Source of the DNA: Thiomicrospira sp. WB1
Lineage (GTDB): Bacteria; Pseudomonadota; Gammaproteobacteria; Thiomicrospirales; Thiomicrospiraceae
DNA length: 64,000 nucleotides
NCBI RefSeq assembly: GCF_001507535.1
Contig: NZ_LQBN01000001.1
Coordinates: 682,001-746,000, forward strand
Direction of reading: 5' to 3'
How positions within the stretch are numbered: the stretch's first letter is position 1; each line of letters starts with the position of its first letter. Position numbers and translations under genes: made by a program. Of the stretch, positions 1 through 64,000 are shown one piece after another. Under the pieces are notes generated by a model that did no database searches, was not told the origin of the DNA, and saw only the letters and a list, made by a program, of their open reading frames with translations.

Positions 1-1888
1 CATTCAAAGCGCGGCGGATGGCCATGCCTTGTGCCTGGTAGGCATTGTCTGACAAGTCTTTGAGTGACACCGCCACAAATTCGTCGCCGCCGAGGCGGGC
101 CAGCAGACGATCTTCTTCGGGCATCACGGTGCGCAGTTGCTCGGCCACTTTAACCAGAAACAGGTCGCCAATCTCATGCCCGCGGCTGTCATTCAAATCT
201 TTGAAATCATCCAAATCAATGAAAAAGACCGCGGCGTGACGGTTTTCGATCTTGAGTTGTGCCAGCAGGGCGTTGAGCTGGTCAAACAGTTTGCGTCGAT
301 TGGCCAGATGGGTCAGGGGATCGTAAAACGCCAGTTGCGTGATCTTTTCTTCCGCGGCTTTTTGCTCGGCGATGTCTTGGGCGGTGGCCAGATAGTGGGT
401 GACGTCGCCAGCGTCATTTTTGACGGCGGTGATGGTCAGCCACTGCGGATACAGTTCACCATTTTTACGGCGATTCCAGATTTCACCCGACCAGGTGCCT
501 TGTTGTTCGATTTTTCGCCACATCTGCTGATAAAACGCAGCGCCATGGCGACCAGATTTAAACAGACTGGGCGTTTGTCCGATCAGTTCTTTGGCGGTCC
601 AGCCCGACAGCGTTTCGTAGGCATGATTGACCTGAATGATGGTGTTGAAGCGATCCGTGATCAACATGCCCACGTTGGATTCAAAAATCTTGGCTGAGAT
701 GGTCAGGTCTTCTTCCCGGGCTTCGATTTCATCCATCATGTTGTTGTAGGCGCGCGCCAATTGCCCCATCTCGTTTTGGTCTTTGAGCTGAATTTTCTTG
801 CGATAGTTGCCCGCCTGGATGCGCTCGGTCGCGCGCATTAAGCTGGAGAGCGGTCGATGCAAAACATGGTGAAACACCGCGTAATTCAATGGCAGTACCA
901 GCAATATCAGCACAATCAGTGACCACAGTAGGGCTGAGTAAGCCTGTTTCAATTCTTGCTCATACACATGAGCCGGATAAAGAAAGGCCGCTTCGAGCGG
1001 GTGCTGACCAAACGTCACCTCAAAATGTTGAATCAGGCCCTGCGGGGTTTCGATCAGACGTCCGTCATGCGGAAAAGCCGCAATGTCTTCCCACTTAAAA
1101 GGGATTTGAGCATTGGTTTTGATGATGCGCTGGCCTGTGTTCTGATCAAAAACCGCCAGCTTCAGGTCGTCAAATTCACTGTTGTGGATGAGGGCGTCCA
1201 GGTCGTTGAGCAAAATCATGAACCCGGCGGTGTCACCGGAGAGACTTTGGATACGACTGACCAGCCCCACGAACCATTGCGTCCGATGGCTGGGGGACCG
1301 GATCAGGAAAAATGCCTGCGTGGCGGCCGAGGGAGCGTTTTCCAAGGTGTTTTGAGCTTGTTGCCAGATCTGGCGGATTTCCTGAAACAGTGGAGCAAGA
1401 GGGCGTTTGTATCCGCTTTCAAATTGCAGTGTATTTTCCTCGCCGCTGGCAGGTTTGAATCCATAGACGGACCGTGAGCGATGGTTTTGAAAGAACCCGA
1501 TCAGTTCGCCTTTCGGTTTGAACAGATAAGCCTGCTGATAGCGTCCCAACAGATACCCTTCTTTGAGGTTTTGAGCCAGGGCTTGTTTTTCGTGGTCAAA
1601 CAGATAGGCATGGGCCTCACCCGGGGTTTCGTATTCATGGATCACGCGGACACTGGGTAAAAAGCTCTGGTGCTGATAAAGCCCGGTTTTGGCCGTCATC
1701 AAATTGGCCTTGATTTGAGACAAGGTTTCTTCAAAAGTGAAAAACCCGGTGTCCATCTGTGCCTTAGCCTGGGTCTGGTGGTAGCTTTTGAGCGAGTGGT
1801 AAAAGAGGGCGCCCAGCCCTAAAAGCGCTGACAGGGTGACCAGCACAACAAACAGGCTCAGTTGAGTTCGCAATGACTGCAATGGCAT
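1..1888 (-). CDS. Membrane PAS-GGDEF diguanylate cyclase, C-terminus cut by window edge
   Basis: The frame is open from an ATG at 1888 down to base 1, so the gene is partial at its 3' end. The first residues form a membrane anchor (about 8-30), followed by a periplasmic region to about residue 300, a second membrane segment (about 312-332), a HAMP-like linker, a PAS domain (about 390-500) and a GGDEF domain. The motif LGGDEF is intact, with the GGDEF codons at 77-91 (residues 600-604), so it should make c-di-GMP from two GTP. The residues that would form the RxxD inhibitory site read EEDR, so product inhibition through that site is not expected. The start ATG shares one base with the stop of the upstream binding-protein gene (TGATG), which suggests coupled translation and a sensor pair similar in logic to LuxP-LuxQ (inference). 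Confidence 0.9.
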   Translation of the reverse strand, partial: MPLQSLRTQLSLFVVLVTLSALLGLGALFYHSLKSYHQTQAKAQMDTGFFTFEETLSQIKANLMTAKTGLYQHQSFLPSVRVIHEYETPGEAHAYLFDHEKQALAQNLKEGYLLGRYQQAYLFKPKGELIGFFQNHRSRSVYGFKPASGEENTLQFESGYKRPLAPLFQEIRQIWQQAQNTLENAPSAATQAFFLIRSPSHRTQWFVGLVSRIQSLSGDTAGFMILLNDLDALIHNSEFDDLKLAVFDQNTGQRIIKTNAQIPFKWEDIAAFPHDGRLIETPQGLIQHFEVTFGQHPLEAAFLYPAHVYEQELKQAYSALLWSLIVLILLVLPLNYAVFHHVLHRPLSSLMRATERIQAGNYRKKIQLKDQNEMGQLARAYNNMMDEIEAREEDLTISAKIFESNVGMLITDRFNTIIQVNHAYETLSGWTAKELIGQTPSLFKSGRHGAAFYQQMWRKIEQQGTWSGEIWNRRKNGELYPQWLTITAVKNDAGDVTHYLATAQDIAEQKAAEEKITQLAFYDPLTHLANRRKLFDQLNALLAQLKIENRHAAVFFIDLDDFKDLNDSRGHEIGDLFLVKVAEQLRTVMPEEDRLLARLGGDEFVAVSLKDLSDNAYQAQGMAIRRALN

Positions 1889-2820
1889 CAAAAAATCGGC
1901 TCCACTTGGTTCGCCTGAGAGGGCGTGACCATCTGATGGTCAAGGGTGATCTGCTTTGGCACAGGCCGACCGTCGATGATCCGCTCTACGATGGCCGCGC
2001 CTTCCTTGCCGCCCGTGGGGTAAGTGTAGCTAACGCTTTGCTCACCGGCAAGCAGGGCTTTTTGGGCGGCCTGAATATAATCAATGCCGACGATCACCAG
2101 ATCGCCCGGATCCATGCCATGTTTTTTGAGTGCCAGCCGGGCACCGATGGCCATGCTGTCACTTTGGGCATAAATGGCATCAAAGCGCAGCCCGTTTGCC
2201 AGCAATCGGTCGGTGGCAACCAGTGCCCGAGAACGGATAAAGTCGGCGCCACGCTCAATCACCTCAAATTCCGGTGCCAGGGTGGCGAGAAAACGCTCTG
2301 TCCGCGCCAGCGTGACCGAGTTGCCCGCAACGCCGGAAAGCATCAGAAGTTTGCCGCCCTCTGGCAGTGTTTGATTGATAAACTGAGCCGCCTCTTCGGC
2401 AATCGCACTGTTATCGGGGGCGATGTAGGTGGTGTAGGCATCCCCATCAATTTTTCGACCTTGTAAGACAACCGGAATGCCTGCCTGATAGGCCTCCCGG
2501 ATGACCTGAGACAGTCCTCGGCTTTCACGAGGCGAAACCACCAGAACATCCACCTGGTCATTGATCAGGCGTTTGATCTGTTGCATTTGCACCGCGGTGC
2601 TGCCGCCGGCGTCGCGGTGAATAAAGCGAATGTCCTGGCGGTGTGCCAGATGTTTTTTGACGTCCATGACTTGCTGGTAGCGCCAGTCGTTGGTCATGTC
2701 ATCCTGGGAAAATGCCACCACTTTGGCGGATTGCGTGGACGCAGAAACGGCACCGGCCATCCCGGATAGGGGGATCAGACAAAACAAGCTCAGTAATGCG
2801 ATAAAAAGGCGTTGGGGCAT
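1888..2820 (-). CDS. Periplasmic sugar-type substrate-binding protein (Peripla_BP_4 / RbsB-like)
   Basis: About 310 residues. I chose the ATG at 2820 because it opens a clear signal peptide (MPQRLFIALLSLFCLIPLSG, cleavage probably after GAVSA). A longer GTG-started frame from 2889 would put 23 polar residues ahead of it. The mature protein has the alternating beta/alpha pattern of class I ribose/galactose-binding proteins: AFSQDDMTNDWRYQQV at the start, a VDVLVVSP strand, then IPVVLQG, and DAIYAQSDSMAIGA near the hinge. No permease or ATPase gene lies beside it. It is instead coupled to a membrane diguanylate cyclase, so a sensory rather than transport role is likely (inference). The ligand cannot be deduced from the sequence. 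Confidence 0.85.
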   Translation of the reverse strand: MPQRLFIALLSLFCLIPLSGMAGAVSASTQSAKVVAFSQDDMTNDWRYQQVMDVKKHLAHRQDIRFIHRDAGGSTAVQMQQIKRLINDQVDVLVVSPRESRGLSQVIREAYQAGIPVVLQGRKIDGDAYTTYIAPDNSAIAEEAAQFINQTLPEGGKLLMLSGVAGNSVTLARTERFLATLAPEFEVIERGADFIRSRALVATDRLLANGLRFDAIYAQSDSMAIGARLALKKHGMDPGDLVIVGIDYIQAAQKALLAGEQSVSYTYPTGGKEGAAIVERIIDGRPVPKQITLDHQMVTPSQANQVEPIF

Positions 2821-2952
2821 GGCGCAAACGTCCGGTGTGCAAGGTGTCGATGAGTTTAACCGGTCAAGCAACCGGAAATCCAGGGTCACCTTACTGAAAA
2901 AACCCCAATAAGAAAAGAGAATGAATAGAAAGTCTTAAGAATGAATGCGTTT

Positions 2953-2968
2953 TTACCAGGCCTGGTAA
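2953..2968. repeat. ACCAGGCCTGGT palindrome, copy 1 (intergenic, 16-bp perfect palindrome)
   Basis: The 12-bp core lies at 2955-2966 and the symmetry extends to 16 bp (TTACCAGGCCTGGTAA). It sits between the binding-protein gene and the tRNA, outside any gene. It is one of 11 exact core copies in the window. Confidence 0.9.
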
Positions 2969-3014
2969 TAAGTGGTGTTGACGGTGGCAGGGCGATGCAA
3001 CCCTTTAATAAAAA

Positions 3015-3091
3015 TGGCGCGCCCAGGAGGATTTGAACCCCCGACCTTTGCCTCCGGAGGGCAACGCTCTATCCAGCTGAGCTATGGGCGC
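3015..3091 (-). tRNA. tRNA-Arg (anticodon CCG)
   Basis: The reverse strand folds into a standard 77-nt cloverleaf. The acceptor stem is GCGCCCA/TGGGCGC, the D arm is GCTC...GAGC, the anticodon stem-loop is TTGCC-CTCCGGA-GGCAA with anticodon CCG, and the T arm carries GGTTCGAATCC. The 3' CCA is encoded. The sequence closely resembles the CCG-reading tRNA-Arg of enteric bacteria. A T-run follows directly after the CCA on the transcribed strand and may end the transcript. Confidence 0.97.
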
Positions 3092-3107
3092 GTGGTCAGC
3101 GGCGCTT

Positions 3108-3136
3108 ATTATAAGGGTTTCAGAGGCTAAATAACA
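3108..3136 (-). promoter_or_regulatory. Probable promoter of tRNA-Arg
   Basis: On the reverse strand a perfect TATAAT -10 (3108-3113) lies 17 bases ahead of the tRNA 5' end. A weak -35 (TGTTAT, 3131-3136) is found at 17-bp spacing. Confidence 0.5.
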
Positions 3137-3246
3137 GGGCGACTTTCCAATGGCGTTGATGAACTGAATTCATGGGGCGAGTAAACGCTGGGCCCTGGTG
3201 GGCAAATGGCGTGAGTTTTGTGTCTGAAGTCGGCCAGAGACTCACC

Positions 3247-3567
3247 TTATACCTGTGTTGACAGTTCGGGAATGTCGAATAAAGTCTGAAATTGAGCGGT
3301 ATGGAGCGTTCGTTCGACCGATTCAGAAAGATTGATCAGTTTGATCCTCTGCCCCTGACCGTCAAGGTGTTCACGCAATAGCAACAGTAAGCCCAGCGCG
3401 GCACTGTCCAGATGGTGAGTCTGGGCGAAATCCAGGACGTAATATTCCGTTGTTCCCTTGCCCGCTTGGTAAGCGGTATTGAAGGCCTCATAAGAGGCCA
3501 TGTTGAATGAGCGGGGCAGGGTGATGGTCAATGTGTCGCCGGAATGGATGGCGTGAAAATTGTTCAT
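3247..3567 (-). CDS. STAS-domain protein (anti-sigma-factor antagonist-like)
   Basis: 106 residues, essentially one STAS domain: a beta strand DTLTITLP, then TEYYVLDFAQ, the conserved loop DSAALGLLLLLREHL, and a final strand RIKLINLSE. The Ser in HLDSAALG (about residue 56) is at the position phosphorylated in SpoIIAA-type antagonists. No cognate anti-sigma kinase or phosphatase gene is adjacent. It may be a partner-switch component that works with proteins encoded elsewhere, or a STAS module used with the signalling genes nearby. It is transcribed away from the kinase cluster. Confidence 0.85.
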   Translation of the reverse strand: MNNFHAIHSGDTLTITLPRSFNMASYEAFNTAYQAGKGTTEYYVLDFAQTHHLDSAALGLLLLLREHLDGQGQRIKLINLSESVERTLHTAQFQTLFDIPELSTQV

Positions 3568-3941
3568 AAAACGTAATCAAATCTGTTTTTATGACGCCCG
3601 TTTATCTGCCGAGGGGGCTTGGGAATGTGCGTCTACATCCACCAAATTCCCCTGTATCTTAGCGGTCTTTTCGGTTGATTCCCAGCGATCAGAGATTGAA
3701 CTTTTTTTGGGGTCGATAAGAAAAACTTTAATATTTTTTGTTCGATTTGTTCAAAAAAAAGATTAATATGAAGGTAAGAGAGAAGAATATGAGGCAGCGC
3801 AAGATTCGATTGTTTTTTTGACGAGCCGGGTTGACAGGGGTGAGTGACCGCCCTAGGATTCAATGAACAAATCTGACAGACCGTCTTTATGCCTCCTCCC
3901 GTCTCTCCGCTGCTTTTTTTTGATTTTTTTGGATCCGGCTG
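3568..3941. other. Divergent intergenic region upstream of the kinase cluster
   Basis: A 374-bp non-coding stretch between the STAS gene and the first sensor kinase, notably richer in A and T runs than its surroundings (around 3708-3770 and 3907-3930). It must hold the promoters for both directions. I found no -35/-10 pair with good spacing, and no convincing hairpin or operator. Confidence 0.6.
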
Positions 3942-6900
3942 ATGAACTATTTTCCCCGACTTGAGGCCATTGCAACCCAATCGGTTGTGACCGTGAGCAC
4001 TCAAAATACCATTCAGGACGCGGTCGCACTGATGCAGGCGCACAACATCCGCGATGTGATTGTGGTCGATGCCGAGAACCATTACTTCATCGTCACACCG
4101 CGTGAGTTGATCGATTTTAAGCTGCAGGGCATTGCCTTTGACACGCCCCTGGCTGAGGTGTCATTAAACGCGGTGCCGGTCATGGCGCCCACCGATCACG
4201 TGCACGATGCCCTGTCCGTGTTAAAACACCATCCGGATCATCATTTATGTCTGACCGATGACGACGGTTCCCTGGTGGGGATTGTCAGTTATTCGGATCT
4301 GCTGGCAAGCCTGGACCCGGAAACCGTGGCGAAAACACGCTCGATTCAACAGCTTTTGCAATCGCATCAACCGGTTTTTGTGGCGCCGGAGGCCAGCATG
4401 CAAGAGGCGTTTCAGTGTCTGCAGGATCATGTGGATTCGGCCGCGCTGGTCGGAACGTCGAAAAAACCGCTGGGCATTCTCACTCAGAGCGAGGTCGTTC
4501 GCTCGCTGGAACAGGATGCGAATTGGTCGCGTCCAGTGCGTGAGTTTATGAGTCAACCGCTGAAAACCCTGCCGCCTGATACCTCTTTGCGTGACGCACT
4601 CAGTTTCGCCCGGGCCCAACGAATCAAACATCTGGTGGTCAGCGACTCGACACAGGTCCTGGCTGTGCTGCATCAGCGCGATCTGGTCAGTGTGGTGTTT
4701 GAGAGCTGGCATCGGCGCTTTCAGGATGAGGCTTTGCGCCTGAAAGCCGAGGCCGATTTGTTTGCCAGCGGTCCGGTGGTGGTGTTTGTCTGGGCGCTGG
4801 AAGAGGGGTGGCCCGTAAAATTTGTGACCCCCAATGTGCAGAGCATTTTAGGGTATGAAGCCGACGCCCTGATGGCGGACCAAAGGCCTTTTTCCGAATT
4901 GGTTCACCCGGATGATCTGGCCAAGGTCGGGGAGGAAGTAACCACCTTTCTGGCAGAAAAACGCCCTTACTGGGAACAGCATTATCGTTTGATCGACCAT
5001 CAGGGACAGGTGCGTTGGTTCTACGACTACACGCGTCCGGCCTATACCGAAACCTGTGAAATCAAAGAAATCTATGGCTATTTGCTTGATCAGACCGATC
5101 TGATTGCCACACAGCAGGCCCTGTCCGATTCCGAAGAGCGATGGCGTGCCGTGCTCGAAGGCACTCAACAGGGCGTGTGGGACTGGGATGCGACCACCGA
5201 TCGGGTTTATTTCTCGCCGCGTTGGAAAGCCATGCTCGGGTATGACGAAAACGAAGTCGGTTCGGATTTGTCTGAATGGGATTCCCGGGTGCATCCCGAT
5301 GATAAGGAAGCGGCCTATGCGGCCTTGAACCGGCACTTTGCCGGAGAAACCGAATTTTATGAAAACACCCACCGGGTTCGAACCAAAAGTGGTGAGTACA
5401 TTTGGGTGCTGGATCGTGGGCGGGTCATGTCTCGGGACGAAACCGGTCGTCCGCTTCGCGTGGTGGGCACCCATACGGACGTGGATGACGCCCACAAGGC
5501 CGAAGAGAAATTATCCAAGCTGGCTGAAAACGTGCCGGGTGTGCTTTATCAGTATCGTCTTTATCCGGATGGGCGCAGCCATTTTCCTTATGCCACGCGA
5601 GGACTCGAGGCCATTTACGGCGTTACGCCGGAGGCGGCGCAAGTTTCTGCTGATGCAGTGTTTGCCGCCATCCATCCAGATGACAGAGAAACGGTGGTGG
5701 CCAGCATTCAAGCGTCTGCCGAACAGCTCTGTACCTGGCAACAAGAGTACCGTGTGGTGCTGCCGTCTGGGCAGACGATTTGGGTTAGCGGCCAGTCCGA
5801 GCCACAAAAGCTGGAAGACAACTCCATTTTGTGGCATGGCTATATTTTTGATGTCACCGAGCGTAAGCGTGAGCAGCTGGCGTTGGAAGAAGCGCAAAAA
5901 CGTTACCGGCTGACCATGGAGGCTTCTCAGACTGGTTTGTGGAGTTGGGATCTGAAAACAGACGAACTTATCTGGTCCGATGAGATGTTTACTCAGTTGG
6001 GTTATGCGCCCAATGCGTTCGCCTTGACCGAAGGTCGTTTTACGAATCTGCTGCACCCGGACGATCAGCCCTGGATGATGCAGGAAGTGCAAAGACAGAT
6101 TGCCAAGTATGAAAGTTTTGCTGTGCAATTTCGCTTGCGAAATCACGAAGGTGGTTATAGCTGGATTGAGGGGCGAGGGCGCTACACCGAGTTTGATGAC
6201 GGTGGTCAAGCCATCAAGATGATGGGCACGCATACGAACATTGATGAACAGAAGCGAACGCAGCAGGCGCTGGAAGAAAGCGAAGCTCATTTTCGAACCC
6301 TATTTGAGCTGTATCCGGATGCGACCACCCTGTTTGATGCCGAGACACTCAAGCCAGCGCGTTTCAATGACCAGGCCCACCAACAGCTGGGTTACAGCGC
6401 CGAAGAATATGCCGAGCTTCGTATCTTTGACTTTGAAGTGATGGAAAATCCCGAAGAAGTCAGGCAGCATGCGGAGGCCATTCATATGAATGGCCGGGAT
6501 GACTTTGAAACCAAGCACCGCCGAAAAAACGGTGACATCATTGATGTGCATGTAACGGTGGAAAAAATCACCATCAATGGGCATGTTTACTTGTTGGGGG
6601 TGTTTCGCGACATCACCGAGGTCAAGCGTTATCAGACCCAGCTTGAGGATGCCAAGCGTGAGGCGGAAATCGCCAACCAGGCCAAATCCGAGTTTCTGGC
6701 CAATATGAGCCATGAAATTCGCACGCCCATGAATGGCATCATTGGCATGAGCGAATTGGGCGATCTGACCGATGACCCGGCGCAACTGAAAGATTATCTG
6801 CATCAGGTGCACCATTCCGGGCGTCAGTTACTGGGGATCATCAACGACATTCTGGATTTCTCTAAAATCGAAGCCGGCAAGTTGATGGTGGCCCCCGCCC

Positions 6901-8519
6901 CGTTTTACCTGACCGAGCTGGTGGAAAATCTGCAAAACCTTTTTAACCCCATGGCAAAGGAAAAAGGCATTCGGTTGAGCGTGAACGTCAGTGATCAGCT
7001 GGGTCCGGTGTACGAGGCTGATAGCATGCGTTTGCGGCAGGTGCTGACCAACCTGGTGGGCAATGCCATCAAATTCACAGAAACCGGGCAGGTGACCTTA
7101 AGTGTTCAGCCGCAAAGCGTTCATGCCAATGCGGACCTCTCTGATTCGGTTCGGGTGTATTTTGGCATTGAGGACACCGGGATCGGCATGAGCGTCAACC
7201 AGCAGCGGTTATTGTTTCAGCCGTTTCAGCAGGCGGATGCGTCCACCACCCGAGCCCATGGCGGAACCGGTTTGGGTCTGGTGATCAGCGAACGGCTGGT
7301 GCGCGCCATGGGTGGAACCGGGATTGAAGTACAGAGTCAGCTCGGCGTGGGCAGCCATTTTGGTTTTGTCCTGCCCCTGATCCCTTCTGATCTGGACAAG
7401 GTCCAGGCGGAGCAGGCAGATGATCTCCAAGAGATGACGCGCTTGACAGGGCATGTGCTGTTGGTGGAAGACAACCCGATCAATCAGGAGGTGGCCAAGG
7501 CGCAGCTAAACCAGTTGGGGCTGACCTATGAGCTGGTTACCAATGGAAGGGAAGCGGTTGAGGCCGTTGACAAAGGGGCATTTGATTTGGTGCTGATGGA
7601 CATTCAGATGCCGGAAATGGATGGCTATGAAGCCACACGGCGCATCCGTGCATCGGGTTGGACAGAGGATGACCTGCCCATCATCGCATTAACCGCGGCG
7701 GCCATGGTCGAAGACCGGGACAAGGCCTTGAGCCATGGGATGAATGAACACATCGGCAAACCGCTGCGGTTGAGTGCTTTGTATGAAGCCTTGACCCGTT
7801 TTCTGTCTGCCTCCCCTGGTCAAACATTGAAGGGGCCCGCTATGAACTCGAAAGCCCCCGCTTCGGCGGACCTGACGCCTTCGGTTCACCCCGAAGACTG
7901 GCCGTTAGTGGATGAAAGCAAAGGGCTGGTTCAATTGAATGGCAACCAGGTGCTGTATGACAAATTGTTGCAGGATGTGGCTCAACAACTGGCCGATGAT
8001 TATGCCTCTTTGGCGACAGATCTGATGGCGCTGCAGAGCGACGACACGCAAGGCATGCAATCAATCCAGCCGTTGAACCACAGCTTGAAAGGGGTGGCGG
8101 GCAATCTGGCTTTGACGCGTTTGTTTGAAATCAGCAAGACCATTGATCAATCCCTGAAAGCGCTGCGTAAACCAGACTCAGATGTCATTCAGGCGTTTGC
8201 TCAAGCGCTGGCGGCGACCCGAGCTGCTCTGGCGGAGAGGAAATCTGGCGCAACGACTTCCGCCGGGGAAGCGGTCTCGCATCAACCGACGAACGCATCG
8301 GCTCTGTCCGGTGAGCAGCACGCGCGTCTGCAAGCGTTGTTGTCAAAGATACAGCACAATGAATTTCTGGATGAATCCGACCTGGAAGCGCATTTTGCCG
8401 GTTTGCCCGGACCGGAAGTCAGCGCGCTTAAAACGCAGTTGAATGACTGTCTGGACGCGTTTGAGTTTGAACAGGCCGCTGAGGCCCTGAGTCTCTTTCT
8501 TGATCAGGATGGCGAATGA
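3942..8519 (+). CDS. Cytoplasmic hybrid histidine kinase: 4xCBS - 5xPAS - HisKA - HATPase - REC - Hpt
   Basis: 1525 residues without membrane segments. The N-terminus holds four CBS repeats (about 8-60, 70-122, 137-186, 198-248), that is two Bateman modules, which commonly bind adenine nucleotides. Five PAS/PAC units follow, starting near 280, 400, 525, 655 and 782. The H-box [11 protein letters not shown] has His924, followed by the HATPase (about 1025-1150), a receiver with Asp1220 ([14 protein letters not shown]) and an Hpt domain with His1380 ([14 protein letters not shown]). The last 100 residues resemble the helical tail of other large hybrid kinases. This is the first gene of the cluster and the only one encoding an Hpt. 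It may therefore be the common phosphotransfer hub for the other hybrid kinases (inference). Its stop overlaps the next start by 4 bp (ATGA). Confidence 0.92.
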
Positions 8520-11500
8520 ATATGAATGGTTTGAGTTGGCAAAGTGTTCGCGTGGTGGTCCTATGGCTTGGCTTGGCTTTGTGTGGGGCGCAAGCGGCGG
8601 CCCCGACGTTTGAACAGGTGTTTGAACGTCACCCGTTGCCGATGTTGCTGATTGATCCGGACAGCGGTGCTGTGGTCGAGGCCAACCAGCAGGCGGTGGC
8701 GTTTTATGGTTATGACCACGACACTCTGACGGCCATGCGCATTCAGCAAATCAATACGTTCACGGCTGAACAGGTGGCGGCCGAGCGTCAGGCGGCCGAG
8801 CAGGCACGACGGCAGTTTTTTGTGTTCCGGCATCAACTGGCTACGGGGGAGACGCGTCGCGTACTGGTGTATTCCCGACCCTATGAATTTGACGCACGCT
8901 CCCTGTTGCTGTCAATGATTGTGCCCTGGGATGCTCAAGCGATGCCGGATGACGCCGAAGCCCGTTACCAGGCGATGCTGGAAGCACAGGTGGATGAACA
9001 GGTGCTCCAGCTGCAACAGAGCAAAACCGACCAGGCCTGGTGGTTTTCGGCTTTGGTGGCCGTCTTGATCCTGGCGTTTGCCGGCCAGTTTGTGGCGTGG
9101 CGAAGGGAAAAGCGTGAGCGACGCCATAATCAGGAATTACTGGAAACATTCTTTGAACAGTCGCCAGCGATTATTCGAGTGCACGACCCAGAAACCGGCG
9201 CGCTTCTACAAGCCAATGAACGAACTTGGCAATTTTATGAATGCAGTTCGGAGGCGGAATTAAAAGCCTGCACGCTCGGTGAGCCGCCTTATTCAGAAGC
9301 CGAAGCGGTCGCATGGATCCATCGTGTCATGCATCACGGTCGTCAACAGTTTCAGTGGAAGACACGCAGCCGTTCCGGCGAAGAGCGCTGGGAGTGGATT
9401 CAGTTGACGAAGGCCTCGCTTAACGGAGAGGCTTGTGTGGTGGCCACTGGCGTCGATATTACCGTGCTCAAATATGCCCAGGCCCAACTGGATGAATTGA
9501 ATAAGAAATTTGTGGCTTTCCTGGAAAATACCTCTGATTTTGTCTTTTTTAAAGATACCGAGCACCGGTTTGAGTTTTGTTCCCAGACGGTGGCGGACAT
9601 TAATGGGTTTGACTCCTGGCGTGATCTGATCGGCAAAACCACCCGCGAGGTCTTTCCGGAGGTCTATGCGCCGCGCTATGCCAAAGATGAACAGTGGGTG
9701 ATGACGCATAAAAGACCGTTGTTGAACAAAGAAGCCCCCTACATGAAGCCGGACGGTGAAAAGCGCTGGGTGCAGGCGAGCAAATGGCCGGTTTTTGCCG
9801 AGGACGGCGAGACGGTGATCGGTCTGTTTGGGATCAATCGGGACATCACCGAGCGCATGGAGATGGAGCAAAATCTGGTCGAGGCCAAAGAAAAAGCCGA
9901 GGCGGCCAACGAGGCCAAATCACGTTTTCTGGCCAATATGAGTCATGAATTACGCACCCCCATGAACGGCATTATTGGGTTGAGTGAACTGATGCCGCTG
10001 GAAGACGATCAGGACGAAATTCGTACCATGAGTCGCCAGATCAACCAATCCGCCCGTCTCTTGCTGCGACAGTTGGATGACCTGCTGGACATGGTGAATC
10101 TTGAATCGGATGATTTGCCTATTTATGAAAAGCCCTTTTACCTCAATGCGTTGCTGGAAAACCTCGAAACCCTGTTCAGGCCTCAGATTGAAGCCCGTCG
10201 TTTACGTTTTCAGGTGATCAAGGATGGGCTGGGAAGCCCCTGTTATGTCACCGATGTGGACCGTCTGATGCAAGTGTTGGCGCATTTGTTGAGCAATGCG
10301 ATGAAGTTTACCTTTGAAGGACGCATTGGCTTGACGGTGTCTCATCAGGCATTTGGTGACACCGTGAATCTGGTGTTTGAGGTGGCCGACACGGGCGTTG
10401 GCATGCCTGTCTCTCAAAAAGAACATTTGTTTGAAGAGTTTGCATTGGGCGATGCGTCCAATACCCGTCAGAGTTCGGGCATGGGCATCGGTCTGGCTAT
10501 GTCCCAGAAATTGATCAAACGCATGGGCGGCGACATTGCGTTGCAGTCTGAGGAAGGTCATGGCACCCAGGTGACCGTCACGTTGCCGGTGTGCCCTTGT
10601 GATAAGGCACAGGAAGCCAGTTTGATCCAAGAGGCCAGCCAACCATCTCAGCCGGGCCAGCATCGTGTTTTGATCGTGGAAGACAATGCGGTCAACCAGA
10701 AAGTGGTGGCGTCGTTTGTGAAACGAATGGGGCTGGACTATGTGACCGCCAATAACGGTGAAGAGGCGGTGTCGCTGAGTCGCAGCCGATCATTTGATCT
10801 GGTGCTGATGGACATTCAGATGCCGGGCATGGACGGTTATGAAGCCACTCGTAAAATCCGTCAGTTTCAACCCGGTGTGCCGGTGATCGCCGTGACGGCG
10901 GCGGCCATGGTCGAAGACCGTGAAAAATCGCGGGCGGCGGGTATGAATGCCCATTTAAGCAAGCCGATTATGTGGGACGCCTTTACCCAGGTGGTGAGCA
11001 AATGGTTGGATTTGCCCAACGAAGCCACCGGACGGGATCAGACCGATCAAGCGGTGGTTCAGCATGTACGCGATACGGCCACCGTGAAGCAGCCGACGGC
11101 CCCATTAAGAGTGCTGGTGGTGGACGATGCCAGAGCCAATATTAAGGTGTTGGCCAATGCCCTGAAGTCGGACTACGCGGTCCAAGTGGCCGATTCCGGC
11201 GAAGCGGCGCTCAAAGTGGTGCATCAGGGCCCCGTGCCTGATTTGATTTTGCTCGACATCATGATGCCGGACATGGATGGCTACGAAGTGTGTCGTCGCT
11301 TGAAAGATAACCCTGAGACGCAGGAAATTCCGGTCATCTTTGTGACCGCCCTGGATTCGGAAACCGATGAAGCCAAAGGCTTTGAGATGGGAGCTGTCGA
11401 CTTTATTGCCAAACCGTTCAAAATCCCCGTGGTGATGGCGCGGGTGAAAAATCACCTCAAGCTCAAACAGCGCACCGACATGCTGGAAGAAATGTCGCAC

Positions 11501-12011
11501 ATTGATGGGCTGACCCAGGTGCCCAACCGACGACAGCTGGATGAGACACTGCCGAAGGAGCTGGCACGTCTGCACCGCGATCAGGCCAGTATGGGCCTGA
11601 TGATGATCGACATCGATCATTTCAAACCTTACAACGACCATTACGGGCATGGACGCGGCGACGAAGCGCTGGAAAAAGTCGCGAGCGTGATGCAAAGTGC
11701 CCTCAAACGCCCCGGCGACCTTCTGGCGCGTTATGGCGGGGAGGAGTTTGTGGTGCTGTTGCCCGAAACCGATGCGGCGGGTGCGAGAAAAGTGGGCGAA
11801 CAATTGCGCGCGGCGGTCGAAGCCACGGGTCTGGCGCATGACTATTCACCGGTCGCAGACCATGTCACCATCAGTCTGGGCGGCATTGCCGGCCGGGTGG
11901 ATGAGGTCACCAACCCCCAGGCCTGGCTGAAGCAGGCGGATCAGGCCTTGTATGAGGCCAAGGATCAGGGTCGGAACCGAGTGGTGATTCATGGGGCGGA
12001 GGCCAGCCGGG

Positions 12012-12019
<8 letters not shown>
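8516..12019 (+). CDS. Membrane hybrid kinase-diguanylate cyclase: periplasmic PAS - TM - 2xPAS - HisKA - HATPase - REC - REC - GGDEF
   Basis: 1167 residues. A signal sequence (about 10-28) is followed by a PAS-like segment (about 30-150) that would be periplasmic, a membrane helix (about 174-194) and two cytoplasmic PAS domains (about 205-325, 330-450). The H-box [11 protein letters not shown] has His477, then come the HATPase, receiver 1 with Asp766, receiver 2 with Asp914 ([14 protein letters not shown]) and a GGDEF domain with the active variant GGEEF (1074-1078). RPGD at 1065-1068, five residues ahead, fits the RxxD inhibitory site. The fusion joins phosphorelay to c-di-GMP synthesis in one chain, so the kinase could switch its own cyclase (inference). 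The start overlaps the preceding stop (ATGA). Confidence 0.92.
9030..9041. repeat. ACCAGGCCTGGT palindrome, copy 2
   Basis: Inside the preceding kinase gene, just before its membrane helix, encoding DQAWW. Outside the core, A-rich and T-rich arms continue the inverted repeat with mismatches. Confidence 0.9.
11917..11926. repeat. Shortened palindrome CCAGGCCTGG
   Basis: The 10-bp core of the repeated palindrome near the end of the kinase-cyclase gene. The outer A/T pair is missing (flanks are C and C). Confidence 0.6.
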
Positions 12020-14618
<2,599 letters not shown>

Positions 14619-14741
14619 GGGAGATCTGTATGCCATTTGGATTTTTAATTCGTTTTGATCAGATTGTGTTATTTTCTGATAGAATTTTCCACCCGACCCG
14701 TGCAAATCGCTCTGGTGGTTTGCCATCACAAGGAGGCTGAC

Positions 14742-15806
14742 ATGACAGACACTTCGGCGGCAGTGGATGCCTCCCGTATTTTAGTGGTGGACGACAATGT
14801 CACCAATATTCAACTGATTGACGCCACGTTGCGGTCTGCGGGGTTTGACCACATCGTGTCGGTCACCAAACCATTGGAGCTGACACAGCATTTTGGTCAG
14901 CATGCGTATGACTTGGTGTTGCTGGATATTAATATGCCGTTGATGGATGGGTTCGCGGTGCTGTCGCTGATGCAGCAAATGCTGGACAAAGCCCAGTTTC
15001 CTCCCGTGATCATGCTGACGGCCCAGGCGGACGAAACCAGTCGCATCAAGGCGCTGGAAAACGGTGCCAGTGATTACATTACCAAGCCGTTTAACCGAAC
15101 CGAGTTGCTCAAACGGGTGCGGATTCATCTGGAAAACTGGCATCTGCGCCAGCGTCTGCAGCAGGAGAATCAAACGCTCGAGGCCAAGGTGCGCGAGCGC
15201 ACCGAAGCGTTGGAAACCGCGCAGCTGGAAATGATTTATCGGCTGGGTCGGGCGGCGGAGTACCGCGACAATGAAACCGGAAACCATGTACGCCGTGTGA
15301 GCTTGTTTGCGCAGGCCATTGCCGAACAATTGGGCATGGATCAGGCATATTGTGATTTGATCCGCATTGCCTCCCCCATGCACGATGTGGGCAAAATCGG
15401 GGTGTCGGACACCATTTTGCTCAAACCGGGCAAGCTTAATGACGATGAATATGCCAGGATGCAGTCGCACGTCGAAATAGGCGGTGAAATTCTGTCCAAT
15501 GGCCAGTCCGAACTTTTGAAAATGGCCCGTGAGATTGCCCTGACCCATCACGAAAAATACGACGGCAAAGGTTATCCGCACGGTTTGAAAGGCGAAGACA
15601 TTCCTTTGTCGGGGCGCATTGTGGCCATTGCTGATGTCTATGATGCTCTCACGTCAGCACGTCCCTACAAAGAGGCCTGGCCCAGTGACAAAGCCGTGGC
15701 GTTGATCGAACGGGAAAAAGGCGCGCATTTTGACCCGCAACTGGTGGATGCCTTTTTGGCCGTTTTGCCTCGCATCCGATCCATCAGCGCCGAGCTTCAG
15801 GACTGA
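14742..15806 (+). CDS. Response regulator with HD-GYP c-di-GMP phosphodiesterase domain (RpfG-like)
   Basis: The start at 14742 is set by AAGGAGG eight bases ahead. A longer TTG-started frame exists but has no such site. The protein has 354 residues. The receiver (about 11-130) has the acidic pair VVDDN and Asp62 in LLDINMP. A short coiled-coil linker leads to an HD-GYP domain with HDVGKIG (His214, Asp215), HHEKYDGKGYP (His269, His270; GYP 277-279) and DVYDALTSARPYKEAW, all of the metal-binding landmarks. It should degrade c-di-GMP in a phosphorylation-dependent way. It is the only stand-alone receiver in the kinase run and so a likely output of the neighbouring kinases. The next gene starts 3 bp after its stop. 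Confidence 0.95.
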   Translation: MTDTSAAVDASRILVVDDNVTNIQLIDATLRSAGFDHIVSVTKPLELTQHFGQHAYDLVLLDINMPLMDGFAVLSLMQQMLDKAQFPPVIMLTAQADETSRIKALENGASDYITKPFNRTELLKRVRIHLENWHLRQRLQQENQTLEAKVRERTEALETAQLEMIYRLGRAAEYRDNETGNHVRRVSLFAQAIAEQLGMDQAYCDLIRIASPMHDVGKIGVSDTILLKPGKLNDDEYARMQSHVEIGGEILSNGQSELLKMAREIALTHHEKYDGKGYPHGLKGEDIPLSGRIVAIADVYDALTSARPYKEAWPSDKAVALIEREKGAHFDPQLVDAFLAVLPRIRSISAELQD

Positions 15807-15808
15807 TC

Positions 15809-18460
15809 ATGTTTCGCACCTCGCTGTTGCGCCGTAATCGTCAAGTTCTGGCTTTTAGCTTACTGTTGCTTTTGAGTTTAGGCATTCTCTCGCTTTGGGC
15901 CGCGCATCATTACTTTCTAGCTGAAGCCAAATCGGGCTTTGTCGCCAAGCAGACAGCCTTGTTGCAGGAACGCATCGACAAAAAACAAAAAATCCTTCAT
16001 GGCGTGATGTTAGCGTTGTCCCAGAACTCAACCATTCAGCGTGCGCTGGCCTTTGAAGACCGCCAGGCACTGCATGAAGAGTTGGGGCATCTACGCGAAA
16101 CCTTTGCCACCTGGACCGGGTTTGAAAATTACGGGTTCCATGCCATCACTTTTGATGGGCGATCCTTGTACCGCTCCTATGCGCCGGATTCATTCGGTCA
16201 GGACGTTCGCCAGCACCCGATGATGCGCGAGGCCATGAGCGATCTGACTCAAGCCGTGACTCGTCTGGGGCAGGGCGGCTTCGGCCAGGCTTATCGGGTG
16301 GTCAGCATCCAGCCGGTGTTCAGTTTGACCGATGCCACCGAACTGGTCGGGTTTATGACGGTCTCTCAAGGGCTGAAACAGGTCCGGCTGGAGTTTGAAC
16401 AGAGTCAGATGCCGTATGCAGTGTTTCGCCAAACGCCGGGTTCAGACAAGACGGCCTCGCCTGTCTGGCAGGTGGATGCAGCCGAGTATTTTTCGGGTCA
16501 ACCGATTGCAACCTGGCAATTATCCCAGTGGGACCTTATGCCGGGACAGGTCCACAAAAAAGCACACTGGTACTATTTCGTGCAACCGTTGAATTTTGGC
16601 TTGGCGGCGTCACCCGAGGCGTATCATCTGGTCGCCGTGCCGCAGGTCCGTTTGCAAGAGCAGGCCTGGCAAAAAACCATGCAAGTCGCTTGGGTGCTGG
16701 TGGCGGCTCTGTTGGCAATGGTCGTGGGTGGATTGATGCAGCTGGGCCTGTTGCATTTCAATGTGCTCAAGCCCCTGCGGCGTTTGACCGCAGCAATGCA
16801 GGACATTGTCACCACACAGCGATACGATCGATCGGTCTGGGTGGATCAGGATGACGAAATCGGGGACGTGTCGCAGGCCTTTAACCAGTTGCTGGACAAA
16901 ACCAACCGGGTGCTGTTTGATCTTAAGTATCTGAAAATCGCCATTGATCAGACATTGATTGTGTCGCGGGCAGACTTGCATGGCACCATCACGGACGTCA
17001 ACGACCGTTTCTGCGAGATCAGTGGTTATCACCGGGATGAACTGCTGGGACAACCGCATAGTTTGGTTCGCCACCCTGACATGCCGTCTGAAACCTTTCG
17101 CGACTTGTGGGCGACCATCCAGTCCAAAGAAATCTGGTCAGGCGAGATTCAGAATCAGCGCCGCGATGGGACCAGTTATCATGTCATGTCGCACATTATT
17201 CCCATTCTGGACGCCGAGGGCAACCTGACGGAATACCTGTCGATCCGCCAGGACATTTCCCTCATCGTTGCGTTGAAAGAAAGCTTACAGGCGGCAGCGG
17301 AAGAGGCCCGAAAAGAAAAAGCGCTGGCTCAGGAGGCGAACCAGGCCAAATCCCAGTTTCTTTCTTCCATGAGTCATGAGTTGCGCACGCCGTTGAACGC
17401 CATTATTGGCTTTTCGCAGCTGTTGGAACTGTCGCAGAAAGATGCACAGCAAACTCAGCAGCTGCAAACCATTCAGGCCAGTGGCAAGCATTTACTGCAG
17501 TTGATCAATGATATTCTCGAATTTGCCAAGCTCGAAGTCGGGCAGTTGCCCATGCAGTTTGAAGCCACAGAGATGGTGGGGCTCACGGAGGAAGCGACTC
17601 AGTTGATTGCCTCGGAAGCCGATGCGCAAGGCATTGGCCTGGACGTGGAACATCGCGATGCGCCCGTGTTTGCTCAGGTGGACCCGCTTAGAGCGCGTCA
17701 GGTGATGATCAACCTCTTGAGTAATGCAATCAAGTACAACCAGCCGCATGGGCGTGTTTCCGTCACGTCGCGTCAGGTGGCGACGGATCAGGGACCGATG
17801 TGGCAGTTAAAAGTTGTGGACACGGGCATCGGCATGGATGCCGATCAGTTGGCCAGCCTGTTTGAACCGTTTAATCGCCTGGGTCAGGAACGCTCGGGCA
17901 TCGAAGGCACAGGCATTGGTTTGAGCATTACGCGGGATCTGATAGAACAAATGAAGGGGCGCATTGAGGTGACGAGCCAGCCGGGCGAGGGCAGTTGTTT
18001 TGTGGTTCGGTTCCCAGTGATCGATCCGGCGGAGAGACCTCTTTCCGAAGAGGATCAAGCAGTCTCCGACCCCACTCAGGCATCGAGACAGACGCTGTCC
18101 ATTCTTTATGTGGAAACCGACCCCCAGCGGATGAGCGTGGTGTCGGAGGCGATCGAGTCGTTTGACGATGTGACGTTAAACATTGCGCCGACTTGGGCCA
18201 ACGCCGAGGATCAGTGGTGTCATGGCTGGCCTCAGATTGTGATGGTGAATGCGTGTGATGCGCAAGCGCCTGAACAGACGGAAAAACTGCGGCGTGCGTA
18301 TGAAGACGCGGGGCGATCAGTGCAATTGTATGGTGTGCTGGACAAGTCGGCGCAATCGGCCAGTTTGTGTCACCAGTCCGTGTTTGATTCGTTGGTGTTT
18401 CTGCCCTTGGATCAGACGCATTTTCGGGCCCGCCTGACGGCAGTGAGGTTGGGGTTATGA
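15809..18460 (+). CDS. Membrane sensor histidine kinase: periplasmic sensor - HAMP - PAS - HisKA - HATPase - pseudo-receiver
   Basis: 883 residues. Membrane helices at about 12-34 and 290-315 enclose a periplasmic region of about 255 residues, probably of double-Cache type (inference). HAMP is at about 318-370 and PAS at about 380-500 (VNDRFCEISGYHRDELLG). The H-box [11 protein letters not shown] has His523, then a HATPase with GTGIGLSI. The last 115 residues follow the beta/alpha rhythm of a receiver (LSILYVETDPQRM... IVMVNACDAQ...), but no Asp stands in an LxxDxxMP context. Together with the next two kinases it forms a paralogous group sharing the H-box surroundings and this tail. Phosphate from His523 must go to another protein, for example the HD-GYP regulator just upstream (inference). 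Confidence 0.9.
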   Translation: MFRTSLLRRNRQVLAFSLLLLLSLGILSLWAAHHYFLAEAKSGFVAKQTALLQERIDKKQKILHGVMLALSQNSTIQRALAFEDRQALHEELGHLRETFATWTGFENYGFHAITFDGRSLYRSYAPDSFGQDVRQHPMMREAMSDLTQAVTRLGQGGFGQAYRVVSIQPVFSLTDATELVGFMTVSQGLKQVRLEFEQSQMPYAVFRQTPGSDKTASPVWQVDAAEYFSGQPIATWQLSQWDLMPGQVHKKAHWYYFVQPLNFGLAASPEAYHLVAVPQVRLQEQAWQKTMQVAWVLVAALLAMVVGGLMQLGLLHFNVLKPLRRLTAAMQDIVTTQRYDRSVWVDQDDEIGDVSQAFNQLLDKTNRVLFDLKYLKIAIDQTLIVSRADLHGTITDVNDRFCEISGYHRDELLGQPHSLVRHPDMPSETFRDLWATIQSKEIWSGEIQNQRRDGTSYHVMSHIIPILDAEGNLTEYLSIRQDISLIVALKESLQAAAEEARKEKALAQEANQAKSQFLSSMSHELRTPLNAIIGFSQLLELSQKDAQQTQQLQTIQASGKHLLQLINDILEFAKLEVGQLPMQFEATEMVGLTEEATQLIASEADAQGIGLDVEHRDAPVFAQVDPLRARQVMINLLSNAIKYNQPHGRVSVTSRQVATDQGPMWQLKVVDTGIGMDADQLASLFEPFNRLGQERSGIEGTGIGLSITRDLIEQMKGRIEVTSQPGEGSCFVVRFPVIDPAERPLSEEDQAVSDPTQASRQTLSILYVETDPQRMSVVSEAIESFDDVTLNIAPTWANAEDQWCHGWPQIVMVNACDAQAPEQTEKLRRAYEDAGRSVQLYGVLDKSAQSASLCHQSVFDSLVFLPLDQTHFRARLTAVRLGL

Positions 18461-21213
18461 CGAGCCTTTCCATGGATCGTGCGTCTCTGTCAGGGGAACG
18501 CATTCATTTGATCAGTCCGGCTCTGCATGCGGAGGATTTGGTTCAAAAAGAGCGTCGACGGGCCTTGGGTCATGCGTTGATGGCAAAACAGATCCAATTG
18601 GTTACCGTGGCGCGACAGGCGGATCTGACCGCACTTTGGTCCTCTGATTCGTCTTCGGAGCAGCCCGCCATGCTGGTGTTTGATGCCACCCCTGAAACGC
18701 ATTTTACCTTGCAGGACTGGCTGACCCGGGTGCCGGAAACCGTCCGCCAGGCCACGCCCTGTGTCTGGATTGAGTCCATCGAACGACTGGATGTGCGCTT
18801 GACACTGCATCAGCTGGGTGTGGATGAGTTGTTGGACCCGACTCAGCCGGTGCAATGGTTGGCGGAAAAACTCAGCGAACGGCTGGCCATGCAGCGGCAG
18901 GACAAGGACCGGGTTTTGTTGCTGGATGACAATAAGGTGGCGCTTGAGCTTCACACGGCATTGTTGAAACAGGCAGGTTTTGAGGTAGCCAGTTTCAGTG
19001 ATCCGTATCAAGCGTTCGCGGCGTTGTCCGCATTTGATCCCGATGTGCTGGTGTTGGATTTGTACATGCCCCAGGTGTCCGGTCGGGCGTTTACCTGGGC
19101 CGTGCGGCAGGGGCGTACCGAGGCAGAGCTGCCAATTGTGTTTGTCTCGGGGGAAGATGCCTTTTCGCATCAGTTGGTTGCGTTGCAGCAAGGGGGCGAT
19201 GATTTTCTGGTCAAGCCGGTCCAGCCGCACCGATTCGTGGAGACGGTTCGTTTTCGAGCTCACCGGGCACGCCAATACCGCTATTTGTCTGAAAACATTC
19301 GTCAGCGCCTGTATGAGCAACAACGGCTCAGTGAGGCTTTGAACCATCATGCCATTGTCAGTGTGACCGATCGTGCCGGCCGGATCACTCAGGTCAATGA
19401 TCGTTTTTGTCAGATCAGTGGGTATCGTCGGGATGAATTGCTGGGACGCACCCACCGGATGATCAAATCCGACCGCCATCCGCCGGCGTTTTTTCAATCG
19501 CTGTGGCAGACCATTTCGTCGGCCAGGGTCTGGCAGGGCGAAGTCTGTAACCTGAGCAAGCAAGGCGAAGAATACTGGGTTTATTCCACCATTACGCCCT
19601 TTGTGGATGAGACGGGACGTATTTATCAGTATGTGTCGATCCGAACGGACATCACACATGTCAAAGCGATCGAGCTGGAGTTGAAGGATCGGGTCTGGGC
19701 ATTGAATGAACGGATCAAGGAAAGCCATTGTCTTAGTCGGGTGATGCAGACCCTGACCCATGATGAGATGGATGAAGCGGCGATGTTGCAGCAACTGGTC
19801 AATGAGGTGCCACTGGGCTGGTCAGTGCCCGATCGGACAGGCGCCAAACTGACCTTTGGGTCCCAAGACTTTGTCAGCGAAGGGTTTGTGACAACGGATG
19901 AGTGTGAGCAGGTGACTGTTTGGGACGGCGACGAAGCAGGCACTTTGCAAGTGTGTTTGCAGGCTTCCGAGCAAGATGCTAAGAGCGCCTCGGACCAGAG
20001 GTTTTCATCGGAAAAGCAGACCCTGCTGTCACAGATTGCGTTGCAATTGAGTCAGGCCTTGGGGCGCCGACATGACCAGGCCCAATTGCTCGAGGCCAAG
20101 GTGCACGCAGAACAGGCCAACCAAGCCAAATCCGATTTTCTCTCCGCCATGAGCCACGAACTGAGAACCCCTTTGAATGCCATCATCGGCTATGCGCAGT
20201 TGCTGGCGACCCAGACGTTGCCGGCGCCGATTCCCGAACAGATCAGCATCATCGAACAAAGTGCCGACCATTTGCTTCAGCTGATCAATGACGTACTGGC
20301 GTTTGCCAAACTCGACAGCGGTCAGGTCGAGTGTGAACGCCGCCCGGTGGCGTTGGACTCCGTGGTCCAGGAAATTTGTACGATTGTGGCGTCAGAAGCC
20401 ATGCGCAATCAGGTTGAGGTGCAGGCGCCCGACCTGTCTCAGGCCGATCCGGTCTGGGCCGATCCGTTACGGGTCAAGCAGGTGGTGCTCAATCTGGTGT
20501 CCAATGCCATCAAATACAATCGCTCCGGCGGTCAGGTCTGGTTTGTCTGGCAAACGCGTGAGCTTGAAGGACGCCTCTATGGCTGTTTACGTGTACAGGA
20601 TACGGGCAAAGGCATCCCTCAAACGCATCTTGCGCGTTTGTTTGAGCCGTTTGAACGTTTGGGGTACGAAAATTCTGTGATTCAGGGCAGTGGCATTGGG
20701 TTGAGCATCAGTCAGGAACTGGTGACGAACATGCAGGGTTGGCTGGAAGTGGAAAGCGAACCGGGTCAAGGCAGTGGCTTTACGGTGTGTTTGCCGCTGG
20801 CGGATTCTGCTGAGGCCAGACAGCCCGCCCCTTCAGCCAACTCGCACCCTTCCCCGGAACACCCTTTGAAGTTGTTGGTCTGGGTTCAACGGCCATCGGT
20901 GATGGGCAAGGTCGCGCAAAAGGTGGCCACTCATGCGGGGATTGACCTCAAAATTGCGCCGTCGCTTGACAACGCGTTAAGCGAAATCGATGGTTGGCAG
21001 CCGGATTGGGTTTGGGTGGATCATCCTCTGGTCCATTCGGCTCAACCTTTGATCGATCAGGCGCATGCGGCCAAACATCAAGCGTCCGTTTGTCTGTTGA
21101 AGCAGGCGGATGAAACAGACAGCTGGACAGACATGCCTGAGTTTGACGGTCAGTTTGACCTGGATGACCCGGCGGCGTTGTCGACATGGATGCGTGAGGA
21201 GACAGGGCAATGA
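18457..21213 (+). CDS. Cytoplasmic sensor kinase: receiver-like - REC - PAS - linker domain - HisKA - HATPase - pseudo-receiver
   Basis: 918 residues, no membrane segments. Residues 1-145 look like a degenerate receiver. A true receiver follows (about 152-270) with VLLLDDN and Asp201 (LVLDLYMPQVSG). A PAS domain (about 290-410; VNDRFCQISGYRRDELLG) is close to that of the preceding kinase, and next comes a domain around 425-530 that I cannot name with confidence (possibly GAF-like). The H-box [11 protein letters not shown] has His567 and is followed by a HATPase. The C-terminal 115 residues form a receiver-like domain with KIAPSLDNAL and no phospho-acceptor Asp in a conserved context. The N-terminal receiver suggests that it is controlled by, or feeds back from, another kinase in the cluster (inference). 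The start overlaps the previous stop (ATGA). Confidence 0.9.
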   Translation: MTSLSMDRASLSGERIHLISPALHAEDLVQKERRRALGHALMAKQIQLVTVARQADLTALWSSDSSSEQPAMLVFDATPETHFTLQDWLTRVPETVRQATPCVWIESIERLDVRLTLHQLGVDELLDPTQPVQWLAEKLSERLAMQRQDKDRVLLLDDNKVALELHTALLKQAGFEVASFSDPYQAFAALSAFDPDVLVLDLYMPQVSGRAFTWAVRQGRTEAELPIVFVSGEDAFSHQLVALQQGGDDFLVKPVQPHRFVETVRFRAHRARQYRYLSENIRQRLYEQQRLSEALNHHAIVSVTDRAGRITQVNDRFCQISGYRRDELLGRTHRMIKSDRHPPAFFQSLWQTISSARVWQGEVCNLSKQGEEYWVYSTITPFVDETGRIYQYVSIRTDITHVKAIELELKDRVWALNERIKESHCLSRVMQTLTHDEMDEAAMLQQLVNEVPLGWSVPDRTGAKLTFGSQDFVSEGFVTTDECEQVTVWDGDEAGTLQVCLQASEQDAKSASDQRFSSEKQTLLSQIALQLSQALGRRHDQAQLLEAKVHAEQANQAKSDFLSAMSHELRTPLNAIIGYAQLLATQTLPAPIPEQISIIEQSADHLLQLINDVLAFAKLDSGQVECERRPVALDSVVQEICTIVASEAMRNQVEVQAPDLSQADPVWADPLRVKQVVLNLVSNAIKYNRSGGQVWFVWQTRELEGRLYGCLRVQDTGKGIPQTHLARLFEPFERLGYENSVIQGSGIGLSISQELVTNMQGWLEVESEPGQGSGFTVCLPLADSAEARQPAPSANSHPSPEHPLKLLVWVQRPSVMGKVAQKVATHAGIDLKIAPSLDNALSEIDGWQPDWVWVDHPLVHSAQPLIDQAHAAKHQASVCLLKQADETDSWTDMPEFDGQFDLDDPAALSTWMREETGQ

Positions 21214-23171
21214 CCATGGCAAAGTGGCCTCAGTGGGTGGAGCGACTCTCCCCCGTGATGGCGGTGTTTCTGATTTTAGGGATATTGGTGATCTTCTGGT
21301 TGCATTATGTGCAATTGGAAAAGCGTTCGCATCGGATCGCGCTGGAAGATGCGGCCAATTTTTCCGAGTCGGTGGTGTCGTTTCGCAATTTCTATGCACA
21401 GCAGATCATCCCGGCACTGGAAGTGTATGACGTGCCTGTGACGCATGATTATGCGATTGAAGATGGCAGTATCCCGCTGCCGGCGACGTTTGCGATCGAT
21501 TTCGGGGATCAGTTGTCCAGTGATTCGCAATACAAGGTGCGTCTCTACAGTGATCAGCCCTTTGCGTGGCGTGAACAAGGCGGTGCACGTGATGATTTTC
21601 AAAAGGAGGCCATGCAGTATTTACGAGCGCATCCCGATGACACTTACAGTCAATATGAAGTGATCGAGGGGCAGCGCGTGTTGCGTTATGCCGTGGCGGA
21701 TGTGTTTCGAGATGAAAGCTGTGTGGCCTGTCACAACCAGTACCCGGGCACGCCGCGAACCGACTGGCAACTGGGTGATGTGCGCGGAGTGCTGGAAGTT
21801 CAGCGCCCGGTTTCCTCCCTGCAGGCGGTCAACAATCAATCGGCCTGGATCACATTCATAGCCATGCTGTCGATGGCGCTGTTGGCGACTTTGATCCTGA
21901 CGTTGGTGTTGCGGAGGATGCAGCAGGCGCTGGATGTCTCAAGGGAACAGCAAGCGGCCTTGGCGAAAGCACGGGATGCCGCTGAACAGGGCAATCAGGC
22001 AAAATCCGATTTTCTTTCTGCAATGAGTCACGAACTGCGAACCCCGCTGAATTCGATCATCGGTTTTTCTCAATTGCTGGATCTGGAACCCTTAACCAGC
22101 GGACAAAAGCAGCAGGTTGGCTTTATTCATGACAGTGGCAAGCATTTGCTGCAGTTGATCGAGGATGTGCTCGCCTTTGCCAAACTCGAAAGCGGTCAGC
22201 TTAACATTCACATGGAAAGGGTGAATGTGAAGGCAGTGATTGAAGAAGTGCTAACGCTGACTCAGCCCGACCGGGAAGCACGAGGCATTGAGCTGGTGTT
22301 TGAGCCGGTCAAAACCGAAGAAATTGTGTGGGCGGAACGCTTGCGGCTCAAACAGGTTGTGACCAATCTGATCAGTAATGCCATCAAGTACAACCGGGAA
22401 GGCGGACAGATTCGCTTGAGTTGTCGGGTATTGACCCATCAGGGCCGTCCCTGGTGGGAGATGACCATCGCCGATACCGGTCCGGGCATAGCCCCGGACA
22501 AGCTTTCGCATTTGTTTGAACCGTTTAACCGCCTGGGGTATGAAAACTCGGACATCGAAGGCACCGGCATTGGTTTGAGCATTAGTCAGGATTTGGTTCA
22601 GGCCATGCATGGCACCCTTGACGTTGAAAGCGAGGTGGGTCAGGGCTCGCGCTTTTCGGTTGGCTTGCCGCTGGTGGATGACGACGCGCAAACCGGGGTT
22701 TGCCAAAGCCCGAAGGCAGATCAAACAGAATTCGGGGGGATGCAGGCAACGCAAACGGTGTTCCCCGACAGCACAGAATCCCGGTTGACGGCGGTCAGCT
22801 GCCTTTATGCCTCCGCAGACCCTGCGTCACTGCAATCGGTGTCCGAATGGGCTGAAGCCGTTGGTGAGCCGTTGCAGTTACGCATTGCGCCCACCCTGGC
22901 TAATTTGTGGGATCAGTTGGGACACCAACCGGCCTCACTGGTGATGCTGGATGTGACCCAACTTGAACAAGCAGAGGCACAGCCCGGCGATCGGTTCAAG
23001 GTGGATGCCATCCTCAAAGATCAGTCTGTGGCGATGGTTTATCGTACTGAGCAGGAGGCCCAAATCTGCCAGGCCTGGTTAAAAAGCTATCCGCAGTGGC
23101 ATTGCCTGGCGTTGGAACCCGTGGCTGTGAAAGCGTTTTGGCAGCATTTAATGAGTTCAGGAGAGGCATGA
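21210..23171 (+). CDS. Membrane sensor kinase with Tll0287-like (DUF3365) haem-c domain - HisKA - HATPase - pseudo-receiver
   Basis: 653 residues. Two membrane helices (about 16-36 and 211-234) enclose a periplasmic domain with CVACHNQYPGTPRTDW, that is CxxCH at 171-175, the c-type haem attachment motif. The surrounding pattern (FYAQQIIPAL near the start, GVLEVQRPV after the motif) matches the Tll0287-like family. The likely input is redox state or a haem ligand. The H-box [11 protein letters not shown] has His274, followed by a HATPase with GTGIGLSI and a C-terminal receiver-like domain containing RIAPTLANLW, matching the tails of the two preceding kinases and lacking a clear phospho-acceptor. 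Start and stop both overlap neighbours by 4 bp. It depends on the cytochrome c maturation machinery, which is not in this window. Confidence 0.9.
   Translation: MTMAKWPQWVERLSPVMAVFLILGILVIFWLHYVQLEKRSHRIALEDAANFSESVVSFRNFYAQQIIPALEVYDVPVTHDYAIEDGSIPLPATFAIDFGDQLSSDSQYKVRLYSDQPFAWREQGGARDDFQKEAMQYLRAHPDDTYSQYEVIEGQRVLRYAVADVFRDESCVACHNQYPGTPRTDWQLGDVRGVLEVQRPVSSLQAVNNQSAWITFIAMLSMALLATLILTLVLRRMQQALDVSREQQAALAKARDAAEQGNQAKSDFLSAMSHELRTPLNSIIGFSQLLDLEPLTSGQKQQVGFIHDSGKHLLQLIEDVLAFAKLESGQLNIHMERVNVKAVIEEVLTLTQPDREARGIELVFEPVKTEEIVWAERLRLKQVVTNLISNAIKYNREGGQIRLSCRVLTHQGRPWWEMTIADTGPGIAPDKLSHLFEPFNRLGYENSDIEGTGIGLSISQDLVQAMHGTLDVESEVGQGSRFSVGLPLVDDDAQTGVCQSPKADQTEFGGMQATQTVFPDSTESRLTAVSCLYASADPASLQSVSEWAEAVGEPLQLRIAPTLANLWDQLGHQPASLVMLDVTQLEQAEAQPGDRFKVDAILKDQSVAMVYRTEQEAQICQAWLKSYPQWHCLALEPVAVKAFWQHLMSSGEA
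23069..23078. repeat. Shortened palindrome CCAGGCCTGG
   Basis: The 10-bp core with one outer T retained on the right (GCCAGGCCTGGT), within the pseudo-receiver of the haem kinase. Confidence 0.6.
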
Positions 23172-23983
23172 TGCGACGATTGGCAGGACTTTTGTGTTTG
23201 TTTGCTCTGGCGGTTGGTCCCGTTGGGGCGCAACCCAAATTAATTTTTGGCGTGGTGCCTCAGCAGAGCCCTTTGAAGCTATACCAGAACTGGCAACCGG
23301 TGGCTGAGCATCTGTCAGAAGTGACTGGGCGTGAGGTCGTGTTTGAAACCGAAAAATCCATCGCCGAGTTTGAAACGCAACTGGCGAAGGGACGCTATGA
23401 TCTGGCCTATATGAATCCTTATCATTATGTGGTTGCGCATGAGCAGCAGGGGTATCAGGCCCGTTTTCGGCGTGCGGGCAAGATTCGCGGCATTCTGGTG
23501 TCAACCCGCACTGCATTCAATCCAGAGGAACCCATCACCCGACCCGTGCTGTTTCCGTCCCCGAATGCGTTCGCGGCCACGTTATTAATCAAATACGAAT
23601 TGTTGGCCAAGCAGGGGGTGTCGTTGGAATATCGCAACCTGGTCAAGTATGTCAACTCACATGATTCGGTGTACAAAGGCGTGGCACGAGGGGTGAGTGA
23701 TTTCGGTGGCGGTGTGGAACGAACCTTTCGCACCTTTGATGAAGGCGCGGACAAAGGGAAACTGCACATTGTCTATCGAACCGATCCTTACCCCAGTCAT
23801 CCCATTGCCTACCACCCGCGCCTGGCACCTTCACTGCAAGCCCGTTTTGACCAGGCCTGGCAGACATTGCCTTCTTCGGTCATGGAAAATCTGGGGTTCA
23901 AGCGATTGCTGACGGTCGGGGACGCCAATTATGACTCGATTCGTGCCTTGCGCCGTCATTTGTCCACAGCGCCAATTAAATAG
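23168..23983 (+). CDS. PhnD-like periplasmic solute-binding protein
   Basis: I chose the ATG at 23168 because it overlaps the previous stop (ATGA), follows GGAGAGG and opens a signal peptide ([20 protein letters not shown]). A longer upstream frame is unlikely. The mature protein (about 250 residues) has the fold landmarks of phosphate/phosphonate-type binding proteins: [37 protein letters not shown] and [11 protein letters not shown]. There are no transporter genes nearby. It lies between two sensor kinases and 8 bp ahead of one with a small periplasmic domain, so it is probably a soluble ligand sensor for that kinase (inference). The related domain fused to the kinase at 12012-14618 supports this. 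Confidence 0.88.
23850..23861. repeat. Near-perfect palindrome ACCAGGCCTGGC (11 of 12)
   Basis: Within the PhnD-like protein gene, encoding DQAWQ. The last base of the core differs. Confidence 0.6.
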
Positions 23984-23991
23984 GTTGTTGC

Positions 23992-26235
23992 ATGTCGTTT
24001 CGCTATAAGTTTTTATTGACGTTCATTCTGGCCGAAGTGCTGTTTGTCACCGCAATTGTGTGGCTCAATTTTTCTGCCTTGAAGGAAACGTCCCGGCAAC
24101 TGGTGGCGGACCAGCTTACCTCTTCGGGGGCCATGATGGCCGAGTCGGCCAAAGTGCCGCTGCTGGTCAAGGACTTGGCCACTCTCGATAATGCGCTCGA
24201 GACCTTTATCAGTCAGAAAAACATTGTGGCGGCCGGTGTCTGGGATGAAGACGGGCAGCCTTTGTCTATGAAGGGCGATCAAACATTATTGACCGAGGTT
24301 TCCAATTGGGCAGGGATTTCTGGACTGCAGTCGGCCGAATCCTCCTGGCAGACACTGTCTTCGGCTTCATTAAACCTGCCCGCTGACGGGCGGATCGGTC
24401 ACCGGGCCGAAGTGACGATAGGAATGGACCATTTGGGCGAAGTGCGCTTTGTGTATGATGCGTCTTCTGTGATGGCCATCACGCAACGCAACCGGACCTG
24501 GACATTGAGCGTGTTTGCGTTGGAAATGGTTTTGGCAACGATTGCGGCGCTCTGGCTGGGATGGCGCATCACACGCTCCTTGCGAACGCTGTCCGGTGCG
24601 GCGATGAAGATTACGCATCATCACGCCTTGAAAGAAAGCGATTTTCCGACGGGCAACGATGAAATCGGCCAGCTTTCCAAAGCCATGCAGACGATGGCCC
24701 ATCAGATTGATGACCGCACCGATAAACTCAAACAGGCCCGCAAGCGGGCGGAAGCGGCCAATCGGGTCAAATCAGAATTCATTGCCAATATGAGCCATGA
24801 AATTCGTACCCCTCTCAATGGCATACTGGGGCTCAGTCAACTGCCGACCGAATCGGCGTCAGCGCAAGAGCTGGCTCAGCGCTTGAGCAGAGTCAACCAT
24901 TCCGGAGAACTGTTACGAAGCATCATCAACGACATTCTGGATTTTGCCAAAATGGAGGCGGGTAAGATGCAGGTCTCGCCCACGTCTGTTGATCTGCGTG
25001 CCTTCATGCAGGCGTTGCTTGACATGTTTGAGCCGCTGGCCGCGGAAAAAGGCCTGGCGCTGAACCTGGTACTGGCTGAGGATTTGCCGGATTGCGTCAT
25101 GCTGGACTCGTTGCGTCTGCAACAGGTGCTGAACAATCTGGTTAATAATGCGTTGAAATTCACGCATGAGGGGACCGTGACCGTGACGGTGTCGCAGCGC
25201 GATGCCTCCGATCACCAGGCCTGGTTATTGTTTGAGGTGGCGGACACAGGCATTGGCATGAATGCGCAACAGCAGGCCCGCTTGTTTCAGGCATTCAGCC
25301 AGGCCGACTCCGGTATTACCCGCCAATATGGCGGGACAGGTTTGGGGTTGGTGATCAGTGAAAAGCTGGTCCGATTGATGGGGGGCGAGCACATCGACCT
25401 TGCCAGTCAGCCAGAGCAAGGCACGTGTTTTTCGTTTGCGTTGCCTTGTCAGACCTGTGTGGAACCGCCTGATACGCATCAGGCCGAGGAAAGCGCCGAT
25501 TCTTCCTCTCTGGCGGCATCGGATGCAGCGGTCACACCGCTGGAAGGGAACATCCTGCTGGTGGAGGACAATCCGGTGAATCAGGAGGTGGCCAAAGCCA
25601 TGCTGAAAGCACTTGGCTTGGTGCCCGAAACCGTCGATGGCGGCGAGCAGGCAGTGACGGCGTGTCGCAACCAGTCGTTCGACCTGATTTTAATGGATAT
25701 TCAGATGCCGGGCATGGATGGGTATGAAGCCACACGGCGCATTCGTGAGCTGGATGCTCAGGTCCCGATTATTGCGTTGACCGCTGCCGCCTTGATTGAA
25801 GATAAGGATAAAGCGTTAAACGCCGGTATGAATGATCACCTGGCCAAGCCCATTGATTTTCCGGTGCTGGCGCGAACCCTGACTCGTTATCTGACGCAGT
25901 CGGTGGCAGAGCAAAGACCCGGTTTGGTTGTGTGGGCACCACAGCCTGAAAGAATCAAGCCCTGGCTGCCGGCATTGAAGCGTTTGGTCCGGGTGCACTG
26001 GGCTCCGGAGGCGAACACGGTTGCCAAGAGGCTGGCGAACCCCGGTGACATCGCTTGGGTGGCCGTGGATTCCGATGTTTCGCTTGAAGAGGCTCAGTCC
26101 CTGAAAGCCCGTTACCCGCAAGCCGACTGGGTGATGTTGGTCGCCAGTGACGCGGATCTGGCAGACAGTGAAATCGAAGGGTGGCCGCTATGGACGCCGG
26201 ATAGGCTGGTCAATCGGTTGCAATCAAACCAGTGA
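23992..26235 (+). CDS. Membrane hybrid histidine kinase: periplasmic sensor - HAMP - HisKA - HATPase - REC - tail
   Basis: 747 residues. Membrane helices at about 8-28 and 171-192 bracket a 140-residue periplasmic domain, followed by HAMP (about 193-248). The H-box [11 protein letters not shown] has His269, then come the HATPase (GGTGLGLVI) and a receiver with Asp569 ([14 protein letters not shown]). The final 105 residues (from [14 protein letters not shown]) form another receiver-like segment without a recognisable acceptor. Kinase core and receiver are closest in look to the kinases at 3942-8519 and 12012-14618. It follows the PhnD-like gene by 8 bp and may receive its signal from that binding protein (inference). 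It is the last gene of the tightly packed run. Confidence 0.9.
25214..25225. repeat. ACCAGGCCTGGT palindrome, copy 4
   Basis: Inside the HATPase part of the preceding kinase gene, encoding DHQAWL. No extension beyond the 12-bp core. Confidence 0.9.
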
Positions 26236-26348
26236 AGCATTTTCTGATCCACTTAAATAACCTGAATGGCTCTTTTTTGTGCTTTATATGTCAGTTAATT
26301 AATTCTAATAAATGCTCCATGGCATTTTGACCAATTGGACAAACCATT

Positions 26349-26960
26349 ATGAACAATTCAATCGAAACCAATGTGGAAGAATTTATGACCACCACAAAAG
26401 CCTGTGAGCTGTTGGGGGTCTCCAAAACCATTATCAAGCGCATGGTTGACCGGGGCGAAATTGAAGCCTGGCGAACCACGGGCGGTCACCGGCGATTAAG
26501 TCGGGCATCGGTGATGGCGCATTTACAGCGAATCAAAGGGGCGACGCAAACGACCCGGTCGGCCGAGAAAGGGCCAGTTCGCGTGATGGTGTTGGATGAT
26601 GACCGCATCACGCAATCGATCCTGGTGGATTATCTGCATCAGCGTTTTCCCGAGGTGGATGTTGTGCAGGCACTGGATGGCTACGAAGGCTTGATCAAAG
26701 CGGGGCAGGGGGCGTTCGACTTGATTTTTGTGGATCTGCACATGCCTAAAATGGATGGGTACGCGGCCATTGATGCCATTCAATCGCTTGAGAGCAGCCG
26801 AACCACCAATATTGTGGTGATCACCGCCGACCAGCCAGAGCAGGTGGATATGGAACGTCTGGGCAAACATCGGGTCGTGCTGACAAAGCCTTTACCGCTG
26901 GATGTCATTGGTCAATTTATTTGTTATGAAAAAGCCCTGAAAGATGCGCGTGTTTTCTAA
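26349..26960 (+). CDS. Regulator with N-terminal excisionase/MerR-type HTH and C-terminal receiver
   Basis: 203 residues. Residues about 13-60 (TTKACELLGVSKTIIKRMVD, then TTGGHRRLSRASVMAHL) form the small winged HTH seen in excisionase/BldC-like proteins. Residues about 76-195 form a receiver with the acidic cluster VLDDDR, Asp129 (FVDLHMPKMDGY) and a late KPLPLD loop. The order, DNA-binding domain first and receiver second, is the reverse of OmpR or NarL regulators. As the only DNA-binding receiver beside seven kinases, it is the best candidate for their transcriptional output (inference). A 113-bp AT-rich gap before it probably carries its own promoter. Confidence 0.88.
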   Translation: MNNSIETNVEEFMTTTKACELLGVSKTIIKRMVDRGEIEAWRTTGGHRRLSRASVMAHLQRIKGATQTTRSAEKGPVRVMVLDDDRITQSILVDYLHQRFPEVDVVQALDGYEGLIKAGQGAFDLIFVDLHMPKMDGYAAIDAIQSLESSRTTNIVVITADQPEQVDMERLGKHRVVLTKPLPLDVIGQFICYEKALKDARVF

Positions 26961-27187
26961 TCATCCATGTCAATTTTAACTGTGATAAAAATGTACCATG
27001 CTTAAAAAGCATTGATTTTGACGGTTGAAGTTATTAAGATTGATTCGTTTTAAAAATGATCATTTTTTTGGCATGAATCAACCGCATGACAGGCCTAAAA
27101 TAGACCATTCTGATGTGTGTTAATTGGACACAGGCTTTCTGTCGTGCAAACAATGCCTTTCTGACACGATTTTAAAAAAGGATTCAC

Positions 27188-27469
27188 ATGAAAAAAGCAT
27201 TGGAAAAATGGATGCAACAAAATCCAGAAAAATCCATGAGCCGCGGTCGAAAAAGTCGGTTCACCGAGTTTGAAACGGAACTGGTTGAGTTGTTGAAGGC
27301 GGGCTACACCACTCAGAAGGTAGCGCAATACCTGAATGAAGTGGAGAAAGTACCGTTCAAGAAGAAGGATGGCAAGTTTGTGGTCGCGGCATTGTCCAAT
27401 TACTTGCGGGATCTGTCGGAGAAACATGGCATCGTGCGCAAACGCGGACGAGCGGCCATTTCCAGCTAA
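27188..27469 (+). CDS. Small basic protein of unknown function
   Basis: 93 residues, strongly basic at both ends (RGRKSRFTEFETELVELL; RKRGRAAISS). The central part (AGYTTQKVAQYLNEVEKVPF) could be a helix-turn-helix, so DNA binding is possible, but I recognise no family. AAAAAGGA lies just ahead of the ATG and a strong terminator follows, so it is very likely expressed as a single-gene unit. The 227-bp upstream gap is AT-rich. It separates the HTH-REC regulator from the phytochrome gene. Confidence 0.7.
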   Translation: MKKALEKWMQQNPEKSMSRGRKSRFTEFETELVELLKAGYTTQKVAQYLNEVEKVPFKKKDGKFVVAALSNYLRDLSEKHGIVRKRGRAAISS

Positions 27470-27507
27470 AGCAGCGCCTGACCGAATCCTAAATTTCGGT
27501 TTGCACA

Positions 27508-27556
27508 AAGCCTCTTGGGTGGCCCCTCTATGGGTTTGCCTTAAGAGGCTTTTTTA
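27508..27556 (+). terminator. Intrinsic terminator after the small basic protein gene
   Basis: A 9-bp perfect stem (AAGCCTCTT at 27508-27516 with AAGAGGCTT at 27543-27551) with a 26-nt loop is followed by a T-rich run. Confidence 0.75.
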
Positions 27557-27583
27557 TTTCTATGCTTTGCGTATTTTGTTGTG

Positions 27584-27612
27584 CTTTTTACTTCGTACCC
27601 CTTTTGTATAAT
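27584..27612 (+). promoter_or_regulatory. Probable promoter of the phytochrome gene
   Basis: A perfect TATAAT (27607-27612) lies 39 bp ahead of the GTG start. The element 17 bp upstream (CTTTTT, 27584-27589) is a poor -35, so an activator may be needed. Confidence 0.45.
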
Positions 27613-27651
27613 ACATTCAATTAATCGGTTTATTAACTTGATGAGGGGTGT

Positions 27652-29133
27652 GTGAGTAGAGAAATCCACGTACATCCGTGTGAACGAGAGCGTCTGCCCT
27701 GGTCGGGGCAGATCCAGCCTTTTGGTGCCCTGATTGGTGTGGACAAAACCACACTCACAATAACGCATGCCAGTGCCAACACCGAGACGGTTCTGAATCG
27801 TCGTGCGCAAAGTTTGTTCGGTGAGCCGGTGGCCACACTGTCTAATCAGCTGGCGCTGATTCTGGAAGAAATGGCTTTTGAGCCTGAGGACCAGGTGTTC
27901 GAGCGTAAGGTGGCCCTTCAAGGCCTTCCCTGCTGGTTACGTATCAGCCAGGATGCGCACCATTACGTGATCGACATTCAGCGACTTGATTCCGAATCTG
28001 ACCTGGGCCGCATGTCGCCGGAACTGTGCGATCAGCTCGCCTATTCACCGGATAGCGCAGAGCAGGCGCAACGTTTGTTTGATTCCATGGTCAAACTGAT
28101 CAAACAAATGACGGGCTATGACCGGGTGATGCTGTATCAGTTTCAACCTGACTGGAGTGGGCAGGTCGTGGCCGAAGCCAAAAACGAGGGGTTGGGCAGT
28201 TACCTGGATTTGCGTTACCCTGCGTCCGATATTCCAAAAATTGCGCGGGATTTGTATGTGAAAAATTCCTCGCGCACGATTTGCGATGCGCAGATGGAAG
28301 CCGTACCGATTTTGTCCGCCACCCAGCAACCGATTGATCTGACCTATTCCGACACCCGCAGTGTCTCGCCCGTGCATTTGCAGTATCTACAGAACATGGG
28401 CGTGGCCGCGTCGTTTTCATTGCCGGTTGTGATTCATCAATCTTTGTGGGGCTTGATTGCCTGCCATCATTATCAGCCCAAAGCGCTTTCGCCTCAAACC
28501 AAGACGGAAGCGATCAAGCAGGTTGACCGTTTCCGGCGTGCACTGCACGGGTATCTGGCCAAACGCAAAATGCAGCATTATGATCAGCGAGAAGCCGTGC
28601 TCAGTCGGCTGGCGGGTCGCTTGCGGCGCGCACGTGATCAGGAAGCACTGTTGGCGCACTCCGAAATGGATGTGCTGGGCCTGATCAATGCGCAGGGCTT
28701 TGCCTGGATGGACGACACGCACTGCCATGCGACCGGGGAACTTCCGCCGGAAAAGGCGCTGCGAGCATTGGATCAGTGGTTTCAGGCCCAGTCGGACCGG
28801 GATGTTTTTATGACCGACAGCCTGAAGCGTGATGACTTGCCAGGTGCCGACACGGACGGGGTTGCCGGCGTGCTGGTGGTCAAAGTCTGGAAACAGGGGC
28901 AGTGGCAACGTTGCTACTGGTTCAAACGTGAAGTCATTCGTGATCTGGTCTGGGCAGGCAATCCGGACAAACCGGTGATGGAGGACGCACAAGCCGCGAC
29001 CCTCTCGCCCCGGCGCTCGTTCGATCAGTGGGTGGAAACCCGTCGCGGACACAGCGAACCCTTCGAAGATTTTGATGCGTTGACCGCCCGTCGCTTCATT
29101 CATGTGATGACCGATGTGTTGAATGAGAGCTAA
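27652..29133 (+). CDS. Bacteriophytochrome photosensory core (PAS-GAF-PHY) without output domain
   Basis: 493 residues from a GTG start preceded by GAGGGG. The N-terminus VHPCERERLPWSGQIQPFG places Cys10 where bacteriophytochromes attach biliverdin. The GAF domain has LRYPASDIPKIARDLYV and, later, VSPVHLQYLQNMGVAASFS and WGLIACHHYQP. The PHY domain has FKREVIRDLVWAGNP and the tongue motif PRRSF. The protein ends right after PHY, whereas most relatives continue into a kinase, GGDEF or other output. It should bind biliverdin and switch between red and far-red forms, passing the signal by protein contact, perhaps to the CheB-CheR-PAS or GGDEF-EAL proteins encoded downstream (inference). No haem oxygenase gene is in the window. 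Confidence 0.93.
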   Translation: MSREIHVHPCERERLPWSGQIQPFGALIGVDKTTLTITHASANTETVLNRRAQSLFGEPVATLSNQLALILEEMAFEPEDQVFERKVALQGLPCWLRISQDAHHYVIDIQRLDSESDLGRMSPELCDQLAYSPDSAEQAQRLFDSMVKLIKQMTGYDRVMLYQFQPDWSGQVVAEAKNEGLGSYLDLRYPASDIPKIARDLYVKNSSRTICDAQMEAVPILSATQQPIDLTYSDTRSVSPVHLQYLQNMGVAASFSLPVVIHQSLWGLIACHHYQPKALSPQTKTEAIKQVDRFRRALHGYLAKRKMQHYDQREAVLSRLAGRLRRARDQEALLAHSEMDVLGLINAQGFAWMDDTHCHATGELPPEKALRALDQWFQAQSDRDVFMTDSLKRDDLPGADTDGVAGVLVVKVWKQGQWQRCYWFKREVIRDLVWAGNPDKPVMEDAQAATLSPRRSFDQWVETRRGHSEPFEDFDALTARRFIHVMTDVLNES

Positions 29134-29310
29134 TTTCGGGCATTGTGAAACCTTGGTTTGACTTGCCTTGTATTTGTGTCAAACTGATGTATAGGGCTTG
29201 AATAGGTTGTAATGAGGCTGTGTCCGTTGGCAAGATCAAGGATGCCGCGCTCATCGTCGTTTTTAAATGAAATAATCGTGCCGTTTTGCTGCGGTCTGTG
29301 AAAGGATGTT

Positions 29311-32172
29311 ATGAACAAACAACCCTACTGGCTATTCCTGGGCGCTTCGGCCGGAGGCCTGGAAGCGCTCAAACAGTTTCTGCTGCATTTTCGCGGCTAT
29401 GACCGCTGTTGTCTGGTCATTGCCCAACATCTTGACCCCAAGCATCCGACCATTCTCAAAGATTTGCTGGAGCGAGTGACAGAAACCCCGATTCAGATGG
29501 TGGACGATTCCGTTGAACCTCAGACGGGACGCATCTACATCATCGCGCCGGGCTACAACGCGCAGGTGCGGGGCACACGCATTGAATTGACGCCCGCGGC
29601 GGAAGTGGGTCCCAAACCCTCGATTGATGTGCTGCTGCATTCTGCGGCGGAGGCGTTGCAGGAACGTGCTGTGGCCGGTATTTTGTCCGGAACCGGTTCC
29701 GATGGGGCCCGGGGCGCCATGGCGATCAAATCCAATAATGGGCTGGTGTTTGCGCAGAGTGAGTCGTCATCCAAATATGCGGGCATGCCCATGGCCGCAG
29801 TGGAAGCCGGAGCGGTGGACAAAACCGGTTCGCCCGAAGAACTGGCGGCTGACATTGCGGCGTTTCTTGAAACCGGCCACAAAGAATACCAGGCCGTCAC
29901 CCCGGCACCTCAGACCGATCTGGAAAAAATCTTTCAGCGTATCTATGACGTGACCGGTCACGATTTCAGTGGCTACAAGCTGAAAACCATCCGTCGCCGT
30001 CTGGCTCGACGCATGGCGGTGAATCAGTTGAGTTCAATCAAAGAGTATGTGTCGCTGTTGCTGGACTCCGACGAAGAAACCCAGCATCTTTTCAAAGACA
30101 TGATGATTTCGGTGACCGCATTTTTCCGGGACCGGGAAGCGTTTGACGCTCTGGAAACCTTGCTGGAAACCACCATTGCCAACCAGGAAGGGGAGCGGCC
30201 CTGGCGCATTTGGGTGCCGGGCTGCGCCAACGGCGAAGAGCCTTATTCCATCGCGATTCTCATGCACCGAATCAAGACTCGCCTCAACCGCGACATCGAC
30301 TACCAGATTTTTGCCTCGGACATTGATGAATACGCCTTGTCGCAGGCACGCAAAGGGGTGTTCTCCGAGGCTCAAGTGATCGATATGGATCCCGAGATTC
30401 TGGAAAACTATTTTGTCCGCCGTGATCGCACCTATCAAGTCTCCAAAAAAGTGCGGGATCGGGTGGTGTTCGCTCGCCAGAATCTGATTATGGAGCCGCC
30501 GTTTTCGCGTCTGGATCTGATCAGCTGTCGCAATCTGATGATTTATTTTTCTTCGGAGCTACAACGTCAGGTGCTGCAGACGTTTCATTTTGCGCTGAAC
30601 CCAAACGGATTACTGTTTATGGGCAAGTCCGAATCGGCTTCCAGTACCGCGCCGGAACTGTTCGAAACGCTGGATAAAAAAGCGCAGCTTTATCAGCGCA
30701 AAGCCACCAATCTGTCTCAACGTTCAGATCGGGTGCAAAGTGCCAATGCCATCAAGCGCCAAGAGCGTCCCTCGATGGTACTGGAGGCCGGCGACGACAA
30801 CGACAAACAATCCATTGCCCATAAACTGGAACAGACACTGTTGAAAGAAATGGTGCCAGTGGCGATCGTGGTGGACAAGTCCGGCCAGATCCTGCATATC
30901 CGTGGCGATGTGAACCGCTATCTGAATTTTCCGCAGGGCCGAATTGACACTAATATGCTGACGCTGGCCCGGGATGACATCAAGGTGGATTTGCGCGCCC
31001 TGATGGAACGGGCCAAAAAAGCAGGCGAGGCGACCTCGCAGGCGCTGTTTTACAAGGAGTCGGGTCAGGACATGGCGTTGTTCCTGTCGATCCGGCGCAT
31101 GCATTTTTCCGAATCGCATAACAATCTGTACGTGGTGGCGTTTATTCCCACCGAGTTGACCTTGCCTTTTGTGGACCCGGGCAAGGGCAATATGAACGAG
31201 GAAAACGCCACCAAGGAGACATTGCGCAAAGAAGTGGCGCTGTTCAAAGAGCGCCTGCAAGCCTCGGTGGAAGACCTGGAAACCACCAATGAGGAGTTGC
31301 AGTCCACCAACGAAGAATTGCAATCGTCCAACGAAGAATTGCAATCGTCCAACGAAGAATTGCAGACGGCCAACGAGGAATTGCAGTCCACCAATGAAGA
31401 ATTGTCCACCGTCAACGAGGAGCTTGAGGTCAAGACCCATGAGCTCGAACAGGTCAACACCGATCTGCAGAGCATGCTGGAGAACATGAGCGAACACATT
31501 CTCCTGCTGGATAGCCGATTGCGTCTGCTGCGTTTTACCCGACCCGCGGGGGAAATTTTTTCGCTGGATTCGTCCCACCTGCATCAGACGGTGACCACGC
31601 TGGGGCTGGAGTTGGATGTGCCAAATCTGCGCCAGGAGCTGTTGAGTGTGTTGGAACACGACCAAGTCAATCAGTTGCGGGTGCGCATCAGTGGCGACAT
31701 CTTTAACTTAAGGTTGGTGCCGCACCAGTCACCCGAGCGGGGAACCAAAGGCATTCTGATGTTCTTTGAGCGCCCGGAAAATGTCGTAACTGGTCAAGGC
31801 GATGTGTTGGAGCAACTGATTTATTCTCTGGGCTCGCAGTTGCGCTGCGGGCTGGTGGTGATTGACCAGAATGGAGTGATGATATACGCCAATGATGAGG
31901 TTTTGCGGTATCTGGGGTATGACTGGCACGAAATGCGCATGCAGAATGTGAAAATGTTGATGCCCGATCCTTATCGCAGTCATCATGACAGCTATCTCGA
32001 AGATTATCAAAAAGGAACTTCCAAAGGCCTAATGGGCCAGTGGCGGGATGTGACCGCCCAACAGAAAGACGGCAGACGCCGTCTGATGAAGCTCAAGACC
32101 GAAGAGATACGACTGCACAACGAGCGTCATTATCTGGGCTATCTGCAACCGGTGGAGAACGTTGATGAATGA
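29311..32172 (+). CDS. CheB-CheR fusion with coiled coil and two PAS domains
   Basis: 953 residues. CheB methylesterase-like domain (about 8-185) with the expected catalytic residues Ser13 (GASAGG), His40 (AQHLDP) and Asp131 (GSDGARG), but no receiver in front. CheR methyltransferase-like domain (about 205-465) with RRRLARRM, VPGCANGEEPYSIAI for SAM binding and CRNLMIYF. Seven NEELQST-like heptads (660-708) build a coiled coil, followed by one weak PAS and a final PAS (about 835-945). The final PAS contains PYRSHHDSYLEDY; by alignment with FixL, His892 sits at the haem-ligand position and Arg912 matches the regulatory Arg220. Proteins of this build usually act in signalling rather than classical chemotaxis. 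No MCP or CheA gene is nearby. AAAGGATG precedes the start. Confidence 0.92.
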   Translation: MNKQPYWLFLGASAGGLEALKQFLLHFRGYDRCCLVIAQHLDPKHPTILKDLLERVTETPIQMVDDSVEPQTGRIYIIAPGYNAQVRGTRIELTPAAEVGPKPSIDVLLHSAAEALQERAVAGILSGTGSDGARGAMAIKSNNGLVFAQSESSSKYAGMPMAAVEAGAVDKTGSPEELAADIAAFLETGHKEYQAVTPAPQTDLEKIFQRIYDVTGHDFSGYKLKTIRRRLARRMAVNQLSSIKEYVSLLLDSDEETQHLFKDMMISVTAFFRDREAFDALETLLETTIANQEGERPWRIWVPGCANGEEPYSIAILMHRIKTRLNRDIDYQIFASDIDEYALSQARKGVFSEAQVIDMDPEILENYFVRRDRTYQVSKKVRDRVVFARQNLIMEPPFSRLDLISCRNLMIYFSSELQRQVLQTFHFALNPNGLLFMGKSESASSTAPELFETLDKKAQLYQRKATNLSQRSDRVQSANAIKRQERPSMVLEAGDDNDKQSIAHKLEQTLLKEMVPVAIVVDKSGQILHIRGDVNRYLNFPQGRIDTNMLTLARDDIKVDLRALMERAKKAGEATSQALFYKESGQDMALFLSIRRMHFSESHNNLYVVAFIPTELTLPFVDPGKGNMNEENATKETLRKEVALFKERLQASVEDLETTNEELQSTNEELQSSNEELQSSNEELQTANEELQSTNEELSTVNEELEVKTHELEQVNTDLQSMLENMSEHILLLDSRLRLLRFTRPAGEIFSLDSSHLHQTVTTLGLELDVPNLRQELLSVLEHDQVNQLRVRISGDIFNLRLVPHQSPERGTKGILMFFERPENVVTGQGDVLEQLIYSLGSQLRCGLVVIDQNGVMIYANDEVLRYLGYDWHEMRMQNVKMLMPDPYRSHHDSYLEDYQKGTSKGLMGQWRDVTAQQKDGRRRLMKLKTEEIRLHNERHYLGYLQPVENVDE
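31288..31434 (+). repeat. 21-bp tandem repeat, seven units, coding for NEELQST heptads
   Basis: Seven in-frame 21-bp units within the CheB-CheR gene. Units at 31309 and 31330 are identical and the rest diverge mainly at third positions and in the last two codons. They encode a heptad coiled coil, probably a signalling helix. Confidence 0.9.
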
Positions 32173-34354
32173 TTCGCGCCGTGATCGCTGGGTGTTGAAC
32201 GACATCGAAGCCTTTCGCGATGAAAACGCGCGTCTGATTGATGCGCTCAATGCCTGCGAAAGTGAGCGCGGCCTGTTGGGGCAACAGGTCAGTGAGTTGG
32301 AAAACGAGTTTGCGTTGGTCGAGCGAGAGCATCAGGCATCGCTTCACAATTCGGATTTGTACCAGAAGATGTTTGATATCTCTCCGGTGCCAAAGCTGCT
32401 ATTGACGCCGAATATGGATATGATGGTGGCCAACCCGGCGGCCAATAACTTTTTGCAGGCCAGCGACAACGAACCGGTGAAATCCTTTCGTCGTTATTTG
32501 CAAAAAGAGGACAGCGTCGCGTTCATCAAGGCGTTTCGTCAGTGGCAATCGGGTGGCCGCTTTCCTCCGGAGCAGGTGTTCACCCTCAAAACCGGCCAGT
32601 CGTTCACAATCGAGATCGAATTACTCGATAATGTATTTGCCAGTACCCAGCCGCCGGTCTTTATGGTGTTGTATCCGGTGGACTTTACCCGAATCACCGA
32701 TCAGAGCATGCGCCTGTCTCAGCTGGCGTTGCAGCAGTTGCGGGAAGCGGTGATGATCACCGACAGCCGCAGTCGCATCATCAGTGTCAATCAGGCATTC
32801 AGTGAAATCACCGGCTACGAATCGTCTGAGGTGTTGGGTCAAACCCCGGCGGTGTTAAAGTCAGGGCGCCAATCCGATCATTTCTACCATGAAATGTGGC
32901 AGCACCTGCAAGCCCACGGCTGGTGGCACGGTGAAATCTGGAACAAGCGAAAGAGCGGGGACATTTTTCCAGAGTGGCTGCAGATCACCAAAATCTGGGA
33001 CAGTTATTCCAACCAGACGTACTATGTGGCGACCTTTTCCGATATTTCGCCGCGGCTGGAAACTCAGAAGCGGCTGGACCGACTGGCGTTCTTTGACAGT
33101 TTGACCAACCTGCCCAACCGCCATTCCCTGCAAAATCATCTGGATAACCTGCTGCTTCGCAAGCGCCAGCAGGAATCGGAAAAACCCTTTGCCATCCTTT
33201 TTCTGGACCTGGACAAGTTCAAAGAGGTCAACGATGCCTACGGACACAGTGAAGGCGATCGTGTTCTGATTGAAGCGACGCAGCGCATCACCGTCAATCT
33301 CAAAGACAACGATTATGCGGCGCGCATCGGCGGTGATGAGTTTGTGATGCTGATCACCGATCTGGAAGCCGTGGATGTGCCGTCCTTGTGCCAGCGTTTG
33401 ATTGCGGATTTATCCGCGCCGTTCAACATCGGGTCACGCCAGCATTTTTTGAGTGCCTCGATTGGCATTGCCTGCTATCCGGATCACGGCTACGAAGCCG
33501 AGGATTTGTTGCGTCGGGCCGATGCGGCCATGTATGGGGCCAAAACGCTGGGGCGCAACCGTTATCATTGGTTTGACATGGCGCTGGAAGAAAAAACCGC
33601 CTTGAATCATGGCACTTTGCAGATCCTGCGTGAGGCGATTGAAAAGCCGCTGGAGCGCATCGAGATGCATTACCAGCCTTTGTATGACCCAAATGGCCAG
33701 TGGCAGGAGGCGGAAGCCCTGATTCGATTGAAACAGGGCGACGAGCTGATGTACCCGGGCAGTTTTATTGAACTGGCCGAGCACCACGCTCTGATTCAGC
33801 CGTTGGGATTGGCACTTTTTGAGCGCATCTGCGCCGATCTGGCGGAACAGGCATTGCCTGACTCGGTACGGGTGACGGTGAATCTGTCGGTGATGCAGTT
33901 CTCGGAAGAAGATTTGATCGAACAGCTGGAAAAACGTTGTCAGCGTCATGGCATTCGACTGGACCGGTTTAATTTCGAAGTCACCGAAACCGCGGCCATG
34001 GAAAATCTGTCACTGGTGGAAAAAGGGCTGGTGGCGTTGCGCCAGAAACATTGTCGAGTCTTGCTGGATGATTTTGGCACCGGCTATGCGTCGCTTTCGA
34101 TGTTGCGTACGCTCCCGGTCGACATCCTTAAAATTGACAAAAGCTTTGTCGATGACATCGGCCATTCGCGCGTGGACAATGGGTTAATCATTGCCATGAT
34201 TTCCATGGCGCGGGCACTGGGGTTGAAGGTCGTGTGCGAGGGCGTGGAGACGCGACAGCAGGCGGACTGGTTGACCGCGCAAGGGGTGGACTATCTGCAG
34301 GGCTTTTATTTCAAGCGTCCGCAGCCGCTGGCCGGTCTGATGGCGACAATTTGA
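32165..34354 (+). CDS. PAS-PAS-GGDEF-EAL protein (both c-di-GMP domains look intact)
   Basis: The ATG at 32165 overlaps the previous gene by 8 bp, so both are probably translated together. 729 residues: a coiled coil (about 17-60), a first PAS (about 65-185), a second PAS (about 190-305; VNQAFSEITGYESSEVLG), a GGDEF domain with ARIGGDEFVMLI and an EAL domain with AEALIRL. The EAL catalytic set is present: VTVNLSVMQF, FEVTETA, DDFGTGYASL, KIDKSF, CEGVE and LQGFYF. The inhibitory-site position reads KDND, so no RxxD. It could make or break c-di-GMP depending on its PAS input. Its stop codon is part of a 16-bp copy of the repeated palindrome. Confidence 0.93.
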   Translation: MNDSRRDRWVLNDIEAFRDENARLIDALNACESERGLLGQQVSELENEFALVEREHQASLHNSDLYQKMFDISPVPKLLLTPNMDMMVANPAANNFLQASDNEPVKSFRRYLQKEDSVAFIKAFRQWQSGGRFPPEQVFTLKTGQSFTIEIELLDNVFASTQPPVFMVLYPVDFTRITDQSMRLSQLALQQLREAVMITDSRSRIISVNQAFSEITGYESSEVLGQTPAVLKSGRQSDHFYHEMWQHLQAHGWWHGEIWNKRKSGDIFPEWLQITKIWDSYSNQTYYVATFSDISPRLETQKRLDRLAFFDSLTNLPNRHSLQNHLDNLLLRKRQQESEKPFAILFLDLDKFKEVNDAYGHSEGDRVLIEATQRITVNLKDNDYAARIGGDEFVMLITDLEAVDVPSLCQRLIADLSAPFNIGSRQHFLSASIGIACYPDHGYEAEDLLRRADAAMYGAKTLGRNRYHWFDMALEEKTALNHGTLQILREAIEKPLERIEMHYQPLYDPNGQWQEAEALIRLKQGDELMYPGSFIELAEHHALIQPLGLALFERICADLAEQALPDSVRVTVNLSVMQFSEEDLIEQLEKRCQRHGIRLDRFNFEVTETAAMENLSLVEKGLVALRQKHCRVLLDDFGTGYASLSMLRTLPVDILKIDKSFVDDIGHSRVDNGLIIAMISMARALGLKVVCEGVETRQQADWLTAQGVDYLQGFYFKRPQPLAGLMATI

Positions 34355-34367
34355 CCAGGCCTGGTCA
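34352..34367. repeat. ACCAGGCCTGGT palindrome, copy 5 (16-bp palindrome at a stop codon)
   Basis: TGACCAGGCCTGGTCA, whose first three bases are the TGA stop of the GGDEF-EAL gene. The core is at 34354-34365. Confidence 0.9.
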
Positions 34368-34408
34368 GAATTTGGTATCATCCCGGATTATTGTATGCAG
34401 GAGGCCGC

Positions 34409-34795
34409 ATGAGTCCGTTACCCGAACATTTGAAATACGCTGAATCCCATGAATGGGTGTACCTGGATCAGGACGGTGTGGCCGTGGTCGGCATCACCGA
34501 CTTTGCCCAGGGCTCTCTGGGGGACCTGATGGACGTTTCTATGCCGGAAATCGGCGCACAGGTGGCGCAGGGCGATGATGTGATGGCGCTGGAGTCGGTC
34601 AAAGCGGCGTCCGATATTTTTGCCCCTTTGAGTGGGGAAATCGTCGAGGTCAACGACGCGCTGGAAGACGAACCGGAATTGATCAACGACGAGCCGTATG
34701 ACAGCGGCTGGTTGTTCAAGCTGGCGCCGAGTGACACCGAAGAAATGAATGATTTGATGGACGCGCCAGAGTATGAGCGTATGATTGAGCAATAG
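34409..34795 (+). CDS. gcvH: Glycine cleavage system H protein
   Basis: 128 residues from the ATG at 34409, which has AGGAGG six bases ahead; a start 18 bp upstream in the same frame lacks a site. It carries the lipoylated aminomethyl group between the P, T and L proteins of glycine cleavage. The start HLKYAESHEWV and the lipoyl-lysine context LESVKAASD (Lys65) are diagnostic. gcvT and gcvP are not adjacent, so the system is split in this genome. A terminator follows, so it is probably transcribed alone. Confidence 0.96.
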   Translation: MSPLPEHLKYAESHEWVYLDQDGVAVVGITDFAQGSLGDLMDVSMPEIGAQVAQGDDVMALESVKAASDIFAPLSGEIVEVNDALEDEPELINDEPYDSGWLFKLAPSDTEEMNDLMDAPEYERMIEQ

Positions 34796-34842
34796 ATCGG
34801 CTCACAAGCGCCGGATGAATGGCGCTCGAACAGGAATGGTCG

Positions 34843-34866
34843 CGCCCCGAGCTTCGGGGCGTTTTT
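34843..34866 (+). terminator. Intrinsic terminator after gcvH
   Basis: CGCCCCGA-GCT-TCGGGGCG hairpin (8-bp stem) followed by TTTTT. Confidence 0.9.
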
Positions 34867-34924
34867 GGTTATGGACCGGAATCCGTCTGCCATGATCTGA
34901 GGCGAACACGAATAAGGAAACACA

Positions 34925-36133
34925 ATGACGAACAAAACTCTGCCGGAACTGGTGCTCAAAAAGCGTGAAGAAAAACGCCTGAAACAGGGACACCTTTGGG
35001 TCTACAGCAATGAGGTGGACACACAGAAAAGTCCGTTGAAGGCGTTTGAAGCCGGACAACTGGTGAGAGTTGTGTCCGATCAGGGTAAGCCTTTGGGCAC
35101 GGCCTACATCAACCCGAATCAGTTGATTTGCGCCCGCCTGTTGACGCGTCAGAACAAAGTGGTGATCAACGAAACCTTTTTCAAAAAACGCTTTCAGGCA
35201 GCGCAGGCTCTGCGGGACATGGTTTATGATCAGCCGTATTACCGTTTGGTGTTTGGCGAGTCAGATTTTTTACCAGGCCTGGTGGTGGATCGGTTTGGCG
35301 ATGCCCTGGTGGTGCAGATCACCACCGCGGGCATGGAGGCGTTAAAACCGATGGTGATGCAGGTATTGGAGAACCTGTATCACCCGCGAGTGATGCTGTT
35401 TCGCAACGACTTGCCGGTTCGGGAGCAGGAAGGGTTGTCGCTGGAAAACGATTGGGCGCCGGGTTCTGAACAGCCGGAGACGGTGCCCATGGTGGAAAAT
35501 GGCGCAACGTTTGAGGTGCCGATTGTGGCGGGGCAGAAAACCGGATGGTTTTATGACCACCGCAGCGCCCGCGCCCAACTGCAGCAATGGGCCAAGGGCA
35601 AGCGGGTGCTGGATGTGTTCAGCTATGCCGGTGCCTGGGGCATTGAGGCGGCGGTGGCTGGCGCCAGTGACGTGACCTGCGTCGATGCCTCGGCCAAAGC
35701 GCTGGATTGGGTGGACCGTCATGGTGAACTCAATGGCGTGGCAGATCGTCTGACCGGGATTGAGGGCAATGCGTTCGACGCGTTAAAATCCCTGGCCGCA
35801 GAAGGGCACAAATACGACGTGGTGGTGATCGATCCGCCGGCTTTCATTAAGCGCAAAAAAGATCTAAAAGAGGGCACACGCGCCTATCAACGCTTGAATG
35901 AGCTTGCGATTCGTCTGGTCGAACCCGGAGGGTTGCTGGTGTCGGCCAGTTGCTCTTATCATTTGTCGGCGCAGGCGTTGTTAACATTGGCGCAGCAGGC
36001 GGCCCGACAGCACGACCGTCAGCTCCAGCTGCTCTCGCCGGGGCATCAGAGTCCTGACCACCCGGTGCATCCGGCGATTCAGGAAACCGATTACCTTAAA
36101 AGCTTCTTTTTCCGTGTGACCGCAACCGTGTAA
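34925..36133 (+). CDS. rlmI: 23S rRNA (cytosine-1962-C5) methyltransferase RlmI-type
   Basis: 402 residues, close to the usual 396. An N-terminal PUA-like domain (LKKREEKRLKQGHLWVYSNE) precedes a Rossmann methyltransferase with the SAM-binding segment VLDVFSYAGAWGIEAA and the catalytic-side motif VVIDPPAFIKRKKD, then a late SCSYHL motif with the family's cysteine. It methylates a cytosine of large-subunit rRNA. AAGGAA precedes the ATG. It contains one copy of the repeated palindrome, encoding LPGLVV. Confidence 0.92.
   Translation: MTNKTLPELVLKKREEKRLKQGHLWVYSNEVDTQKSPLKAFEAGQLVRVVSDQGKPLGTAYINPNQLICARLLTRQNKVVINETFFKKRFQAAQALRDMVYDQPYYRLVFGESDFLPGLVVDRFGDALVVQITTAGMEALKPMVMQVLENLYHPRVMLFRNDLPVREQEGLSLENDWAPGSEQPETVPMVENGATFEVPIVAGQKTGWFYDHRSARAQLQQWAKGKRVLDVFSYAGAWGIEAAVAGASDVTCVDASAKALDWVDRHGELNGVADRLTGIEGNAFDALKSLAAEGHKYDVVVIDPPAFIKRKKDLKEGTRAYQRLNELAIRLVEPGGLLVSASCSYHLSAQALLTLAQQAARQHDRQLQLLSPGHQSPDHPVHPAIQETDYLKSFFFRVTATV
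35272..35283. repeat. ACCAGGCCTGGT palindrome, copy 6
   Basis: In rlmI, read as LPGLV, a codon phase different from the QAW copies. Confidence 0.9.
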
Positions 36134-36144
36134 AGGCTGTTTTC

Positions 36145-37356
36145 ATGTCCCTGACGCCCACTTATCAGCATTCATCCGGTCATAACGCCAGTCAGATCAC
36201 CCCGTTGGAACGACATCTGGCCCGGCAGACCTATTGGGACGCACCCACGCAGACGCTCCTGATTGACGGGCGCGGTTGGCTCAAAGACCAGCCTGGTGTG
36301 GTGGATGGCGTGATTACCGTGCCTGGCTGGGATGCCATGATGCTTTCCAGAGAACCGATTCCCCGTTATCCGGCACAGATGCATGTGTTGGCCTGGCCCG
36401 ATCATGGCGCGCTCAAAGCCTGGCGTAAGCCGATTCCCAACTGGGTCTGGCAAAGTTGCGCCATGTTTCCCACGCATCAGTTGCGCCTGTTGCATTTTGT
36501 GGGGCGCTATCCTCAATTGTTGGAATTGCTGGATCACAGTCCGGTGTTGGCCTGGCAGCTGGTCAGTGCCGAGTTGGGTGAGGCCGATGTGGTGGCTTTG
36601 CTTCAGGGCAAACAGACCGACTTGATGGCTGAGCTCGGTTGGCCCGGTAAGCGCGAGGCTTTGGCGTTTCTGCGCAAGCTGCGTTTGCGCTTCGTGAACG
36701 ATGAACTGGCCGACAGTGTGGCCACCTGTTTGTTGGATGAATCCCGTCTGGATGCGCTGCAGGCATTGCCCCGGGTGAACTCCATGGCACTGGCGCTGGC
36801 GGCTCGGTTTCCGCAATGGATCGGGACGCGCTTGCATGTGAGTCTGGCGCAGCAACCCTGTCGGCCCATGCAGTGTCAGAGTCTGCTGGCATTGCTCCAG
36901 GATACGAACGACTTGATGAATGCCCTGGATTTGCCTGAGTCAGAGCGCGCGCGCGTCACGCAATGTCGCTATCTCGTGGAAGTGGAACAGTTATATCAGC
37001 GCTGGGCCGATTTACCGACTCTGTCAGCGTCCGAATTTGATCGGACATTGGACGATTTGGCACTGAGCGAGCGCCCACGCCTTTTGTCCGAGCAAGCCGA
37101 TTGGGACCGATTGAGCCGTTTGCAACGCCATGCCTGGTGGGTGGATTGGGCGCGCGCGGAACAAGGACAGGTGCAACTTTATGCGTTTGCGGAATCAGGG
37201 CAGGTGCAAGCCGCGCTGGTGGATGCGACCAAGCGCCTGTCGGCGCCGGAAGCGGCTCTGATTACATTGCGCGGGCTGGACAACGCCTTGCCCGAGGCCC
37301 AGGCCTGGTCAAAATGGCATCTCTGGCTGGTGGGTCAATCCCCAACTCAGGCCTGA
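36145..37356 (+). CDS. Hypothetical protein, tryptophan-rich, unknown function
   Basis: 403 residues, starting 11 bp after rlmI and probably cotranscribed with it. No signal peptide or membrane segment. The sequence is rich in Leu, Trp and Arg, mostly helical in pattern (LLHFVGRYPQLLELLDHSPV; LRRL-type helices), with conserved-looking WQ/HW pairs such as RHAWWVDWARAEQ and WSKWHLWLVG. I recognise no catalytic motif. Base composition and codon use match the neighbours, so it is a real gene. Confidence 0.7.
   Translation: MSLTPTYQHSSGHNASQITPLERHLARQTYWDAPTQTLLIDGRGWLKDQPGVVDGVITVPGWDAMMLSREPIPRYPAQMHVLAWPDHGALKAWRKPIPNWVWQSCAMFPTHQLRLLHFVGRYPQLLELLDHSPVLAWQLVSAELGEADVVALLQGKQTDLMAELGWPGKREALAFLRKLRLRFVNDELADSVATCLLDESRLDALQALPRVNSMALALAARFPQWIGTRLHVSLAQQPCRPMQCQSLLALLQDTNDLMNALDLPESERARVTQCRYLVEVEQLYQRWADLPTLSASEFDRTLDDLALSERPRLLSEQADWDRLSRLQRHAWWVDWARAEQGQVQLYAFAESGQVQAALVDATKRLSAPEAALITLRGLDNALPEAQAWSKWHLWLVGQSPTQA
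37299..37308. repeat. Shortened palindrome CCAGGCCTGG
   Basis: The 10-bp core with one outer T on the right, near the 3' end of the preceding hypothetical gene (AQAWSK). Confidence 0.6.
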
Positions 37357-37366
37357 GCACGGCCGA

Positions 37367-38635
37367 TTACGGCAGGCAGCGCTCGGTCCCCATCAATTCT
37401 TCGTAGGTCTCGCGCGGGCGAATCACGTGCGCCTGGTCGCCATCGACCATGATTTCCACGGCGCGTGGCCGCGTGTTGTAATTGGAACTCATGGTAAACC
37501 CATAGGCACCGGCCGACATCACCGCCAGATAGTCATTGGCTTTGAGAGTCAAGTCGCGCTCTTTGCCTAGAAAATCGCCGGTTTCACAGACCGGGCCCAC
37601 CAGATCCCATTTTGCCTTAAGGCCATCCTGGTGCTCAATCACCGGCAAGATGGCCTGCCAGGCTTCGTAGAGAGCCGGACGAATCAGGTCGTTCATGGCG
37701 GCATCAATGATGGCGAAGTTTTTGTGTTCGGTGGGCTTGAGATAGGTGACCTGGGTCATCAATGCGCCCGCATTGCCGGCAATGGCGCGGCCCGGTTCAA
37801 TCAGGACTTCGCATTCCGGGTCATTGAGGGTGCGCAGCAGCGCATCAATGTAGGTGCTGACTTCCGGGGGCTGTTCGTCGTGGTAATGAATGCCCAGACC
37901 GCCGCCCAGATCCAGGTGATGAATGGCAATGCCTTGATCGGCCAGATGCGTTTTCAGTGCCAGCACTCGCTCCAGTGCGTCCACAAACGGCGCGATTTCG
38001 GTCAATTGAGAGCCGATGTGGCAGTCGATGCCGGTGACGTTAATGTGAGACATTTCTGCGGCGCGGGCATAAAGGGCGGGCGCTTCGTTGATGTCGACGC
38101 CGAATTTGTTGTCCTTGAGACCGGTGGAGATGTAAGGATGGGTTTTGGCGTCGACATCCGGGTTGACGCGAATGGAGACGGGCGCGATCTGATCCATTTC
38201 CCGAGCCACCATCTGCAGGCGTTCCAGTTCGCTGTGGGACTCGATGTTAAAGCAACGGATGCCGACCTCAAGCGCGCGCGCCATTTCGACGCCGGTTTTG
38301 GCCACGCCGGAAAACACGGTTTTCTTTGGGTCGCCTCCGGCCTTCAACACCCGTTCCAGTTCACCCTGTGAGACGATGTCAAACCCGGAACCCAGCCGGG
38401 CCAGAAGATTGAGCACCGCAAGGTTGGAGTTGGCTTTGACCGCGTAGCAAACCAGATGCGGCTGGTGGCCAAAGGCCCGGTCAAAACGTTGCCAGTTTTC
38501 CGTGAGGGCGCGCTTGGAGTAAACGTACAGCGGGGTGCCGTATTGGTCGGCAAGCGAGGCCAGATCCACCTGTTCGGCATGAAGACGTTGGTTCTGGTAG
38601 GTAAAGGCTTCGAAGGCAGTCGGTTGAACGCTCAT
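37367..38635 (-). CDS. lysA: Diaminopimelate decarboxylase
   Basis: 422 residues, typical length. A PLP enzyme for the last step of lysine synthesis (meso-diaminopimelate to lysine). The Schiff-base lysine lies in CYAVKANSNLAVL. CHIGSQLTEIAPF, DLGGGLGIHY and EPGRAIAGNAGAL bind the cofactor phosphate. VGPVCETGDFLG carries the active-site Cys contributed to the partner subunit. The start overlaps the stop of the small lipoprotein gene by 4 bp (ATGA), the common lptM-lysA arrangement. Confidence 0.97.
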   Translation of the reverse strand: MSVQPTAFEAFTYQNQRLHAEQVDLASLADQYGTPLYVYSKRALTENWQRFDRAFGHQPHLVCYAVKANSNLAVLNLLARLGSGFDIVSQGELERVLKAGGDPKKTVFSGVAKTGVEMARALEVGIRCFNIESHSELERLQMVAREMDQIAPVSIRVNPDVDAKTHPYISTGLKDNKFGVDINEAPALYARAAEMSHINVTGIDCHIGSQLTEIAPFVDALERVLALKTHLADQGIAIHHLDLGGGLGIHYHDEQPPEVSTYIDALLRTLNDPECEVLIEPGRAIAGNAGALMTQVTYLKPTEHKNFAIIDAAMNDLIRPALYEAWQAILPVIEHQDGLKAKWDLVGPVCETGDFLGKERDLTLKANDYLAVMSAGAYGFTMSSNYNTRPRAVEIMVDGDQAHVIRPRETYEELMGTERCLP

Positions 38636-38778
38636 GGGGCTCCTGTCGGCGTTTGTGAAGCGGTTTGCTCGGCGGCGGTGTTTGCGCTATGCTCATCCGG
38701 CGGTGGCTGTAAGGGCCCTTTTCGGCCGCAGCCACTTAAGCTAAACATCAGAATCAGGGCAATGGACAAAGCTTTCAT
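38632..38778 (-). CDS. lptM: Small lipoprotein LptM (YifL)-like
   Basis: 48 residues: signal MKALSIALILMFSLSG, lipobox LSGC, then the family signature CGRKGPLQPPP and a low-complexity tail. LptM helps the outer-membrane LPS translocon LptD/E mature. Its place directly ahead of lysA is conserved in many gammaproteobacteria. A longer frame would add 21 residues before the signal and is unlikely. Confidence 0.88.
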   Translation of the reverse strand: MKALSIALILMFSLSGCGRKGPLQPPPDEHSANTAAEQTASQTPTGAP

Positions 38779-38862
38779 GGGCCATCCCGCTTGGGTTTCA
38801 GTCAAAGCGGCTATTTTATCGAAAACGAACCGGGTTCGCATTCAAGATTTGTGAGGAAGCGC

Positions 38863-39543
38863 ATGCAAAAACAGGAAACCGAAAACGCACTGATTATGGC
38901 ACCGGAAACCAAGCCCAGGGCCTGTGTGATCTGGCTGCATGGACTGGGAGCCGACGGCTATGACTTTGAAGGCGTGTTGCCGCATCTGTCGTTGCCGAAG
39001 ACTCATGGTGTCCGCTTTGTGTTTCCTCATGCGCCGGTGCAGCCGGTGACGGTGAATCTGGGCGATTCCATGCGTGCCTGGTATGACATTCGTTCCATGG
39101 ACTTGATGAGCGAAGTCGACTGGCAGGGCATTGACCAAAGTGTGGGACGCATACAGCGTTTGATTGAGGCACAGAGGCAAGAAGGCATTGGCACTGAGCG
39201 CATTGTTCTGGCTGGATTTTCACAAGGCGGCGTGATCGCACTGGAGACGGCCATGCGCTTGCAAACACCGCTTGCCGGGATCATGGGGTTGTCGACCTAT
39301 TGGCCTGAAGCGGGGCCGCAAGAGCGCACTCAATCGTTGAATCAGCCCAGAGGGACGCCGGTGTTTTTGGCGCACGGGCAAATGGACCCGATTTGTGCCG
39401 TATCACTGTATGATGCAGCCCGTCAACGTCTGTCTGAAGCGGGCTTTGACGTTGAAGCGCACACTTATCCCATGCAACATGAAATCTGCGCTGAGGAGAT
39501 CGGCCACATCGGGGAGTTTATAAAGAGGACGCTGCTCGACTAG
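38863..39543 (+). CDS. Carboxylesterase / acyl-protein thioesterase-like alpha/beta hydrolase
   Basis: 226 residues from the ATG at 38863, with GAGGAA ahead of it. The family of carboxylesterase 2 and acyl-protein thioesterases: CVIWLHGLGADGYDFE for the oxyanion region, the nucleophile elbow LAGFSQGG, the acid in AHGQMDPICAV and the His in PMQHEIC. It is cytoplasmic. The natural substrate is unknown. It runs divergently from lptM-lysA, and its end overlaps the next, convergent gene by 4 bp. Confidence 0.92.
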   Translation: MQKQETENALIMAPETKPRACVIWLHGLGADGYDFEGVLPHLSLPKTHGVRFVFPHAPVQPVTVNLGDSMRAWYDIRSMDLMSEVDWQGIDQSVGRIQRLIEAQRQEGIGTERIVLAGFSQGGVIALETAMRLQTPLAGIMGLSTYWPEAGPQERTQSLNQPRGTPVFLAHGQMDPICAVSLYDAARQRLSEAGFDVEAHTYPMQHEICAEEIGHIGEFIKRTLLD

Positions 39544-39947
39544 GCGCTTTTTTGCCATTGGCGCTGAATGCGTTGGGCATGTTGTAACCATTCGGCCATG
39601 TAAGGCGTTTCTTTTTTGGTGAACTCAATGAGCTGTGATATTGAGGCATGAGGTTGATGTAAGCAGTAGCTAGCGATCTCTATTAGGATTTTGAGGTGCT
39701 GGTGCTGCATGCCTGGATTGATTTCAAAGTAAGTGACCTTTGTTAAAATCACAGCTTCCAGTAGTTCTTGCCACTGTGTTGGGTCTAGTTCATAGCGCTG
39801 TTCAATGCTCGAGGTCGGACCGTCTAAAAGCATATCAAGCATTTGCCGAAGACGATAGTCACGAAGTAGCTCCATAGCAGCTGGGCGTAAATTTTGAGAT
39901 AAAGCATCCAAAAAGTTGGCTTCTATGGTGTGGTTAAGTCCAGGCAT
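39540..39947 (-). CDS. Hypothetical protein, unknown function
   Basis: 135 residues, soluble and mostly helical (PAAMELLRDYRLRQMLDMLL; HLKILIEIASYCLHQP). I recognise no family. Its base composition looks more AT-rich than its neighbours. It begins 21 bp after the stop of the PilZ-domain gene and is probably in the same transcript, so a role with that protein is possible (inference). Confidence 0.65.
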   Translation of the reverse strand: MPGLNHTIEANFLDALSQNLRPAAMELLRDYRLRQMLDMLLDGPTSSIEQRYELDPTQWQELLEAVILTKVTYFEINPGMQHQHLKILIEIASYCLHQPHASISQLIEFTKKETPYMAEWLQHAQRIQRQWQKSA

Positions 39948-39968
39948 ACTGACTGAGTCCGTACAACA

Positions 39969-40913
39969 TCAAATGAGGGTTAAGTCTAAGCACTCGTCCA
40001 GCTCAAACTCTTGAATAGCACTCTGAAGAGAATTTTGGGTTTCACCGTCAGGTAAGTCAAAGTTAATGGCAACACGCTCTATTCCTTTATCAGGCATGCT
40101 GCGTGTGTTGACAATGGAGCCATCAAAACGCAATTTTTGTCTTTTTTGCTCAAAATACAATAAAACGTCAACCTTTTCAAATGGTTTGAAGCTTTGTTGC
40201 AAGGGCACGGCAATGCCGCTGGCACTGAGATTTACGGTTTTTTCGGGCCAGTGTTCGGGGGCGTTGAGACGGATGTGGTCGTCATTGAGTTGCCGATAGG
40301 CTTCCAGATGCAAGCGCATATACTGCCCCAGGTGATAAATGGCCTGAACCAGGGGGATTTTACTGTATTTTTCATCGGCGAACAGTTCGAGCATCCGTGC
40401 CATGGGCAGCGGGTCTGGCAGATGGGCATTGGCTTCAAAATGTTTGGCGTCGGAATGCTGAAGTGTGTTGAGCATGGATTGATAAAAAACGCTGAAGCTC
40501 TGTTCAATTTTTTGAAAGTAGGCGTGGGTTTTGGGCGCATCGGGTAACAGGCGATTCAGGCTCTCAAAGCCATGCCACTGTTTTTGCAGTCTTAACCAAT
40601 ATTTGGAGTGCTGTTTGGGGTTGATGCCCTGGGCCATGAGGTCGGCCACTTCACCCAAAAACTCAACCTCGTCAATGATTTCATGAAAAATAGCTTTCAG
40701 CGGTTCTTTTTTGTCCTGAATGTGTTCAACCCATTTGAGCAGAGCGTTTTTTTCCTGGTCCAGCTGTTGGCGCAAGGCGGGAGGGTAATAGTGACTGCCA
40801 TTGGCATAGATTTCCGGGTCTTTCACGGGGGAGGCCGGTTGTACAAAGACCTTGACGGGCATGTCAATGCGAAAAAAACGTCGGGCATTGCCTTTCTGAA
40901 ACCAGCGGTTCAC
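39969..40913 (-). CDS. PilZ-domain protein with a large internal helical insertion
   Basis: 314 residues. ARRFFRIDMPVKVFV near the N-terminus resembles the arginine-containing strand of a PilZ domain. The second hallmark, VNLSASGIAV, appears only at about residue 230, followed by the rest of the barrel (VDVLLYFEQKRQKLRFDGSI, GIERVAINF). About 180 mainly helical residues lie between. The first hallmark is not a strict RxxxR, so c-di-GMP binding should be tested rather than assumed. It is a likely receptor for the c-di-GMP made by the many cyclases in this window. metW lies immediately upstream on the same strand (15 bp). Confidence 0.8.
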   Translation of the reverse strand: MNRWFQKGNARRFFRIDMPVKVFVQPASPVKDPEIYANGSHYYPPALRQQLDQEKNALLKWVEHIQDKKEPLKAIFHEIIDEVEFLGEVADLMAQGINPKQHSKYWLRLQKQWHGFESLNRLLPDAPKTHAYFQKIEQSFSVFYQSMLNTLQHSDAKHFEANAHLPDPLPMARMLELFADEKYSKIPLVQAIYHLGQYMRLHLEAYRQLNDDHIRLNAPEHWPEKTVNLSASGIAVPLQQSFKPFEKVDVLLYFEQKRQKLRFDGSIVNTRSMPDKGIERVAINFDLPDGETQNSLQSAIQEFELDECLDLTLI

Positions 40914-40928
40914 GAGGTGCTCCTTGAA

Positions 40929-41543
40929 TTATCCGGGTTTGCGTTGGACCTGATACAGTGCAATTTCTCCCAGCCAGTTGGGGGCGAACCGCATGGCGAA
41001 CGTGGGTTGGTGCTTGCTGTTGACGACAGTACGGGCCACCACTTCAATGTCTTTTTCCTCACAGAGGTTTTCAAAATCCGAGAAGGTACAAAGATGGATG
41101 TTGGGCGTGTTGTACCAGGGGTTGGGCAGGCTGGTGTTCTGGGGCATTTTGCCGCCGAAAAACAACTGTGCGCGGTTGCGCCAGTGGGCAAAGTTGGGAA
41201 AGGTGATGATGCCTTGTTTGCCCACGCTGAGCATCTCGTCCAGCATCCGATCCGGGCGGCTGACCACTTGCAGGGCCTGGGTCATGATCACAAAATCAAA
41301 CGAGTCCTGGTCAAAATAGTGACAGATGTCATGGCTGTTGAGGTTGCTCTGGATCACATTAATGCCCCGCTCAACGGCGGCGATGACTTTGGCGGGGTCC
41401 AGCTCCATGCCATAGCCGGTGGTCTGACGGGTTTGTTGTAGATGGGTCAGTAAGCGGCCATCACCACAGCCCAGATCAAGGACGCGGGCACCGGGGTTAA
41501 TCCAGTTGGCAATCAGTTGAAATTCAGGGCTGAGTTCGCTCAT
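40929..41543 (-). CDS. metW: Methionine biosynthesis protein MetW
   Basis: 204 residues, SAM-methyltransferase-like fold: [36 protein letters not shown] and [17 protein letters not shown], the last being a MetW signature. In proteobacteria MetW partners MetX and is needed for its acyl-transfer activity. Its start overlaps the metX stop by 4 bp. Confidence 0.95.
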
Positions 41544-42685
41544 GAGGCTGCCCCTTCGTGTTCGGCGGCGATACGCTGCATGTAGGCACGAAACACCCCT
41601 TCGTAATGCTCATTGGGCAAGAGAAAGGCATCGTGCCCATGCTTTGACTCAATTTCAGCATAGGTTACATCGGCATCGTTGTCCAACAGCGCTTTGACGA
41701 TTTCCTGCGAGCGTTTGGGAGAAAAGCGCCAGTCGGAAGTGAAGGCAATCACCAGAAATTTTGCGGTGGCTTGCGCCAATGCTTTGGCCAGACTGTTGTC
41801 GTAATCGGCGGCCGGATCAAAGTAGTCCAGTGCCTTGGTCATTAACAAATAGGTATTGGCATCGAAATTTTGCTTGGTGGCAAATTTTTCACCCTGATAG
41901 CGCAGGTAGCTTTCCACCTGAAACTCAACATCGAAATTGTATTTCAGTTTGCCTTCTCGCAGTTCCCGACCGAATTTAGATCCCATCATGTCATCGGATA
42001 AATAGGTCAGGTGGCCGAGCATGCGTGCCAGCGCCAGTCCCCGTTTCGGCGTGGTGCCCGCTTCGATGAAACGCCCATGATGAAAATCGGGATCCGTCAT
42101 GATGGCCCGACGAGCGACTTCATTGAAGGCAATGTTTTGAGCCGATAACTTGGGTGCGGCGGCAATCACGACAGCGTGGCGCAGTCGCTCGGGATAGTCC
42201 ATGGCCCACTGCATGACCTGCATGCCGCCCATGGACCCGCCAATCACGGCAGCCCACACATCAATGCCCAGGTGCTCGCGCAACACGTTTTGACTGTTGA
42301 CCCAGTCTTTGCAGGTGACGATCGGAAAATCGGGGCCAAACACCTGGCCGGTTTCCGGGTTGGTGCTGGTCGGGCCAGTGGAGCCGTGGCAACCGCCCAG
42401 ATTGTTGGAACAGACCACAAAAAACTGATTGGTGTCGATGGGTTTGCCTGGGCCAATGTATTGATCCCACCAGCCCTGGGATTTTTCTTCTTCGTAATGA
42501 CCGGCGACGTGATGGTTGCCGCTGAGCGCATGACAGATCAAGACTGCGTTGCTGGCATCGGCGTTGAGTTGACCATAGGTTTCATAGGTGAGGTCATACT
42601 GGGACAAGCGTGCACCACACACCATTTCCAGTGGCGTGGTGACTGACAGGGTTTGGGGCGTGACGAGACCTATGGATTGTGACAT
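41540..42685 (-). CDS. metX: Homoserine O-acyltransferase MetX
   Basis: 381 residues of the alpha/beta-hydrolase MetX family. The nucleophile is in [14 protein letters not shown], an early landmark is [13 protein letters not shown]-like ([10 protein letters not shown]), the Asp is in [12 protein letters not shown] and the His in [12 protein letters not shown]. It activates homoserine for methionine synthesis. The acyl donor (acetyl- or succinyl-CoA) cannot be read safely from the family name, and MetW-linked members often use succinyl-CoA. Confidence 0.95.
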
Positions 42686-42716
42686 GCGATTATCTTAACG
42701 GATACGGGCCAACAAA

Positions 42717-43295
42717 TCATGCCGAGAGTGCCAACTGCGTGCCGATCTGGGCGATGCTGCCCACCACGACAATTTGTGTAAGCTTGATCACCAGAATGGC
42801 GACAATCGGTGACAAGTCCAAGCCGCCCATTGGCGGTACAAATCGCTGAAAGGGCGCCAGAATAGGCTGGGTCAATTGCTCGAAAATGGCGGTATTGGGG
42901 TTGTAGCCCTGTGACACCCAACTGAGAATGACTTGAATGATGATCAGCCAGAACATCATGTCCAGCAACTGGTTCATCACTTCGGTGATCGAAGAGATCA
43001 CAATCACGCTTAGGCCAAAATTTTTGCCAGCCAGATAGCCAATCAACACCACTGTGAGCGCCTGGATGATCAGGGCGGTGACAATGGCCGGCCAGTCCCA
43101 GCGATTGGGGCGGGGCAGAAGTTTGTTGGCCGGGGCGCAAAGCGGGTTGGTGACTTTGGCGATGAAGTGCACGACCGGGTTGTGCCAGTCAACGCGGGTG
43201 GCGCGCATCAAAAAGCGCAACATCAGGGCAAAAATAACCAGGCCTGCGATAAACTGGATCAGAAACAGACCCCCTTGTCCGATTGGCGAATGCAT
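42717..43295 (-). CDS. yggT: YggT family membrane protein
   Basis: 192 residues with four or more membrane helices and the twin YggT repeats (NPVVHFIAKVTNPLCAPANK... and NTAIFEQLTQPILAPFQRFVPP). The exact function is unsettled; the family is linked to osmotic tolerance and envelope integrity. It follows proC, as in many proteobacteria, while the usual partner yggS lies separately at 46971-47687. Confidence 0.93.
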   Translation of the reverse strand: MHSPIGQGGLFLIQFIAGLVIFALMLRFLMRATRVDWHNPVVHFIAKVTNPLCAPANKLLPRPNRWDWPAIVTALIIQALTVVLIGYLAGKNFGLSVIVISSITEVMNQLLDMMFWLIIIQVILSWVSQGYNPNTAIFEQLTQPILAPFQRFVPPMGGLDLSPIVAILVIKLTQIVVVGSIAQIGTQLALSA

Positions 43296-43396
43296 GATGC
43301 GTCCTTTCTATTAAATGGCTTGGGTCAGGTCGGAGAACCGCTCCGTGGTTGCGGCGTTTTCCAATGACACAAGGCGTTTGGGTTCATCTTATCAGG

Positions 43397-44224
43397 TTAT
43401 GTTTGTCGGCCCAGTTCATCCGCCAGGGATTTGGCCCGGTCGCGTGAGGCTTCCATGGCCTCGGTCACGATGGCTTCCAGGTCATGCTGGGCAAATACGT
43501 TCAGTGCTTTTTCTGTGGTGCCGTTGGGCGAAGTCACTTTTTCGCGCAGGGTCTGGCAATCATCGTGACTTTCCAGCGCCATCTTGGCCGCGCCAAAGGC
43601 GGTCTGGACCGTCAGAAGTTGCGCGGTTTTGGGTGACAGCCCCATCTGCTGTCCCACCTTTTGCATGATCTCCATCATCAGGAAATAATAAGCTGGCCCA
43701 CTGCCGGAAACGGCGGTGATTACGTCAAGCTCGCTTTCATGTTCAACCCAGACGGTCACCCCGGCGGCACGCATCAGGTGTTCGGCGTTGTCTTTTTGGT
43801 CTGCCGTGACGCGTTCATTGGCATAAAGTCCGGCTGCACCGCTCTGAATCAGGGACGGCGTGTTGGGCATGGTGCGCACAATGGCGGTTTCGCCCCCCAG
43901 CCAGCGATCAATATCGCGGGTGCGGACGCCTGCGGCGATGGACACAATCAATGGCTTTTTGGCCTGAACCGCTGATTGCAACGACTGACAGAGTTCTGCG
44001 AGTTGCTGCGGCTTAACCGCCAGCACCACGACGTCGGCGCGCTCAACGGCCTGGGCGTTGTCGGTCAGACACTCAATGCCATACAACTGCGATAAGTGAC
44101 GGCCGCGCTCCGGATCACGGTCGGTCGCAATCAGTTGCGAAGCTTGGTAACCGCTGGCAATCAGGCCGCCAATCAAACTGAGGCTCATGTTGCCCGCACC
44201 GATAAAGGCCAGTGTCGTACTCAT
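43397..44224 (-). CDS. proC: Pyrroline-5-carboxylate reductase
   Basis: 275 residues. FIGAGNMSLSLIGGLIASG binds NAD(P)H. VVLAVKPQQ, RTMPNTPSLIQSGAAGLYAN and AVSGSGPAYYFLMMEIM are family signatures. It makes the last step of proline synthesis. A CAGGAG site precedes the ATG and a good promoter is visible upstream. Confidence 0.97.
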   Translation of the reverse strand: MSTTLAFIGAGNMSLSLIGGLIASGYQASQLIATDRDPERGRHLSQLYGIECLTDNAQAVERADVVVLAVKPQQLAELCQSLQSAVQAKKPLIVSIAAGVRTRDIDRWLGGETAIVRTMPNTPSLIQSGAAGLYANERVTADQKDNAEHLMRAAGVTVWVEHESELDVITAVSGSGPAYYFLMMEIMQKVGQQMGLSPKTAQLLTVQTAFGAAKMALESHDDCQTLREKVTSPNGTTEKALNVFAQHDLEAIVTEAMEASRDRAKSLADELGRQT

Positions 44225-44258
44225 GGGCGCTCCTGTTGGTTCAATGATTCAAAATCGC

Positions 44259-44287
44259 ATTATAAACCGATCATCGGCGATTCCCAA
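44259..44287 (-). promoter_or_regulatory. Probable proC promoter
   Basis: On the reverse strand TTGGGA (44282-44287), a 17-bp spacer and a perfect TATAAT (44259-44264) lie about 35 bp before the start codon. Confidence 0.7.
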
Positions 44288-44310
44288 CCACCCCGCACCC
44301 TCTGGTCGCA

Positions 44311-45582
44311 TTATTTACTGAAAAGTTTGTAGTTGCCACGCTGTCCGATGGCACCAGCCAGTCGATCAATGCCGTGAATGTAAGCACTGGTGCGCAGGCT
44401 ACAGCCGAATTTCTCGGCCAGGTCATAAACGTGGTTCGCTTCGCGGCGCATGATCTTGGACAAGCGCTGCTGAACTTCGACCTCTTCCCAGTAAAAACCG
44501 GCGCGATTCTGGACCCATTCAAAATAACTGACCGTTACCCCGCCTGCATTGGCCAACACATCGGGAATCACCGCACACTGGTTGTGTTGCAGAATTTCAT
44601 CCGCCTGTGGGGAGATGGGACCGTTGGCGATTTCCAGCACGGTATTGGCCCGAATTTCTTCGGCGTTTTCCTGTGTGATCTGGTTTTCCATCGCCGCCAG
44701 CACCAGCACGTCCACATCCAAAGATAAGAGTTCCTGGTTGGTCAGTACATCGTGCGCGACTTCGTTGCAGACGGTGCCATCGCAATAAACCGAATGCAGG
44801 GTGTTGGTCTCTTCTTTGTAGTATTTGACATGATCGACCTGTAATCCATTGGGGTCGTAAATGCCGCCCACGGAATCCGACACCGCGACCACCTTATAGC
44901 CTTCTGCCTGAGCCAGTCGGGCAAAATGATAGCCAGCGTTGCCGAACCCTTGCACCGCGAGTGTGGTTTCGCCACGTTCCCAGCCATGGCGGCGTGCGTA
45001 TTCATCCAGGCAGAACAGCGCGCCCTGACCCGTCGCCTGAGTGCGCCCCTGAGAACCGTTGAGGTGGATGGGCTTACCGGTGATGATGCCGGGTGTCTGG
45101 CGTCGTGACAGGACCGAATATTCGTCGGCCATCCAGCCCATAATGGTGGCGTTGGTGTACATGTCGGGGGCCGGAATGTCGCGCGTTTCACCAATGACAT
45201 CGGCAAACGCGCGGATGTAGCCACGAGACAGACGCTCCAGTTCGAGTTGAGACAGGTCTTTGGGGTGAACCGTAATGCCGCCTTTGGCCCCGCCGAAGGG
45301 CAGGCCGGTGACCGCACACTTGACCGTCATCCAGAAGCTGAGCGAGGTGACTTCGTCCATATTGACCCGGGGATGGTAACGAATCCCGCCCTTGGTGGGG
45401 CCTCGTGTGTCGTCATACTGAACGCGGTAGCCGGTAAACATCTGCAAGGTCCCATCGTCCATGCGAACTGGAATGCTGGCTTTGATGGAGCGCTTGGGTA
45501 CGGATAGCCGGGTAATGACCTCTTCGTCGACCTCAATGTGTTTGAACACTTCGCTGAGGCGCTGCTTTGCGATCTCGAACAT
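44311..45582 (-). CDS. gdhA: Glutamate dehydrogenase (Glu/Leu/Phe/Val family)
   Basis: 423 residues, matching the shorter NAD-type hexameric class. GYRVQYDDTRGPTKGGIRYH and the catalytic-lysine motif PFGGAKGGI are present, with VQGFGNAGYHFARLA in the nucleotide-binding domain and VLANAGGVTVSYFEW near the end. It interconverts glutamate and 2-oxoglutarate with ammonia. The coenzyme cannot be settled by eye. AGGAG precedes the start. Confidence 0.93.
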   Translation of the reverse strand: MFEIAKQRLSEVFKHIEVDEEVITRLSVPKRSIKASIPVRMDDGTLQMFTGYRVQYDDTRGPTKGGIRYHPRVNMDEVTSLSFWMTVKCAVTGLPFGGAKGGITVHPKDLSQLELERLSRGYIRAFADVIGETRDIPAPDMYTNATIMGWMADEYSVLSRRQTPGIITGKPIHLNGSQGRTQATGQGALFCLDEYARRHGWERGETTLAVQGFGNAGYHFARLAQAEGYKVVAVSDSVGGIYDPNGLQVDHVKYYKEETNTLHSVYCDGTVCNEVAHDVLTNQELLSLDVDVLVLAAMENQITQENAEEIRANTVLEIANGPISPQADEILQHNQCAVIPDVLANAGGVTVSYFEWVQNRAGFYWEEVEVQQRLSKIMRREANHVYDLAEKFGCSLRTSAYIHGIDRLAGAIGQRGNYKLFSK

Positions 45583-45671
45583 GGCGTTCTCCTGAACGGT
45601 TTTAGAGTGTTTTTTACGCGATAAGGCCCATTATGCCCACTCAAAAATGGATTGACCAGTCAAGTTTTGCC

Positions 45672-45699
45672 TTGTGTGGCCGATAACCCAGATTAGAAT
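45672..45699 (+). promoter_or_regulatory. Candidate promoter for the gene at 45758
   Basis: TTGTGT, a 16-bp spacer and TAGAAT, with the -10 ending about 58 bp ahead of the ATG. Moderate match only. Confidence 0.35.
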
Positions 45700-45757
45700 A
45701 ACAATCGGGCGCGGACAGAGCGCTCACACTGCACCCTGACCAGAAAAAGGAACGATT

Positions 45758-46819
45758 ATGGCCTCTCCCATCCAATCCAATGCGTCCACGCTGCAAAATT
45801 TATTGACCCCAAACAAACGGGCCGATCAGGATGACAAAAACACGGGTCAGGCCCGTGCCGAAGACGTCCGCTCCCCTGTGGCTCAAGCCATCCAGGCCGC
45901 AAGAGGGGAGGCCGCGGGTTTCTCTCCCAGCGCGCAAGGTCTTCAGGCCATGGCCAAAAGCAGTTCGTTTGAACAGTCTCTGGCCTACAGCCACACCATG
46001 ACATTGAATTTGCAGACACGCGAAGGGGACAGCGTTCAGGTGGATTTTCGCCAGCTTTACGCTCAGTACCAATCCTATAAGCAGGAGCAGTCGGCGGAAA
46101 TGGGACCGCAAGGCGCGCGCTATTTTGAAAGTCGTGAAGCCATGGAGGCCACCGCGTTTGAAGAGCGTTTTGGCTTCAGCGTTCAGGGCGATTTGAACGA
46201 TGAAGAGCTCAATGCGATTTTTGATGTGTTTGATCAGGTGGGCAAGCTGGCAGATGAATTTTTCAACGGCGATGTGGAAAAAGCGTTTGAGCAGGCACAG
46301 AATCTGAATGTGGATTTCGGACAGCTTAAAAGCATGGATCTGAATCTGGAAAAAACGCAAACCATGGCGCAGCGTTACCAGCAGACTCAGGGCTATCAAC
46401 AAGGAGACGTTCCTGAATCCGCTGAGAAACCACAAGGCGGAGACCTTAGTCAGGTGCCTGCCTATGTACAGGAATGGCAGAGCGTGATTGAACGCATGGA
46501 CGAGCAGTTTGCCCAGGCGCGTGAACGTGTGGATCAGTTGATGGCCGCCGTCATGGGCCAGAAAGAGCAGATTGCTTCAAGCGACGAATCGGCCTCCTCG
46601 AAAGACACAAGCGAGACCGAAAACGCCACCAACTGGCTGGATCGCATTCAATCGTTTCATGACCGGCTGGCCGAGGCATTCGGTTTGCGTGACCTGATGC
46701 GTCCACAGGCCGACGCCCAGACAGACGCTGACACCCCTGTCGATGCAGAGGGTGATACAGGTGAAAATGCAGAAACTTCGACTCAAGAAGCCTCCGAATC
46801 CGCCGATAAACATTCATAA
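45758..46819 (+). CDS. Hypothetical protein, possibly DUF5610 family
   Basis: 353 residues, soluble, acidic and low in Cys/Trp. The central part (GDLNDEELNAIFDVFDQVGKLADEFFNGDVEKAFEQA is its centre) reads like the DUF5610 region, but I am not certain. The N-terminal 60 residues and the C-terminal 50 (rich in D, E, S, T) look disordered. Related proteins often occur with flagellar or surface functions, yet nothing nearby supports that. AAAGGAACG precedes the start. A terminator follows. Confidence 0.75.
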   Translation: MASPIQSNASTLQNLLTPNKRADQDDKNTGQARAEDVRSPVAQAIQAARGEAAGFSPSAQGLQAMAKSSSFEQSLAYSHTMTLNLQTREGDSVQVDFRQLYAQYQSYKQEQSAEMGPQGARYFESREAMEATAFEERFGFSVQGDLNDEELNAIFDVFDQVGKLADEFFNGDVEKAFEQAQNLNVDFGQLKSMDLNLEKTQTMAQRYQQTQGYQQGDVPESAEKPQGGDLSQVPAYVQEWQSVIERMDEQFAQARERVDQLMAAVMGQKEQIASSDESASSKDTSETENATNWLDRIQSFHDRLAEAFGLRDLMRPQADAQTDADTPVDAEGDTGENAETSTQEASESADKHS

Positions 46820-46890
46820 CAGAGGCCAAAAAAGGCCCAACCTGATCGAGCGCATCAAGACGCTGGACAGGGCAAAAAGGAGAGAACCAA

Positions 46891-46926
46891 AACCGGATGT
46901 GGTCACAGACCGCCTCCGGTTTTTTT
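46891..46926 (+). terminator. Intrinsic terminator
   Basis: AACCGGA pairs with TCCGGTT across an inner GGTC/GACC stem, followed by a T-run. Confidence 0.85.
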
Positions 46927-46957
46927 ATGCCTGGCAAAAGCCAGATAAAGGTGTTTT

Positions 46958-46973
46958 TGACCAGGCCTGGTCA
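46958..46973. repeat. ACCAGGCCTGGT palindrome, copy 7 (16-bp palindrome at a stop codon)
   Basis: TGACCAGGCCTGGTCA. Its last three bases are the stop codon of the reverse-strand yggS gene, mirroring the situation at 34352-34367. Confidence 0.9.
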
Positions 46974-47687
46974 GTTTCGCGCACCAAAGAGGTCAGTGCC
47001 GATGCGTACTTCGGTGCTGCCTTCGAGCACCGCCGCTTCCAAGTCGCCACTCATGCCCATGGATAACGTGTCCAGTTGTGCTTCGGGGTGTTGTGTCTGC
47101 AGCTGTTCAAGCAGTTGGCGCATTTGTGCCAGCGGTTGTCTTTGCGCTTCCAGTGTGTCGCTGGGCGCAGGGATGGTCATGAGGCCGCGCAGGGTCAGGT
47201 TGGGCAGTGCAAGGACCTCTTCGGCCACCTGCATGATCTGTTCGGGTGCAAAGCCCGCTTTGCTTGCCTGACCGCTGATGTTGACTTCCAGCAGGATGTT
47301 CAAGGGGCCTTTTTCCGGTGGGCGTTGACTGGACAGGCGGCGGGCGATTTTCAGGCGGTCCACACTTTCCACCCAGTCAAACTGTTCGGCAATGGGTTTG
47401 GTTTTGTTGGACTGGATCGGCCCGATAAAATGCCAGGTCAGGTCCGGGCGCTGAGCGATTTTCTCCAACGCTTCCTGCAGATAGTTTTCGCCAAAACAGG
47501 TCTGGCCCTGCTCGGCGATGGCATTGACGTATTCAATGGGTTTGGTTTTACTCACGGCCAGCAGTTGAATGGTGTCTGCAGAGCGCTTGGCGCTTGAGGC
47601 GGCGTCCTGCAAACGTTGTTGAACGTTGGCCAGATTTTGTTTCAGGGTAGCCTGGGTGTCGGCATCGGGCAGTGTGTGAGCAGTCAT
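46971..47687 (-). CDS. yggS: YggS/PROSC family PLP-homeostasis protein
   Basis: 238 residues, single TIM-barrel domain. The PLP lysine is in LLAVSKTKP, with CFGENYLQEALEK, WHFIGPIQSNK, ESVDRLKIA and LSMGMSGDLEAAV as family signatures. It keeps pyridoxal phosphate balanced and has no known enzymatic turnover. It is separated from its common partners proC and yggT by about 3.7 kb. GAGG precedes the start. Confidence 0.95.
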   Translation of the reverse strand: MTAHTLPDADTQATLKQNLANVQQRLQDAASSAKRSADTIQLLAVSKTKPIEYVNAIAEQGQTCFGENYLQEALEKIAQRPDLTWHFIGPIQSNKTKPIAEQFDWVESVDRLKIARRLSSQRPPEKGPLNILLEVNISGQASKAGFAPEQIMQVAEEVLALPNLTLRGLMTIPAPSDTLEAQRQPLAQMRQLLEQLQTQHPEAQLDTLSMGMSGDLEAAVLEGSTEVRIGTDLFGARN

Positions 47688-47770
47688 GTACGGCCTCTTG
47701 TTTATTTTGTTGGGTTCGGGGCGTAGAATGAATTGATTAGGATAAGGAATTTTAACAATCGGGAGACGCC

Positions 47771-48562
47771 ATGAAGAAAATCAAGTCCAGTAACATCGCT
47801 TATCCGTATGATACGAAATTGAAACGCAAAGAGTATGAAAAAACCAAAGAGCAATTGCAAATCGAGTTGCTCAAATTGCAGCGTTGGATCAAGGACAATG
47901 GCGAGCGTCTGGTGATTCTGTTTGAAGGGCGCGATGCGGCCGGTAAGGGCGGCACCATCAAGCGGATGATGGAGCATCTCAATCCGCGGGGTGCGCGCGT
48001 GGTGGCCCTGGACAAACCCACGGAAACGGAAAAGGGGCAGTGGTACTTTCAGCGCTATGTGCAGCATTTGCCCACGCAGGGGGAGATGGTGCTGTTTGAC
48101 CGCTCCTGGTACAACCGTGCCGGGGTGGAGCGCGTGATGGGGTTCTGTACCCCGCAGGAATACAATCAGTTTGTGCATCAGGCACCGGAGTTTGAGCGCA
48201 TGCTGACGGCCAGCGGGATTCATCTGATGAAGTTCTGGTTTTCGGTGAGCCGCAATGAGCAGTTGCGCCGGTTTAATGCCCGCAAAAACGATCCGCTCAA
48301 ACAATGGAAACTCAGTCCGATGGACATGGCTTCATTGGATTTGTGGGACGAGTACACCCGAGCGAAAGAAGACATGTTTTTTTACACCAATACGTCGGAA
48401 TGTCCCTGGACGGTGATCAAATCCGATGACAAAAAACGGGCGCGGCTGGAAGCGATGCGCTATGTGCTCAACAGTTTTCCGTATGACGACAAAGACCCGG
48501 ATCTGCTGGAAAATGACCCTTTAATCATCAGCACCGGCGACGAAGTATTCAAGGAAGACTAA
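47771..48562 (+). CDS. ppk2: Polyphosphate kinase 2
   Basis: 263 residues, one PPK2 domain. Walker A in FEGRDAAGKGGTIKR, Walker B in EMVLFDRSWYNRAGVE, and a lid with arginines in RNEQLRRFNARKNDPLKQWK. It transfers phosphate between polyphosphate and nucleoside diphosphates. The Asp following the Walker A Arg (GRDAAGKG) is typical for the class. GGGAG precedes the ATG. A small conserved-looking gene follows 29 bp later. Confidence 0.95.
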   Translation: MKKIKSSNIAYPYDTKLKRKEYEKTKEQLQIELLKLQRWIKDNGERLVILFEGRDAAGKGGTIKRMMEHLNPRGARVVALDKPTETEKGQWYFQRYVQHLPTQGEMVLFDRSWYNRAGVERVMGFCTPQEYNQFVHQAPEFERMLTASGIHLMKFWFSVSRNEQLRRFNARKNDPLKQWKLSPMDMASLDLWDEYTRAKEDMFFYTNTSECPWTVIKSDDKKRARLEAMRYVLNSFPYDDKDPDLLENDPLIISTGDEVFKED

Positions 48563-48591
48563 CCAACCCGAATAACGATGAGGAACCGATT

Positions 48592-48816
48592 ATGATTATT
48601 CAGTTTGATAAGCACGCCAAAGAAGTGGTCAAAGAGTTTAAAAGCATTCTGTCGCACAAGGCGCTCAACGAGATCACGGATGAGCAGTTTTCGGAGCTGG
48701 AGACGCTGGTGCTGGCTTCCGTGGAAGTGGTGCATTCCAATATGGCGCACAAAGCCGCCAAGTCATTGGAAGCGCTGGCGCATGAGTTACGCAAAGAAGC
48801 GGGTCACGTCGAATAA
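48592..48816 (+). CDS. Small hypothetical protein downstream of ppk2
   Basis: 74 residues, fully helical in pattern (FDKHAKEVVKEFKSILSHKA; AHKAAKSLEALAHELRKEAG), no Cys, no membrane segment. GAGGAA precedes the start, and the position suggests cotranscription with ppk2. I recognise no family. Its end overlaps a convergent gene by 30 bp. Confidence 0.7.
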   Translation: MIIQFDKHAKEVVKEFKSILSHKALNEITDEQFSELETLVLASVEVVHSNMAHKAAKSLEALAHELRKEAGHVE

Positions 48817-49440
48817 CCGCCAGTGTTCGGGCGGTGTCCAATGCGCTTTCAGTGTGCTTAAATCGCCTTCGAAGCAGCCCGGCTGCCCCTGTCGGGCACA
48901 GAGACGATTGGGAATGCCCCAGTCTTCGAGCAGTGTGGCCGCGCCCATGGCTTCGGGCGGAAAGCCCGGCAGCAGAAAGCGCGCCGGTTTGACCGGAAAC
49001 GGAAACCCTTGATCACTGTGAGCAATGACGGTTAAGGCGCAATGCGCTTTGAGTTGTTCGCATATATGCAGGGCTGTGGCCAGATGCAATCCGTCTGCCA
49101 GCAGACAAAGGGGCTGGTCCGGTTCGCTCTGCGAGTCATTACGCGGCGCCGGAGCGGGCACGATGTCCTGCAAAAACCACCAGGCCTGGTGGTTTTTGGG
49201 TTGGGAGATGTGTCCGGCATCCGGTGCGTTTTCCTGAAGGCTGAGAAATTGCACCCGCTGACCCTGATCTTTGACGCTGAGCAGAAAGGTTTGGTCGTTC
49301 AGTGTCAGGTTGACTGGCCAAAGCTCGGTTGGCAGGGGGGTACCACTGCGATATTCGTGTACCCAGTAAGCGCCGATTTGTGGCAGGCTCTGCTGCCAGA
49401 TCAGCTCGGGCAATGGCCGGTCGGGGGCGTCAGACCGCAT
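48787..49440 (-). CDS. Hypothetical protein downstream of pyrC', perhaps related to a ferredoxin-reductase-type NAD-binding half
   Basis: 217 residues from the ATG at 49440, which overlaps the pyrC' stop by 11 bp. A longer frame to 49524 would run deep into pyrC'. The C-terminal half (PLCLLADGLHLATALHICEQ, then ALTVIAHSD and GQPGCFEGDLSTL) faintly recalls the nucleotide-binding half of flavin reductases such as PyrK, but no clear cofactor motif is present. The pyrimidine-gene context makes such a role worth testing. It holds a 28-bp perfect palindrome. Confidence 0.65.
   Translation of the reverse strand: MRSDAPDRPLPELIWQQSLPQIGAYWVHEYRSGTPLPTELWPVNLTLNDQTFLLSVKDQGQRVQFLSLQENAPDAGHISQPKNHQAWWFLQDIVPAPAPRNDSQSEPDQPLCLLADGLHLATALHICEQLKAHCALTVIAHSDQGFPFPVKPARFLLPGFPPEAMGAATLLEDWGIPNRLCARQGQPGCFEGDLSTLKAHWTPPEHWRLFDVTRFFA
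49171..49198. repeat. ACCAGGCCTGGT palindrome, copy 8 (28-bp perfect palindrome)
   Basis: The core at 49179-49190 is extended on the left by CAAAAACC and on the right by GGTTTTTG, all 14 base pairs matching. It is coding (KNHQAWWF) yet has the shape of a bidirectional terminator. Confidence 0.95.
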
Positions 49441-50716
49441 TGTTGCGATACACCGGTCGCCCCTGAAAATAGGTCGCTTCCACTTGCCCTTGGAACTCCC
49501 AGCCGTGGAACGGGCTGTTGTCACCGCGACTGATCAAATCAAAGCGGTCCAATTCCCAGTGGGCCTCCGGGTTGAGCAGGCAAAAGTCGGCGGACAGGCC
49601 TTCACTCAAGCTGCCGTTTTGGATGCCGATGATCTCGGCGGGACGCTGGCTGAGCGCTGCAACGGCTTGATTCAGTGTCAGAGTGTTGTCTTCCACCAGG
49701 CGCAGGGTCAGCGGCAAAAGGGTCTCCAACCCGCTGATGCCCGGGGCACTTTCGCCAAAAGGCAGTAATTTGACGTCACGGTCCAGCGGGGTGTGGTCAC
49801 TGACGATGGCGTCAATGATACCGGTCTTGACGCCCATGCGCAGAGCCGCCTGATCATCGTGCGTGCGTAAGGGCGGTGTGACGTGAAACAGGCTGTTGAA
49901 TTCGAGCAAATCGTAATCGGTCAGGTGCAGTTGATGAATGGCCACATCACACGTCACCGGCAGGCCTTCTTTTTTGGCGCGTGCAATCATTTCCACCGAC
50001 TTGGCGCAGGAGATCTGAGAGATGTGAACCCGAACTCCGGCCTCTTCGGCCAGGATCAATGTTTGCGCCAGGGCCGCGGTTTCGGCACTGTAAGGAATGC
50101 CGTTGAGGCCCAGGCGACTGCTGACGGCGCCACTGTGTGCCACGCCACCGTTTTTCATGGTCTGATCTTCGCACCGCAGCATCAGCAGAATGTCGTTGCT
50201 GGCTGCGTAGCTCATGGCGTTGCGTAAGGTGAGCGGGTTTTGGATGGGGCGATTGGCCTGACTCAGGGCGATGCACCCCGCGTTTTTAAGCGCGGCCATG
50301 TTGCTGAGCATTTCCCCTTCGAGCTTCTGCGTCATCGCGCCAATCGGCAGTACAAACGCGGTGGCCGCCTGACGGGCCCGGCGCTGAATCAATTCGGTGA
50401 CCGCCTGGGTGTCATTGACCGGGTTGGTGTCGGGCGGGCAGCAGATGGTGGTGATGCCGCTGGCCACCGCCGCTTTGGTCTCTGAGGCGATGGTGCCTTC
50501 ATAATGACTGCCGGGTTCACCCAATCGCGCTTGTAAATCCACCAGGCCTGGTAACAACCACTTGCCGGTGGCATCGATCGTCTGATCGGGAGTGAAGCCT
50601 TCGGGCGCGGTGTCGTCAATCGCCTGAATGCGTCCGCGTGCGATGTAAAGATTGCTTACCTTGTCCAGGTCCTGGCTGGGATCGATGATGCGGGCGTTTT
50701 CAATCAACAGTCTCAT
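49430..50716 (-). CDS. pyrC': Non-catalytic dihydroorotase-like protein (PyrC')
   Basis: 428 residues of the class I dihydroorotase family. The metal-binding HxH that should follow PGLVDL is replaced: the text reads [14 protein letters not shown]. Other landmarks remain ([29 protein letters not shown]). This pattern is known for PyrC'/PyrX proteins, which do not catalyse but hold aspartate carbamoyltransferase in a dodecamer. It is directly downstream of pyrB with a 4-bp overlap, as expected for that role. A separate active dihydroorotase must be encoded elsewhere. Confidence 0.92.
50541..50552. repeat. ACCAGGCCTGGT palindrome, copy 9
   Basis: In pyrC', exactly in the degenerate metal-site region, read as LPGLVD on the reverse strand. 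Confidence 0.9.
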
Positions 50717-51717
50717 GCGTCCGCCTCCTGCTGGACTGAGGCGGATTGTTTCAGAACCGCCGCGTTTTCGGTAATGATGGACATGACTGCCATGCGCACG
50801 GCGATGCCATAGGTCACCTGGTCCAGAATGACTGACTGGTCGCCGTCAACCACTTCGGAATCGATTTCCACGCCACGGTTGACTGGCCCCGGGTGCATGA
50901 CGATGGCATCGGGTTTGGCGTAGCTCAAACGGTCTCTGGTCAGGCCATAGAGATTGAAAAATTCTTTCTCGCTGGGCAGCAGGGCGCTTTTCATGCGTTC
51001 GCTCTGCAATCGGACGTTGATGATGACATCCACATCGTCCAGTCCGTCTTCGATGTTGTCATAAACGTGAACGCCCAGTGCCGCGGGGTCAGGTGGCATC
51101 AGCGTTTTTGGGCCGATCACCCGGATTTCCCGAGCTTCGAGCAGACTCAGTGCCTGAATCTGTGAGCGCACCACGCGGGAATGCTGAATGTCACCGATGA
51201 TGGCGACCTTGAGGTCGTAAATATCGCCTTTGTGACGACGGATGGTCAGCATGTCGAGCATCGCCTGAGTCGGGTGCGAGTGCTGGCCGTCGCCGGCGTT
51301 GATCACATGGACATGCGGGGCCACATGGCGGGCAATGAAATGGGCGGCACCGCTTTCACTGTGTCGCACCACGAAAATGTCGGCCAGCATGGCTTGCAGA
51401 TTCCACAGGGTGTCGAGCAGGGTTTCGCCTTTTTTGGTGGAGGAGGTGGCGATGTTTAAGTTGACCACGTCGGCGGAAAGGCGTTTTTCGGCGATCTCAA
51501 ATGTGGTCAGGGTGCGGGTGCTCGGCTCGAAAAACAGGTTCATGATGGTCTTGCCATGCAGATTGGGCACTTTGCGGATTTGGCCCTGTTCATCGATGAA
51601 CCCATCGGCGACGTCCAGAATCTGGTTGAGATGGCGAGGCTTGAGTCCTTCCAGTGTCAGAAAGTGTCGCAGTTCGCCCTGGTCGTTCAGCTGCAGATTG
51701 GGAGTGGACAGTCGCAT
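50713..51717 (-). CDS. pyrB: Aspartate carbamoyltransferase catalytic subunit
   Basis: 334 residues, the length usual for the Pseudomonas-type enzyme with an N-terminal extension. Carbamoyl-phosphate site [18 protein letters not shown], then [12 protein letters not shown] and [13 protein letters not shown]. It forms carbamoyl aspartate in pyrimidine synthesis. No pyrR or pyrI gene is adjacent. The ruvX gene lies 35 bp upstream. Confidence 0.97.
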
Positions 51718-51752
51718 GCGTGTTCTCTTTGCTTGGGTTGACTCAATGTGCG

Positions 51753-52163
51753 TTATTTTAGCGTTTCCAGCCAGTTAGATAAAATGATTTCGGCGGCCAG
51801 GTCATCGTGATGCTCTGCCTCGGGGGCACGTTTCTCGGCTTCAATCGAACTGAGTTGTTCTTCCATGTAAAACACCGGGCGGTGATAACGTCCGCCCAGG
51901 CGTTGTCCGAATTTGCGTGCCGGTTGTGTCAGGGGCTGGTCGGTGCCGTCCAGACGCAAGGGCAACCCCACCACAATGGCCACTGGTTGCCATTGGTCAA
52001 ATAACGCGCTGATGGCGTCCCAGTCGGGGCGGCCGTCTCGGCTTTGCACAATCGATTCGGCGCTGGCGGTGGCGGTCAGGGTGTTACCGATGGCCACACC
52101 AATGCGGCGCAACCCGAAGTCAAAACCGATGACGCGCCCCTGCATGCCAGCGGGGTCAGTCAT
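51753..52163 (-). CDS. ruvX: Putative Holliday junction resolvase RuvX / YqgF
   Basis: About 136 residues, RNase H-like fold: [16 protein letters not shown] with the first catalytic Asp, [10 protein letters not shown], and [10 protein letters not shown] with the second acid. It is involved in pre-16S rRNA 5' maturation and possibly in junction resolution. Three in-frame ATGs are possible (52172, 52163, 52145). I list 52163, which overlaps the algH stop by 8 bp; 52145 would give the length most common in the family. Confidence 0.92.
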
Positions 52164-52722
52164 GCCCGGCATCCATGCTTAGAAATTCCGGTGATATGCC
52201 CAGTGTGTGAATGGCGGTTTCCCATTTTTTCTCTGCGGGGACGTCAAACAGCAAGCTGGCGTTATAGGGAATGGTCAGCCAGTTATTGGCCTGAATTTCG
52301 TCATTCAACTGGCCTTTCTCCCAGCCAGCAAAACCCAGGCACACCAGAAACGCATCGGGGGCCTGCTGCTCGGACAGGGCTTTGAGAAAATCTTCGGAAA
52401 CGGTCATGCCCAGGTTGTCGGGCAGGGGCAGTGATTTTTCCCAATCGCCTTCGGGTTGGTGCAGGATGAAACCATGTTCCATGTCCACAGGACCGCCCAT
52501 CATTACGACATCATGCAGATAATCCGCCTCGGGCGGTATGGGCAGGTCGAAGTGTTCCAACAGTTGCGAGACATCCAATTGATGCGGGTAGTTGACCACG
52601 AGCCCCATGGTGCCGTATTCGTTGTCTTCGACGATATAGATCAGTGCCTTGTCAAACCAGCTGTTGGCCAGGTTGGGCATGGCAATCAGAAAATGATGCT
52701 CGAGTGACTGGAGAGTTTGCAT
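52156..52722 (-). CDS. algH: YqgE/AlgH family protein
   Basis: 188 residues. LEHHFLIAMPNLANSWFDKA, YIVEDNEYGTMGLVVN, MGGPVDMEHGFILH and GFAGWEKGQLNDEIQ-like segments (AGWEKGQLNDE) are the family core. The biochemical role is unsettled. It heads the conserved algH-ruvX-pyrB-pyrC' unit. A short gap separates it from apbE. Confidence 0.95.
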   Translation of the reverse strand: MQTLQSLEHHFLIAMPNLANSWFDKALIYIVEDNEYGTMGLVVNYPHQLDVSQLLEHFDLPIPPEADYLHDVVMMGGPVDMEHGFILHQPEGDWEKSLPLPDNLGMTVSEDFLKALSEQQAPDAFLVCLGFAGWEKGQLNDEIQANNWLTIPYNASLLFDVPAEKKWETAIHTLGISPEFLSMDAGHD

Positions 52723-52730
52723 GGTCCTTA

Positions 52731-53822
52731 TTATACCGATTCGGCGCTGGATTTGGGTGGGTCGATGATTTGCAGATCACAGTCGACGTTTTGCAGTCGC
52801 TTGGCCATGGCGGTGGTGGCAAAGCATTGACCGCCGGGGGCGACCAGAAAGGCCTGGTCAATCCCCATCCGGCCAGCGATGCGCTGCCAGCCGCTGGGTC
52901 CGGCGACCATCAGGGCCGTGGCGGCGGTGTCGGCTGTCACGGCATCGGGGTGGGCGACGGTCACCGACACAAAAAAATCGGTGGGCGCGGCGGTATTGGG
53001 ATTGAGGATGTGGCTGAATGTCTGGCCTTGCCATTCAAATGAGCGTTGATAGGTCCCGGAGGTCACCAGGCTTTCGTTTCCGTGTACGGCGATAGCGGCC
53101 AAGGTCGTGCCGGGATGGTCCGGGTGTTGAATCCCAATTGACCAGGCCTGGTGTTTTTGGGGGTTGCGCTCCCCCAAAACACGCATATCACCGCCAATGT
53201 TGATGATGGCATTGTCAATGCCGGCGGCCTGCAGTTGTTCGGCGGCGCGGTCCAGTGCCAGACCTTTGGCGTTGCCCCCAAAGTCCAGCTGCACACGCCG
53301 GTTGTGACTGTGCAGGGTCAACCCGTCAAACCAGAGGTCAAGAATACTGGGTCGGTGCTTGAGCCAGGCCTCGCGTTGAGCCTGAGAGGGCGGCGGGCCT
53401 TGCCAGTGCTCGCTGTGAAATCCCCAGAGGGCAATCAAACTGCCTATCGCGGGGTCAAAGAGACCATCGCTGGCGCGGGTGAGGGCCTGGGTTTTTTCGA
53501 TCTGGCGTTTGAAACTCAGGGGCACCTCAATCGGTTCGCCCCGAGCAATGGCCTGATTGATTCGGTAGAGGGTGCCCTCCGGCTGCCAGGCATGCCATTG
53601 GGTGTGCATGCTGTGAAAGGTGCGTTCAATCCGGGCAAACACCGGGCGGGCCTGATCCGGTGTGACGTGACTGGCGCTCAGGGTGACAAAGGTGCCAAAA
53701 ACCGGGAAGCGGCTTTGCACGGTTTGAGTGGGGGCTTGGCAGGCGTTCAGGCTGAAAGCGGTGAGCACTGCCAAGCAAAATTTAGGGAATGATAAAAAAG
53801 ATGAATGCAAAGTTATGCGCAT
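52731..53822 (-). CDS. apbE: FAD:protein FMN transferase (ApbE), lipoprotein
   Basis: 363 residues. An N-terminal lipoprotein signal (LTAFSLNAC, lipid on the Cys). The body has FPVFGTFVTLSAS, LDFGGNAKGLALDRA, NAIINIGGDMRVLG, SHILNPNTAAPT and the late TADTAATALMVAG, all ApbE signatures with the Mg-binding Asp/Thr. It attaches FMN covalently to Thr/Ser of target flavoproteins such as NqrB/C or RnfD/G, none of which is in this window. Confidence 0.95.
   Translation of the reverse strand: MRITLHSSFLSFPKFCLAVLTAFSLNACQAPTQTVQSRFPVFGTFVTLSASHVTPDQARPVFARIERTFHSMHTQWHAWQPEGTLYRINQAIARGEPIEVPLSFKRQIEKTQALTRASDGLFDPAIGSLIALWGFHSEHWQGPPPSQAQREAWLKHRPSILDLWFDGLTLHSHNRRVQLDFGGNAKGLALDRAAEQLQAAGIDNAIINIGGDMRVLGERNPQKHQAWSIGIQHPDHPGTTLAAIAVHGNESLVTSGTYQRSFEWQGQTFSHILNPNTAAPTDFFVSVTVAHPDAVTADTAATALMVAGPSGWQRIAGRMGIDQAFLVAPGGQCFATTAMAKRLQNVDCDLQIIDPPKSSAESV
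53141..53152. repeat. ACCAGGCCTGGT palindrome, copy 10
   Basis: In apbE, read as HQAWS on the reverse strand. No extension beyond the core. Confidence 0.9.
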
Positions 53823-53914
53823 CGCAAGTCCATTTGAAAAGGAGTGTGCTAAGATGCCAGATCAAGCCTTATTGAGACGGCACAGACTCATTTTAACAGT
53901 TAACTTTCATTGAC

Positions 53915-55981
53915 ATGAGCATTCAATCCGACCATCTTGAACAGATTCTGGCGCACTTTCCTGAAGGGGTTTTTACCCTCAATCAGGAGTTGGCGATCAC
54001 CTATGCCAATGATGCCTTCGCCGAACTGTTGGGGTATGGGCCGGATGAGTTGCTTGGGACTTCGATTGATGCTTACCTGGGTGATCACGCCATTCTCGAA
54101 GCCTGCCATACTGAGGTGGTCGAAAAAGGGTTCTGCAACGAACAGAAAACCGAATTCTTGCATCGCAATGGTCAGCGCGTGCACATTGCCAAAAACGTCC
54201 AGTTGGTTGAGGGTGAGGACGGGCAAAGCATGTTTGTGGTCTGTGTGCGTGATCTGACCGACATTCATCGGCTGAATCAGGCTCTGGAAGACCATGCGGC
54301 GAAGTTGCGCGTTTACAACGACAGTCTGACGCAGAAAGTGGCCGAGCGCACGCAACGTTTACGTCGCCAGATGGCGTATTTGCAGGCGTACAAAACGGCC
54401 ATGGACACCAGTGCCATGACCTTGATGCTGGACACGGATCTGACCATTACCGATGCCAATGGCATGATGCTCACGCGCTGTGGCTGGGACCTGCGCGATC
54501 TGCTCGGCCAGTCGTTATTCCAACTCTGGTCCGCCGAATCCCATGGCTTGCGACCGAAAGTGACGGCCACTCTGGCCGAAAGCCCCAGCTGGAAAGGGGT
54601 GGTTCGCTACCAATCCAGGGCGGGACAGACGTTTTATCTGGACACGACGCTGGCCGCGATTTATGACGAACACCACCAGGTCAATGAGTATGTGTGCATT
54701 GGGTATGACGTCAGCGCGCTGATTGAATCCACCCAGGCCATGTCATTCCGCTTGCACAATGATCCCCTGACTCAGCTGCCCAATCGTTTGAGCCTGCTTG
54801 AGGCCATTGCCGCAGACACGCCGGAGCAGATGGGTCTGGTGTTGTTTAATGTGGACCGATTCAGTGAACTCAATGCCTGTTTCGGTCACGAGGCCGGTGA
54901 CGAAGTGTTACGCTCGCTGGCGCTGGCACTGAATGATGGCGTGGGATCCATTTCCGGGGTGTGCCAGCTTTATAAGCTGCCCGTGGACGAATTTGCGTTA
55001 TTGGTGGATCTCCAACGGATCGCCCCGGATTTTGAAGGGCGGTTGCAGGATTTTTTACAACATCTCCCCCATCAGCGTTTTCAGTTGGACGGTCAGCAGG
55101 TCAATGTGTCGGTAACGGCAGGTTGGGCCACGACGCACACGGCCGGTTCAAAGGGGCGTCAGGTGTTGTCCGGAGCGGATATGGCTCTCAAGCGCGCCAA
55201 AGCTCAGCATAAGACGTTTTTGTCATTCGACCCCACACTTAAGATTGAAAAAACCTATCAGCAGAATTTGAATTGGATCGAACGACTGAATCGCGGGCTG
55301 GAAGAACAGCGTTTTGTGCCGTTTTATCAGCCCATTGTGGATGCAAAAACGCATGAAGTGGTCAAGTATGAGTGCCTGTTGCGCCTGAAGGAAGGGGATG
55401 AATATGTGTCGCCTGGTGCCTTTTTGGGCATCGCCAAGCGTCTGCGGCTTTATCATCGCTTGACTCAGACCATGATCGATCAGGTCTTTGCGCGCATGCA
55501 AACCAGCTCGCATCACTTTTCGGTGAATCTGTCGATTGAAGACATCGCCGATGAAACCATGCGCCTATGGCTGATTCAGCGTGTGGAGACCTGCCCGGAT
55601 CCGGGGCGTCTGGTGCTGGAAATTGTCGAGTCGGAAGGCATTCAGAATTATGACACGGTGCGTGAGTTCATTCGCGCGGTCAAGGCTCAGGGGGTGCGGG
55701 TGGCCCTGGATGATTTCGGTGCGGGCTATTCCAATTTTGCCTACATGGTACAGCTGGATGTGGACTATCTGAAAATCGACGGGTCCATTATTCAGGGCAT
55801 TTGCGACAATCCGGCCTCGAAGGTAATGACCGAAACCATTTTGGCCTTCGCCCACAAACTGGGCGTTAAAACCATTGCCGAGTTTGTTTCCAGTCAGGCG
55901 ATTGTGGACTGTCTGAACGGTTTTGCCATTGACGAACTTCAGGGATTCTACTTTGGAAAACCCTCCCCCGAGCCGGGTTAA
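53915..55981 (+). CDS. PAS-PAS-(degenerate GGDEF)-EAL c-di-GMP phosphodiesterase
   Basis: 688 residues, cytoplasmic. PAS domains at about 5-115 and 160-275 flank a coiled coil (about 120-155). The GGDEF domain keeps the fold, but the signature reads LPVDEF, so cyclase activity is unlikely. The EAL domain has ECLLRL instead of EALxRL but keeps the metal and catalytic residues in SVNLSIEDI, LEIVESEGI, DDFGAGYSNF, YLKIDGSI and ELQGFYF. Net function is probably c-di-GMP hydrolysis, perhaps tuned by GTP binding to the dead GGDEF domain (inference). Its stop overlaps the convergent gshB stop. Confidence 0.9.
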   Translation: MSIQSDHLEQILAHFPEGVFTLNQELAITYANDAFAELLGYGPDELLGTSIDAYLGDHAILEACHTEVVEKGFCNEQKTEFLHRNGQRVHIAKNVQLVEGEDGQSMFVVCVRDLTDIHRLNQALEDHAAKLRVYNDSLTQKVAERTQRLRRQMAYLQAYKTAMDTSAMTLMLDTDLTITDANGMMLTRCGWDLRDLLGQSLFQLWSAESHGLRPKVTATLAESPSWKGVVRYQSRAGQTFYLDTTLAAIYDEHHQVNEYVCIGYDVSALIESTQAMSFRLHNDPLTQLPNRLSLLEAIAADTPEQMGLVLFNVDRFSELNACFGHEAGDEVLRSLALALNDGVGSISGVCQLYKLPVDEFALLVDLQRIAPDFEGRLQDFLQHLPHQRFQLDGQQVNVSVTAGWATTHTAGSKGRQVLSGADMALKRAKAQHKTFLSFDPTLKIEKTYQQNLNWIERLNRGLEEQRFVPFYQPIVDAKTHEVVKYECLLRLKEGDEYVSPGAFLGIAKRLRLYHRLTQTMIDQVFARMQTSSHHFSVNLSIEDIADETMRLWLIQRVETCPDPGRLVLEIVESEGIQNYDTVREFIRAVKAQGVRVALDDFGAGYSNFAYMVQLDVDYLKIDGSIIQGICDNPASKVMTETILAFAHKLGVKTIAEFVSSQAIVDCLNGFAIDELQGFYFGKPSPEPG

Positions 55982-56967
55982 GTTGATTTCAGCGGGGGCA
56001 GGGCGGCCAGCGCATCCAGCAAGTCGCCAGCGATGTTGAGGTCAAACGCCGCATCCAGCTCTCTCACGCAGGTCGGGCTGGTGACATTGATTTCCGTGAT
56101 GTAATCGCCGATCACATCCAATCCCACAAAATACAGGCCTTTGGCTTTCAGAGTGGGGCCGACCTGCTGGCACAGCCAGCGGTCCCGATCACTGAGCGGT
56201 TGGCCCACGCCTCGACCGCCAGCGGCCAGGTTGCCTCGGGTTTCGCCCTCGGCCGGGATGCGTGCCAGCGCATAGTCAATCGGCTCGCCATCAATCATTA
56301 GAATGCGTTTGTCCCCGTCCTTGATTTCAGGCAGATAGACCTGCGCCATGATATGGTGCTGTCCGTGCCCGGTCAGGGTTTCCAGTATCACGGAAATGTT
56401 GGGGTCTGTGTCCGTGACCCGAAAAATCGAGCTGCCGCCCATGGCATCCAGGGGCTTTAAAATAACGTCCCGGTGGGTTTGAATGAATTGGCGAATGAGC
56501 CCGGGCTGAGCGGCAACCAGTGACGGGGCCAGGGCTTGAGGAAACCAGCTGGCAAACAGTTTTTCATTGGCGTCACGGATCGCCTGAGGTCGGTTGACCA
56601 CCCGTGCGCCTTCGGCCTCGGCCAGTTCCAGCATTTGTGTGCAGTAGAGGTAGTCGTTGTCAAACGGCGGGTCTTGGCGGATAAAAATCAGATCCAGCTC
56701 ACCTAAAGGACGAATGACGGTTTGGCCGTAGCCAAAGTATTGTGACTCGGTGTCCGACTGAGGTCGGTCCCAAACTTTCAGTTGCGTGAGCTGGGCGAAG
56801 GGGCGGCCCCCGTCGAGAAAAATATCCTGTGGCGTCAGGTACCAGAGGGTGTGGCCACGGCGCTGACCTTCGAGCAACATCGCAAACGAGGTGTCCTTCC
56901 AGGGTTTGATCTGCTCGATCGGGTCCATAATCACGGCCATGTCCAGTGCTGCGGCGACCTCACTCAT
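55978..56967 (-). CDS. gshB: Glutathione synthetase
   Basis: 329 residues, ATP-grasp. MDPIEQIKPWKDTSFAML at the start, RQDPPFDNDYLYCTQ, then DVILKPLDAMGGSSIFRV and ITEINVTSPTCVREL are diagnostic. It adds glycine to gamma-glutamylcysteine. The start overlaps the gshA stop (ATGA), so both glutathione enzymes are coupled. Confidence 0.97.
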   Translation of the reverse strand: MSEVAAALDMAVIMDPIEQIKPWKDTSFAMLLEGQRRGHTLWYLTPQDIFLDGGRPFAQLTQLKVWDRPQSDTESQYFGYGQTVIRPLGELDLIFIRQDPPFDNDYLYCTQMLELAEAEGARVVNRPQAIRDANEKLFASWFPQALAPSLVAAQPGLIRQFIQTHRDVILKPLDAMGGSSIFRVTDTDPNISVILETLTGHGQHHIMAQVYLPEIKDGDKRILMIDGEPIDYALARIPAEGETRGNLAAGGRGVGQPLSDRDRWLCQQVGPTLKAKGLYFVGLDVIGDYITEINVTSPTCVRELDAAFDLNIAGDLLDALAALPPLKST

Positions 56968-58289
56968 GCTGATGGCTCCGACAACAGGCCCCGTTTGGCC
57001 TGATCGATTTCACGGGCCGCCGCCAGCAGTGCCAGACGCGCGACCACGCCGTAGGCATAAAAGCGGTTGGGGCTCGCATCCGGTGCCTGGTTCTGATCGG
57101 GTGTGGCGCAGGCGGTCTGAAACGACAGCGACTGAAAGTGCATGCCGGGTGAGTTCAGGTTGTCGGTGGCGCTTTTGCCGGTGTGAACCCGGTAGAACCC
57201 GCCCACAACCTGGTTGTGAATCATATAGACCACCGGCTCGGCCACGGCGTCATCGATGTTTTCAAAGGTGTAGACGCCTTCCTGCACCAGCATTTGCTCG
57301 GCCACCCGGCCTTCTTTGGCCGAACTCATTTTGTTGCGCTGCTTGCGGTTGAGGCTCAAAACGTCTTCGGGGTTGTTGACCGACATGATGGCCATGCCGT
57401 AGGTACCGCTGTCGGATTTGATGATCGCAAACGGCTGACAGTCAATGTCGTGGTTGTCGTAATAGGTTTGGGTCTTTTTCAGCACTTCATTGACCGAGTC
57501 GGCCAGGGTTTCCAGGCCGGTGCGTTCTTTAAAGTTGACCGGGCCGCAAGGCAGCGACAAGGGGGTGATCAGCCAGGGATCAATGTCAATCAGTTGAGCA
57601 AATTCCTGTGTGATGTCCTGATAGTGTCCGAAATGTTCGGTTTTGTAGCGATTGGCCCAGCCCAGATCCAGTGGCGGCAACAGCGTCTGGTCAATGTTTT
57701 CCAGAATCTCCGGGCGGCCACCGGACAGGTCATTGTTTAATAGCACGGCGCAAGGGAAAAAGTCGGCCACGCCCACTCGGTCTTCCTGGCGTGTCAGCGG
57801 TTCCAGCGTCAGAGTTTTGCCCGAAGGCAGAGACAGTTCGGTGGGCTCGGTGATTTCCGGGTTGATGGAACCGATGCGGGCTTCATAGCCCGCTGCCAGT
57901 AGGATCTCCTGCAAAACCGCCAGGTTTTCCAGATAAAACTGGTTGCGTGTGTGGTTTTCCGGGATGATCAAAACCCCATCGGCGATGGGGCAGGCGGCGG
58001 TGACCGCATTTTGCGCCGCTTGAATGGCCAGGGGGCGCAAGTCTGTGTGCAGATTGTTGAACCCGGCCGGGAACAGGTTGGTGTCCACCGGCGCCAGCTT
58101 GTAGCCCGCATTACGCAGATCCACCGAGGCATAGAAGGGCGCAGGGGTCTGCTTAAACTGTTTGCGAAACCAGGCTTCGATTTGGGGCTGCTGGTTAAGC
58201 AAATGTTCTTCGAGTTCGAGCAGTGGACCGGTTAAGGCGGTTTCCAGATGCGGCACCTGATTGGTTGATGGCATAGTGTTGTGTTCCAT
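56964..58289 (-). CDS. gshA: Glutamate-cysteine ligase, proteobacterial GshA type
   Basis: About 441 residues. DLRNAGYKLAPVDTNLFPAGFNNL is partly visible as separate conserved blocks (VDLRNAGYKLAPVDTN), then VLIIPENHTRNQFYLEN, LLNNDLSGGRPE and IIKSDSGTYGMAIMSV. This is the GshA type found in several beta- and gammaproteobacteria and not the E. coli type. The first committed step of glutathione synthesis. The start is uncertain: ATGs at 58337, 58289 and 58274 are in frame; the first would overlap rsmE by 11 bp. Confidence 0.9.
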   Translation of the reverse strand: MEHNTMPSTNQVPHLETALTGPLLELEEHLLNQQPQIEAWFRKQFKQTPAPFYASVDLRNAGYKLAPVDTNLFPAGFNNLHTDLRPLAIQAAQNAVTAACPIADGVLIIPENHTRNQFYLENLAVLQEILLAAGYEARIGSINPEITEPTELSLPSGKTLTLEPLTRQEDRVGVADFFPCAVLLNNDLSGGRPEILENIDQTLLPPLDLGWANRYKTEHFGHYQDITQEFAQLIDIDPWLITPLSLPCGPVNFKERTGLETLADSVNEVLKKTQTYYDNHDIDCQPFAIIKSDSGTYGMAIMSVNNPEDVLSLNRKQRNKMSSAKEGRVAEQMLVQEGVYTFENIDDAVAEPVVYMIHNQVVGGFYRVHTGKSATDNLNSPGMHFQSLSFQTACATPDQNQAPDASPNRFYAYGVVARLALLAAAREIDQAKRGLLSEPSA

Positions 58290-58326
58290 TGTTAACAAAT
58301 GACCGGGGGTTGAGGGGGATCTTGTC

Positions 58327-59061
58327 TCAGAAGTCACCCCAGAGGGTTTGCATGGCAGCCAGTAACGTGACGCCGGCGGTTTCGGTCCTTAATACTCTAG
58401 GGCCAAGGGCAATGGCTTTCAAGCCCTTTTCCGTGGCCTGATCGATTTCGGCGTCACTCAACCCGCCTTCGGGGCCGACCAGAAAAGCCATAGGGCTTTG
58501 TGGCGGTGACAGATCCGAGAGCGCATGCTGGGCGCGTGGGTCCAGGACCAGCCCGTTGATGGCCTCATCCGGCTGGTCTTTTAACCAGGCCTGGTAAGTT
58601 TTCAAGGGGCGAACCGGTGGTACGACTGTGCGGCCACACTGTTCGCACGCATGAATCACGATGGCCTGCCACTGTTGCTGACGTTTTTGCGCTTTTTCCG
58701 GTGTCAGGCGCACCATGGAATGTTCAGTCAGGACCGGCTGGATCTCCGACACCCCCAGCTCCACCGCTTTTTGCAGACTGTAATCCATCCGGTCGCCTTT
58801 GGACACCGATTGCACCAGGGTCGTGTGAAGGGGGGATTCGCGGTTCAATTCAAAAATTTCCTCAAGCGCCACCTTGGCCTGTTTCTTGGATTCGGGCACC
58901 AGCGTGGCACGGGCCTGATGTCCCTGGCCGTCGAAGACTTCCAGCGGGTGATCGGCCTTCAGGCGCAGCACGCGCATCAGATAGTGTGCCTGTTCCGTGC
59001 TCAATGCCAGGGTTTGATCGGGCTGGTAGTCGCCCGGGACATACAGACGAGGAATGCGCAT
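58327..59061 (-). CDS. rsmE: 16S rRNA (uracil-1498-N3) methyltransferase
   Basis: 244 residues from the ATG at 59061 (MRIPRLYVPG), 2 bp after the metF stop. A longer frame runs into metF and adds an implausible Arg/Pro-rich start. SPOUT-fold signatures: AHYLMRVLRLKADHPLEVFD, QSVSKGDRMDYSLQKAVELG, HACEQCGR and the knot region LVGPEGGLSDAEI ... LGPRVLRTETAG. It methylates U1498 in the ribosomal decoding region. Confidence 0.96.
   Translation of the reverse strand: MRIPRLYVPGDYQPDQTLALSTEQAHYLMRVLRLKADHPLEVFDGQGHQARATLVPESKKQAKVALEEIFELNRESPLHTTLVQSVSKGDRMDYSLQKAVELGVSEIQPVLTEHSMVRLTPEKAQKRQQQWQAIVIHACEQCGRTVVPPVRPLKTYQAWLKDQPDEAINGLVLDPRAQHALSDLSPPQSPMAFLVGPEGGLSDAEIDQATEKGLKAIALGPRVLRTETAGVTLLAAMQTLWGDF
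58584..58595. repeat. ACCAGGCCTGGT palindrome, copy 11
   Basis: In rsmE, read as YQAWL on the reverse strand. Confidence 0.9.
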
Positions 59062-59063
59062 GA

Positions 59064-59921
59064 TCAGTCCTGACGCAGTGTGAGGCTTTGCACAATGTCG
59101 ATGGTGGGCTGGGGCTGGTTCATGCTGTAGAAGTGCAGTCCGGGCGCGCCGATGTCGAGCAGGCGCTGAGACAGTTCCTGAACCACCTCCTTGCCGAATG
59201 CCTTGAGGCTGTCCGGGTCGTCTTCGTAGCTTTCCAGTCGGCATTTCAGCCAGCGCGGAATTTCCGCCCCGCAGCCCTGTGAAAAGCGCACCAGGTTTTC
59301 GTAGTTGGTGATGGGCATCACCCCAGGCACGATGGGCAGGTCAATGCCGGCTTTTTCACAGTTGTCGATGAAATAACGGTAGCTGTCAACGTTGTAAAAA
59401 TACTGGGTGATGGCCGCATCGGCCCCTTGCTCGACCTTGTACTTGAACCATTTGATGCCGATGTCGCAGTTGCGTGCCTGCGGGTGGGTTTCCGGGTAGG
59501 CGGCCACTTCAATGGTGAAATCGTCGCCGGTGGTCTCACGAATGAAGGCCACCAGGTCGCTGGCGTATTTGAACTCGCCCGGGTCCATCATGCCTGAGGG
59601 CAGATCGCCGCGCAGTGCTACCAGGCGCTTGATGCCCATGGCTTTGTACTGGGCCAGTAATTCACTGACGCTCTCGCGACTGGCGCCGATACAGGTAATG
59701 TGCGGGGCGGCGGCATGATTGGTCCGGGTCTGAATGTGTTCGACCGTTTCCATGGTGCGGGCCTGGGTGGTGCCGCCGGCCCCATAGGTCACTGACATGT
59801 ATTCCGGGTGAATCACGTCCAGTTGTTCGATGGTGCTTTGCAGCTTTTCCACGCCCCGGTCGGTGCGGGGGGGAAAAAACTCCAGACTGATTTTTTGCGG
59901 GTATTGGCGTTGTGATTGCAT
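59064..59921 (-). CDS. metF: 5,10-methylenetetrahydrofolate reductase
   Basis: 285 residues, flavin TIM barrel. SLEFFPPRTDRGVEKL, SVTYGAGGTTQART, ALRGDLPSG and VPGVMPITNYENL are family signatures. It supplies methyl-THF for methionine synthesis, fitting its place 12 bp after metK. Confidence 0.97.
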   Translation of the reverse strand: MQSQRQYPQKISLEFFPPRTDRGVEKLQSTIEQLDVIHPEYMSVTYGAGGTTQARTMETVEHIQTRTNHAAAPHITCIGASRESVSELLAQYKAMGIKRLVALRGDLPSGMMDPGEFKYASDLVAFIRETTGDDFTIEVAAYPETHPQARNCDIGIKWFKYKVEQGADAAITQYFYNVDSYRYFIDNCEKAGIDLPIVPGVMPITNYENLVRFSQGCGAEIPRWLKCRLESYEDDPDSLKAFGKEVVQELSQRLLDIGAPGLHFYSMNQPQPTIDIVQSLTLRQD

Positions 59922-59933
59922 TGGTTGTTTCCT

Positions 59934-61088
59934 TTACAGGCCAGCGTCGGCTTTGAGGGCGTCGGCTTTGTCCGTCCGCTCCCAGGTGAATTCAGGCAGC
60001 TCACGTCCGAAATGCCCATAGCTGGCCGTTTTTCGGTAGATGGGACGGTAAAGATCAAGCATGGCGATCAAGCCTTTGGGACGCAGGTCAAAATGCTCAC
60101 GCACCAGCGCGACAATGCGCTCGGGGGCAATTTTGTGGGTGCCGAAAGTGTCAAGGCTAATGGAAGTCGGTTCGGCCACGCCGATGGCATAAGAAATTTG
60201 AATTTCGCATTTGTCGGCCAGGCCCGCGGCAACAATGTTTTTCGCTACATATCGCCCGGCATAGGCCGCTGAGCGATCGACTTTGGAGGGGTCTTTGCCG
60301 GAGAAAGCGCCCCCGCCATGACGGGCCATGCCACCATAGGTGTCGACAATGATCTTACGCCCCGTGAGCCCGGCGTCGCCAACCGGGCCGCCGATGACAA
60401 AGCGCCCGGTGGGGTTGATGTGGTAGTGGGTCTGGTCATCCAGCCATTGTGCGGGCAAAACCGGGCGGATGATTTCTTCCATCACCGCTTCGTGCAGGGT
60501 CTCGTTGCTGACGTCCGGGTCGTGTTGGGTGGACAGCACCACCGCTTCGATACCGACTGGCTGACCGTTTTCGTAGCGCAGGGAAATCTGGCTTTTCGCA
60601 TCCGGGCGCAACCAGTCAAGCGTGCCGTTTTTGCGGCATTCGGCCTGGCGTTCCATCAGGCGGTGCGCATAAAAGATCGGCGCGGGCATCAACACATCGG
60701 TTTCATTGGTGGCGTAACCAAACATCAGGCCCTGGTCCCCTGCGCCCTGTTCGTGGTCATCGGATTCGTCCACGCCCTGAGCGATTTCAGGTGACTGTTT
60801 GCCGATGGAGCTCAACACCGCACAGGTATCGCCATCAAAGCCCAGGTCGGCATGGTGGTAGCCAATCTCATTGACCACCTTGCGCACCAGTTCTTCCTGA
60901 TCGACCCAGGCAGTGGTGGTGATTTCCCCTCCGAGCATGACCATACCGGTCTTGATAAAGGTTTCACATGCCACGCGGGCTTTGGGGTCCTGAGCCAGGA
61001 TGGCGTCCAACATGGCATCGGAAATCTGGTCGGCGATTTTGTCCGGATGGCCCTCGGAGACCGATTCGGAAGTAAAAACGTGTGTCAT
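59934..61088 (-). CDS. metK: S-adenosylmethionine synthetase
   Basis: 384 residues, full length. [52 protein letters not shown] and [19 protein letters not shown] are the classical motifs. It forms SAM from methionine and ATP. First gene of metK-metF-rsmE-gshA-gshB, which links SAM, folate-methyl and glutathione supply. Confidence 0.98.
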
Positions 61089-61432
61089 ACTGTGTCCTCA
61101 ATGTATTTTGGGTGCACTCAGCGGATGCGTGAAAAATCAAAATTGAGAATACGGTACATAAGGCGGGGCTGCGGCAGTCCTCGCTTTAGCCGTATTTGGT
61201 TGACCCGTCAAATCAATGAATGGGTCCTGCGCCCGCAAGCTGATGTTCAAATCGGCGCATTCACCTTTTGCTCGAATCCGATCCGCGCAAAAGACATCGC
61301 CTATTTTGAAAAAAAACTGACTGAATTGCAAGGTCTTTTGTTCGGTGTGATGCTGACAGCGTGCTGGGACTGTCATCTGCGTGCAATCTTGGGTGGGTAA
61401 GATGGTGAGTCCGTTGTCTTAGGGAGGGTGTG
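61089..61432. other. Divergent intergenic region between metK and the EAL-CBS-GGDEF gene
   Basis: A 344-bp stretch with no convincing gene. It contains a strong long hairpin on the metK side (61148-61196, listed separately) and must hold promoters for both directions, which I could not place with confidence. Confidence 0.6.
61148..61196 (-). promoter_or_regulatory. Structured element in the metK leader
   Basis: On the metK strand, AATACGG pairs perfectly (7 bp) with CCGTATT 35 nt further on. Inside, GCGAGG faces CCCCGC with one mismatch around a CTG-CCG-CAG tip, leaving an asymmetric internal loop. It ends about 60 bp before the metK start and is followed by a U-rich tract, so it could act as a leader RNA or attenuator. 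It does not match the SAM or SAH riboswitch patterns I know. Confidence 0.45.
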
Positions 61433-63253
61433 ATGCACCAGCCAACCGCCGCCATCGAACCAATCAATGAAACCCTGCCGGAATCCTTGCGCAGTTCACA
61501 GCTTGGGCGAGAACTGCAGGAAGTGCTGGAACAGGCGCGCCTGACGACGTTTTTCCAGCCGATTGTCTCTCTGCGTAAAAGCCGAATCATCGGGTTTGAG
61601 GCCCTAACGCGCGGACCGGAAAACTCCGCGTTGTTTTCGCCGGCCAATCTGTTCAGTGCCGCGATCAAGCATGATTTGCTGCTGGAAATGGACCTGCTTG
61701 CCCGGCGCACCGCGATAGAAACCTTTCACCGTCAGGCGCATCTGCATCAGAATCTGCCACACCTGTTTCTTAACATCTCTGTCAGCACGCTGCTCAATCA
61801 CAACCACCAGACCGGTTTGACCCTGCAGTACCTTCAGGCCTTTGATCTGGACGTCAGCCAGGTCGTGATTGAAATCACGGAACTTCAGCCGGTGGAAGAC
61901 ATGTCTCTGTTTCAGGAGGCCATCAGTCATTATCGACGCATGGGCTTTAAAGTGGCGATTGATGATTTGGGTTCGGGCTATAACGGCCTCAAACTCTGGT
62001 CGGAGGTGAAACCGGACTTTGTGAAGGTCGACAAGCATTTTATTGCCGGCATTGATCGCCAGGCCGACAAGTACCGTTTTATGGAAACCATCCTGACGCT
62101 GGCCAAGAGCTTGGGCACCAAGGTCATCGCTGAGGGCGTGGAACGGGAATCAGAGTTGCGCATGCTGGAGAAGCTGGGGGTGGACCTGATTCAGGGGTAT
62201 TTGCTCAAACGCCCGGCGCCTTCGGCGTCGATGGTGCTGGACTATGAGCTGACCCCACAGGTTGCCGGGCAGAGCGGCCCGACTGAGGCGGTCAAGCTGG
62301 TGTGCAAACAGGCCGACCCCATGCCGCCGACCCTTTCGGTGCAGGCCATGACCGAACGCATGCTCAAAGATCAGCAACTGGAGTTTGTGCCCATCGTGGA
62401 CCAAGGCATTGTGCGCGGCATCGTCTGGCGACGCGAGCTGATGGATGTCATGGCCCGTCCGTTCGGCCATGATCTGCACACGCGCAAAAAAATCACCCGG
62501 TTTATGGATCCGGATCCGTTGGTGTTTGATGCCAATACGCCTCTGGTAGAGGTCAGTCGCACCATCACCGAGCAGGGCAATAACGAGCGTGGCCACTTTA
62601 TCATCACCGAAGAAGGGTTTTATCAGGGCTGTGGTTCGTTTATGGAGGTACTTCGGGTGATGACGGACCTGAAGGTGGCCAGTGCCCGTTATGCCAACCC
62701 GCTTTCCGGCCTGCCGGGCAATGTCCCGATTCAGAATTGCATTCAGGACCACCTGGATCAGGATCGGCCGTTTACCGTCATGTATGTGGACGTGGATAAT
62801 TTCAAACCTTACAACGACTATTACAGTTTTGAACAGGGCGATCAGGTGATCAGTGAAGTGGCCAAAGTGCTTCACTCCGCTGTCGGGCTGAAGCAAGCGT
62901 TTATCGGCCATGTCGGGGGCGACGATTTTGTGGTGGTCACGCAGGACGATGATTACCAGGTCATTTGTGACAACATTCTCAGTGGTTTTTCCGAAGCGGT
63001 GGCACAGTTTTACACCGAAACCGATCGTCAGCGAGGCGGTATCGTCGCTCAGAGCCGGGAAGGCGAGGAGCGGTTTTTCCCGATGATGAGTCTGTCGATC
63101 GGGGTGTTGCTGGTGGCCCCCGGTCAGTTTGACCACACTCAAAAACTGTCGTCGTGCGCCACGCGTGCCAAAAAAGGGGCCAAGGCCCAAGGTGGCAACA
63201 CGTATTTTGTTGCCGATTCGCGTTTGCTGCAGGCGAGTCCGGTGACGCCTTGA
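61433..63253 (+). CDS. EAL - CBS pair - GGDEF protein
   Basis: 606 residues from the ATG at 61433, with AGGGAGGG ahead; a GTG one codon earlier is also possible. The EAL domain comes first (about 30-270) with an intact set: GFEALTRGP, FLNISVSTL, VIEITELQP, IDDLGSGYNGL, VKVDKHF, AEGVE and LIQGYLL. A CBS pair (about 295-425) follows, then a GGDEF domain with GHVGGDDFVVV, a variant still compatible with activity. No RxxD inhibitory site is visible. The reversed order with a nucleotide-binding CBS pair in the middle suggests control by adenine nucleotides (inference). Confidence 0.92.
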   Translation: MHQPTAAIEPINETLPESLRSSQLGRELQEVLEQARLTTFFQPIVSLRKSRIIGFEALTRGPENSALFSPANLFSAAIKHDLLLEMDLLARRTAIETFHRQAHLHQNLPHLFLNISVSTLLNHNHQTGLTLQYLQAFDLDVSQVVIEITELQPVEDMSLFQEAISHYRRMGFKVAIDDLGSGYNGLKLWSEVKPDFVKVDKHFIAGIDRQADKYRFMETILTLAKSLGTKVIAEGVERESELRMLEKLGVDLIQGYLLKRPAPSASMVLDYELTPQVAGQSGPTEAVKLVCKQADPMPPTLSVQAMTERMLKDQQLEFVPIVDQGIVRGIVWRRELMDVMARPFGHDLHTRKKITRFMDPDPLVFDANTPLVEVSRTITEQGNNERGHFIITEEGFYQGCGSFMEVLRVMTDLKVASARYANPLSGLPGNVPIQNCIQDHLDQDRPFTVMYVDVDNFKPYNDYYSFEQGDQVISEVAKVLHSAVGLKQAFIGHVGGDDFVVVTQDDDYQVICDNILSGFSEAVAQFYTETDRQRGGIVAQSREGEERFFPMMSLSIGVLLVAPGQFDHTQKLSSCATRAKKGAKAQGGNTYFVADSRLLQASPVTP

Positions 63254-63299
63254 ATGGGGCGTGATTAAGCGGTCGTCCGAGCTTGTGTTTTGATTTTGC

Positions 63300-63327
63300 T
63301 TGCATTTATGGGGTTGCACGTTAAAAT
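63300..63327 (+). promoter_or_regulatory. Probable purE promoter
   Basis: TTGCAT (63300-63305), a 16-bp spacer and TAAAAT (63322-63327) lie about 30 bp ahead of the start codon. Confidence 0.55.
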
Positions 63328-63357
63328 ACACGGTTTTTTAACGAAAAGGTCCGTGTT

Positions 63358-63876
63358 ATGACAGCGACGACTTCTGCCTCAACGGCGGTCAAAGTGGGCG
63401 TGATCATGGGGTCCAAATCGGATTGGCCCACCATGACCCAGGCGGCTGAAATGCTGGAGAATCTGGGTGTGCCCTATGAGGTGAAAGTGGTGTCCGCACA
63501 CCGCACGCCTGACTTGATGTTTGAGTACGCCGAGCAGGCCGAAGTGCGCGGGCTGAAAGTCATCATTGCCGGTGCCGGCGGCGCGGCTCATCTGCCCGGC
63601 ATGGTCGCTGCCAAAACCCTGATCCCGGTGTTGGGCGTACCGGTTCAGTCCCGCGCTCTGAGCGGTCAGGATTCGCTGCTGTCCATTGCCCAGATGCCTG
63701 GCGGCATTCCGGTGGGCACGCTGGCCATTGGTGAGGCCGGGGCCAAAAACGCGGGCCTGCTGGCGGCGCAGATTGTTGCCAATCACGATCCGGCGGTGCG
63801 AGAGGCATTGCATCGTTTTCGAGATGACCAGACTCAGACCGTTCTGGACTGCCCTGACCCGCGCGACGCCGACTAA
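63358..63876 (+). CDS. purE: N5-carboxyaminoimidazole ribonucleotide mutase
   Basis: 172 residues. [26 protein letters not shown] with the catalytic His, [16 protein letters not shown] and [17 protein letters not shown] are class I PurE signatures. It moves the carboxylate of N5-CAIR to carbon 4 in purine synthesis. AAAAGG precedes the ATG. It is followed 24 bp later by purK, its usual partner. Confidence 0.97.
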
Positions 63877-63900
63877 ATTCTCAGCAGCAAGGCTTTTTTC

Positions 63901-64000
63901 ATGACCGCATCTGACGACACTTCCGCGTTTGAATCCAAAACCATTGGCGTGCTCGGCGCCGGGCAACTGGGGCGAATGATGGCACTGGCGGGTTACCCGC
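63901..64000 (+). CDS. purK: N5-carboxyaminoimidazole ribonucleotide synthase, 5' end only
   Basis: The first 33 codons before the window ends. IGVLGAGQLGRMMALAGYP is the N-terminal signature of PurK, the ATP-grasp enzyme that makes the substrate of PurE. Its place after purE confirms the call. Confidence 0.92.
   Translation, partial: MTASDDTSAFESKTIGVLGAGQLGRMMALAGYP

Follow-up and report, generated by a model that had tools for sequence, protein, structure and literature searches.

A phytochrome that lacks an output domain raises the question of how its light signal is passed on, as in the usual account of phytochrome signaling the signal travels by helix torsion into the output domain of the same chain. 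Such a protein is encoded in the window analyzed here, the whole 64,000-nucleotide stretch of DNA from Thiomicrospira sp. WB1, with genes for a CheB-CheR-PAS protein (CheBR) and a PAS-GGDEF-EAL protein downstream of it. We consider it probable that these three genes form one conserved red/far-red sensor distributed over separate polypeptides, with the phytochrome acting in trans on CheBR/GGDEF-EAL to change c-di-GMP.

The phytochrome contains PAS_2, GAF, and PHY domains, in that order (Pfam). The PHY match spans residues 315 to 491 of 493 (E value 2e-37), no domain follows it, and the chain stops 2 residues past the match, leaving no output module in the same chain. The best solved relatives of this protein are the photosensory modules of bacteriophytochromes (5e-68), and its Cys10 aligns with their biliverdin-binding Cys. 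In an alignment of nine output-less phytochromes, Cys10, Asp193 (in PASDIP), GAF His242, and PRRSF (453 to 457) are invariant, with the Cys of the G207 row left out of the count, as the N terminus of that row is probably out of frame. The orthologue in Hydrogenovibrio halophilus DSM 15072 (72%) has the same end point. Between these two genomes, the phytochrome has a dN/dS of 0.14, CheBR one of 0.07, and GGDEF-EAL one of 0.10 (NG86, with dS near saturation), values that indicate purifying selection on all three genes. A recent truncation or a pseudogene is ruled out by the matching end point in relatives, the position 177 bp before CheBR, and the dN/dS of about 0.14.

The window genome (2.28 Mb) belongs to the same genus as H. 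halophilus, and the genes around the phytochrome are syntenic in both. The layout of the locus is given in the table. The sequence-only reading had described a phytochrome that ends after PHY, followed by two genes that overlap each other and encode signaling proteins rich in PAS domains and coiled coils, and this description holds. With ATG 32165 as the start of the third gene, the two frames share 8 nucleotides (32165 to 32172). Pfam assigns CheB, CheR_N, CheR, PAS_10, and PAS, in this order, to positions 29311 to 32172 and PAS, GGDEF, and EAL to positions 32162 to 34354, and heptad-like TNEELQS repeats mark the coiled coil. The terminator-like hairpin and the candidate -10 element suggest that the unit starts at the phytochrome. 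Since the hairpin lies between the two, cotranscription of the phytochrome with the upstream kinases is unlikely. The hairpin pattern AGCCTCT-N-AGAGGCTTTTT has a single match in the window and none in 100 shuffles.

Table. Coordinates of the phytochrome unit in the window and of the small PAS proteins in related genomes
Feature	Coordinates	Strand	Basis or remark
Terminator-like hairpin with T tract, between preceding ORF and phytochrome	27509..27554	+	H. halophilus has the conserved stem and T tract
Candidate -10 element (TATAAT) of phytochrome unit	27607..27612	+	Inferred; H. halophilus has a TAATAT-like sequence at the aligned position
Output-less bacteriophytochrome, 493 aa (PAS_2-GAF-PHY)	27652..29133	+	Pfam
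Phytochrome Cys10 codon	27679-27681	+	Alignment
Phytochrome PASDIP	28219-28236	+	Alignment
Phytochrome SPVH	28366-28377	+	Alignment
Phytochrome PRRSF (tongue)	29008-29022	+	Alignment
CheB-CheR-coiled coil-PAS_10-PAS protein (CheBR), 953 aa	29311..32172	+	Pfam, motifs
Heptad-like coiled coil (TNEELQS repeats) joining CheR to PAS domains of CheBR	31276..31434	+	Sequence
FixL/DosP-like heme-PAS, C-terminal end of CheBR	31798..32169	+	PDB match; heme-ligand His 892, distal-type Arg 912
PAS-GGDEF-EAL protein	32165..34354	+	Likely start ATG 32165; listed TTG 32162
GGDEF motif	33329-33343	+	Intact
EALIR motif	33713-33727	+	Intact
DDFGTG motif	34067-34084	+	Intact
Small PAS + CxxC...CxxC protein, after CheBR/GGDEF-EAL	L043 11560-12144
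Small PAS + CxxC...CxxC protein, after CheBR/GGDEF-EAL	L044 3308-3886
Small PAS + CxxC...CxxC protein, after CheBR/GGDEF-EAL	L045 11133-11714
Small PAS + CxxC...CxxC protein, after CheBR/GGDEF-EAL	L046 3154-3771
Small PAS + CxxC...CxxC protein, after CheBR/GGDEF-EAL	L047 11366-11941
Small PAS + CxxC...CxxC protein, after CheBR/GGDEF-EAL	L049 3600-4223

Across about 1,060 genomes, searches at the class, family, and phylum levels, in which short phytochromes were the top matches, place output-less phytochromes of this kind in 12 genomes from six families (f1, f79, f139, f146, f168, and f208) and two classes. In the window family, this phytochrome is present in only 2 of the 63 genomes searched, those of the window organism and H. 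halophilus (G006). The other eleven output-less phytochromes likewise finish at or shortly after PHY. CheBR and GGDEF-EAL are adjacent to all 12 of them, versus 1 of the 27 output-bearing phytochromes whose flanks were read; the Fisher test value for this contrast (3e-9) overstates the independence of the twelve, which form one clade, and a few flanks are cut short by contig ends. On these comparisons the association of phytochrome, CheBR, and GGDEF-EAL is a conserved system and not a chance of one genome. They also lend comparative support to the earlier proposal that light is passed by contact to the neighboring proteins.

In seven genomes (G309, G437, G524, G573, G140, G835, and G933), the partners are a single CheB-CheR-PAS-GGDEF-EAL protein of about 1,500 amino acids, with the domain order confirmed by Pfam for G309 and G140. 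The output-less phytochrome is then encoded directly 3' of the fused gene, tens of bases away or overlapping it. The locus in G585, from another class, has the fused gene with one frame break, then the phytochrome, and then bphO. G535 has CheBR, PAS-GGDEF and EAL as two frames, and the phytochrome, whereas the order in G207 is GGDEF-EAL, CheBR, phytochrome, and bphO, all as separate genes. As most output-less loci encode a single polypeptide, CheBR and GGDEF-EAL would really be one partner.

The phytochrome might instead signal to another partner, such as the histidine kinases encoded upstream or the HTH-receiver protein (26349 to 26960), its adjacency to CheBR being incidental. Sensor kinases and an HTH-receiver protein do immediately precede the phytochrome gene, with synteny in H. 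halophilus, but the hairpin and the candidate promoter stand in between, and these neighbors are not seen beside the phytochrome in the ten other output-less loci, all of which have CheBR/GGDEF-EAL. This makes a signal to such a partner improbable.

The output-less phytochromes form a single clade in both trees: in a tree of 9 rows it has support values of 100/99 and appears in all bootstrap trees, and in a larger one its 12 rows, among 65, group together with an SH-aLRT value of 100. The output domain would therefore have been lost once, or its absence would be ancestral to the clade, and the state was then kept. The seven fused-type proteins group in one clade (99) of the CheBR tree, next to the clade of window-family CheBR (87), of which nine members come from phytochrome-less genomes. 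Phytochrome and CheBR distances correlate (r = 0.66, or 0.63 with close pairs removed), a pattern that joint inheritance would explain as well as co-evolution.

The enzyme motifs of both partner proteins are intact. CheBR retains those of CheB and CheR (GASAGG, IAQHL, GTGSDG, and GCANGEEPYS), and no receiver domain was found in it by Pfam. The third gene has intact GGDEF, EAL, and DDFGTG motifs, as in dual GGDEF-EAL proteins; its I-site RxxD reads KDND in the window and RDDD in H. halophilus. The main route might be methylation, with the phytochrome setting the CheB/CheR balance to modify MCPs or the complex itself in taxis adaptation, and c-di-GMP being secondary. The genome, with its 16 MCP-signal domains and another CheB encoded separately, would suit this route, as would the intact CheB and CheR motifs and a CheB that no receiver domain gates. 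However, no MCP or CheA is seen inside the unit in the loci read, the GGDEF and EAL motifs are intact too, and GGDEF-EAL makes up the C-terminal end of the fused proteins, closest to the phytochrome gene. We regard methylation as the main route as rather unlikely and prefer c-di-GMP as the read-out.

The C-terminal PAS domain of CheBR has FixL as its best PDB match (6e-16) and also matches DosP. Like these oxygen sensors, it has the heme His and Arg in place; the FixL/DosP heme-PAS domains are found on a kinase or an EAL protein, whereas this one is attached to CheB-CheR. Of 11 family orthologues, 9 have this His, and the fused proteins lack it. An oxygen or redox input through this domain is likely in the window family.

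The CheBR and GGDEF-EAL pair is kept in ten further genomes of the family that have no phytochrome, two of them with GGDEF only and one with CheBR in two frames. This occurrence in relatives of the window organism indicates that CheBR/GGDEF-EAL has phytochrome-independent work. In six of the ten, a third gene encodes a protein of about 190 to 205 residues with a predicted PAS fold and a four-Cys tail; three members tested gave no Pfam match over the cut-off. It is tempting to suppose that the phytochrome and this small PAS protein are alternative inputs, each a stand-alone protein. The split CheBR orthologue (G012, L052 6354-9280) is a possible pseudogene or an assembly error.

A gene for the heme oxygenase that supplies biliverdin, bphO, directly follows the phytochrome in 7 of the 12 genomes (G309, G437, G524, G573, G140, G585, and G207). 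The sequence-only reading had noted that it is missing near the phytochrome in the window, which is correct locally, and had proposed a search of the genome. That search found the gene elsewhere (G000:C2:153363-153881; PF01126, 25.8 bits against a cut-off of 23), so that a lack of chromophore supply is ruled out. Its divergent orthologue in H. halophilus (59%), missed by the Pfam family search and recovered by protein search, lies immediately ahead of the gene for a second phytochrome, whose output is PAS-PAS-GGDEF. At the aligned site of the window genome, with the same neighbors, bphO is kept and the second phytochrome is absent (L001 1492-2094 in G000:C2, versus L007 6895-10344 in G006, where the gene is kept directly after bphO). 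As the output-less phytochrome is the only PHY protein of the window genome, the kept bphO most simply would serve it.

The patchy distribution in the family and the loss in the window genome of the second phytochrome that H. halophilus keeps beside bphO might suggest that the remaining phytochrome has become a relic, or a scaffold that works independently of light, and has lost light sensing in the window organism. The low dN/dS, the conservation of the Cys, Asp, His, and tongue residues, and the retention of bphO all argue against this view, which we consider very improbable.

The preferred reading, a red/far-red sensor acting in trans, would work as follows. Supplied with biliverdin through the unlinked bphO, the phytochrome would photoconvert, and its change of shape would be handed on to the coiled-coil/PAS part of CheBR and to PAS-GGDEF-EAL, presumably by direct contact, given the absence of an output domain. 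CheBR and PAS-GGDEF-EAL would act together, a view supported by the fused protein that most relatives encode, and c-di-GMP, made or broken by the GGDEF and EAL domains, would be the main read-out. For adaptation, CheB and CheR would probably methylate glutamates of a partner reversibly, possibly one of the MCPs that the genome encodes. The window lineage probably has an oxygen or redox input as well, through the FixL-like heme-PAS, and light would then be read together with oxygen. The rarity of the phytochrome in the family, the 177-bp gap in front of CheBR, and the presence of the CheBR/GGDEF-EAL pair in relatives with no phytochrome weigh against this reading. A more elaborate version can be offered only tentatively, as a new class of light-sensing complex: a trans-only phytochrome docked on a CheB-CheR-PAS-GGDEF-EAL integrator with two opposed enzyme pairs (methyl on/off and c-di-GMP on/off), the Hydrogenovibrio branch reading light and oxygen, and the stand-alone sensor being exchangeable with the small PAS protein.

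Several known systems share parts of this arrangement. RpBphP1-PpsR2/QPAS1 is a trans-acting bacteriophytochrome pair in which the light signal is passed by protein contact, as proposed for the window. However, RpBphP1 carries an output region at its own C terminus, and a transcription repressor serves as its partner, whereas the partners here are c-di-GMP enzymes. CheB-CheR-PAS fusions with a long coiled coil have the same domain order and a heptad-rich linker, often with a GGDEF protein next in relatives, but they lack the phytochrome, and many in the window family have the small PAS and Cys4 protein as a third gene instead. The PadC/BphG-type phytochrome-GGDEF(-EAL) proteins, among them the phytochrome-linked diguanylate cyclase PadC (PMC9587094), likewise combine PAS-GAF-PHY and a biliverdin-type Cys with GGDEF(-EAL) output. 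In those, sensor and enzyme are joined by a coiled coil in one chain, whereas in the window they are separate genes, no protein joins PHY to GGDEF in that way, and CheB-CheR is added. Databases also contain output-less phytochrome entries; one from Rhodopseudomonas palustris, mentioned only in passing with no partner named (PMC9587094), is likewise a sensory module lacking an output domain. In a review of c-di-GMP sensing, the only GAF-based light-sensing enzymes listed are those that form part of phytochromes or cyanobacteriochromes (PMC8846402). No published description of an output-less phytochrome with a CheBR/GGDEF-EAL system was found in a search that covered subscription journals little, and its novelty is provisional.

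A clade that lacks the output domain over deep divergence and has a constant separate partner offers a natural test of contact-only photosensory signaling. For optogenetics, it would also provide a c-di-GMP system in two pieces under red/far-red control, and a signaling role becomes testable for CheBR-PAS proteins, whose function is so far little understood.

Upstream of the unit, three hybrid/sensor kinases, one of them with a Tll0287-like domain, surround a PhnD-like phosphonate-binding protein (window positions 18457 to 26235), a cluster that is largely syntenic in H. halophilus. In the protein encoded at 26349 to 26960, a MerR/HTH_17 DNA-binding domain at the N terminus precedes a receiver domain, an arrangement opposite to the usual one. 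Scanning of genome contigs with two narrow peptide patterns returned mostly cyanobacterial partial matches, plus H. halophilus and Sessilibacter. Sessilibacter corallicola has the one output-bearing phytochrome with CheBR nearby, a phytochrome-kinase that is encoded with bphO divergently from GGDEF-EAL and CheBR-PAS-receiver genes (L054 3529-12765). In G424, a 447-residue short phytochrome-like protein from a different clade is directly followed by a separate 204-residue GGDEF protein (L098 8569-10577). This pair, located inside a flagellar/motility cluster, is possibly a second, independent split phytochrome-cyclase pair.
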